Origin: an uncultured Lachnospiraceae bacterium
GTDB taxonomy: Bacteria > Bacillota > Clostridia > Lachnospirales > Lachnospiraceae
Length of the DNA: 32,310 nucleotides
Reading direction: 5' to 3'
NCBI GenBank assembly: GCA_947624815.1
Contig: CANQME010000030.1
Span: forward strand, 1 to 32,310
Below the pieces are notes generated by a model. It worked only from the letters and a program-made list of their open reading frames with translations. It did no database searches and was not told the origin of the DNA. The translations under genes and the position numbers were made by a program. This document shows positions 1 through 32,310 of this stretch, piece by piece (position 1 is the first letter of the stretch; the number at the start of each line of letters is the position of its first letter).

Positions 1-416
1 GAATCATTCTTCTTTCATAGAATAGTCCCATTTTATGACACCAGCAGCGGTCTGCAAATTCAACAGAATCCTATATTGTGTTGAACTCAGACGCTAAGGC
101 ACGGCAGGCACTGTATTTAGTGCCGGCCGAATCTACACAAAACCGGGACGGGAGATCGCGAGCCTGAGGTTGCATTTCCCGGAAGGGGTTATATCGACGG
201 CAGGAATGTCATGCAGTCTGGCGCGCTCGGCGGCAGAGGGGCGAAGCATATGCTCGCTTACGGATCCGCGGAGCAGGCCGGAGTGGCGGAGCCATGCACA
301 TTACCGGGCTTCTCTGGGAAGGCCGGGATGGCGAAGCCATACTTTGTTGCAAACCATGCAGATCCTGCGGCTTACCGCCCCTACCGAATCCGACCCGGAA
401 GAATGGAGGAAACCCT
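1..416. other. Leader region upstream of the first antiterminator gene
   Basis: No convincing protein gene of known family lies here. The stretch holds an inverted repeat TTCAACA/TGTTGAA (59-65 with 79-85), a small hairpin GGCACT/AGTGCC (107-112 with 119-124) and a GC-rich part from about 130 onward with short direct repeats (276-295 and 321-340). No T-run follows either hairpin, so neither looks like an intrinsic terminator. I could not pick a convincing promoter. Its position ahead of a loaP-like gene makes a transcribed 5' leader plausible, but that is inference. Confidence 0.4.
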
Positions 417-420
417 GTGA
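211..420 (+). CDS. Possible 69-residue leader ORF coupled to the antiterminator gene
   Basis: This short frame starts at ATG 211 behind a modest AGGA (202-205) and ends in TGA at 418-420. It overlaps the GTG start of the downstream antiterminator in a GTGA arrangement typical of translational coupling. It contains two in-frame repeats 45 nt apart (residue patterns AGVAEP and AGMAKP). I recognise no family. The repeats may exist at the DNA level and the frame may be a by-product, since the same region is open in the other two forward frames. Treat as a candidate leader peptide only. Confidence 0.2.
   Translation: MQSGALGGRGAKHMLAYGSAEQAGVAEPCTLPGFSGKAGMAKPYFVANHADPAAYRPYRIRPGRMEETL
276..340 (+). 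repeat. Direct repeat pair in the leader, 45-nt period
   Basis: Positions 276-295 and 321-340 match at 17 of 20 bases (both begin GGCCGG and end AGCCAT). A weaker third relative, GGGGCGAAGCAT, sits at 237-248. The 45-nt spacing is a multiple of three. Confidence 0.55.
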
Positions 421-1271
421 ACTGGTATGTACTTCAGACGATGACCGGCGAGGAGGAAAAGCTGGTGACGATGGTCCGAAGGATGCTTCCCACTGCGGTA
501 TACGGAGACTGCTTCGTACTGTATTACGAACAGCTCTGGAGGCGGCATGAAGGGGCCTTCGTCCATGTGGCGAGAGCATTTCCGGGCTATGTCTTTATCA
601 CGGCGGAGAAGCCGGACGCACTCTTCTTTGAGCTGAAGCGGGTGCCGGCCATGTCGAAGATGATGGCAGGAGACAATCTGGCAGGGGACAATCTGTATTT
701 TTTAGCAGTAGAGCCGGAGGAAGCGGCGTTCCTTGGCCGGATCATGAATGAAAAGCATGTGATCGGGCTTTCCTACCTGGCGACCGACGGCCACGGCCAT
801 GTCCGCCAGACGGCGGGACCGCTGAAGACATGCCTGCAGCAGGTCGTCCGATATAACTATAGAAAGCGCAGCGCCGTCATCCGGCTGAGCCTTGCCGGGT
901 GCGAGAAGCAGATCCCTCTGGGGATCATTCTGCCGGAGGATATTCGCCGGCAGCTGCGGTACGGCAAGGTGGAGGCGCCGATTGCGATGCCGGAGAGATA
1001 CCAGTTCCAGACCGGCGTATATGAGATATCGTCGGACGGCTGCCAGAGCGGAACGGATAAGCGACGGTCTCAATCAGGCAGCCAGGAAGCGCCTGCAGAG
1101 GGGAACGGAGAGTTCCTGCCCGGCGATATCGTAACGGTGATCAACGGCGATCTGGCCGGTATGACCGGAACGGTCAGTAAGATGAAGAAACATACGGTGA
1201 AGCTGAACATCCATTTCCTGGGCCAGCAGTTGGATATCGAGGTAGGGGCCGGGGAAGTGCAGAAGCTGTAA
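417..1271 (+). CDS. loaP: LoaP-type NusG paralogue with an extra C-terminal KOW domain
   Basis: Predicted specialised NusG antiterminator that binds RNA polymerase and promotes readthrough of a long biosynthetic operon; LoaP proteins are known for polysaccharide and antibiotic clusters in Firmicutes. The start is GTG 417, with GGAGGA at 405-410, giving 284 residues. The N-terminal NGN domain opens with WYVLQTMTGEEEK and contains FPGYVFI and the VPAMSKM region. A LoaP-like KOW segment follows at about 134-176 (GPL..., YRKRSAVIRL, PLGIILPEDI). After a polar linker of about 55 residues comes a second, more canonical KOW (about 235-284, GDIVTVINGDLAGMTGTVSK). LoaP proteins are normally about 170-190 residues, so the second KOW is an addition. 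The paralogue at 1355 lacks it. Confidence 0.85.
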   Translation: MNWYVLQTMTGEEEKLVTMVRRMLPTAVYGDCFVLYYEQLWRRHEGAFVHVARAFPGYVFITAEKPDALFFELKRVPAMSKMMAGDNLAGDNLYFLAVEPEEAAFLGRIMNEKHVIGLSYLATDGHGHVRQTAGPLKTCLQQVVRYNYRKRSAVIRLSLAGCEKQIPLGIILPEDIRRQLRYGKVEAPIAMPERYQFQTGVYEISSDGCQSGTDKRRSQSGSQEAPAEGNGEFLPGDIVTVINGDLAGMTGTVSKMKKHTVKLNIHFLGQQLDIEVGAGEVQKL

Positions 1272-1354
1272 AGGCGAAAGTTGAAAGCCGACGGGAAGGC
1301 GCGGGGAGCGAGTGTGCGTCCGGCCGGACAGATCCGCAGAGAGGAGGGAACGGT

Positions 1355-1933
1355 ATGCTCTGGTACATGTTAAAAACCTGGACAGGTCGGGAAGAAGAGC
1401 TGATCCGCGAGATTCGCCGGACGGTACCGCCGGGGATGTACCATGAATGCTTCCTTATCCGCGTGGAGCGGATCTGGCGAAAACAGCAGCATAACGTTCT
1501 TCATACGGAATTGCTGTTCCCCGGATGCGTGTTCATCACCTGCCGGCAGACAGAACCGCTGCTTCGAAGACTGGAAATGGTCCCGGCCATGTCGCGCATG
1601 ATCGCTTTGGGAGGAATGAATCTGCTGCCGCTGATGAAAACGGATGCAGAATTCCTGGAGCAGATATCCGGGGAGGATCATTTGGTACGGCTTTCCCGTG
1701 TTGAGAAGGAAGCTGATGGGACGGTGATGAAGGTCAGCGGACCGTTGGAAGCTTTTGGCGGGGATGTGGAGAGGTATCAGTTCAAGAAGCGGTATGCGAT
1801 CGCACGGCATAGGTTCCTGGGGGAAGATATGAGCTTCAGTCTGGGGATTCTGTTGGAGGAAGATATTGAGAACAGGGTGCTCTATGAAGGGCTTGGAGTG
1901 AGTGCGGAAGAGCCGATGAGGGCGATTGGGTAG
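1355..1933 (+). CDS. loaP: LoaP-type NusG paralogue, second copy
   Basis: 192-residue NusG-family protein starting at ATG 1355 behind GAGGAGGG (1341-1348). It has an NGN domain (WYMLKTWTGREEEL, FPGCVFI, EMVPAMSRMI) and a LoaP-like KOW segment at about 128-170 (GPLEAFGG, FKKRYAIARH, SLGILLEEDI). It is clearly homologous to the preceding gene through the first KOW but has normal LoaP length. It lies 84 nt downstream of that gene and 74 nt upstream of the sugar transferase, so it is positioned to act on the polysaccharide operon. Which of the two proteins does so, or whether they act on different leaders or as a pair, cannot be read from sequence. Confidence 0.85.
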   Translation: MLWYMLKTWTGREEELIREIRRTVPPGMYHECFLIRVERIWRKQQHNVLHTELLFPGCVFITCRQTEPLLRRLEMVPAMSRMIALGGMNLLPLMKTDAEFLEQISGEDHLVRLSRVEKEADGTVMKVSGPLEAFGGDVERYQFKKRYAIARHRFLGEDMSFSLGILLEEDIENRVLYEGLGVSAEEPMRAIG

Positions 1934-2007
1934 ATGAGGTCAGAAAATTGAATTGATCATTCTTCAGGATTTGTTCAGATAATAAGTTTTACAGGAGAAA
2001 AAGAGCT

Positions 2008-3390
2008 TTGACAGACATAAAACATGATCTGGGACTAAGGGCCATGAAGGTGCTGAATGTAGCACTTATCACGGCCTCTTTTGCTGTATGTTGGTATTTA
2101 TATTATGCACCTAGGACATATTCTCCGTTCTTTAACAGAGGAAACTGGGCTATGATCGCGTTATTCGCGCTGATCTACATAACATACTGTAAAGTCTATG
2201 ACGCCCTGATTATCTCGATCAACCAGGCGTCAGAGGTGATTTACAGCCAGGCTTTAGCTGCCGGGATTTCGGATGTCATCCTGTACGTGGTCATCTTTCT
2301 TCTGACGAAGCATATTCCACATCCGGCGCCGCTTTTTCTGACTTTTTTCTTCCAGATTATCCTAGCAGGGATATGGACTGGAATAGCGAGAGTCTGGTAT
2401 TTCGCGGTGTTCCCGCCGAAAAGGACTGCTGTGATCTATGACAAGAGACCGGGACTGGAAACATTAGTTAGTGAATATGGTCTCTGGAAAAAGTTTGATA
2501 TCCAGGTGACTGTGAGCGTGGAAGAGTATCTGAAAAAACCTGCGGTACTGGATGGAGCGAAAGTAGTATTCTTAAGCGGCATCCACAGCCATGAACGGAA
2601 TATTATCCTGAAGAGGTGTATTCGGGATGGCATAGAGATCTATGTAATACCTCGAATCGGCGATACGATTATGAGCGGGGCGAAGCAGATGCATATGTTG
2701 CATCTTCCAATCCTGAATGTGGAGTGGCAGAACCCGCCAGCGGAATATCTGATCGTGAAGAGGATACTGGATATCGTATTCGCAGGAATCGCGTTGGTGA
2801 TTGCATCTCCGTTCATGATTATTACGGCCATTGCCATCAAGATGACGGATGGCGGGCCTGTGTTCTATAAACAGAAGCGGCTTACCAAGAATGGACAGGA
2901 GTTTTATGTAATGAAGTTCCGGTCCATGAGAGTGGACGCGGAGAAGGACGGAATCGCCAGGCTATCAGCTGGGGACAATGATGACAGAATCACATCTGTA
3001 GGGCGTGTCATCCGTAAGTGCCGGATTGACGAACTGCCACAGCTTTTTAATATCTTGGAAGGATCGATGACGATTGTTGGGCCGCGGCCGGAAAGGCCGG
3101 AGATTGCGGCACAGTATATGGATGAACTGCCGGAGTTTGTGTTGCGTCTGAAAGGGAAGGCGGGGCTGACCGGATACGCGCAGGTATATGGAAAGTACAA
3201 TACGGAGCCGTATGATAAGCTTCAGATGGATCTGATGTATCTGTCACATCCGAGTATTGTGGAAGATTTGCGGATTATGTTTACGACGGTGAAAATTTTG
3301 TTTATGCCAGAAAGTACAGAAGGAGTTGCAGTTGGACAGACGACGGCAACGAGGGAGTCTGGGTCACACTTAACTGCACGTCAAGAATGA
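2008..3390 (+). CDS. Polyprenyl-phosphate sugar phosphotransferase (initiating transferase)
   Basis: Transfers a sugar-1-phosphate from a nucleotide sugar to undecaprenyl phosphate, the first membrane step of repeat-unit assembly. 460 residues with about four hydrophobic segments in the N-terminal 130 residues, a central soluble linker domain, then the bacterial sugar-transferase domain from about residue 250. That domain has a further hydrophobic helix (KRILDIVFAGIALVIASPFM), KFRSM near 302, DELPQLFN near 340, GPRPERP near 357 and GKAGLTGYAQV. The start is TTG 2008 with AGGAGA at 1993-1998; ATG 2044 is possible but has no good ribosome binding site. Sugar specificity is unknown. First structural gene after the LoaP pair. 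Confidence 0.93.
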   Translation: MTDIKHDLGLRAMKVLNVALITASFAVCWYLYYAPRTYSPFFNRGNWAMIALFALIYITYCKVYDALIISINQASEVIYSQALAAGISDVILYVVIFLLTKHIPHPAPLFLTFFFQIILAGIWTGIARVWYFAVFPPKRTAVIYDKRPGLETLVSEYGLWKKFDIQVTVSVEEYLKKPAVLDGAKVVFLSGIHSHERNIILKRCIRDGIEIYVIPRIGDTIMSGAKQMHMLHLPILNVEWQNPPAEYLIVKRILDIVFAGIALVIASPFMIITAIAIKMTDGGPVFYKQKRLTKNGQEFYVMKFRSMRVDAEKDGIARLSAGDNDDRITSVGRVIRKCRIDELPQLFNILEGSMTIVGPRPERPEIAAQYMDELPEFVLRLKGKAGLTGYAQVYGKYNTEPYDKLQMDLMYLSHPSIVEDLRIMFTTVKILFMPESTEGVAVGQTTATRESGSHLTARQE

Positions 3391-3402
3391 GTTGGGAGAT
3401 GC

Positions 3403-3624
3403 GTGAGGATATCTAAAATCAAGAACCGAATATGGAAAGTCCTTCTGTCCGCTACTTCTTGGAGGAGACGACATGAGCATTCGATATGACCATATAAGAG
3501 AATCTTCAGGTTAGTATACGACTTGATTATTCATGTTATTGAAAACAGTATATGGTTGGCGAGGAAGATGAAGTTGTTGTCGGAAATTAAATCGGAACTT
3601 TTTCATATTAGAAGAATGAATTGA
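3403..3624 (+). pseudogene. Possible broken small gene of unknown family
   Basis: A frame beginning at GTG 3403 (GGGAG upstream) runs 28 codons to TGA at 3487. The same frame then stays open for another 45 codons, to TGA 3622. The conceptual product is basic and partly hydrophobic (KIKNRIWKVL before the stop, FRLVYDLIIHVIENSIW after it). I recognise no family. It may be a decayed gene fragment at the join between the conserved and AT-rich parts of the cluster, or chance. A separate 13-codon frame with a strong GGAGGAGA site starts at 3473. Confidence 0.2.
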
Positions 3625-3639
3625 GAGTAGGAAACCAAA

Positions 3640-4395
3640 ATGGAAATATCGATAGCTATTGTGACTTACAATAATATGGCGACAATCAAGAAGTGCATTG
3701 AATCCATTTATAATTATTCTATGAAACCTGACATAAAGTTTTATATAATTGATAATGGATCAACAGATGGAACTAAAGAATGGATTAAAGAGAATTACCC
3801 GGATATTTGTCTTATTCAAAATATAAGAAATATTGGTTTTGGAAGAGCACATAATCAGATACTTCCATATATAACCAAAGGATACCATTTTATTATCAAT
3901 CCAGATATTGAGATAAAAGAAGATGTGGTTAGTTCCCTCATTGATTATATGGAAAAAAACACAGAAGTACATATAGTTACTCCCGAGATTCGAAATCCGA
4001 ATGGGAGCATACAGTATTTGCCTAAAAATGATCCCACAATTCGATACCTTATTATAAGTAAAATACCAGGATTTCACTATTTGCGAAAACAGTATACCAG
4101 ACAGGAAGAAAATATGACAGATCCAACAGACATTGAATTCTGTACGGGCTGCTTTTTTTGTATCCGTAGCCAGACTTACAAAGCAGTAGGAGGATTTGAT
4201 GAACGGTATTTTATGTATTTTGAGGATGCAGATTTATCAAGGGAGATACGAAAACGTGGCAATAGTATTGTGTATTATCCATTAACAAATGTTTATCATG
4301 TGTGGAAACGGGAGAATGTAAGAAGAATAAGGGGTATAAAGCGAGAAGTCAAATCTATGATTCAGTACTTTGATAAATGGGGATGGAGGTATTAA
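3640..4395 (+). CDS. GT2 family glycosyltransferase
   Basis: Cytoplasmic GT-A-fold glycosyltransferase, predicted to add one sugar to the lipid-linked repeat unit. 251 residues: N-terminal IAIVTYNN, DNGSTDGT near 37-45, the NPDIEI metal/nucleotide-binding region near 86-91, and CTGCFFCIRS followed by GGFDERYFMYFEDADLS near 165-195. This arrangement is typical of the WbbL/rhamnosyltransferase-like branch, but the sugar cannot be assigned. Codon use is strongly AT-biased compared with the genes before it, marking the start of the AT-rich block. It is 6 nt upstream of the next gene, so co-transcribed. Confidence 0.88.
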   Translation: MEISIAIVTYNNMATIKKCIESIYNYSMKPDIKFYIIDNGSTDGTKEWIKENYPDICLIQNIRNIGFGRAHNQILPYITKGYHFIINPDIEIKEDVVSSLIDYMEKNTEVHIVTPEIRNPNGSIQYLPKNDPTIRYLIISKIPGFHYLRKQYTRQEENMTDPTDIEFCTGCFFCIRSQTYKAVGGFDERYFMYFEDADLSREIRKRGNSIVYYPLTNVYHVWKRENVRRIRGIKREVKSMIQYFDKWGWRY

Positions 4396-4401
4396 AAGTA
4401 A

Positions 4402-5568
4402 ATGAATATACTGCATATATCGCCATATTTACCGTCACTTAATGCAAATCATGCTGGTGGAGTATGCATGGGTAAAAGTGTACAAACTTTGTCAGAAAAA
4501 CACGACGTTACGGTTCTGTCATTTGTGATAACTGAACATGAAAAGAGGCTTTCAAAAGAATTAAAGGGGAATGTCGAATATCATGTTATAACGTTATCAA
4601 AACTGCAGAAAATATTCGATATTATAACGCATCCATGGTATCCTGCGTATTTTTCAGCACGAAGTTCTTTTAGATTCAAAAGGGAATTATTAAAACTTGT
4701 GAAGAAAAAGCATATTGAGGCTATTCATGCGGAATATGCTTCAATGGGACAATATATATGGATAAAACGAAGAATTCCTGGTATTCGTTATATTTTAACA
4801 GAACATGATTTCACGGAGCAATCCTATATTAGAAAAATTGAAAGAGAGAATCGTGGATGGAAAAGAATTATTCTTATGTGGCAGTTAAGGAAGATTCATT
4901 ATTGGGAAAAGAAGTTTTGTGAAAAAGCGGATGTGGTTTTAACGCTTTGTGATAAGGATAAAGAATTGCTTAATAGAAATTATCAAATAAATGATTTAAG
5001 AGTATTGAATCCGTATTATGGTGTAACGCATCCAATAAGTATTGATGCAGAAATAGTAGCAAATAGTATTTGTTTTATTGGTCAGATGGGGCGTCGGGAA
5101 AATTATGAAGCTGCTTATCGATTGATTGAAATAGCAAAACAAGTTAAGGAAAAGATAAAAGACTTGCAAGTCTATATTATTGGGAATGAACCAAATGAAT
5201 GTCTAATTAATATGACAAATGATTGGATACATGTGACAGGTTTTGTTGAAGATATAGATCAGGAAATTTCAAAATGCAGTTTAGGAGTATTTCCATTAAG
5301 CATGGGAGCTGGAATAAAATTAAAAGTACTCAGGTGTATGGCGCTTGGAATACCGGTGATTACAACAGATGTAGGAGCAGAAGGAATAGATGAAACAGGA
5401 ACCTCACTAACTATTGCACAATCAGATGACGAATTTGTATATCAAATTGAAAAATTGTTACAAGGAGGCAAAGAATATAGCAACTGTGTTCAAAAAGGCC
5501 TGAAGTTAATTAATAGTAAATTCAACTGGAGTACTAGTAGAGATGTTCTTAACGTTCTTTATCAATAA
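4402..5568 (+). CDS. GT4 family glycosyltransferase
   Basis: GT-B-fold retaining glycosyltransferase of 388 residues. The N-terminal acceptor domain starts MNILHISPYLP and includes NHAGGVCMGK. The C-terminal donor domain carries ICFIGQMGRRENYEA, then GAGIKLKVLRCMALGIPVI and TTDVGAEGI (about 300-330), the usual donor-binding stretch with E or its replacement near the GxxxK segment. The start ATG 4402 follows GGAGG (4385-4389), which lies in the end of the preceding gene. AT-rich. Donor and linkage unknown. Confidence 0.88.
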   Translation: MNILHISPYLPSLNANHAGGVCMGKSVQTLSEKHDVTVLSFVITEHEKRLSKELKGNVEYHVITLSKLQKIFDIITHPWYPAYFSARSSFRFKRELLKLVKKKHIEAIHAEYASMGQYIWIKRRIPGIRYILTEHDFTEQSYIRKIERENRGWKRIILMWQLRKIHYWEKKFCEKADVVLTLCDKDKELLNRNYQINDLRVLNPYYGVTHPISIDAEIVANSICFIGQMGRRENYEAAYRLIEIAKQVKEKIKDLQVYIIGNEPNECLINMTNDWIHVTGFVEDIDQEISKCSLGVFPLSMGAGIKLKVLRCMALGIPVITTDVGAEGIDETGTSLTIAQSDDEFVYQIEKLLQGGKEYSNCVQKGLKLINSKFNWSTSRDVLNVLYQ

Positions 5569-5629
5569 TTTCATCGTGTTATGAGTGAGTTAAGAACAGT
5601 TTTTTGACGGGTAAGGAGATAATAACTCA

Positions 5630-6823
5630 ATGGCGGAATATCTTTACTTTATTATGACCTGTGTTTGTCATTTATTTGCTTTAATTAATAATTTAATATA
5701 TTCAGATATAAACTCAATATATGTTCTTTTTGAATATAGCTTGGTAATGGTGGGATGTATCTTTATGTATTTGGTGTATATTTATACAAAAAAGGACAAC
5801 TCAAGGTTATTAAAGCGATTTCATATTAATGTGAGATATAGATATTTTCATACTTTTGTTTTTATTTTGGCATTAGCAACGTTATTGTTTTATTTGCATA
5901 CCGGAGTGGGAAGAGCTGAATCATATGTTCAAGCATCGTATTCACAATTATTTAGCGTATTGAATATTAACACTATAATTTGGATTTATTATTTTTTATG
6001 CAGAGAAAGGCATAAGAGCAACCTGTTTTGGATAAATATAGCCATTTACATATTATACAGATTACTCCAAGGTTGGTCTGCAATATTACTGGAAATCTTT
6101 TTCTTTGAATTGTATTTTTTATTAAAGAGACATGGGGTGGAGTATAAAAAGATAGGTGTAAAGAGAACTATTTTATGTATTATTTCGATAGGATTGATTA
6201 TTATAGGAGGAGGAATTGTATATAGCTATGCTTCACCTATAAAGTATATGATTCGATATTTTGCACCACTCTCAGAAGTTCAATTCCTGAGTTGGGGAGA
6301 AGGTATTAGTCGTTTGACTAGCCGATTAACATATTTAGATAGTGCGGTAAAAACTAGTATTTACGGAGATAGGATTATTGAAATATATAAATCACAAGGA
6401 AATGATTTCATAGAGTTGTTATCAATTTTACGTCCTCTTGTGCCACGGAGTATAATGCCCAATAAAGAATTTCAAAATTTAGGTTCTTGTGTATATACAG
6501 GAATATCTGGTATAAAAAATATTAATATCTCAGATTCAAATGGTATAATAAATTATGCATACTTACTATTTGCAATAAATCCGATAGTAGCTATATTATG
6601 GTTCGTCTTTTTTGCAATAATATATTGCAGTATTAGAGAAATATTAGGAGTTTTTGAAGAAGAACCTGGACAGTTTGAAATGCTTATTTTCTACATAACA
6701 TTTGGATTGAGTAAAACAGGAAATATTGAGGTACAATTTACTCAAACATATTTGAAATTGTTTTTTTTCATACCAATATTATTCTTATTAGGGATTATAA
6801 GGCTATATAAGAAAACAACTTAG
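5630..6823 (+). CDS. wzy: Wzy-like oligosaccharide repeat-unit polymerase
   Basis: Integral membrane protein of 397 residues, about ten hydrophobic segments, predicted to polymerise flipped repeat units on the outer face of the membrane. The features that support Wzy are the overall topology, a large extracytoplasmic loop in the middle to C-terminal third containing SRLTYLDS and PRSIMPNK (both recurrent in the repeat-unit polymerase family), and the gene's place among glycosyltransferases with a separate Wzx flippase downstream. Start ATG 5630 with AAGGAG about 12 nt upstream. Sequence conservation in this family is weak, so the call rests on topology and context. Confidence 0.75.
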   Translation: MAEYLYFIMTCVCHLFALINNLIYSDINSIYVLFEYSLVMVGCIFMYLVYIYTKKDNSRLLKRFHINVRYRYFHTFVFILALATLLFYLHTGVGRAESYVQASYSQLFSVLNINTIIWIYYFLCRERHKSNLFWINIAIYILYRLLQGWSAILLEIFFFELYFLLKRHGVEYKKIGVKRTILCIISIGLIIIGGGIVYSYASPIKYMIRYFAPLSEVQFLSWGEGISRLTSRLTYLDSAVKTSIYGDRIIEIYKSQGNDFIELLSILRPLVPRSIMPNKEFQNLGSCVYTGISGIKNINISDSNGIINYAYLLFAINPIVAILWFVFFAIIYCSIREILGVFEEEPGQFEMLIFYITFGLSKTGNIEVQFTQTYLKLFFFIPILFLLGIIRLYKKTT

Positions 6824-7184
6824 AGAATAGATTAAGAAATTAGCTATGAAAAATCAAGCTTTAATTAGCAAAAAGTTCCTACTGATATTGAGATCAAAAA
6901 GGGTGACCTTAATTTATATTTCCTAAGGGTGCTTATTTCCAAGAATCTCGTTTCGTAGGCAATCAGTCGAGGATGAAGTCTGCGTCATAGATCATCAATT
7001 TCCAGACGACGCAGACAAGTTTGGCTCTTCTCAAAAAGTTGGTGATAGACATTGAGAAAACCACGTAAAATCAATGGTTTGAGGGGATCTGATATCGATA
7101 AAAACATAAAAATGGCATACCTTAACCAGACCTATTAAACGCAAAAAAAGAAAGGGAAATGGTGTATTCGGCTATGAATACATT
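6824..7184. other. 361-nt gap with IS-like terminus and junction repeat
   Basis: No gene is visible. The stretch holds an inverted repeat GTCTGCGTC/GACGCAGAC (6978-6986 with 7008-7016, 21-nt loop, no T-run), a segment resembling an ISL3-type terminal repeat (7023-7046, GGCTCTTCTC followed by AAAAAGTTGGTGAT) and, at its right end, a sequence shared with the region before the flippase gene (7137-7199). It looks like scar tissue from a past insertion or cassette exchange between the polymerase and the next glycosyltransferase. Confidence 0.5.
7023..7046 (+). repeat. ISL3-like terminal sequence (solo)
   Basis: GGCTCTTCTC followed by AAAAAGTTGGTGAT resembles termini of ISL3-family elements. A related sequence occurs in the opposite orientation at 27645-27670 (AATCACCAACTTTT and GGAGAACCC), sharing AAAAGTTGGTGAT exactly. 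No transposase frame is attached here. Confidence 0.4.
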
Positions 7185-7199
7185 ATGCAAGCGAAAATG
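7137..7199 (+). repeat. Junction repeat, copy 1 (before the second GT4 gene)
   Basis: From AAACGC through GGTGTATTCGG to the ATG at 7197 this stretch aligns with 15478-15549 before the Wzx gene. Both contain AAAGAAAGG, TGGTGTATTCGG, AATACAT and CAAG in the same order with only small gaps. The downstream genes are unrelated. Confidence 0.6.
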
Positions 7200-8339
7200 A
7201 GATTATTACATATTACACCAGTAGCGCCTTCCACAGTTTCTGGAGGCGGCATTGTAGTGGCACAAACCTTATTGTCATTAAGTAATAGTGGAAATGTGTT
7301 GGACTATGTTGGTCCTAGAATTGATGATAAAGAATATATTGATTTATATAATCATATTTACATTTTAAGCAAAGAACATATATGGATTCGAAGAGTCTGG
7401 TATTTATTACACGGTATAACGAATGGTGGTTATCATTCATGGAAAACATTACGGTTAGATATAGAAGGATACGATGCCATTATTTTGGAATCAACAAAGC
7501 TGGATTATATTATTGAGAAGATTGGAAATAAAAAACTGTATATTCGGGTTCATAATGTTGAACATGATTATGCAAAAAAAGATTTTCTGATGGGACGATC
7601 TCTGACGAAATGGATGCTCTTTATATTAGCTAAAAGACAGGAGAAAGCATTAGTAGAGAGGGCAGATATTTTAGTTACATTAACGAAAGAAGATAGCATG
7701 CGTTTAAAGGAATTGTATCCTAATATTTCTAGAAAAAGAATAAAAGTTATTCCTGTGTGTGTAAAGAGTAAAAAAACGGAAAGTTATACTCGAGAATGTA
7801 CTAATAAGTTACAAATGCTAATTACTGGTTCACTATGGTTTGGCGGAAACTATACAGGAATAATCTGGTTTATTAATAACGTTGTCCCTAAGTTAAATAT
7901 ACCTTTTGAATTGACAATTGCAGGTTCCCATCCGTCCCCGCAGCTATTAGAGTTAATGCAAAATAACATTCAATTAATTGATTCTCCTCAAAGTATGGTT
8001 CCTTATTTTGAAAGCAGCGATTTAATATTGGCCCCTATTTTTCAAGGGGCAGGAATGAAAGTAAAAATTGCCGAGGCGTTATCTTTTGGTAAACCAATAG
8101 TGGGAACCACACATGCGTTTATTGGGTATGACATACAAGATAGGACTAATTCCTATGTCGCTAATTCAAGTGAAGAATTCTGTAAAGCAATAGAGACCTA
8201 CTATAAATTATCTAAAGATGAAAAAAATGAAATGAGCAAAGCGGCGTATAATTTATTTGTTCAGAATTATAGTTTGGACAAAAGTGGTATTTTGTGGAAA
8301 CAAATTATATATGAGAAAATGTCATATGACAAATATTGA
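7185..8339 (+). CDS. GT4 family glycosyltransferase
   Basis: GT-B-fold glycosyltransferase, 384 residues from ATG 7185 or 380 from ATG 7197. The family-like N-terminus is MRLLHITPVAPST, which favours 7197, and the upstream bases belong to a repeat shared with the Wzx leader. Neither start has a ribosome binding site. Visible features: SGGGIVVAQ near the N-terminus, RVHNVEHDY in the middle, ITGSLWFGGNYTGIIWFINN beginning the donor domain, and APIFQGAGMKVKIAEALSFG with KPIVGTTHAF (about 282-312). This resembles the branch that often transfers mannose or related sugars, but specificity is not readable. AT-rich. Confidence 0.86.
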   Translation: MQAKMRLLHITPVAPSTVSGGGIVVAQTLLSLSNSGNVLDYVGPRIDDKEYIDLYNHIYILSKEHIWIRRVWYLLHGITNGGYHSWKTLRLDIEGYDAIILESTKLDYIIEKIGNKKLYIRVHNVEHDYAKKDFLMGRSLTKWMLFILAKRQEKALVERADILVTLTKEDSMRLKELYPNISRKRIKVIPVCVKSKKTESYTRECTNKLQMLITGSLWFGGNYTGIIWFINNVVPKLNIPFELTIAGSHPSPQLLELMQNNIQLIDSPQSMVPYFESSDLILAPIFQGAGMKVKIAEALSFGKPIVGTTHAFIGYDIQDRTNSYVANSSEEFCKAIETYYKLSKDEKNEMSKAAYNLFVQNYSLDKSGILWKQIIYEKMSYDKY

Positions 8340-8373
8340 AATGAATCGATAGATGAAAATAGGAGAAGATATA

Positions 8374-8916
8374 ATGTTATATTATTTAAAAAGAGTTATT
8401 GCTGCGCTTATATACATTTTTTCGAATTACATTGTTGCTAATATCCCAAGTTGGTCTATTAGGAAATTGCTATACAGATGTATGGGAATGGAAATTGGCC
8501 ATGGCTCACGGATTTATATGAAGTGTATTGTTAGATTTCCGTGGAGGATTGTTATAGGTAATAATTCGGTTATTAATGAAAACTGCTACCTTGATGGGCG
8601 GGGGGGTATTATAATTGGGGATAATGTTTCCATTTCATTTTTTTCTTTTTTGATTAGTGCTAGTCATGATAGTAGTTCAGGTGAATTCAAAGGTGTAAGT
8701 GGGAATATTATAATAAATGATAATGCATGGATTGGTGCGAATGCAATTATACTTCAGGGAACGACGGTCGAAAGGGCCTGTATTCTTGCTGCAGGTAGTA
8801 CTCTTAAGGGACACACAGAAGAAGGATTTATATATGCTGGGATTCCAGCAGTGAAGAAAAGAAGTAGAAATCTAGAAAGACTGTATATACAACATCATAT
8901 TGATTTCTTTCGGTAA
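8374..8916 (+). CDS. Left-handed beta-helix (hexapeptide) O-acyltransferase
   Basis: 180-residue hexapeptide-repeat acyltransferase, probably acetylating a sugar hydroxyl of the repeat unit with acetyl-CoA. ATG 8374 is chosen because AGGAGA lies at 8361-8366, eight bases ahead; the longer frame from 8353 has no such site. Isoleucine-rich hexad repeats are visible (VIGNNSVIN, IIIGDNVSIS, NIIINDNAWIGANAIIL) and ISASHD supplies the likely catalytic histidine. The C-terminal FIYAGIPAVKKR is typical of the family. An N-terminal hydrophobic helix (VIAALIYIFSNYIVANI) suggests membrane association. Confidence 0.88.
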   Translation: MLYYLKRVIAALIYIFSNYIVANIPSWSIRKLLYRCMGMEIGHGSRIYMKCIVRFPWRIVIGNNSVINENCYLDGRGGIIIGDNVSISFFSFLISASHDSSSGEFKGVSGNIIINDNAWIGANAIILQGTTVERACILAAGSTLKGHTEEGFIYAGIPAVKKRSRNLERLYIQHHIDFFR

Positions 8917-8972
8917 GGTATCCAACTCAGGATTCCATATAGATGGAGGAATGCGAAGAATCTTTTTGGTTA

Positions 8973-9005
8973 CTTTTTACGTTCTCTTTTGAGAACTGTA
9001 AAAAG
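8973..9005 (+). other. Strong hairpin between acyltransferase and glycerophosphotransferase genes
   Basis: CTTTTTACGTTCTC (8973-8986) pairs with GAGAACTGTAAAAAG (8991-9005) across a TTTT loop, giving 14 base pairs with a single bulged T. It is followed by ATAGGG rather than a T-run, so it is not a clear intrinsic terminator. It could be an mRNA-stability, processing or attenuation element inside the operon. Confidence 0.55.
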
Positions 9006-9037
9006 ATAGGGATTAGATAGGAAAGAAGGCTGTTACT

Positions 9038-10225
9038 ATGAAAATAAAACGCTTAATTAGGTCATGTTTGAGGGATACCAGAAATTGTATCATCAAGGTC
9101 TTTAACCTGTTTCCGATCAGCGACATTATTCTTTTTGAAAGTAATCCGGATTTTAATGATGAAGGATACTGGATGTGTAAAAAGTTTTTGGCTGAAGGAA
9201 TGGATCAGAAATATAGCATCTACTGGTATTTAAAAGATCATAACAGCAAAATACCGAACGGTTGGAATATTTCGTGTATTTATGTTAAACCGCAGAGTTT
9301 AAGACAATGGATAACGAAATACTATGTTCTGCATACAGCAAAGTGTATTCTGGATTCCTGTATGTTCATACCTAAAAGAAAAAAGGAGCAGTTCCGATTG
9401 TTTCTCCATCATGGAATGCCAATAAAAAGAATAGATAAATATATAGAATCCATGGGAGATTATGATTATGTTTCTATTGGGTCTTCGTTTTTTAGCGAAT
9501 ATTACGAAAGAGTAGGCGTGCCGAAAGAAAAGCAGGTAGCTGTAGGATATTCGCGAAATGATCAATTGAGATTGGCTCAAAATTGGATAAACAGGATTTT
9601 CCAGATATCTAATAGTAATAAAGTTATTATGTGGATGCCGACATACCGGCAGCATGAGAGTTCTGATACCGGTTGCAACGTTCCTATTGATACAAGTAAT
9701 GAGACAGGATTGCCAATCATTAAAACTTTTGAAGATGCGCTTATTGTTAATCAAAGGCTTTCAGAAAACCGAGAATTGTTGGTAATTAAACCGCATCAAT
9801 CGCAGGATGTACAGTATTTAAAAATTGAGGAATTGACAAATATAAAGATAATATCAACTAAAATGCTTCAGGAAAATGGAATACAACTCTATTCCCTTTT
9901 GGCTGAAATGGATGCTTTGATTACCGATTATTCTTCTGTATATATAGATTTTTTATTAACAGGAAAACCAATAGGATTAACTATTGACGATATTACCATA
10001 TATGAAAAAGAAGTAGGTTTTGCAGTCAACGATTATAAGAAAGACATTCAAGGGTTCTATATTAATGATATAAAGGATTTTTTTGAGTTTTTAGATAGAA
10101 TTAATATAGATCCAGAATTTATGAAAAATATTATGCATACTGCTTACTTAAGGTTTCATGATGAAACAGAATTTACATCATCTGAGAGATTGTTTCGATT
10201 CATAAAGGATAAGGCTAATCTATGA
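9038..10225 (+). CDS. CDP-glycerol glycerophosphotransferase family protein
   Basis: Teichoic-acid-type polyol-phosphate transferase (TagB/TagF family fold), predicted to move a polyol-phosphate from a CDP-polyol onto the glycan or a growing chain at the cytoplasmic membrane. 395 residues starting at ATG 9038, with GAAAGAAGG upstream. Family motifs: HHGMPIKRI near 124, GYSRNDQL near 168, IMWMPTYR near 197, LLVIKPHQS near 248 and ALITDYSSVYIDFLLTGKP near 293-310. It lacks the long repeats of polymerising TagF proteins, so single addition is as likely as chain synthesis. The cassette directly downstream may supply its donor. No tagD/tarD-like CDP-glycerol gene or tarI/tarJ pair is in the window. 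Confidence 0.88.
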   Translation: MKIKRLIRSCLRDTRNCIIKVFNLFPISDIILFESNPDFNDEGYWMCKKFLAEGMDQKYSIYWYLKDHNSKIPNGWNISCIYVKPQSLRQWITKYYVLHTAKCILDSCMFIPKRKKEQFRLFLHHGMPIKRIDKYIESMGDYDYVSIGSSFFSEYYERVGVPKEKQVAVGYSRNDQLRLAQNWINRIFQISNSNKVIMWMPTYRQHESSDTGCNVPIDTSNETGLPIIKTFEDALIVNQRLSENRELLVIKPHQSQDVQYLKIEELTNIKIISTKMLQENGIQLYSLLAEMDALITDYSSVYIDFLLTGKPIGLTIDDITIYEKEVGFAVNDYKKDIQGFYINDIKDFFEFLDRINIDPEFMKNIMHTAYLRFHDETEFTSSERLFRFIKDKANL

Positions 10226-10392
10226 ATAATAATATTATTAAAGTTAGCTAAGAACGGTTGACTGGGTTCAGTTAAACTTTTAAAAGTCCCGATATATTGG
10301 AGAGTTACTATATAACAGTTAAAGGTCGAATTTGTTGTATAGTCTATAGAGTGGCTTTCGTTTAGTAATCACCGACTTATGGAGAAGAACCA

Positions 10393-10419
10393 ATGAAAGG
10401 CATATATGGTGCACAATAA
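10393..10419 (+). other. Eight-codon leader or vestigial start ahead of the aldolase gene
   Basis: ATG 10393 has GGAGAA (10381-10386) at good spacing and encodes MKGIYGAQ before TAA. MKGI is the usual opening of RmlA-type nucleotidyltransferases, so this may be the residue of a replaced gene; it could also be chance or a regulatory leader peptide. The hairpin at 408-427 of the same kilobase overlaps its end. Confidence 0.2.
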
Positions 10420-10427
10420 TATGCACC
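10408..10427 (+). other. Hairpin just upstream of the aldolase start
   Basis: GGTGCA (10408-10413) pairs with TGCACC (10422-10427) around an eight-base loop. It ends ten bases before ATG 10438, where a ribosome binding site would normally be. No Shine-Dalgarno sequence is visible for the aldolase gene, so initiation may depend on coupling or on this structure. Confidence 0.35.
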
Positions 10428-10437
10428 GAAAATACTA

Positions 10438-11253
10438 ATGAATACATTTAACATGAATAGTGAAAAAGTTTTAGCTATCAACATCTGGGATTATAATTCA
10501 GTTGCGGCCGCTATAGAGGCAGCCGCATTTTATAAGAGGTGCATTATACTTCAGACTTCCGTCGGCATATATAAAAAACTGCCCAGGAAGCCATTCAGGG
10601 ATTTTGTCCGCTCCTATGCCGCAGCGGCAGGAACAGAAGTTTATCTGAACATTGACCATTGCAGGGATCCCCAGATGGTGAAAGATGCTGTCGATAACGG
10701 CTGGGACATGGTGATGATCGATGCATCTGCGCAGTCGTTGCCGGACAATATCCGGATAACGAATGAAGTGATCCAATATGCGCATGCACATGGCTGCAAG
10801 GTTGAAGCAGAGGTCGGCCGGATCCATGGAACAGAAGACGACATCTTAGTGAAACAACAGGATGTTGCATCCAAAAGCGATATCAAAAGGTTCCTTGAGG
10901 AAACAGATGTGGATTATATCGCGGCAGCGTTCGGCAATGCCCATGGCGAATACCATGCAAGGCCGGAACTGCATTATGACCTGGTCGAATACGCCGCGTC
11001 TTTCGGTGTGCCTTTTGCGGTGCATGGGGGAAGCGGCTTATCAGATGGGGAGCTGAAAAGGCTTCTTGCCATACCGAATGTGGGGAAAATAAACATATCG
11101 ACGGACATGAAGCTGGCGTACCGGTCAGGGATCCTATCCGCATCCGACGCCGGGCTGTTTGAGCGGGAGGCCTTCCAGCCGTCGGCGGTCGAAGAGATAG
11201 TCCATGAAAAAATGTTTGAACTGGTATCGTCGAAACTGAGGCTATTCGAATAG
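10438..11253 (+). CDS. Class II (zinc) ketose-bisphosphate/ketose-phosphate aldolase
   Basis: Metal-dependent aldolase of the FbaA/KbaY/GatY family: reversible aldol reaction between dihydroxyacetone phosphate and an aldehyde. 271 residues, a little short of typical. Conserved elements are present: NIDHC with D73 and H74, VEAEVGRIHG from 122, GNAHG with H169, VHGGSG with H196 and NISTD near 219-223, so the enzyme should be active. Being in a polysaccharide cluster with a kinase, a dehydrogenase and a nucleotidyltransferase argues against ordinary glycolysis and for making or cleaving a ketose phosphate for a sugar or polyol donor. The first 20 codons are AT-rich and the rest GC-richer, putting a composition breakpoint inside the gene. 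Confidence 0.9.
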   Translation: MNTFNMNSEKVLAINIWDYNSVAAAIEAAAFYKRCIILQTSVGIYKKLPRKPFRDFVRSYAAAAGTEVYLNIDHCRDPQMVKDAVDNGWDMVMIDASAQSLPDNIRITNEVIQYAHAHGCKVEAEVGRIHGTEDDILVKQQDVASKSDIKRFLEETDVDYIAAAFGNAHGEYHARPELHYDLVEYAASFGVPFAVHGGSGLSDGELKRLLAIPNVGKINISTDMKLAYRSGILSASDAGLFEREAFQPSAVEEIVHEKMFELVSSKLRLFE

Positions 11254-11297
11254 GCTGTGCTCGGCCTAATGATTACATGCAGCAGAGGAGATAAACT

Positions 11298-12833
11298 GTG
11301 AAAAGAAACATACTTGTACTGAACATGGGGATGAAGAGCATCCGCTGCATCATATTTGATGAATCGGGAAGGAAAGTATCGTCCGCAGCTCAGGCGATAG
11401 TCACGGCCATCAATGAGGACTGTGTAGAACAGGATCCCGACGAATGGTGGGACAAGGCTGTCCTGGTAATGAAGAAAGCTTGCCATGATGCCGGGATCCG
11501 GCGTATCGATTACATAACGGTCACTGCTTCCGCATCGTGCCTGGTGTGTGTCGGTGAGAACGGCGGGACGATTGGGAAAGCGGTCATGGTTTCTGACAAG
11601 AGGGCTGCCGCGGAGGCCGTAGAGATAGAGGCCCTGCCGGAGTATCCACCCGTTTTGGCAGACACGGGGCTGGCAGTTTCCGTGAGCCTTATGCTGCCCA
11701 AGATCCTATGGTTCAGGAAAAATGAGCCGGGGATCTTTGAACGGACAAGATACTTTATGACCCCCAATGATTTCCTGGTATTCCGGTTATGCGGGAATGC
11801 AGTCACGGATGAGCTGAATGCATCCAAATATCACTATGACCCGGAGAGGGGAGTGTATCCGGCAAAGCTGTTGGCGGCATTGGGGATACTGGAGGACAGG
11901 CTCCCCAAAGTTATTTCTACCGGTACGGATGTGGGCGGACTTCTGGCCGCGGCGGCGGACGCCATAGGCATTGACCGCAGCGCGAGGGTGGTGCTGACCT
12001 CATATGATGCGATCTGCTCCTTTGTGGGAAGCGGCGTATGCGGCGAAGGGGAAGCCAGCGACGTATCCGGGACGGTTACGGTGTTCCGGACACTGAGCAG
12101 GAAAGAGTGTATAGGTGGGAACAGCAGGATATATAACTTGCGGTTCCCTCAAGGCGGTTTTAATATCGTCGGGGGTTCCAATAACCTTGGGGGCGGTCTG
12201 ATCGAATGGGTCAAGCAGTGCTACTACATGAAAGAGGAATACCCGTACGAGGTGATGGAGAAGGAAGCCGGCGAGTCCGAGATCGGGGCACGCGGCGTGA
12301 TCTTCCTGCCATACCTGTTGGGAGAACGGGCGCCGCTGTGGAACAATGACGCCCGTGGGGTGTTCTTTGGATTGGAACGGATGCATTCACGGAAGGATAT
12401 GACGAGGGCTGTTTTCGAGAGCACGGCTTTCATTGACAGGAGTTTCGAGGAAGCCATATCGGAAGAAGGGATCGATGTCACCGCTGTCCGCTTATCCGGA
12501 GGGCTTGCCAGGGTGGGCCTGATTTCGCAGATAAAGGCGGATGTCCTGGGAAAGGACGTTCTGGTCCTGTCAGAGTTTGAGACAACAGCAACCGGTGCCG
12601 CGATGATCGCCCTGCATGGCCAGGGCATTTTTGATTCCCTAGAGTCGGCGGCAGCCCGTTTCACGTCTGTGCGCATGATCATCAAACCTAATATGGAGAA
12701 CCATAAGAAGTATGAGTTGATGTATGAACTGTTTAAAAGAACCTATGAAGTGAACCTGCCGCTTTTCAGGGAGCGGGTACAGCTTATGGGACAGATCCGC
12801 GACAACAGGGAAACGCGGATCGAGAATCTATAG
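11298..12833 (+). CDS. FGGY family carbohydrate kinase with altered N-terminal phosphate motif
   Basis: ATP-dependent sugar or polyol kinase of the xylulokinase/glycerol kinase superfamily, 511 residues. Start GTG 11298 with GAGGAG at 11285-11290. The order of elements is normal: N-terminal actin-like domain, EQDPDEWW near 44-51, TPNDFLVFRLCG near 155, the catalytic aspartate D237 in LTSYDAI, GARGVIFLPYLLGERAP near 333-350, and RLSGGLAR near 396. The first phosphate motif, usually DxGTTS, reads NMGMKS (residues 9-14), so the conserved aspartate is replaced by asparagine. It may tune substrate or metal handling, or reduce activity. Substrate unknown; triose, tetrose, pentulose or a polyol are all possible. 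Second gene of the four-gene cassette. Confidence 0.88.
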   Translation: MKRNILVLNMGMKSIRCIIFDESGRKVSSAAQAIVTAINEDCVEQDPDEWWDKAVLVMKKACHDAGIRRIDYITVTASASCLVCVGENGGTIGKAVMVSDKRAAAEAVEIEALPEYPPVLADTGLAVSVSLMLPKILWFRKNEPGIFERTRYFMTPNDFLVFRLCGNAVTDELNASKYHYDPERGVYPAKLLAALGILEDRLPKVISTGTDVGGLLAAAADAIGIDRSARVVLTSYDAICSFVGSGVCGEGEASDVSGTVTVFRTLSRKECIGGNSRIYNLRFPQGGFNIVGGSNNLGGGLIEWVKQCYYMKEEYPYEVMEKEAGESEIGARGVIFLPYLLGERAPLWNNDARGVFFGLERMHSRKDMTRAVFESTAFIDRSFEEAISEEGIDVTAVRLSGGLARVGLISQIKADVLGKDVLVLSEFETTATGAAMIALHGQGIFDSLESAAARFTSVRMIIKPNMENHKKYELMYELFKRTYEVNLPLFRERVQLMGQIRDNRETRIENL

Positions 12834-12856
12834 AAAAAGCGGGGACGGATGATGCT

Positions 12857-14011
12857 ATGAAGAGATTTGAACTGGTCTTTCCGACGAAGGTGTACTTTGG
12901 GACCGGCATCGTTTCGGAGGCAATAAAAAAAGAAAGGGAGCTGTTCGGGAAGAGGACGTTAGTGATGATGACCGGGACAGTCCTGGAACAGCTCGGGTAT
13001 TTGGATAACTTGAAAAGTATCCTTACGGAAATACTTGGGGAAGATAATGTTTTCCTTTTCCAGAATGTAAGTCCAAATCCGGACATTGCGGAAGTGGCGG
13101 AAGCAGTTGCTTTTGGGAAGGAGAATTCTGTAGGTTCTGTGATCGGCTTTGGAGGCGGCAGCGCCATGGATGCGGCGAAGGCTGCTGCGGTGGGCATTGC
13201 TTCGGAAGAATCCATATATGATTACCTTTTAAACGGATATGAGCCGGGACCGGGAACGCTTCCGGTCATTGCCATTCCGACAACAGCGGGGACAGGCGCC
13301 GAACTTACAAAGGGAGCCATCATCTCATGCAGGGAAAAACGGATCAAATCGGGGATACGGGGCAGGTATCTGATCCCACGGCTGGCCGTCGTGGATCCCA
13401 CTTTTACCTACAGGATTCCTTATAACACGACAATGGAAACCGGCTTTGATGTGTTTTCCCATGCCGCAGAGAGCTACCTTTCGGTGAAGGCAACTGCCTT
13501 TTCGGACATGCTGTCGGAAACAGCCATTAAAAATACAGGGCTCTATCTGAGACGGTTATCTGAGGATCTGGACGACATCAAGGCCCGTGATGCGATGAGT
13601 TTTTCGAGCATGCTGATGGGTATGAATGTAAGGGATATCGGAAACTGCCTGCCCCACCGGATGCAGTACCCGGTTGGTGCACTGACCGGCACAAGCCATG
13701 GTGCAGGCCTGGCAGCCCTATATCCAGTCTGGTTACGGTATGAGTATGAAGTTAGCTGGGAGCGGGTGAACGATGTGCTCAAGTGGCTAGGCTATGGAAT
13801 GGCTGATACCGGTGGGGAAGCGGAGCGAATGATAAGGGATTTCATAAACGGACTGGGGCTGAACCGGACACTGAAGGACCTGGGAATCTGTAACATGAGC
13901 GGAGAAGACCTGGCCGGAATGGTCAGCGGGAACCTTAAGAACGACAGGCTTGGGGAAGTACCGGGGATCTGCGCTAAGATATATGACGAGTCGATGGGAC
14001 AGTTCGACTAG
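12857..14011 (+). CDS. Iron-containing (group III) alcohol dehydrogenase
   Basis: NAD(P)-dependent oxidoreductase of the Fe-ADH superfamily, which includes glycerol dehydrogenases, glycerol-1-phosphate dehydrogenase-like and phosphonoacetaldehyde reductases. 384 residues. GFGGGSAMDAAKA (about 94-106) is the nucleotide-binding loop and PTTAGTGAE (about 138-146) follows. All four metal ligands are visible: D198, H202, H267 and H281 (the last in TSHGAGLAALYP). In this setting it would reduce an aldehyde or ketone intermediate to the alcohol that is then activated. It is 23 nt after the kinase and 21 nt before the nucleotidyltransferase, so certainly the same operon. The cofactor metal and substrate are not predictable from sequence. 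Confidence 0.92.
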   Translation: MKRFELVFPTKVYFGTGIVSEAIKKERELFGKRTLVMMTGTVLEQLGYLDNLKSILTEILGEDNVFLFQNVSPNPDIAEVAEAVAFGKENSVGSVIGFGGGSAMDAAKAAAVGIASEESIYDYLLNGYEPGPGTLPVIAIPTTAGTGAELTKGAIISCREKRIKSGIRGRYLIPRLAVVDPTFTYRIPYNTTMETGFDVFSHAAESYLSVKATAFSDMLSETAIKNTGLYLRRLSEDLDDIKARDAMSFSSMLMGMNVRDIGNCLPHRMQYPVGALTGTSHGAGLAALYPVWLRYEYEVSWERVNDVLKWLGYGMADTGGEAERMIRDFINGLGLNRTLKDLGICNMSGEDLAGMVSGNLKNDRLGEVPGICAKIYDESMGQFD

Positions 14012-14032
14012 AGAAAGAGGGAAGGTGATTTG

Positions 14033-14776
14033 ATGCAGGCGATCATAATGGCGGCCGGCCGAGGAAGCAGGATGGAGCATCTGACGGATGATAAGCCGAA
14101 GGCATTTCTGGAAGTAAAGGGAATCAAGCTGATCGAGTATAATGTGGCTCTGCTGAGGTCGTTCCAGGTAAAGCGGATCATCATTGTAACAGGCTATAAA
14201 AACGAATGCTTTGAGGAACTGTATGGAAAAGATAAGGATGTAATCCTGGTTTACAATCCGTTCTATGAATTCATGAATGTTGTGGGCTCCTTTTTCATGG
14301 GGCAGGAATACCTAGACCTAAATGAGGATGTCATATATATGCATGCGGACACACTCTGCGCCCCTGAGATCATGGAAAGGATGATCCATACAGAAGGGGG
14401 CATGGTACTGCCGGTAGAGTTTAAGCAGTGTGATGAGGAAGCCATGAAGGCGCGGGTCGAGAATGGGCGAATCGTGGAGATCACAAAAAGCATACCGCTG
14501 GATAAGGCAGACGGGGAGTTCATCGGTGTGGCAAAGATTGACAGGAGCGTAATACAAGAGCTTAAGAGGTCGGTTAAGAAGGTATTGAAGGAGAAGAATT
14601 TCAACTACTATTTTGAAGGGGCTGTGCAGGACATGATAGACAGCGGGAAGGACGATATCATCGCAATACCGACGGATGGTATGTTCTGGGGAGAGGTCGA
14701 TTTCTGGGACGATTATAGCAGGGCCTGCAGAATGCTTCCGGAGAATCTTTATGAGATTGCTGTAGAGGAAAGGTAA
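14033..14776 (+). CDS. LicC-like sugar/alditol-phosphate nucleotidyltransferase
   Basis: Nucleotidyltransferase of the phosphocholine cytidylyltransferase/phosphonate-CMP branch, 247 residues. ATG 14033 is preferred over TTG 14030 because AAGG at 14022-14025 is then seven bases away. Features: IIMAAGRGSRM with the GxGxR nucleotide loop, DDKPKAFLEVKG, HADTL near 102-106 as the metal-binding aspartate region, EFIGVAKI near 163-170, characteristic of this branch, and WGEVDFWDDY near the end. Expected reaction: CTP plus a phosphorylated alcohol (or phosphonate) giving a CMP-linked donor and pyrophosphate. Last gene of the cassette with aldolase, kinase and reductase. The donor could feed the glycerophosphotransferase-like enzyme upstream. 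Confidence 0.87.
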   Translation: MQAIIMAAGRGSRMEHLTDDKPKAFLEVKGIKLIEYNVALLRSFQVKRIIIVTGYKNECFEELYGKDKDVILVYNPFYEFMNVVGSFFMGQEYLDLNEDVIYMHADTLCAPEIMERMIHTEGGMVLPVEFKQCDEEAMKARVENGRIVEITKSIPLDKADGEFIGVAKIDRSVIQELKRSVKKVLKEKNFNYYFEGAVQDMIDSGKDDIIAIPTDGMFWGEVDFWDDYSRACRMLPENLYEIAVEER

Positions 14777-14807
14777 GGTTCTTTACGTGGTTGACGGTTG
14801 AGAAATA

Positions 14808-15356
14808 TTAATTACTGCCATCAGAAATATTGCTGTGGTAACGGTTGACATTCCAGAGATGTGAATCAGGATCATAGGAGCCCTTGAACTCGTCGTTGCA
14901 GAGAGTGCGTGGGAGTGAGTCTGGCTTATGGAACTCGACGGAGCAGAGGACGGAGAGAACCTGATGTTCGGGAAGCCCTTTATCGATGGCGATGTCGCGG
15001 ATGGAGTGTGTGCCGGTAAGGCTAACGCAGGCGGCGAGGAAGGCGGTTGCGGAGAGTTTCATGGAAGGGTGTACAAAGTAGGGCCTTTTGGAGAAGGATG
15101 CGCCGCATTGCTTACAGAGGAGCCTTGGAACATGGAAGGAAAGGAATGATCCCTTTCCGGCGACGGAGACATGCCGTACGGTGAGGGAGCGTCCGGAGTC
15201 CTTGATGACACAGTTGCGGGAGCCGCAGACAGGGCAGAGCTGATCCGTGTCAGGACAGGAGATGAAGATCTCCAAGGAATGGGGATGATCCACGACGCGG
15301 TCAATGGAGACATCCTGAGGAAGAGAGATGAGTTTGTTAGTGATCTTTTTGGCCAT
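14808..15356 (-). pseudogene. ISL3-type transposase, truncated after the zinc finger
   Basis: The only minus-strand gene. 182 residues begin MAKKITNKLISL with a good AAGGAGG upstream. The N-terminal zinc-binding helix-turn-helix region is intact (CPVCGSRNC and LLCKQCGASF), and the protein reaches the first catalytic aspartate context (NDEFKG). It then ends around RYHSNISDGSN, losing nearly the whole DDE catalytic domain; full ISL3 transposases are over 400 residues. It is therefore a non-functional remnant, between the GC-rich cassette and the AT-rich flippase gene. Confidence 0.85.
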
Positions 15357-15441
15357 AGCTGTTAACCTCCTTTATTTTATTTTTTTGGCCAATAAGATAA
15401 TAACAGAAAGTCAGCAGTTATGGCTGAAAAGATTACTAACA
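15338..15441. repeat. Imperfect inverted duplication of an IS 5' end
   Basis: Read leftward from GGCC (15387-15390), the minus strand gives a 30-nt leader and then ATGGCCAAAAAGATCACTAA, the transposase start. Read rightward, the plus strand gives a 29-nt related leader and ATGGCTGAAAAGATTACTAA at 15420. Two diverged copies of one 5' end therefore lie head to head sharing the central GGCC. The right copy has lost the AGGAGG and stops after eight codons (MAEKITNR). Confidence 0.7.
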
Positions 15442-15471
15442 GATGAAAAACACCACAAAACATAGAAGAAC
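15387..15471 (+). repeat. Intergenic IS-derived repeat, copy A
   Basis: Starts GGCCAATAAGATAATAACAG and includes the eight-codon MAEKITNR frame. It matches 28228-28307 almost exactly for the first 55-60 bases (one T/C difference at AAGATYACTAAC), then with small gaps through CACAAAACA. A more diverged relative is at 27556-27670. Its limits coincide with the switch from GC-rich cassette to AT-rich flippase. Confidence 0.75.
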
Positions 15472-15477
15472 TACTAA

Positions 15478-15549
15478 AAAACGCGGGGAATGTCAAAGAA
15501 AGGAAAAGTGGTGTATTCGGTTACAAATACATCATACAAGAAGAATATG
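15478..15549 (+). repeat. Junction repeat, copy 2 (before and into the Wzx gene)
   Basis: Aligns with 7137-7199 ahead of the second GT4 gene. Here the shared bases encode the first 19 residues of the longest Wzx frame (SKKGKVVYSVTNTSYKKN), suggesting that the true Wzx start is ATG 15547 or 15550. Confidence 0.6.
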
Positions 15550-17088
15550 ATGTCAAGTAGAAGTCAGAATATTGTTCGAAATATAAGTTCGGGAACAATT
15601 AACAGGCTTGTCATTTTGGTATTTGAATTTATTATTCGCACGGTGATGGTTCGAACTCTAGGAACTGAATACCTGGGCTTGGGAAGTCTTTTTACATCTA
15701 TTCTCCAGATGCTAAATATGACGGAATTAGGCTTTGGTAGCGCAGTTGTGTTCAGTATGTATAAACCAATTGCGGAAGGCGATAAAGAGCAGATATGTGC
15801 GCTGCTTAATATATACAGAAGATTCTACCATATTGTGGGTTGCCTTATATTGGGTATTGGTCTGGCACTCCTGCCATTCTTGGACAAATTGATTATGGGC
15901 TCCTATCCGAGAGAGATAAATCTGTATGTTTTGTATATTGTCTATTTGAGTAACACTGTTATGGGTTATTTTTTATTCGCATATAGGGAGTCTCTTTTCA
16001 TTGCCCATCAGAGAGATGATATAAGGAGCAATATTCGAACTGTTGCAAAGTTTATTATGTATTCTACGCAGTTATTGATATTAGTAACAGTAAGAGACTA
16101 CTATATATATGTAATTTTGCTTCCTCTCTGCACTATTTTTATCAACCTCCTTCAATATGTAGTATCAAGACGATTTTATCCGGAATATACTTGTCGTGGA
16201 AATTTAGATAAAGAATCTTTAAGGGATTTATCAAAACGAGTTATGGGCTTATTTTCATTTCAGGTAGGAGGAGCGATTTATAATAATGCCGATACAATAG
16301 TTGTTTCTGCATTTTTGGGGCTAGTTATTCTAGCAAAATACACGAATTATTATAGTATTATGTTCGCACTGAATGCAGTACTAGTTATATTATCTAATGC
16401 AATGACGGCAAGTATAGGGAACAGCGTTGCGACTGAAAGTATTGAGAAGAATGCCAGACAGTTTAATGAATTGAGCAGCTTGTTTTCATGGATTATAGGC
16501 TGGTGTTCTATTTGCCTAATGTGTTTAGTCCAGCCGTTTATGGCGATTTGGATGGGAAAAGAAAATCTATTGCCAATAGATAATGTCTTTTGCTTTGTTT
16601 TGTATTTTTATTTTTGGAATTTTAATCCGGCTATGTCGATCTATAAGAATGCGGCGGGGATTTGGTGGGAGGATCGATTTCGACCATTTGTCGGAATTGC
16701 TGTGAATGTGATACTAAATATTTGGTGGGTACAAGTGATAGGAATAAACGGGGTTGTCCTTTCTTCAGTAGTTAATACAGCTTTAATAAGCATCCCGTGG
16801 GGATCCTTTTTTTTGTTCAAGCTGTACTTGAAGATTGATTTAAAAAAGTACTTGATTAAACAATCAGGCTTGTTCCTTGCGTCATTAATAATTGGAGGTA
16901 TTACGTATTTTGTGTGTAGTCTTATTTCAGGCGATTATACATTACAGTCATTGTTTGTGCGGGTATGTTTATGCCTGACAATACCTAATATGCTGTATTA
17001 TATATTGTTTAATCTATTGGGGGAGTGGAATAATCTGCGGGGATACATTTGTGTTTTCTTAAAGTATTTTGTTAGGAGTAGATCATGA
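15490..17088 (+). CDS. wzx: Wzx-type polysaccharide flippase (PST/MATE-like)
   Basis: Polytopic membrane transporter of 532 residues with about 12-14 hydrophobic segments, predicted to flip the undecaprenyl-linked repeat unit to the outer face. The opening RSQNIVRNISSGTINRLVIL and the early RTLGTEYLGLGSLFTSILQM are typical of the polysaccharide-transporter family in Firmicutes. ATG 15490 gives the longest frame, but the first 19 codons lie in a repeat shared with another locus and lack a ribosome binding site, so ATG 15547/15550 is a good alternative. It overlaps the next gene by four bases (ATGA). AT-rich, matching 3640-10437. Confidence 0.9.
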   Translation: MSKKGKVVYSVTNTSYKKNMMSSRSQNIVRNISSGTINRLVILVFEFIIRTVMVRTLGTEYLGLGSLFTSILQMLNMTELGFGSAVVFSMYKPIAEGDKEQICALLNIYRRFYHIVGCLILGIGLALLPFLDKLIMGSYPREINLYVLYIVYLSNTVMGYFLFAYRESLFIAHQRDDIRSNIRTVAKFIMYSTQLLILVTVRDYYIYVILLPLCTIFINLLQYVVSRRFYPEYTCRGNLDKESLRDLSKRVMGLFSFQVGGAIYNNADTIVVSAFLGLVILAKYTNYYSIMFALNAVLVILSNAMTASIGNSVATESIEKNARQFNELSSLFSWIIGWCSICLMCLVQPFMAIWMGKENLLPIDNVFCFVLYFYFWNFNPAMSIYKNAAGIWWEDRFRPFVGIAVNVILNIWWVQVIGINGVVLSSVVNTALISIPWGSFFLFKLYLKIDLKKYLIKQSGLFLASLIIGGITYFVCSLISGDYTLQSLFVRVCLCLTIPNMLYYILFNLLGEWNNLRGYICVFLKYFVRSRS

Positions 17089-18203
17089 AAAAAAGAGTGA
17101 AGATGCTTTTCCGATTTGTAGTCAAAGGATGGTTCACAATGCAATTTTACATATTCAGTAAAATATCGGAACGACTGACATACGATGTGTTTTTACGTGC
17201 AGTCTGTGAAAGTGTTGAGGCAGTAACGCCTTATTTTTTTTCATACAAATTACGACCTAAAAAAGCAGAGCAGCTAGTGAGCGTAGAAAAACAATCTCCC
17301 AACGCGGACAAGTTTGCAATAGTTATGCAGGGGCCATTGGTACAAAAGCATAACTTTACGTTAGAGACAGTGAAAACTTATGAGCGGATATACCCGGGCG
17401 TTTTCATAATTATTTCTACGTGGAAAGATGAGAATGCTGAATACATTGAACGTATAAAAAAGGAAACCTCGTGCTTAATTGTTTTGAATGAATATCCCCA
17501 ATATAGCGGATTCTTAAATGGTAATTATCAAATGGTATCAACTGTAAATGGAATAAAAGCAGCGAAGGAATGTGGAAAGGAATTCGTATTTAAAACTAGA
17601 TGTGACTATCGTTTCTATAAAAGGGGACTTCTGGAGTTTATGCACAGCATGCTTTTGTCATATCCGTGCAGTGATTCTCCGTTATATCAGCGTTATCGTA
17701 TCATATTTACAAGTGGAAGACGTGACGATATGTACAAACCATTTTTTTTAGGAGATCAGTTTAATTTTGGGCATGTAGATGACATGCTTAATTTTTGGGA
17801 TCATAAGGAAGTAAAGCAGAATTGGTCTTGGAAAGAATTCAATAAATGGTGTAAAAGTGAACATTTTTCGTGGAAACAGGAGAGACAGTATACTTCTATA
17901 CTTACCAAGCGATATATAAAAAAAATGACGGGTGAAGAAATAGATATTTCGGTAAAAGCGTATTGGGAATACGCAAAAAAGTATCTGATTTTTTTTAGCG
18001 CAAAGGATGTGGATGCGTATTGGTGCAAGTATGAAGAGAGATACGAGGAGACGCAGGGTGTGGGGGAATTCTATAGAGATGATTCTGAAAATATGTTGCT
18101 CTCATATAATTGGAACTTTGCTCTCTGGAATAATCTCTATAATGAAAAGTTGCAATATAGTGATGAAATGGAGAAAATATCTGAGTCGAATTATATAAAA
18201 TAG
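17085..18203 (+). CDS. WavE-family glycosyltransferase-like protein
   Basis: 372-residue protein resembling the WavE lipopolysaccharide-synthesis family, presumed glycosyltransferases. Supporting motifs: FAIVMQGPLVQ near 85-95, TLETVKTYERIYPGVFIIIS with TWKDE near 100-125, FVFKTRCDYRFYK near 167-180 (the DxD-like site) and FLGDQFNFGHVDDM near 222-236. The start ATG 17085 overlaps the stop of the flippase gene, indicating translational coupling. AT-rich. The family's donor specificity is poorly known, so I name no sugar. It is the last gene of the second AT-rich block. Confidence 0.8.
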   Translation: MKKRVKMLFRFVVKGWFTMQFYIFSKISERLTYDVFLRAVCESVEAVTPYFFSYKLRPKKAEQLVSVEKQSPNADKFAIVMQGPLVQKHNFTLETVKTYERIYPGVFIIISTWKDENAEYIERIKKETSCLIVLNEYPQYSGFLNGNYQMVSTVNGIKAAKECGKEFVFKTRCDYRFYKRGLLEFMHSMLLSYPCSDSPLYQRYRIIFTSGRRDDMYKPFFLGDQFNFGHVDDMLNFWDHKEVKQNWSWKEFNKWCKSEHFSWKQERQYTSILTKRYIKKMTGEEIDISVKAYWEYAKKYLIFFSAKDVDAYWCKYEERYEETQGVGEFYRDDSENMLLSYNWNFALWNNLYNEKLQYSDEMEKISESNYIK

Positions 18204-18214
18204 GAGAAAGGATC

Positions 18215-19621
18215 TTGAAGTTGCAGAATAAGAACTCCTTTGAAGCTAAATTGTCAGAACAATTTTCACTTTATAAAAAAAGAAATATAATTATGAATGT
18301 AATTTTACTATCTGGTGGCTCAGGCCGGCGCCTGTGGCCCCTTTCCAATGACGTAAGGTCAAAACAGTTCATAAAGATATTCAAAAGGGACGACGGCGTC
18401 TACGAGTCCATGGTGCAGCGGGTGTACCGCCAGATCCGGAAGGCGGACCCGGGAGCCAGGATCACCATCGCGACTGGGAAGGCACAGGTGTCATCCTTAC
18501 ATAACCAGCTGGGGCAGGACGTGGGGATCAGCGTCGAGCCGTGCCGGAGGGACACATTCCCGGCCATTGCGCTGGCGGCGGCCTATCTGCGGGATGTCGC
18601 CGGAGCTGGTATGGAAGAGCCGGTGGTTATCTGCCCGGTTGATCCCCTGGTGGACGACGACTATTTTGAGGCTTTGAAGGAGCTGGGGGAATTGGCCGGG
18701 GAAAAAGAATCCGGCCTTGTCCTGATGGGGATCGAGCCGACATACCCCAGCGAGAAATACGGCTATATCCTGCCGGAGTCCACAGAGCGCGTAAGCCGGG
18801 TAAGGACATTTAAGGAGAAGCCGGACGCGGAGACCGCAAAGCGTTACATTTCCGAAGGAGCACTGTGGAACGGCGGCGTGTTCGCCTGCCGGATCGGCTA
18901 TGTGTTGGAGAAGGCGTGCGAATTGGAAGGGTTTACGGATTACTGGGATTTTTATGCCAGGTATAGTACGCTGGAGAAGATATCCTTCGACTATGCGGTT
19001 GTGGAGAAGGAGCCGGATATTCAGGTGATGCGCTTTGCCGGCCGGTGGAAGGACCTGGGGACCTGGAACACACTGACGGAGGCGATGGACGAGCCGCTGG
19101 TCGGGAACGCCATAACGGACGGAACCTGCAGCAACACGCATATCATTAACGAGCTGGACATCCCGGTCCTTGCGGCGGGGCTGCATGACGTGGTCATCAG
19201 CGCGTCGGCGGAGGGGATCCTGGTCTCGGACAAGGACCGGAGCTCCTATATCAAACCTTACGTTGACCGGCTGGACCAGCCGGTCATGTTCGCGGACAAG
19301 TCCTGGGGGACGTACCGGGTGCTGGAGGTCTCGGACGGGAGCCTGACGATCAAGGTCACGCTTGGGGCGGGGCAGCACATGAACTACCACAGCCACCGGA
19401 ACCGGGACGAGGTGTGGGTCGTTACATCCGGCTGCGGGAAGACCATCGTGGACGGGATGGAGCAGGACATCCGCGCGGGGGACGTGGTCACCATGCAGGC
19501 CGGGTGCCGGCATACGGTCATGGCGGTGACGGAGCTACAGATGATCGAGGTCCAGCTGGGGAAGGATATCAGTGTCCATGACAAACAGAAATATGAACTG
19601 GAGGAGCAGGGCTGGGGATGA
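18215..19621 (+). CDS. manC: Mannose-1-phosphate guanylyltransferase with C-terminal cupin
   Basis: Makes GDP-mannose from mannose-1-phosphate and GTP. 468 residues: nucleotidyltransferase domain opening VILLSGGSGRRLWPLSNDVR with SKQF just after, PVDPLV, FKEKPDAE, ALWNGGVFA and WKDLGTWNTL, then the cupin domain with YHSHRNRDEVWVV and GDVVTMQAGCRHTV. Start choice: TTG 18215 has AGGAG at 18202-18206, eight bases ahead, just after the WavE stop, but adds 26 AT-rich codons not expected in the family; ATG 18293 gives the canonical N-terminus with little ribosome binding site. Composition jumps from AT-rich to GC-rich about ten codons after 18293, so a recombination joint lies inside the gene. Overlaps manA by four bases. 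Confidence 0.93.
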   Translation: MKLQNKNSFEAKLSEQFSLYKKRNIIMNVILLSGGSGRRLWPLSNDVRSKQFIKIFKRDDGVYESMVQRVYRQIRKADPGARITIATGKAQVSSLHNQLGQDVGISVEPCRRDTFPAIALAAAYLRDVAGAGMEEPVVICPVDPLVDDDYFEALKELGELAGEKESGLVLMGIEPTYPSEKYGYILPESTERVSRVRTFKEKPDAETAKRYISEGALWNGGVFACRIGYVLEKACELEGFTDYWDFYARYSTLEKISFDYAVVEKEPDIQVMRFAGRWKDLGTWNTLTEAMDEPLVGNAITDGTCSNTHIINELDIPVLAAGLHDVVISASAEGILVSDKDRSSYIKPYVDRLDQPVMFADKSWGTYRVLEVSDGSLTIKVTLGAGQHMNYHSHRNRDEVWVVTSGCGKTIVDGMEQDIRAGDVVTMQAGCRHTVMAVTELQMIEVQLGKDISVHDKQKYELEEQGWG

Positions 19622-20610
19622 ATGAACCGTTTCTGCTGAGGCCGGCGTATAAGGACTACCTGTGGGGAGGCCGCAGGCTGAAGGATGATTTCGGAAAGGA
19701 AACGGACCTGTCTCCGCTGGCGGAATCCTGGGAGTGTTCGACGCATCCGGATGGGGAAAGCGCTGCCGCGGGAGGAAAGCATGACGGGGAGCCGCTTTCA
19801 CGGATCATGAAAGAAAACCCGGGATATATGGGCCGGCATCCCCTGTCACACGGATTGCCGGCTGGGCAGCTGCCGGTGCTGGTGAAGCTGATCGACGCGG
19901 CGGAGAGGCTGTCCGTCCAGGTACACCCGTCAGACGAGTATGCGCGTGAACATGAAGGAGGCAGACAGGGGAAGACCGAGATGTGGTATGTGCTCGATGC
20001 GCGGAAGGACACGAAGCTGGCCTACGGCTTCCTGCATGACATGGAACGCGGCGTCCTGGAGAAGGCGGCTTCGGACGGGACTGTGCTGAACCATCTGCAG
20101 TATGTGGAGATAAGGAAGAACGATGTATTTTTCATCGGGGCAGGGACTGTCCACGCGCTGGGGGCAGGGGCCCTGGTGGCGGAGATCCAGGAGAATTCCA
20201 ACCTGACCTACCGGTTGTATGATTACGGCAGGACGGACAGGGATGGAAGACAGAGGCCGCTCCATATCCGGAGGGCGCTGGAGGCGGCGGACTTGAGGGC
20301 AGCGGTGCAGCCCAGGCAGCCGATGCGCGTCCTTCGGTATGAAGCGGGCTTTGCGGCGGAGCTGCTGTGCCGGTGCCGGTACTTCCAGACGGAGAGGATC
20401 CTGCTGAACACGGAGAGGGTCCGGGGGATGGCAGGCCTGCAGACCGGGGACGGTACGTTCAATGTTCTGCTCTGCGTGGACGGCTGCGGGGTGCTGTACT
20501 GGGAGGCGGGTATGATCCCGTTCTTTAAGGGAGACAGCATCTTCGTGCCGGCGTTGTCCGTTTTGTGCCGCCTGCATGGGAAGGCGCAGATGCTGAGGGT
20601 GGGCTGCTGA
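19618..20610 (+). CDS. manA: Mannose-6-phosphate isomerase, class I
   Basis: Zinc enzyme interconverting fructose-6-phosphate and mannose-6-phosphate, feeding GDP-mannose synthesis. 330 residues, the short Firmicutes form. Visible: RPAYKDYLWGGRRLKDDFG at the N-terminus, LSVQVHPSDEYAREHEGG and GKTEMWYVLDA (zinc ligands from the H and E of these segments), FFIGAGTVHALGAG, and EIQENSNLTYRLYDYGR with the catalytic arginine. Start ATG 19618 overlaps the manC stop codon (ATGA). GC-rich and in the same operon as manC and the downstream phosphohexomutase, so the three steps are together. Confidence 0.95.
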   Translation: MNEPFLLRPAYKDYLWGGRRLKDDFGKETDLSPLAESWECSTHPDGESAAAGGKHDGEPLSRIMKENPGYMGRHPLSHGLPAGQLPVLVKLIDAAERLSVQVHPSDEYAREHEGGRQGKTEMWYVLDARKDTKLAYGFLHDMERGVLEKAASDGTVLNHLQYVEIRKNDVFFIGAGTVHALGAGALVAEIQENSNLTYRLYDYGRTDRDGRQRPLHIRRALEAADLRAAVQPRQPMRVLRYEAGFAAELLCRCRYFQTERILLNTERVRGMAGLQTGDGTFNVLLCVDGCGVLYWEAGMIPFFKGDSIFVPALSVLCRLHGKAQMLRVGC

Positions 20611-20821
20611 GAGATTCATAAGGCGGTGCCGGGAAAGTCCGTGGGAAGTCTGTGGCAGGTAGATGAAGCATCGGGGATTCCGAAAACGGCAGATAAAATT
20701 TGCCGGTCTCCTTAAGATATCTCGCCGCAGTTAAAGGGGCAGTGATCTTGAAAATCGTAGGTAAAACCTGTTGAATAAACAGACCGGCATAGCCGGTTGG
20801 AAGATGAGAGAACCAGAAAAG

Positions 20822-22564
20822 ATGAAAGAAATGGACTGTTTGGACAGATATAAGCAATGGGTGAAGAATGCGGCTGATTCGGAGATGGCGGCAGAGCTTG
20901 CTTCCATGACGGATGACACGATCCGCGAAGCATTCAGCCGGGACCTGAAGTTCGGGACCGGCGGGCTGAGGGGCGTGCTCGGCGCAGGGACAGACCGGAT
21001 GAACATTTATACGGTGGCCAGGGCGTCCCAGGGGCTGGCGGACTATATCAATGGGCACCGGGTTGCGGGGCAGTGCGTGCCATCGGTCGCCGTGAGTTAC
21101 GACAGCAGGATAAAATCGGATGTTTTTGCGGGGACTGCGGCGGCCGTTTTTGCGGCTAATGGGATAAATGTGTACATTTATTCCTGCCTCATGCTCACCC
21201 CGTGCCTGTCATTTGCTGTCCGGAAGCTGGGCTGTGTAGCCGGCGTTATGATCACCGCGTCGCACAATCCGGCGGAATACAACGGTTATAAGGTCTATGG
21301 ATCGGATGGGTGCCAGATCACAACGGATGCGGCCGGAGAGATTCAGAGGGCAATAGGGGCAGTCGATATATTTGAAGATGTCCGGTGGGGGGACTTTGCC
21401 GGTTCCCTGGCAGGCGGAAGTATCAGATACATACCGGATGACGTGTACATGGATTATATCGAGGCGGTAAAGGAGACTTCTGTGCTGTACGGCGACGATG
21501 CAGATAAGGGGCTGAAAGTCGTATATACGCCGTTGAACGGAACCGGGCTGGGGCCGGTGCTGCGGACACTGCGGGAATCTGGATATGACAATATCACAGT
21601 GGTGAAGGAGCAGGAGAAACCGGACGGGGGATTTCCGACCTGCCCGCGTCCGAACCCGGAGGAACCGGAGGCGATGGAGATAGGGCTTAGGTACTGCCGT
21701 GAGTTGGGAGCAGACCTGCTTCTGGCGACAGACCCGGACTGCGACCGCCTGGGAATTGCGGTAAAGGATGAAAGAGGGGAGTACAGACTGCTTTCGGCGA
21801 ATGAGACAGGGCTGCTGCTTCTGGACTTTATCTGTTTGCAGAGAAAGAAGCATGGGACACTGGGAAATGCGCCGGTATTCATGAAGACGATCGTGACTAC
21901 GGACCTGGCGGAGCGTGTTGCCGCGTATTACGGACTTCGGACAGTCAATACCCTGACCGGCTTTAAGTATATCGGGGAGCAGATCGGACAGCTGGCTGCG
22001 GGAGAGGACTTTGTATTTGCGTTTGAGGAATCGTATGGCTACCTGTCCGGAACCTACGTAAGGGATAAGGATGGGGTGAATGCGGCGCTGCTGGTCTGCG
22101 ATATGGCGGCGTTTTATAAAGTGAGGGGGATCAGCCTGCCGGGCAGGCTGGATGAGATATACAAACAGTTCGGGTACTGCCGGGAGTTCCAGCAATCCTA
22201 TCCCTTTGCGGGAGCGGATGGGATGGAGAAGATGGCGGAGATTGTAGATTATTTCAGAAATGGGGCGGAGCAGATAGGCGGAGTCCGGATCGCGAAAAAA
22301 GTGGATTATTCAGTTGGAATTGACAGGCTGCCAAAGTCTGATGTTCTTAAACTTGAGTTAGAGAATGGAAATCGGTTGGTCATTAGACCGTCGGGCACGG
22401 AGCCGAAATTGAAGGTATATTTCAGTCTGTATGGGGACGGAGAAGAAGAACTTAAAAGGGAAAAGAAGGAACTGGTGGAGAAGCTGCGGTTGTTGTTGGC
22501 ATCCCTGGAAAAGGGCTTAGATAAAAATGAAAAAGATTATATAGAGCCGTTATCTGAATGTTAA
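20822..22564 (+). CDS. Phosphohexomutase (phosphomannomutase/phosphoglucomutase)
   Basis: Alpha-D-phosphohexomutase of the PgcA type, about 580 residues, converting mannose-6-phosphate (and probably glucose-6-phosphate) to the 1-phosphate. Conserved segments in order: FGTGGLRGVLGAGTDRMN, GVMITASHNPAEYNGYKVYG with the phosphorylated active serine, DPDCDRLGIAV as the magnesium loop, FEESYGYLSGTYVRDKDG for sugar binding and RPSGTEPKLKVYF for phosphate binding. It completes the fructose-6-P to GDP-mannose route with manA and manC. The start is uncertain: the frame is open from TTG 20771, with ATGs at 20804, 20822 and 20831 and no clear ribosome binding site for any. Confidence 0.92.
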   Translation: MKEMDCLDRYKQWVKNAADSEMAAELASMTDDTIREAFSRDLKFGTGGLRGVLGAGTDRMNIYTVARASQGLADYINGHRVAGQCVPSVAVSYDSRIKSDVFAGTAAAVFAANGINVYIYSCLMLTPCLSFAVRKLGCVAGVMITASHNPAEYNGYKVYGSDGCQITTDAAGEIQRAIGAVDIFEDVRWGDFAGSLAGGSIRYIPDDVYMDYIEAVKETSVLYGDDADKGLKVVYTPLNGTGLGPVLRTLRESGYDNITVVKEQEKPDGGFPTCPRPNPEEPEAMEIGLRYCRELGADLLLATDPDCDRLGIAVKDERGEYRLLSANETGLLLLDFICLQRKKHGTLGNAPVFMKTIVTTDLAERVAAYYGLRTVNTLTGFKYIGEQIGQLAAGEDFVFAFEESYGYLSGTYVRDKDGVNAALLVCDMAAFYKVRGISLPGRLDEIYKQFGYCREFQQSYPFAGADGMEKMAEIVDYFRNGAEQIGGVRIAKKVDYSVGIDRLPKSDVLKLELENGNRLVIRPSGTEPKLKVYFSLYGDGEEELKREKKELVEKLRLLLASLEKGLDKNEKDYIEPLSEC

Positions 22565-22614
22565 ATAAAAAGCTATAAATGGACTATTGTTTATTCGGAT
22601 TAATAAAGAAATCC

Positions 22615-22643
22615 TTGCATAGCCCTATTGTTTTGAGTATACT
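22615..22643 (+). promoter_or_regulatory. Sigma-A-type promoter for the AAA-ATPase-like gene
   Basis: TTGCAT (22615-22620), a 17-nt spacer and TATACT (22638-22643), about 95 nt ahead of the gene. A promoter of identical architecture (TTGCGG, 17 nt, TATACT) precedes the related gene that starts at 32266. Confidence 0.65.
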
Positions 22644-22738
22644 TAAAATCAGGGAAGCAGTTTGTACAGCCGTGTATTCTGTGCCTGACGGAGGAATATT
22701 ATACACAGGCTGACCGGGGGTATACCGGAAGGAGGCGA

Positions 22739-24475
22739 ATGCGGATAATGAGTTTCGGTAAGAAGCGGCTTGCGATCGGAATGGAGGACTTCGCCGAGGT
22801 CCGAAGCTCGGGATGTTATTATGTCGATAAGACCGGATTGGTTATCGATCTGTTGCGCAATCCGGCGAAAGTAACACTTTTCACTCGTCCGCGGCGGTTC
22901 GGAAAAACGCTGAATATGAGTATGCTGAAGTGTTTCTTCGAGATTGACGGGGATCCGGCACTTTTTGAAGGACTGGCGGTATCGGCGGAGAGAGAAATAT
23001 GTGAACGGTACATGGGAAAGTTCCCGGTGATTTCTATATCTCTTAAGGATGCTGTAGGCGGTTCTGGCCAGCAGGGGTACCGTTTGGCCAGGGATTTGAT
23101 GTGCGATACGATAGGAACTGAAGCCTCTCGTTTTTATTTTCTATTGGACAGTGAGCGGCTGAATGCGGATGAGAAGGAGAAATACCGGAATCTAATCCGG
23201 GTGGACGGGATTTCAGGCGGGCAGTATTCGATGACGGATGCTGTGCTGACGAGCAGTTTGCGGACATTGTCTGCCCTATTGGAGAAACACTACGGCCGGA
23301 AAGTGATTCTGCTGATCGACGAATACGATGTGCCGCTGCAGAAGGCTTTTTACGGCGGTTACTATGATGAGATGGTGCAGCTGATTCGTGGTGTGTTCAG
23401 TCAGGCATTGAAAACGAATCCGAGTTTGGAGTTCGCGGTGCTGACTGGCTGCCTGCGGGTATCGAAGGAAAGCATTTTTACTGGAATGAATAATTTGCGA
23501 GTGATGACGGTGACGCATGAGGAATTCGCGGATTGCTTTGGATTCACGGACCAGGATGTGCAGGAGCTTTTAGCGTATTATGAGCTGACCAGCTGCTACG
23601 GGACGGTAAAGGAATGGTATGATGGGTACCGGTTCGGCAATGCCGAGGTATATTGCCCCTGGGATGTCGTTAACTATGCGAGCCGTCTTCTGATAAATTT
23701 GAAGGCTCAGCCGGAAAATTACTGGGCGAATTCCAGCGGGAATGATGTGATTCGGTCATTTGTGCAGAAGCTGGATATGAGCGTGGCGTCAGGTGAGATG
23801 GAAGCGCTGGTGGCCGGTGATGTTGTTATGAAGGAGATCCGGCAGGAACTCACTTATCGGGAGATGTATGATTCTGCTGAAAACATCTGGAGTCTGCTGT
23901 ACATGACGGGATATCTCACAAAACGCGGTGAGGTGGAAGGGAAAAAACTGCCTCTTGTGATTCCGAATATGGAAATCCGCGATATTTTTACAACACAGAT
24001 CATGGATCTGTTCAAGGAGCGGGTATCCAAGGACGGCGTGATGGTACGAGAGTTCTGCGGAGGGCTTCTGGCGGGAGATGCCGGGAAAGCGGAAGCGCTT
24101 TTGGGAAAATACCTGTCGATGACGGTGAGTATTCGCGATACGTTTGCGCGGAGAAATCTGAAGGAGAACTTCTACCATGGGATTTTGCTGGGAATTCTGG
24201 GCTATAAAGGCGACTGGTATGTGACAAGCAATTATGAAACAGGAGATGGGTACGGGGATATTCTGATTGAACCGAAGGAAGGAAGTCCCGGCATTATCAT
24301 TGAAGTGAAATACGCTCACGATGGTGATCTGGAAAAGGGAGCTGAGCTGGCCCTCGAGCAGATTGAAAAGCGGCGCTATGATGAGAAGCTGCGGGAGAAC
24401 GGTGTTGAGAAGGTTCTGAAATATGGAATTGCCTGCTATAAAAAGCGGTGCAGGGTCGTTTTAAAAGAAGGATAA
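22739..24475 (+). CDS. AAA-ATPase-like protein with C-terminal PD-(D/E)XK nuclease domain
   Basis: 578-residue member of the AAA-ATPase-like/DUF1703 family that is abundant in gut bacteria. N-terminal LAIGMEDFAEVRSSG and YYVDKTGLV, then FTRPRRFGKTLNMSML (Walker A region, about 48-63), LLIDEYDVPL (Walker B, about 188-197), and a C-terminal nuclease-like core GYGDILIEP followed by GIIIEVKYAHDGD (about 503-527), which gives the D...ExK signature. Cellular role is not established; transposon- or defence-related functions have been suggested for such proteins. It interrupts the polysaccharide operon and has its own promoter. AAGGAGG at 22729-22735 is close to ATG 22739, with ATG 22748 as alternative. 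Not a polysaccharide enzyme. Confidence 0.88.
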   Translation: MRIMSFGKKRLAIGMEDFAEVRSSGCYYVDKTGLVIDLLRNPAKVTLFTRPRRFGKTLNMSMLKCFFEIDGDPALFEGLAVSAEREICERYMGKFPVISISLKDAVGGSGQQGYRLARDLMCDTIGTEASRFYFLLDSERLNADEKEKYRNLIRVDGISGGQYSMTDAVLTSSLRTLSALLEKHYGRKVILLIDEYDVPLQKAFYGGYYDEMVQLIRGVFSQALKTNPSLEFAVLTGCLRVSKESIFTGMNNLRVMTVTHEEFADCFGFTDQDVQELLAYYELTSCYGTVKEWYDGYRFGNAEVYCPWDVVNYASRLLINLKAQPENYWANSSGNDVIRSFVQKLDMSVASGEMEALVAGDVVMKEIRQELTYREMYDSAENIWSLLYMTGYLTKRGEVEGKKLPLVIPNMEIRDIFTTQIMDLFKERVSKDGVMVREFCGGLLAGDAGKAEALLGKYLSMTVSIRDTFARRNLKENFYHGILLGILGYKGDWYVTSNYETGDGYGDILIEPKEGSPGIIIEVKYAHDGDLEKGAELALEQIEKRRYDEKLRENGVEKVLKYGIACYKKRCRVVLKEG

Positions 24476-24544
24476 ACCGTCCGATGCGGGAAAGCTGCTG
24501 TAGAAATGGTATTTATATTTTATAATGAAGAATCTAAGAAATAA

Positions 24545-24562
24545 GGAAACGAACAGGTTTCC
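24545..24562 (+). other. Small hairpin downstream of the AAA-ATPase-like gene
   Basis: GGAAAC (24545-24550) pairs with GTTTCC (24557-24562) around GAACAG, 70 nt after the stop codon. The following AATTTAAG is not a proper T-run, so it is a weak terminator candidate. Confidence 0.3.
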
Positions 24563-24587
24563 AATTTAAGAGAGTATTGTGAATAAG

Positions 24588-24619
24588 GACCTCCTACGGT
24601 TCAGATATCGTAGGAGGTC
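24588..24619 (+). terminator. Terminator-like hairpin
   Basis: GACCTCCTACG (24588-24598) and CGTAGGAGGTC (24609-24619) form a perfect 11-bp stem with a ten-base loop, followed by TATTATTAT. The U-tract is broken, so termination may be partial. It separates the AAA-ATPase-like gene from the next biosynthetic module; being bidirectional in stem sequence, it could also serve as a LoaP-sensitive terminator, which is speculation. Confidence 0.6.
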
Positions 24620-24704
24620 TATTATTATGACAGGGGTTTCATCTTAATATTTGGATGGTTAGATTGGTTAAATTTTGATTTACATTTGGGAAAGAGGTAA
24701 ATAG

Positions 24705-26393
24705 ATGAATATACTGATACCTTCTGCTACTCTGGTACCGGAAGAGCTTCAAAAAATAGGCAAACTGCCGCCAATCATCTACCCATTGAATGAGGGTATT
24801 GTGTTCGATTATCTTTATAAACAATATATCAGCAGAGCAGAAGAGATGATAATTATCTGCCATGAAAATGCGGATAAAGTACATCGTCGTCTTACTCCGT
24901 ATTGGGGGCGGCAGGTGCGGTTCCTGAGTTTGCCAGAGCTTGGAGATTTAGGGCATACTATTTATTATGGGCTAAAAAAAATGAAAGGTCCTGTAATTAT
25001 CAATTTTGCAGATACCCTGGTGATGGATGATGTCTGTGGTGCGGAAGGAGACAGCTTTTTCTATTCCGAATCCGCCCCATCGGAAACCTGGACTTTTTTT
25101 GAGGAACAGGGCGGAGTACTGACCGGCATTTATGATAAAACGAACGCGTGGATGAAGAATACGCGTAAATTGTTTGTGGGTGTGTTCCAGATCATGGATT
25201 CTGTGTTGTTCCGTCAGTGCCTGGAATCAGCCTTTAGTCAGGAAAAACCTGGAATGGGTTCTTTTTATTTTGCCTTAAAGCTGTACAGCCGGATAAGACC
25301 CTTAAAAGCTGTATACACGGACAACTGGTTCGATATCGGCCACGCGGATCGGTATTTTCATTCAAAAGTAGAGGTACAGGCGCGGGAATTTAACCACATC
25401 CGGATCGACCGGGAGCGCGGGATTTTAAGGAAGACCAGCGATGACCGGGAGAAGTTTATCGGGGAGGTTCTGTGGTATCTGAAGCTTCCTGCGGATGTCG
25501 AGTATGCCAGGCCGAGGATATTTACGTATTCGGCCCGGTATACGGATCCTTTTATCGAGATGGAATATTATTCCTATCATACGCTGCACGAACTGTTCCT
25601 GTATGGAGATATCGCCGCCTGGCAGTGGCAGGATATATTTGAACGGATCCGGTTTATTTTGAAGGATTTCCGCAGATACCGGGTTGATGGAGAAGGGATT
25701 GGAAGATCACTGGAGGAAGTGTATTTAAACAAGACGCTAAAACGGTTGGGAACGCTTGCGGGGGACGCGGCATTCTCGGCTTTTTTTGAGAATCCCATGC
25801 GGATTAACGGGACCGTTTATCGATCTTTGAATGAGATTTGCGGACTGCTGGAAAAAATGATTCCGTCAATGCTGTATGATGTCGATACATTCTGCATCAT
25901 CCATGGCGACTTATGCTTTGCGAATATCATGGTGGACAATAATTTCCAGTTCATAAAGGTCATCGATCCGCGCGGAAAGTTTGGTGAGTATGATATTTAT
26001 GGCGACCCGCGGTACGAACTGGCGAAACTGTTCCACAGCGTGGAAGGAAAGTATGACTATATCATCCAGGATCTGATGAATGTGGAATGCGAGCCGGAGA
26101 AAGCGGTTCTTGCGTACAGGATTTATGAACGGCAGAGGGATTTTGATCTGGCGGAAATATTCCGGCAGGTATTCCGGGAAGAGATCGGAGATGACCTGCA
26201 AAAGATTGAATTGATTGAAGCATTGTTATTTTTGAGCATGATCCCGCTGCATGGGGAGAGACGGAAACACCAGTATGCGATGCTGGGAACGGGAATTGAG
26301 ATCCTGGCGAAGGTAATTGACATTAAAGCGCAGGCGGATGCGGAAGACGGACGTGGCCCCGGCAGGGAGAAAGAGGGTACGGCAGATGTATAG
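24705..26393 (+). CDS. Nucleotidyltransferase-like plus phosphotransferase (APH/choline-kinase-like) fusion
   Basis: 562-residue two-domain protein starting at ATG 24705 behind AAAGAGG. The N-terminal ~220 residues have the shape of a sugar nucleotidyltransferase (MNILIPSATL, GHTIYYGLKKMKGPVIINFA and DTLVMDD, DNWFDIGHADRY), but the glycine-rich GxGxR loop is replaced by ATLVPEELQKIG, so transfer activity is doubtful. The C-terminal part is an aminoglycoside/choline-kinase fold: HGDLCFANIMVDN near 400 as the catalytic loop and VIDPRGKFGEYD near 419 as the metal loop, both intact. It overlaps the HAD gene by eight bases. Likely phosphorylates a small molecule or sugar to be activated by the nucleotidyltransferase at 26795. 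The substrate is unknown. Confidence 0.75.
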   Translation: MNILIPSATLVPEELQKIGKLPPIIYPLNEGIVFDYLYKQYISRAEEMIIICHENADKVHRRLTPYWGRQVRFLSLPELGDLGHTIYYGLKKMKGPVIINFADTLVMDDVCGAEGDSFFYSESAPSETWTFFEEQGGVLTGIYDKTNAWMKNTRKLFVGVFQIMDSVLFRQCLESAFSQEKPGMGSFYFALKLYSRIRPLKAVYTDNWFDIGHADRYFHSKVEVQAREFNHIRIDRERGILRKTSDDREKFIGEVLWYLKLPADVEYARPRIFTYSARYTDPFIEMEYYSYHTLHELFLYGDIAAWQWQDIFERIRFILKDFRRYRVDGEGIGRSLEEVYLNKTLKRLGTLAGDAAFSAFFENPMRINGTVYRSLNEICGLLEKMIPSMLYDVDTFCIIHGDLCFANIMVDNNFQFIKVIDPRGKFGEYDIYGDPRYELAKLFHSVEGKYDYIIQDLMNVECEPEKAVLAYRIYERQRDFDLAEIFRQVFREEIGDDLQKIELIEALLFLSMIPLHGERRKHQYAMLGTGIEILAKVIDIKAQADAEDGRGPGREKEGTADV

Positions 26394-26784
26394 CGGATAT
26401 TCCTTTGTATGCGATATTGACGGGACCTTGTGCCCGATCAAGGGTAAGGATGAGAGGTATGAGGATCTGGTGCCATATCTGGATATGGTGGCGAAATTGC
26501 GGTATTACCGGCAGAATGGGGCAAAGATCGTCCTTTTCACTTCCCGGAACATGAATTCGTATGGAGGCAATATCGGGCTGATCAACAAGAATACGGCGAA
26601 GATTCTTCTGGCATGGCTCGAGAAATGGGACATTCCGTATGATGAGATCATTTATGGCAAGCCGTGGCCGGGAAAGAAGGGGTTCTATGTGGATGACCGG
26701 ACCGTGAGGCCGGATGAGTTCCTGGAGCATTCGGTAGAAGAGCTGGATGAAATTTGCGGGAAGTCCCGGAAGGATTTGAAATGA
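26386..26784 (+). CDS. HAD-superfamily phosphatase, capsule-type
   Basis: Small HAD hydrolase of 132 residues. ATG 26386 is chosen because the protein then begins just before the catalytic motif, with GAGGG upstream and an overlap with the preceding stop; the open frame extends further upstream but has no family match. Motif I FVCDIDGTLCP (D10 nucleophile, D12 acid/base), motif II LFTSRN, motif III lysine in IIYGKPW, motif IV YVDDRTV. No cap domain, as in small phosphatases found in capsule loci. Probably removes a phosphate from an intermediate made by the neighbouring kinase or nucleotidyltransferase genes. Confidence 0.85.
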   Translation: MYSGYSFVCDIDGTLCPIKGKDERYEDLVPYLDMVAKLRYYRQNGAKIVLFTSRNMNSYGGNIGLINKNTAKILLAWLEKWDIPYDEIIYGKPWPGKKGFYVDDRTVRPDEFLEHSVEELDEICGKSRKDLK

Positions 26785-26794
26785 GGTGGCAGTT

Positions 26795-27523
26795 GTGGAA
26801 AAGAAGATGACGGTGATTATTACAATGGCGGGACTGGGAAGCAGGTTCCGGAAAGCCGGGTACCGGGTGCCGAAATATATGATCGAAGCGAAGGGGAAGA
26901 CGTTGTTCGAGTGGTCGATGGACAGTCTGCTGGACTATAATCCGCATGTTTCGAAGTATATCTTTGTGGTACGTAAGGAAGATAACTCCTTTGAATTTAT
27001 CCGTGAAAAATGCAGGATGTATGGTCTTGATAATGTGGATATCATCGGGATCGATTATCTGACAGATGGTCAGGCCACGACCTGTATGCTTGCTATGCCG
27101 TATTGTGAGGAGGATGCACCGGTACTCGTTTATAACATTGATACCTATGTGGAGCCATATGGGATGAAATATGCAGATATCAAAGGAGACGGGCATATTC
27201 CATGCTTCCATGCAGGAGGAGATCACTGGAGTTTTGTAAAGCTTAATGACGACGGAAAAGCAGTTGAAGTACGGGAGAAGAAGCGGATATCGGACAATTG
27301 TACACTGGGAGCGTATTATTTTTCTTCTGCTGGATTATATCAGCGGTTATATGAAGAATATTATTCGGATGGAAGTAAGCTTGAGAAGAATGAAAAGTAT
27401 ATCGCACCATTATATAACTATATGATTGAAAAGGGTATGGAAGTAACGATCAGCATAGTTCCTAAGGAGAAGGTACATGTATTGGGAACACCTGAGGAAT
27501 TACAGGCCTTTTTGGGAGCTTAG
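26795..27523 (+). CDS. Sugar-phosphate nucleotidyltransferase family protein
   Basis: GT-A-fold nucleotidyltransferase of 242 residues. GTG 26795 is chosen because GAGG at 26783-26786 is eight bases ahead; GTG 26786 is possible. N-terminal VIITMAGLGSRFRKAGYRVP and KYMIEAKGK contain the GxGxR loop and the activating lysine, VYNIDTYVEP near 113-122 is the metal-binding region, and KKRISDNCTLGAYYFSSAGL near 165-185 forms the product-binding part. Unlike the domain in the fusion protein two genes upstream, its catalytic loop is intact. With the kinase fusion and HAD phosphatase it makes a compact activation module. The sugar or alcohol is not identifiable. Confidence 0.85.
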   Translation: MEKKMTVIITMAGLGSRFRKAGYRVPKYMIEAKGKTLFEWSMDSLLDYNPHVSKYIFVVRKEDNSFEFIREKCRMYGLDNVDIIGIDYLTDGQATTCMLAMPYCEEDAPVLVYNIDTYVEPYGMKYADIKGDGHIPCFHAGGDHWSFVKLNDDGKAVEVREKKRISDNCTLGAYYFSSAGLYQRLYEEYYSDGSKLEKNEKYIAPLYNYMIEKGMEVTISIVPKEKVHVLGTPEELQAFLGA

Positions 27524-27555
27524 TGGACGTATATAAATTCATAGGGAGAGGATCC

Positions 27556-27670
27556 AAGTTATGGTTGAAAATAGCACTAACAAGGAAACCAGGGTATTTT
27601 TCTAAGAAAGCTGGGAATGTCAAAAACACCAGGAAATAGAGAAGAATCACCAACTTTTGAAGGAGAACCC
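27556..27670 (+). repeat. Intergenic IS-derived repeat, diverged copy C with IS-like terminus
   Basis: GTTATGGTTGAAAATAGCAC followed by TAAC matches the GTTATGGCTGAAAAGAT..ACTAAC core of copies A and B at 17 of 21 bases from the ATG. It then has an extra ~40 bases before AAAAACACCAGGAAATAGAG, which corresponds to AAAACACCACAAAACATAGA of copy A. The right end 27645-27670 resembles an ISL3 terminal repeat in the opposite orientation to 7023-7046 and supplies the ribosome binding site of the VanZ-like gene. Confidence 0.5.
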
Positions 27671-27675
27671 TCTTT

Positions 27676-28227
27676 ATGCAGCAGTTGATTGAGTGTATTA
27701 TTGGTGATTTACAGGAACCTTTTGCGTATATCCCGCATGGAATAGTATTAGGGGCCACGGGCCTGGTCATATGGTTGGTAGCGGAGGCTACTTATAGCCG
27801 GGGCAGAGTCAGGCGCAAGGACTGGCCGGTAAGGTGGGAGCGCAGGCTGGCTTTTTTTCTGTCGGTGGTTTATGTTACGGTTATGATTCAGTTCGCTTTC
27901 TTTTCCAGGCCGCCGGGCAGCAGAACAGGCATAGCGATGCAGTTGTTCAGCACGTGGGGAAAGACGGCACAGGCTAAGGCCTATGTGATTGAGAATGCAA
28001 TCATGTTCATACCGTTTGGCATGCTGTTTCCGCTTTGGGTTCCGTTTTTGAGGCATGGTTGGCAGTGTATAATCGCAGGTGCAGTATGCAGTATAGGATT
28101 GGAGTGGATTCAGTGGATGACTGCGAGAGGTCATTGCCAGCTGGATGATGTGTTGATGAATGTGTTGGGAACAGTTTTGGGGTGGCTCTTTATATGTAGA
28201 AGGGCGGCAGAACTAAGAAGCTTATAA
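27676..28227 (+). CDS. VanZ-like family membrane protein
   Basis: 183-residue integral membrane protein with four to five hydrophobic segments and the VanZ-like signature: ENAIMFIPFGMLFPL near 115-130, then SIGLEWIQWMTARGHCQLDD near 139-158 and VLMNVLGTVLGWLFI near 159-173. VanZ confers low-level teicoplanin resistance, but the wider family is common in cell-surface loci and is mostly uncharacterised, so no resistance claim is made. Start ATG 27676 with AAGGAGA about ten bases upstream. Its stop codon directly abuts repeat copy B. Confidence 0.85.
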   Translation: MQQLIECIIGDLQEPFAYIPHGIVLGATGLVIWLVAEATYSRGRVRRKDWPVRWERRLAFFLSVVYVTVMIQFAFFSRPPGSRTGIAMQLFSTWGKTAQAKAYVIENAIMFIPFGMLFPLWVPFLRHGWQCIIAGAVCSIGLEWIQWMTARGHCQLDDVLMNVLGTVLGWLFICRRAAELRSL

Positions 28228-28307
28228 GGCCAATAAGATAATAACAGAAAGTCAGCAGTTATGGCTGAAAAGATCACTAACAGATGAAACATCACAAAAC
28301 AGAGAAC
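28228..28307 (+). repeat. Intergenic IS-derived repeat, copy B
   Basis: Begins GGCCAATAAGATAATAACAG at the base after the VanZ-like stop codon and contains the MAEKITNR frame from ATG 28261, with one synonymous T-to-C change from copy A (15387-15471). Homology continues through CACAAAACA to about AGAGAAC. Confidence 0.75.
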
Positions 28308-28379
28308 CATATTTAATGGATGTCTTTGAGCCGGATGAAGGATTGCAGAAAATTCTGCTGTCTGAGTCCGTTTTATTTG

Positions 28380-29184
28380 CATCATAATATTTAGATTATT
28401 ACGTTTTGGGACTTATGTTGACATAGGCGTTTGCATTTTCAGAAGAGGAGTGTTCAAGATGCATCCTAAAAAGCATCCGGAATATGATCCGGCGGCGCTG
28501 ACGAAAGAGATGATGACCAGGATGGCGGAAGCGTTTGGGAGATATGATGACCGAATGGGAAGAGGGCAGCAGCGTATGACACTGAATGAAGCGGCTGCCC
28601 GGTTCGGTATCACGTCCCTGAAAGCGAGAAAAATCCTTATCACGGCGGGGGTATATTCTACTGCTGTTTCACGGGAGGTTCAGGATTTGTACAGGAGGGG
28701 GAGAAGTGTTGAGGAGATCGGGCGTATATTAGATCTGAGCAGGGCCTCTGTCCATTCTTATCTGCCCTATTCAAAGAAGATTTATAAGATGGAGCGTCTT
28801 TCGACGACAGCGGAAAGAGAACTGCTGTACCGGAAACGGAAGAAGGCGAAGGCGGATCTTGCAAATGCGGCGACGGAAGAGAATTTTTGGAGCGCCCTGG
28901 AGACTTTCCAGGGGTATCCTTTTCATTTGACGCGGAGTATGGATGAAGATGGGAGCAAGAAATTCACTTATCGCCTGTTTGTGCCTGCAGCGGGAAGAGC
29001 AGGAGCGGGCCTGATCCTGGAACCGGATGGAATTATGATATCGATGACTGAGGTTCTTGTGGTTTTCGACAGAGTTTTGAAACTGCAGAACATGACAGAG
29101 AATCCTGAGCAGTTGGGAATATCAGATGACGGTTGTCTGTACGCGATATTGCTGGGGATCGGATTGATCCATTGTGAAGGAGTT
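28380..29184 (+). repeat. Long direct repeat, left copy (HTH gene)
   Basis: About 805 bases matching 31278-32082 at a constant offset of 2898 with no indels seen. Includes about 80 bases of upstream sequence and nearly the whole HTH gene. Long runs are identical, especially 28640-28745. Confidence 0.85.
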
Positions 29185-29226
29185 CGCGGCAGCTTGGAAT
29201 GCAAACCTGATGCAAATATGAGATAA
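28459..29226 (+). CDS. Tandem helix-turn-helix protein, copy 1
   Basis: 255-residue putative DNA-binding protein. ATG 28459 has GAGGAG at 28445-28450 with eight-base spacing and is conserved in the second copy. Two helix-turn-helix-like segments are visible: TLNEAAARFGITSLKARKIL near 36-55 and GRSVEEIGRILDLSRASVHS near 76-95, the latter resembling a sigma-70 region 4 or resolvase-type helix. The C-terminal half (FTYRLFVPAAGRAGAGLILE, SMTEVLVVFDRVLKL, LYAILLGIGLIHCEGV) is probably a separate domain of unknown role. The copy at 31357 ends right after EGV, whereas this one continues with 13 extra residues into remnant sequence, so its tail looks chimeric. Confidence 0.75.
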   Translation: MHPKKHPEYDPAALTKEMMTRMAEAFGRYDDRMGRGQQRMTLNEAAARFGITSLKARKILITAGVYSTAVSREVQDLYRRGRSVEEIGRILDLSRASVHSYLPYSKKIYKMERLSTTAERELLYRKRKKAKADLANAATEENFWSALETFQGYPFHLTRSMDEDGSKKFTYRLFVPAAGRAGAGLILEPDGIMISMTEVLVVFDRVLKLQNMTENPEQLGISDDGCLYAILLGIGLIHCEGVRGSLECKPDANMR

Positions 29227-29794
29227 GATATTCCATTCGTACGAGAAGGTGAGGGAGCTGCTACCGCATATCGCGGATTACCGTTTGAACGTGGTATCGG
29301 TAAGAGCGATGGAGCATCCGGAGAGGTATAAAAGCTGTTTACAGCAGATCTTTTGTATGTTAAGATTGAGTGAAGATAAGGATCGGCTGTATGAGTATGT
29401 GAAAAGCCATGAGAAAGAGCTGAACAGGATGGACAGCGTGGAGATGGCGGCTGCATTTGTGATGCTGGGGGAGCAGAAGCGGCTGCAGAAACTGATTGAG
29501 CGTCAGAAAGAGGAAGGGGAGGAGCCGAAGGTGTGTAAGGCGATTAGTGATCTGATACTGGATGGAGAGAAGCGGGGAGAGAAGCGCGGTCGTGAACAGG
29601 GGGAACAGATCGGCGAGAAGCGGGGCCGCGAACAGGGAGAGTTGATCGGCGAGAGGCGGGGAGAAAAACGTGGCCAGGAGCGGATGGCGAGTCTGATCAT
29701 GGCGTTGTCGAAGAATCAAAAGGATGATTTGATCATACGGGCTGCTTCCGACAGTGTTTTCCGAAGGAAGCTTTTTAAAGAGTATAATCTGTAA
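29222..29794 (+). pseudogene. Rpn/YhgA-like nuclease-transposase fragment (C-terminal part)
   Basis: Open from codon 29222 (first in-frame ATG/GTG at 29249). The conceptual protein gives the middle and C-terminal part of an Rpn-family recombination-promoting nuclease: HIADYRLNVVSVRAME, then a helical region, a charged repeat linker (GEKRGREQGEQI, GEKRGREQGELI, GERRGEKRG) and a short terminal helix domain. The N-terminal PD-(D/E)XK catalytic portion is missing, and the left edge is fused to the tail of the HTH gene, so this is a decayed remnant. Confidence 0.7.
29579..29650 (+). repeat. 36-nt tandem repeat encoding a charged linker
   Basis: Two in-frame 36-nt units (29579-29614 and 29615-29650), each encoding GEKRGREQGE followed by QI or LI plus G, followed by a partial third unit. 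Typical of the linker in Rpn-type proteins. Confidence 0.7.
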
Positions 29795-29802
29795 ATCGGT
29801 AA

Positions 29803-30603
29803 TTACGGAAGGGCAGACCGAAAATAGAGACACAAAAATACATATGTATCGGAAAACGCGATCCCGAACAGCCGGATTTTATGTTCCCGAATGAGAAGTT
29901 CCTAAGGTTTTTTCCGAGAGAGCTGCTTCCTGCGGAAAAGGATGAGAGGATCAGGAGCGGGTGCTTCCATATCGGCGCATTCCTGGTAATCCGAAAGATC
30001 ATATCCGATTATAAGCTGGATGAGATGATTGCAAGGATTGTCGGGCAGGATGCCGGACTGTTCCTGGATCTGGCTGCATACTCCATTATCACGGAGGAAA
30101 ACGCCGGGCAGTATTATCCGGATTATGCCTACAATCACGCACTGTTTACCGATGACATGAAAATCTACAGTGACTCAAAAGTGTCTGGCTTTCTCCGGGA
30201 TGTCACGGTTGACCAGCGGATACAGTTCCTGAATGAATGGAACGCGAAGCGGGACCACCGTGAGAGAATCTATATTTCCTACGATTCCACAAACAAGAGC
30301 CTGGTGAGCGGACTGGTTTTGGAAGCACAGGGTTCTTTCGAAAATGACCGAAGGAACAGTATCCGGGCTTTTAAAGTCAGCGGTACCACAATCAAGAGAA
30401 AGCTATATGCATCCGATAAAAAAGAACGTTACTTTCACATTTATTATGATGACGGAAGGAAAGCCTCGGAACGGGAGAAGCTGGCTGCGAAACGGAAGCA
30501 GCTGGATGACAGGAAGGTACTGGATGCCTACCAGGCCGGTGACAAAACAGCGGATGAGATTATAGGATTTATACAGTCAGGCGTCCCAAGAGCAGACGAA
30601 TAA
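29803..30603 (+). pseudogene. IS4/IS1634-type transposase with internal deletion and truncated ends
   Basis: The frame is open from 29803, before the first ATG 29881, and reads GRPKIETQKYICIGKRDPEQ, the usual opening region of this family. It continues through SGCFHIGAFLVIRKIISDY and RIYISYDSTNKS, the first catalytic aspartate context. The sequence then jumps directly to GSFENDRRNSIRAFKVSGTT and YASDKKERYFHIYYDDGRKA, which in full-length family members lies well over 100 residues further on. The central DDE core is therefore deleted in frame. The C-terminus also stops early. It cannot transpose by itself. Confidence 0.7.
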
Positions 30604-30626
30604 AAGTGATACAGGATACTTTTTTC
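30602..30626 (+). terminator. Weak terminator-like hairpin after the transposase remnant
   Basis: AAAAGT (30602-30607) can pair with ACTTTT, with a small additional AT/AT pairing inside, and is followed by a run of T. The stem is short and A/T-rich, so strength is doubtful. Confidence 0.3.
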
Positions 30627-30661
30627 GTCAGGATACGCAATTAGACAGGGGAGCGGGGAGC

Positions 30662-31222
30662 ATGACATTAACGCAGTATAAAAAAGTAATTCAATCTTTA
30701 ACCAGAGATGAATTAGAAGCTCATCTATTTGAGATGTTTAAATCTTCTAAAGGTTTCAAAGATATAGAAAGCAGCTACTGGAGTGAAGAATCCAATGATG
30801 AACAGATAGCCAGTCTGAAGAAACGCCTGGAAAAGGTATTTTGGAAGGAACCGTTTTCTTTGGGTGAATGCAAAGGTGTATTGAATGATTATCTGAGCAG
30901 AACTGCAGACGAAGGGACGAAGGCCCTGATGCATCTTGCATTCGCTGCTGAAGCCGCAGAACTTAGTGCAGCTTACGGTGACTTTGGAAAAAGATTTTAC
31001 AACAGCCTTGAATCCTCGGCTGAAAAATTTCTGGATTATGCGAGACTGCATTCAGATTTCTTCAGGCTTCACGAAGCGGAATTCGAAAACCTCATATCTG
31101 CTGCCGCTCCTCTGGGCTATGGCGTATCAGATGATTTGGGATACATGGTGGAGAATGTTCGTATAGAACTCGGGTATTATGATGCTCCGAATGAGAACAG
31201 GGAAGCCCGTAAGGGGCGTTGA
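30662..31222 (+). CDS. DUF6155-like protein
   Basis: 186-residue, mostly helical, acidic protein of unknown function. It resembles the DUF6155 family in its opening (LTQYKKVIQSLTRDELEAHL), length and predicted all-helical make-up. The call rests on recall of the family pattern, not on a diagnostic motif. Start ATG 30662 with GGGGAG about six bases upstream. No membrane segment or signal peptide. It lies between the transposase remnant and the second HTH copy, inside the segment bounded by the long direct repeats, so probably accessory. It is intact, unlike its left neighbours. Confidence 0.55.
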   Translation: MTLTQYKKVIQSLTRDELEAHLFEMFKSSKGFKDIESSYWSEESNDEQIASLKKRLEKVFWKEPFSLGECKGVLNDYLSRTADEGTKALMHLAFAAEAAELSAAYGDFGKRFYNSLESSAEKFLDYARLHSDFFRLHEAEFENLISAAAPLGYGVSDDLGYMVENVRIELGYYDAPNENREARKGR

Positions 31223-31277
31223 GGGTTAAAAAAACTCAGAAAGTTAAGGGAGAAATCTCGTAGGAAGTTCAGATTGT

Positions 31278-32082
31278 ACCATTTGTATTTGGATTGTTAT
31301 GTTTTGGGACTTGCGTTGACGTAGGCATATACATTTTCAGAAGAGGAGTGTTCAAGATGCATCCTAAAAAGCATCCGGACTATGATTCGGTGGCACTGAC
31401 GAAAGAGATGATGACCAGGATGGCGGAAGCGTTTGGGAGATATGATGATCAAATAGTAAGAGAACAGCAGCATATGACATTGAATGAAGCGGCTGCCCAG
31501 TTCGGTATCACGTCCCTGAAAGCGAGAAAAATCCTTATCACGGCGGGGGTATATTCTACTGCGGTTTCACGGGAGGTTCAGGATTTGTACAGGAGGGGGA
31601 GAAGTGTTGAGGAGATCGGGCGTATATTAGATCTGAGCAGGGCTTCCATCCATTCTTATCTGCCGTATTCAAAGATGATCTATAAGATGGAGCGTCTTTC
31701 GACGACAGCGGAAAGAGAACTGCTGTACCGGAAACGGAAGAAGGCGAAAGCGGATCTTGCATGTGCGGCGACGGAAGAGAATCTTTTGGGCGCCCTGGAG
31801 ATTTTTCAGCAGTATCCTTTTTATTTGTCGCAGGGTACAGATAAAGCTAGAAGCATGAAATTTACTTATCGCATGTCTGTACCTGCGGCGGGAAGAACAG
31901 GAACGAGCCTGGTTCTGGAACCGGATGGAATGACGATATCTATGACAGAGGTCCTTATGGTTTTTGACAGAATCTTGAGATTGCAGGACATGACAGGGAG
32001 CCTTGATCAGATGGGAATACCAAATGACAGTTTCTTGTACGCGATATTGCTGGGGATTGGATTGATCCATCGTGAAGGAGTA
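31278..32082 (+). repeat. Long direct repeat, right copy (HTH gene)
   Basis: Matches 28380-29184 at a constant offset of 2898. The two copies enclose about 2.1 kb (Rpn fragment, transposase remnant, DUF6155-like gene), an arrangement prone to deletion or duplication by homologous recombination. Confidence 0.85.
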
Positions 32083-32085
32083 TAA
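31357..32085 (+). CDS. Tandem helix-turn-helix protein, copy 2
   Basis: 242-residue paralogue of the protein at 28459, beginning MHPKKHPDYDSVALTKEMM from ATG 31357 with GAGGAG eight bases ahead; the longer frame from 31294 runs into the shared non-coding leader. Both helix-turn-helix segments are preserved (TLNEAAAQFGITSLKARKIL and GRSVEEIGRILDLSRASIHS). The C-terminal half has diverged more than the N-terminal half (LYAILLGIGLIHREGV then stop), fitting a conserved DNA-binding part and a freer C-terminal domain. This copy has the natural C-terminus. Possible regulator of a nearby element; the target is unknown. Confidence 0.75.
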   Translation: MHPKKHPDYDSVALTKEMMTRMAEAFGRYDDQIVREQQHMTLNEAAAQFGITSLKARKILITAGVYSTAVSREVQDLYRRGRSVEEIGRILDLSRASIHSYLPYSKMIYKMERLSTTAERELLYRKRKKAKADLACAATEENLLGALEIFQQYPFYLSQGTDKARSMKFTYRMSVPAAGRTGTSLVLEPDGMTISMTEVLMVFDRILRLQDMTGSLDQMGIPNDSFLYAILLGIGLIHREGV

Positions 32086-32170
32086 ATCCGGTGATGCGAT
32101 TTACTGCCCGGACTTTTCATTCGAGGTTGGTCGATGTGGTACAGGGTTGAACAGAATGGAATTTATCCCC

Positions 32171-32199
32171 TTGCGGTTTCCCGGCATTTCCGATATACT
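32171..32199 (+). promoter_or_regulatory. Sigma-A-type promoter for the last gene
   Basis: TTGCGG (32171-32176), 17-nt spacer, TATACT (32194-32199), about 65 nt ahead of ATG 32266. Same layout as the promoter at 22615-22643 before the homologous gene. Confidence 0.6.
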
Positions 32200-32265
32200 G
32201 AATATAGAGGTTGTGTGCGCGTAAGATGTTCAGATATGTCAGAACGGGAAGGAGGATGGGAAGCT

Positions 32266-32310
32266 ATGTCTCTTAAGAAAAAACCGCTCCCAATCGGGAC
32301 AGAATTTTTT
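32266..32310 (+). CDS. AAA-ATPase-like protein, N-terminal start only (cut by window end)
   Basis: Only 15 codons are present (MSLKKKPLPIGTEFF), with AAGGAGG at 32249-32255. The LPIGTEFF pattern matches the opening of the AAA-ATPase-like/DUF1703 family (compare LAIGMEDF in the gene at 22739), and the upstream promoter has the same architecture. The remainder lies outside the window, so the assignment is tentative. Confidence 0.55.
   Translation, partial: MSLKKKPLPIGTEFF

Follow-up and report, generated by a model that had tools for sequence, protein, structure and literature searches.

Phosphodiester-linked alcohols occur on surface glycans, and the genes of many loci do not reveal which donor is used. 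The enzymes of the pneumococcal CDP-2-glycerol route (the subject of Wang et al. 2010) reportedly follow a logic of reductase, kinase and CTP-using enzyme. In the pneumococcal annotation excerpted from PMC3493582, a dehydrogenase gene (gtp1), a nucleotidyl transferase gene (gtp2) and a phosphotransferase gene (gtp3) lie beside the glycerol phosphotransferase gene wchX. In ribitol-fed human cells, CDP-ribitol is formed via aldose reductase, FGGY and ISPD, and transfer is carried out by FKTN and FKRP; FGGY is dispensable at normal ribitol levels (excerpts of PMC4873967). LicD enzymes use CDP conjugates, and TagF and TarF belong to PF04464 (excerpts of PMC11666461 and PMC4873967). The set of four genes described here, found in a window of 32,310 nucleotides from an uncultured Lachnospiraceae bacterium, is judged a real variant of the CDP-polyol donor pathways. 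No description of this enzyme set was found in the open-licence literature searched.

Results

A four-gene cassette downstream of a transferase gene

All five genes of the region are intact open reading frames. Their families, like the catalytic residues, the linkage and the transferase neighbours reported below, were computed:

GPT, 9038–10225, + strand: CDP-glycerol glycerophosphotransferase-like (PF04464, 114 bits, 7.4e-33)
ALD, 10438–11253, + strand: class II (zinc, DHAP-type) aldolase (PF01116, 203 bits, 7e-60)
KIN, 11298–12833, + strand: FGGY kinase, XylB/gluconokinase-like (PF00370/PF02782)
ADH, 12857–14011, + strand: iron-containing alcohol dehydrogenase (PF00465/PF25137)
NTP, 14030–14776, + strand: LicC/PntC/IPCT-like cytidylyltransferase (PF12804/PF00483)

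NTP probably starts at the ATG at 14033. The last four genes are as tightly spaced as an earlier note on this DNA had described, with gaps of 44 nt (ALD–KIN), 23 nt (KIN–ADH) and 18 nt (ADH–NTP; 21 nt from the ATG at 14033). GPT does precede the cassette, but less immediately than that note had it, since 212 nt separate its end from ALD; its G+C content is 0.325, versus 0.47–0.54 for ALD, KIN, ADH and NTP. A scan for promoters and terminators gave no excess over shuffled sequences, and Rfam gave no match. The absence of PEP mutase, noted for the window, extends to its whole genome (G000, 87.8% complete). The absence of TagD holds for the window but not for the rest of the genome, where a TagD-like domain lies, as part of a fusion, within a 454-aa frame (G000:C23; 125 bits, family cut-off 165).

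The four genes travel together

Further loci were gathered with two KIN peptide motifs taken from four cassette copies, a procedure that distant relatives with other partners would escape. The resulting 49 loci (the window plus 48 fetched) belong, by record titles, to Clostridia, Selenomonadaceae, Paenibacillaceae/Cohnella and Treponema. The co-occurrence across genomes that the note had proposed as a check was found: the four genes stand together in 40 of the 49 loci, window counted, while five have KIN, ADH and NTP without ALD and four are cut by contig ends. Wherever the contig is long enough on the ALD–KIN–ADH–NTP side, which is the case in 45 loci (40 + 5), NTP stands next to KIN and ADH, and in three loci (L060, L087 and L083) the gene order is shuffled with no member lost. 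Across 36 loci holding all four genes, the pairwise distances of each protein follow those of the other three, with r values of 0.91–0.95, and none of 1000 permutations reached any of the six r values, in a test that ignores the shared ancestry of the loci. Because it is conserved across loci, the linkage of the four genes exceeds chance.

A search with NTP of 398 Bacilli genomes yielded one cassette, in Cohnella, the surroundings having been examined in 18 of the 72 other matching genomes. A cassette copy on plasmids was considered and rejected: KIN had no plasmid match at 1e-60, and NTP matched in 11 records at merely 24–31% identity. Replacement of ALD by a GDPD was also rejected; a GDPD-type gene lies directly before KIN in three of the five loci without ALD (L044, L075, L086), but the GDPD motif occurs also in loci having ALD.

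In 27 of the 49 loci the cassette has a PF04464-type gene on its strand at a distance of at most 2 kb, and in 13 a LicD gene, never both; these were called by purpose-built profiles, with Pfam checks of the PF04464-type genes in L031, L060 and the window itself and of the LicD genes in L032 and L033. Three loci (L083, L065, L071) have neither within 2 kb despite full flanks, and the flanks of six are cut. In L083, the Cohnella locus and the one in which PF01066 was examined, a PF01066 gene lies between NTP and ALD. PF04464, LicD and PF01066 are three families that use CDP-alcohols. Over the 48 fetched loci, 40 of the 46 transferase matches fall within these flanks, which make up 28% of the non-cassette bases; the binomial figure for this excess ignores the kinship of the loci. 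Linkage to a CDP-alcohol transferase, as looked for in a CDP-alcohol donor pathway, is conserved. The glycerophosphotransferase named earlier as partner is thereby retained in part: a PF04464-type or LicD gene mostly stands beside the cassette, but it is the least conserved part, with LicD elsewhere instead. A GPT directly precedes ALD also in L058, L062 and L074, but the window GPT is a poor relative of the PF04464-type proteins found beside other cassettes, sharing only 20–25% identity with them in long alignments. The proposal that the four genes form one module is supported by both the co-occurrence and the transferase neighbours.

Catalytic residues and families of the enzymes

The catalytic residues of the aldolase, dehydrogenase and nucleotidyltransferase, described earlier as intact, are so in the window and are conserved among cassette copies as well. 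In ALD, D73, H74, H169 and H196 are invariant in 30 aligned sequences; the iron ligands of ADH (D198, H202, H267, H281) are present in 46 of 46 at each column; in NTP, G10/G12/R14 and K24 are found in 44 of 44 sequences and D107, E222 and D224 in 43 of 44 each. To these KIN D237 can be added, a residue beyond those first listed, which is conserved in 47 of 47.

The solved relatives closest to NTP by sequence are PntC (6pd1) and, second, LicC (1jyk), and the best folds for its AF2 model (pLDDT 94.9) are PntC, LicC and IPCT (inositol-1-phosphate cytidylyltransferase). The module has no PF01467-type cytidylyltransferase of the TagD kind, NTP matching PF12804/PF00483, and neither an IspD/TarI-type cytidylyltransferase nor TarJ, its reductase being an Fe-ADH. 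The human ISPD is an IspD-type cytidylyltransferase; NTP matched the Pfam IspD model over residues 2–74 only (36 bits, cut-off 27) and reached 33.5 of the 181.3 bits of NCBIfam ispD. In a quick tree that carried long-branch warnings, the 44 NTPs from cassettes cluster together, apart from 21 other sequences (SH-aLRT 97.6).

The zinc ligands, catalytic Asp and DHAP-phosphate motifs of class II fructose-1,6-bisphosphate aldolase (FBA) are present in a motif tally of 43 ALDs. The DPR arginine (FbaA R331), which holds the terminal phosphate (the 6-phosphate in FbaA), is missing from 42 of these, the exception being L083 (Cohnella); the FBA of the window's genome carries DPR. None of the 42 has a basic residue in that column, and 16 have Lys or Arg one position past it. 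Given these nearby residues, and the DPR kept in L083, a phosphorylated aldehyde could still be bound. By sequence the nearest solved relatives of ALD are 8q57/8q58 (SqiA), and the nearest fold to its AF2 model is 8q59, sulfofructose phosphate aldolase.

A predicted pathway and the order of its steps

Judged from sequence, the chances are evenly balanced that the four genes are an accessory module that supplies a surface glycan with a short alcohol or polyol in CDP-activated form, in the order aldolase, reductase, kinase, NTP. ALD would cleave a ketose 1-phosphate to DHAP and an unphosphorylated aldehyde, ADH would reduce the aldehyde to an alcohol, KIN would put a phosphate onto the alcohol, and NTP would combine the alcohol phosphate with CTP to give a CDP-alcohol, from which a phosphotransferase (GPT here; LicD or PF01066 elsewhere) would attach the alcohol phosphate to the glycan in phosphodiester linkage. 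I infer CTP as the nucleotide, and likewise the step order, the direction in which ALD works and the identity of the alcohol. Loss of the DPR arginine, together with the five loci without ALD, makes it more likely that the reductase precedes the kinase, whose substrate would be the alcohol, so that the placing of the kinase before the reductase in the earlier note is not favoured. The aldolases found in the genomes of those five loci score at most 191 bits, versus 198–500 for the cassette ALDs, which fits ALD as a supply step. It counts against the proposed chain that the locus has no source of the ketose 1-phosphate that it requires, and that five loci manage without ALD.

As the alcohol moiety, sn-glycerol 3-phosphate, choline phosphate and a phosphonate are all improbable. 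More tentatively, and somewhat short of an even chance, the donor may be a CDP-linked short polyol or diol that is new as a nucleotide-activated donor, arising when a ketose 1-phosphate undergoes aldol cleavage and feeding PF04464, LicD and PF01066 transferases across two phyla or more. Examples of the alcohol in such a donor are ethylene glycol, 1,2-propanediol, erythritol and threitol. The phyla are Bacillota and Spirochaetota, the latter by record titles of metagenome bins. The general idea of a CMP-linked alcohol for a phosphotransferase, made by a route other than that of phosphonates, TagD or TarI/TarJ, is supported, the product itself being a prediction.

The kinase could instead come first, KIN making a ketose 1-phosphate (or 1,x-bisphosphate) that ALD cleaves before ADH reduces the aldehyde, with NTP activating an alcohol phosphate only if the ketose was already phosphorylated at its other end. 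Kinase, class II aldolase and reductase are a known catabolic trio (FucK-FucA-FucO, sulfo-EMP), and SqiA, closest of the solved aldolases, acts after a kinase that makes a ketose 1-phosphate, which favours this order. KIN, moreover, scores best against a sugar kinase, XylB (250 bits, under the cut-off of 380). Against these stand the DPR arginine gone from 42 of 43 ALDs, the constant adjacency of NTP to KIN and ADH, and the five loci in which KIN would be stranded with no ALD to serve, and I consider this order unlikely.

It is improbable that the product is the CDP-2-glycerol of pneumococcal types 15 and 23F, with dihydroxyacetone or glyceraldehyde (from ALD or metabolism) reduced to glycerol by ADH, phosphorylated to glycerol 2-phosphate by KIN and activated by NTP. 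The GlpK signature R83, E84, Y135, D245 and F270, placed on KIN by eye from the alignment, is not that of the 47 KIN sequences, which have in the same order A30/S17, S44/A3, S38/Y6/C2/G1, D47 and V40/A5/T1/S1; the glycerol-contacting R83, E84 and F270 are thus missing and Y135 is kept in six, the specificity positions of KIN being occupied by residues peculiar to it. The annotated roles of gtp1, gtp2, gtp3 and wchX match those supposed here, but an aldolase is not among the pneumococcal genes listed in the excerpt (PMC3493582).

NTP might also be an ordinary phosphocholine cytidylyltransferase unrelated to its neighbours, LicC being its second nearest solved relative and 8 of the 11 related plasmid genes (24–31% identical) being annotated to that family. 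This is very improbable: the distances between NTPs follow those of ALD, KIN and ADH, NTP stays with them under shuffled gene order, and the kinase beside it is an FGGY kinase and not of the choline-kinase fold that accompanies LicC.

TIGR02320, used to search for PEP mutase in 26 genomes (G000 plus the genomes of 25 fetched loci out of 48), scored over its cut-off in 13, under it in one and not at all in 12, G000 and 11 of the other 25 among the latter. After this search and the NTP tree, a phosphonate decoration pathway, in which ADH would reduce phosphonoacetaldehyde and NTP make CMP-2-hydroxyethylphosphonate with ALD and KIN as bystanders, was rejected as the main reading and is very improbable. 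In its favour, PntC is the closest solved relative of NTP in both sequence and fold, a PEP mutase occurs in half of the cassette genomes searched (13 of 26), and L128 and L135 hold Fe-ADH and NTP relatives with genes that by eye appear to be PEP mutase and decarboxylase; against it, besides the genomes that gave no PEP mutase match, cassette NTPs are separate from those of phosphonate-type loci and the distances of ALD and KIN track those of NTP and ADH.

Discussion

A portable set of four genes that can be recognised from sequence would allow the building block to be predicted from genomes, and would supply defined enzymes for testing; the related nucleotidyltransferases on plasmids currently carry a phosphocholine cytidylyltransferase family label.

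Among solved class II aldolases related to ALD, SqiA is nearest and E. coli YdjI near, but their setting is catabolic and comprises neither a cytidylyltransferase nor a glycan transferase. Hydroxyethylphosphonate loci resemble the cassette in that an Fe-ADH adjoins a related nucleotidyltransferase, whereas the cassette does not need PEP mutase, has aldolase and kinase in addition and forms a separate NTP group. The TagD route to CDP-glycerol and the TarI/TarJ route to CDP-ribitol likewise provide a donor for PF04464 or LicD transferases, through another family of cytidylyltransferase and another reductase, and with neither the aldolase nor the kinase. With the pneumococcal CDP-2-glycerol route the cassette has in common a reductase, a kinase and a cytidylyltransferase beside a glycerol phosphotransferase, a likeness at the level of roles taken from the annotation excerpted from PMC3493582; it differs in its aldolase, which that list lacks, and in a kinase signature that is not that of glycerol kinase. 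The human CDP-ribitol set differs in its ISPD cytidylyltransferase, in having no aldolase and in not being a gene cluster, but it shares with the cassette a reductase, an FGGY kinase, a cytidylyltransferase and a LicD-family transferase (excerpts of PMC4873967), and is thereby a precedent for a chain of reductase, FGGY kinase, CTP enzyme and LicD.

The cassette and its surroundings

The set of class II aldolase (ALD), FGGY kinase (KIN), Fe-ADH (ADH) and LicC/PntC-like cytidylyltransferase (NTP) genes reported in the earlier note was confirmed at window 10438-14776. The polysaccharide locus that holds it (contig G000:C30, G000 being the window's own genome) also includes genes for a Wzx-type protein and a sugar transferase.

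9038-10225 (+), CDP-glycerol glycerophosphotransferase-like gene (GPT; PF04464)
10438-11253 (+), ALD
11298-12833 (+), KIN
12857-14011 (+), ADH
14030-14776 (+), NTP

GPT, described as lying immediately before the cassette, is indeed upstream, but it stands 212 nt apart and is far more A+T-rich. On the other side, 31 bp past NTP, lies a 182-aa ISL3-type transposase piece (zinc-ribbon end; 14808-15356 (-)); a piece 73% identical to it occurs at 5200-5736 of L145, a second polysaccharide-type locus of G000. A tandem pair of NusG-like genes (PF02357; 294-1271 and 1355-1933) precedes the sugar transferase gene. Since L145 (17510-19246) has a comparable pair, with identities of 40% and 51%, these sequences suggest locus-specific antitermination factors. 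Near the window end, two ORFs (28450-29226 and 31294-32085) encode proteins 80% identical to each other, the former with a weak, below cut-off match to sigma-70 region 4. A candidate second activation cluster of three proteins occupies 24705-27523:

562-aa protein without a Pfam family, whose C-terminal half weakly matches an APH kinase
EcbF/BcbF-type HAD protein, score under its cut-off
second nucleotidyltransferase, with relatives in two PEP mutase loci (L037, L038)

The four genes are linked and rare

Four places of at least 50% identity to NTP turned up in a search of 99 genomes (G000 and its relatives). Each has a full cassette; one is the window, two are in G003 and the fourth is in G007, so within the genus this search finds it in 3 of 26 genomes. 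A wider scan of one genome per species (84,980 species), using two peptide motifs from a kinase alignment, found 50 loci, of which 48 have a cassette kinase; the other two (L091, L092) hold different FGGY kinases and are excluded from the counts. L045, L048 and L070 coincide with L032, L033 and L031, and each place is counted once, under the former name; adding the window gives 49 loci. Judging by contig names, L045 and L070 belong to the same genome, and L047 and L055 likewise share theirs.

Co-occurrence of the four families across genomes, a check set beforehand, was borne out: all four genes are present in 40/49 loci. Five have KIN, ADH and NTP without ALD (L044, L056, L071, L075, L086), and contig ends cut the other four (L046, L047, L082, L084). 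By record titles, the hosts are Lachnospiraceae and other Clostridia, Selenomonadaceae, Paenibacillaceae and Cohnella, and Treponema; the majority of cassette-bearing records are metagenome bins. Gene order can be shuffled: Selenomonas (L060) and L087 have GPT-KIN-NTP-ALD-ADH, while in the Cohnella locus (L083) a PF01066 gene stands before ALD, separating it from the rest. Over 36 loci, the pairwise distances of these proteins show correlations of 0.91-0.95, for which shared descent accounts in part. The cassette is rare, since G000 alone has it in a 397-genome sample of the family, by NTP (E 1e-60) or KIN (E 1e-120).

Enzymes of the cassette

The top fold matches of the NTP AF2 model (pLDDT 94.9) are PntC, LicC and inositol-1-phosphate cytidylyltransferases, and a quick tree, which carries long-branch warnings, separates the 44 cassette NTPs from 21 relatives found in other gene contexts. 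ALD retains the zinc ligands, catalytic Asp and DHAP-phosphate motifs. Its DPR arginine, corresponding to FbaA R331, a residue that binds the 6-phosphate, is gone from 42/43 ALDs, leaving that column without a basic residue; 16 of the 42 have Lys or Arg one position further on. DPR is kept in the Cohnella ALD and in the window genome's own FBA. The solved aldolases closest to ALD, by sequence and by fold, are SqiA. FbaA residue numbers (D109, H110, H226, H264, D288, Y328) follow PMC5434028. At the five specificity positions of PMC3245297, mapped by eye, KIN has A/S, S/A, mostly S, D and mostly V (47 sequences), unlike glycerol kinase. The four metal ligands of ADH are invariant (46 sequences), and no NCBIfam model matched it at its cut-off.

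Transferases and accessory genes

Within 2 kb on the cassette's strand, 27/49 loci have a PF04464-type gene and 13/49 have LicD; three full-flank loci (L065, L071, L083) have neither within that distance and strand, L083 having the PF01066 gene, and six are cut, with flanks incomplete for this count. The labels come from profiles built in this analysis, with Pfam run on three GPTs and two LicDs. These flanks hold 40/46 PF04464-type or LicD matches, versus 28% of non-cassette bases, in the 48 fetched loci, whose independence cannot be assumed because they are related. Mapped onto a quick 43-locus tree, the LicD/GPT label changes twice. The window and L058, in each of which GPT precedes ALD, diverge immediately outside the main LicD clade. 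PMC11666461 places TagF and TarF in PF04464 and, like PMC4873967, gives CDP conjugates as LicD substrates.

Some cassette loci also have a TagD-like cytidylyltransferase (motif in 13/49), fused at L031 4172-5539 to a GFO/IDH/MocA oxidoreductase, with a total length of about 455 aa; this fusion also occurs away from the cassette, at G000:C23 (L145 9019-10353). Were CDP-glycerol the product of the TagD-like part, the cassette would be expected to make something different. GDPD genes occur in some loci (motif in 12/49, and in L075). A protein of ~850 aa is found in 10/49 loci: at L031 (= L070) 1596-4139, adjoining the TagD-like gene, and in L049, L060, L065, L066, L068, L069, L075, L085 and L086. 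The L031 copy has no Pfam or NCBIfam match.

Proposed pathway and comparison with known systems

The product is probably a CDP-activated alcohol. ALD would supply its precursor by aldol cleavage, ADH would act second, KIN third and NTP fourth, and the transferase would come last, a chain that employs each enzyme once. Chances are about even that the alcohol is made in this order, and its being new as a nucleotide-activated donor is a more tentative proposal. A supply role for ALD fits its loss from five loci that keep the other three genes, in genomes whose other aldolases are only lower-scoring.

The main rival is a kinase-first order, because SqiA-type aldolases, the closest solved relatives of ALD, act after a kinase. 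A glycerol-2-phosphate donor is a possible product: by annotation, pneumococcal gtp genes share three of the cassette's roles. Phosphonate is not required, since PEP mutase, said in the earlier note to be absent from the window, is absent from its whole genome; 13/26 cassette genomes have it. The genome with L045 and L070 (G506) has seven PEP mutase matches above the family cut-off beside its two cassette copies.

The steps proposed to follow ALD have a precedent in ribitol-fed human cells, a system in which, according to PMC4873967, FGGY is dispensable at normal ribitol levels and reductase, FGGY kinase, CTP enzyme and LicD follow one another in the same order as proposed here.
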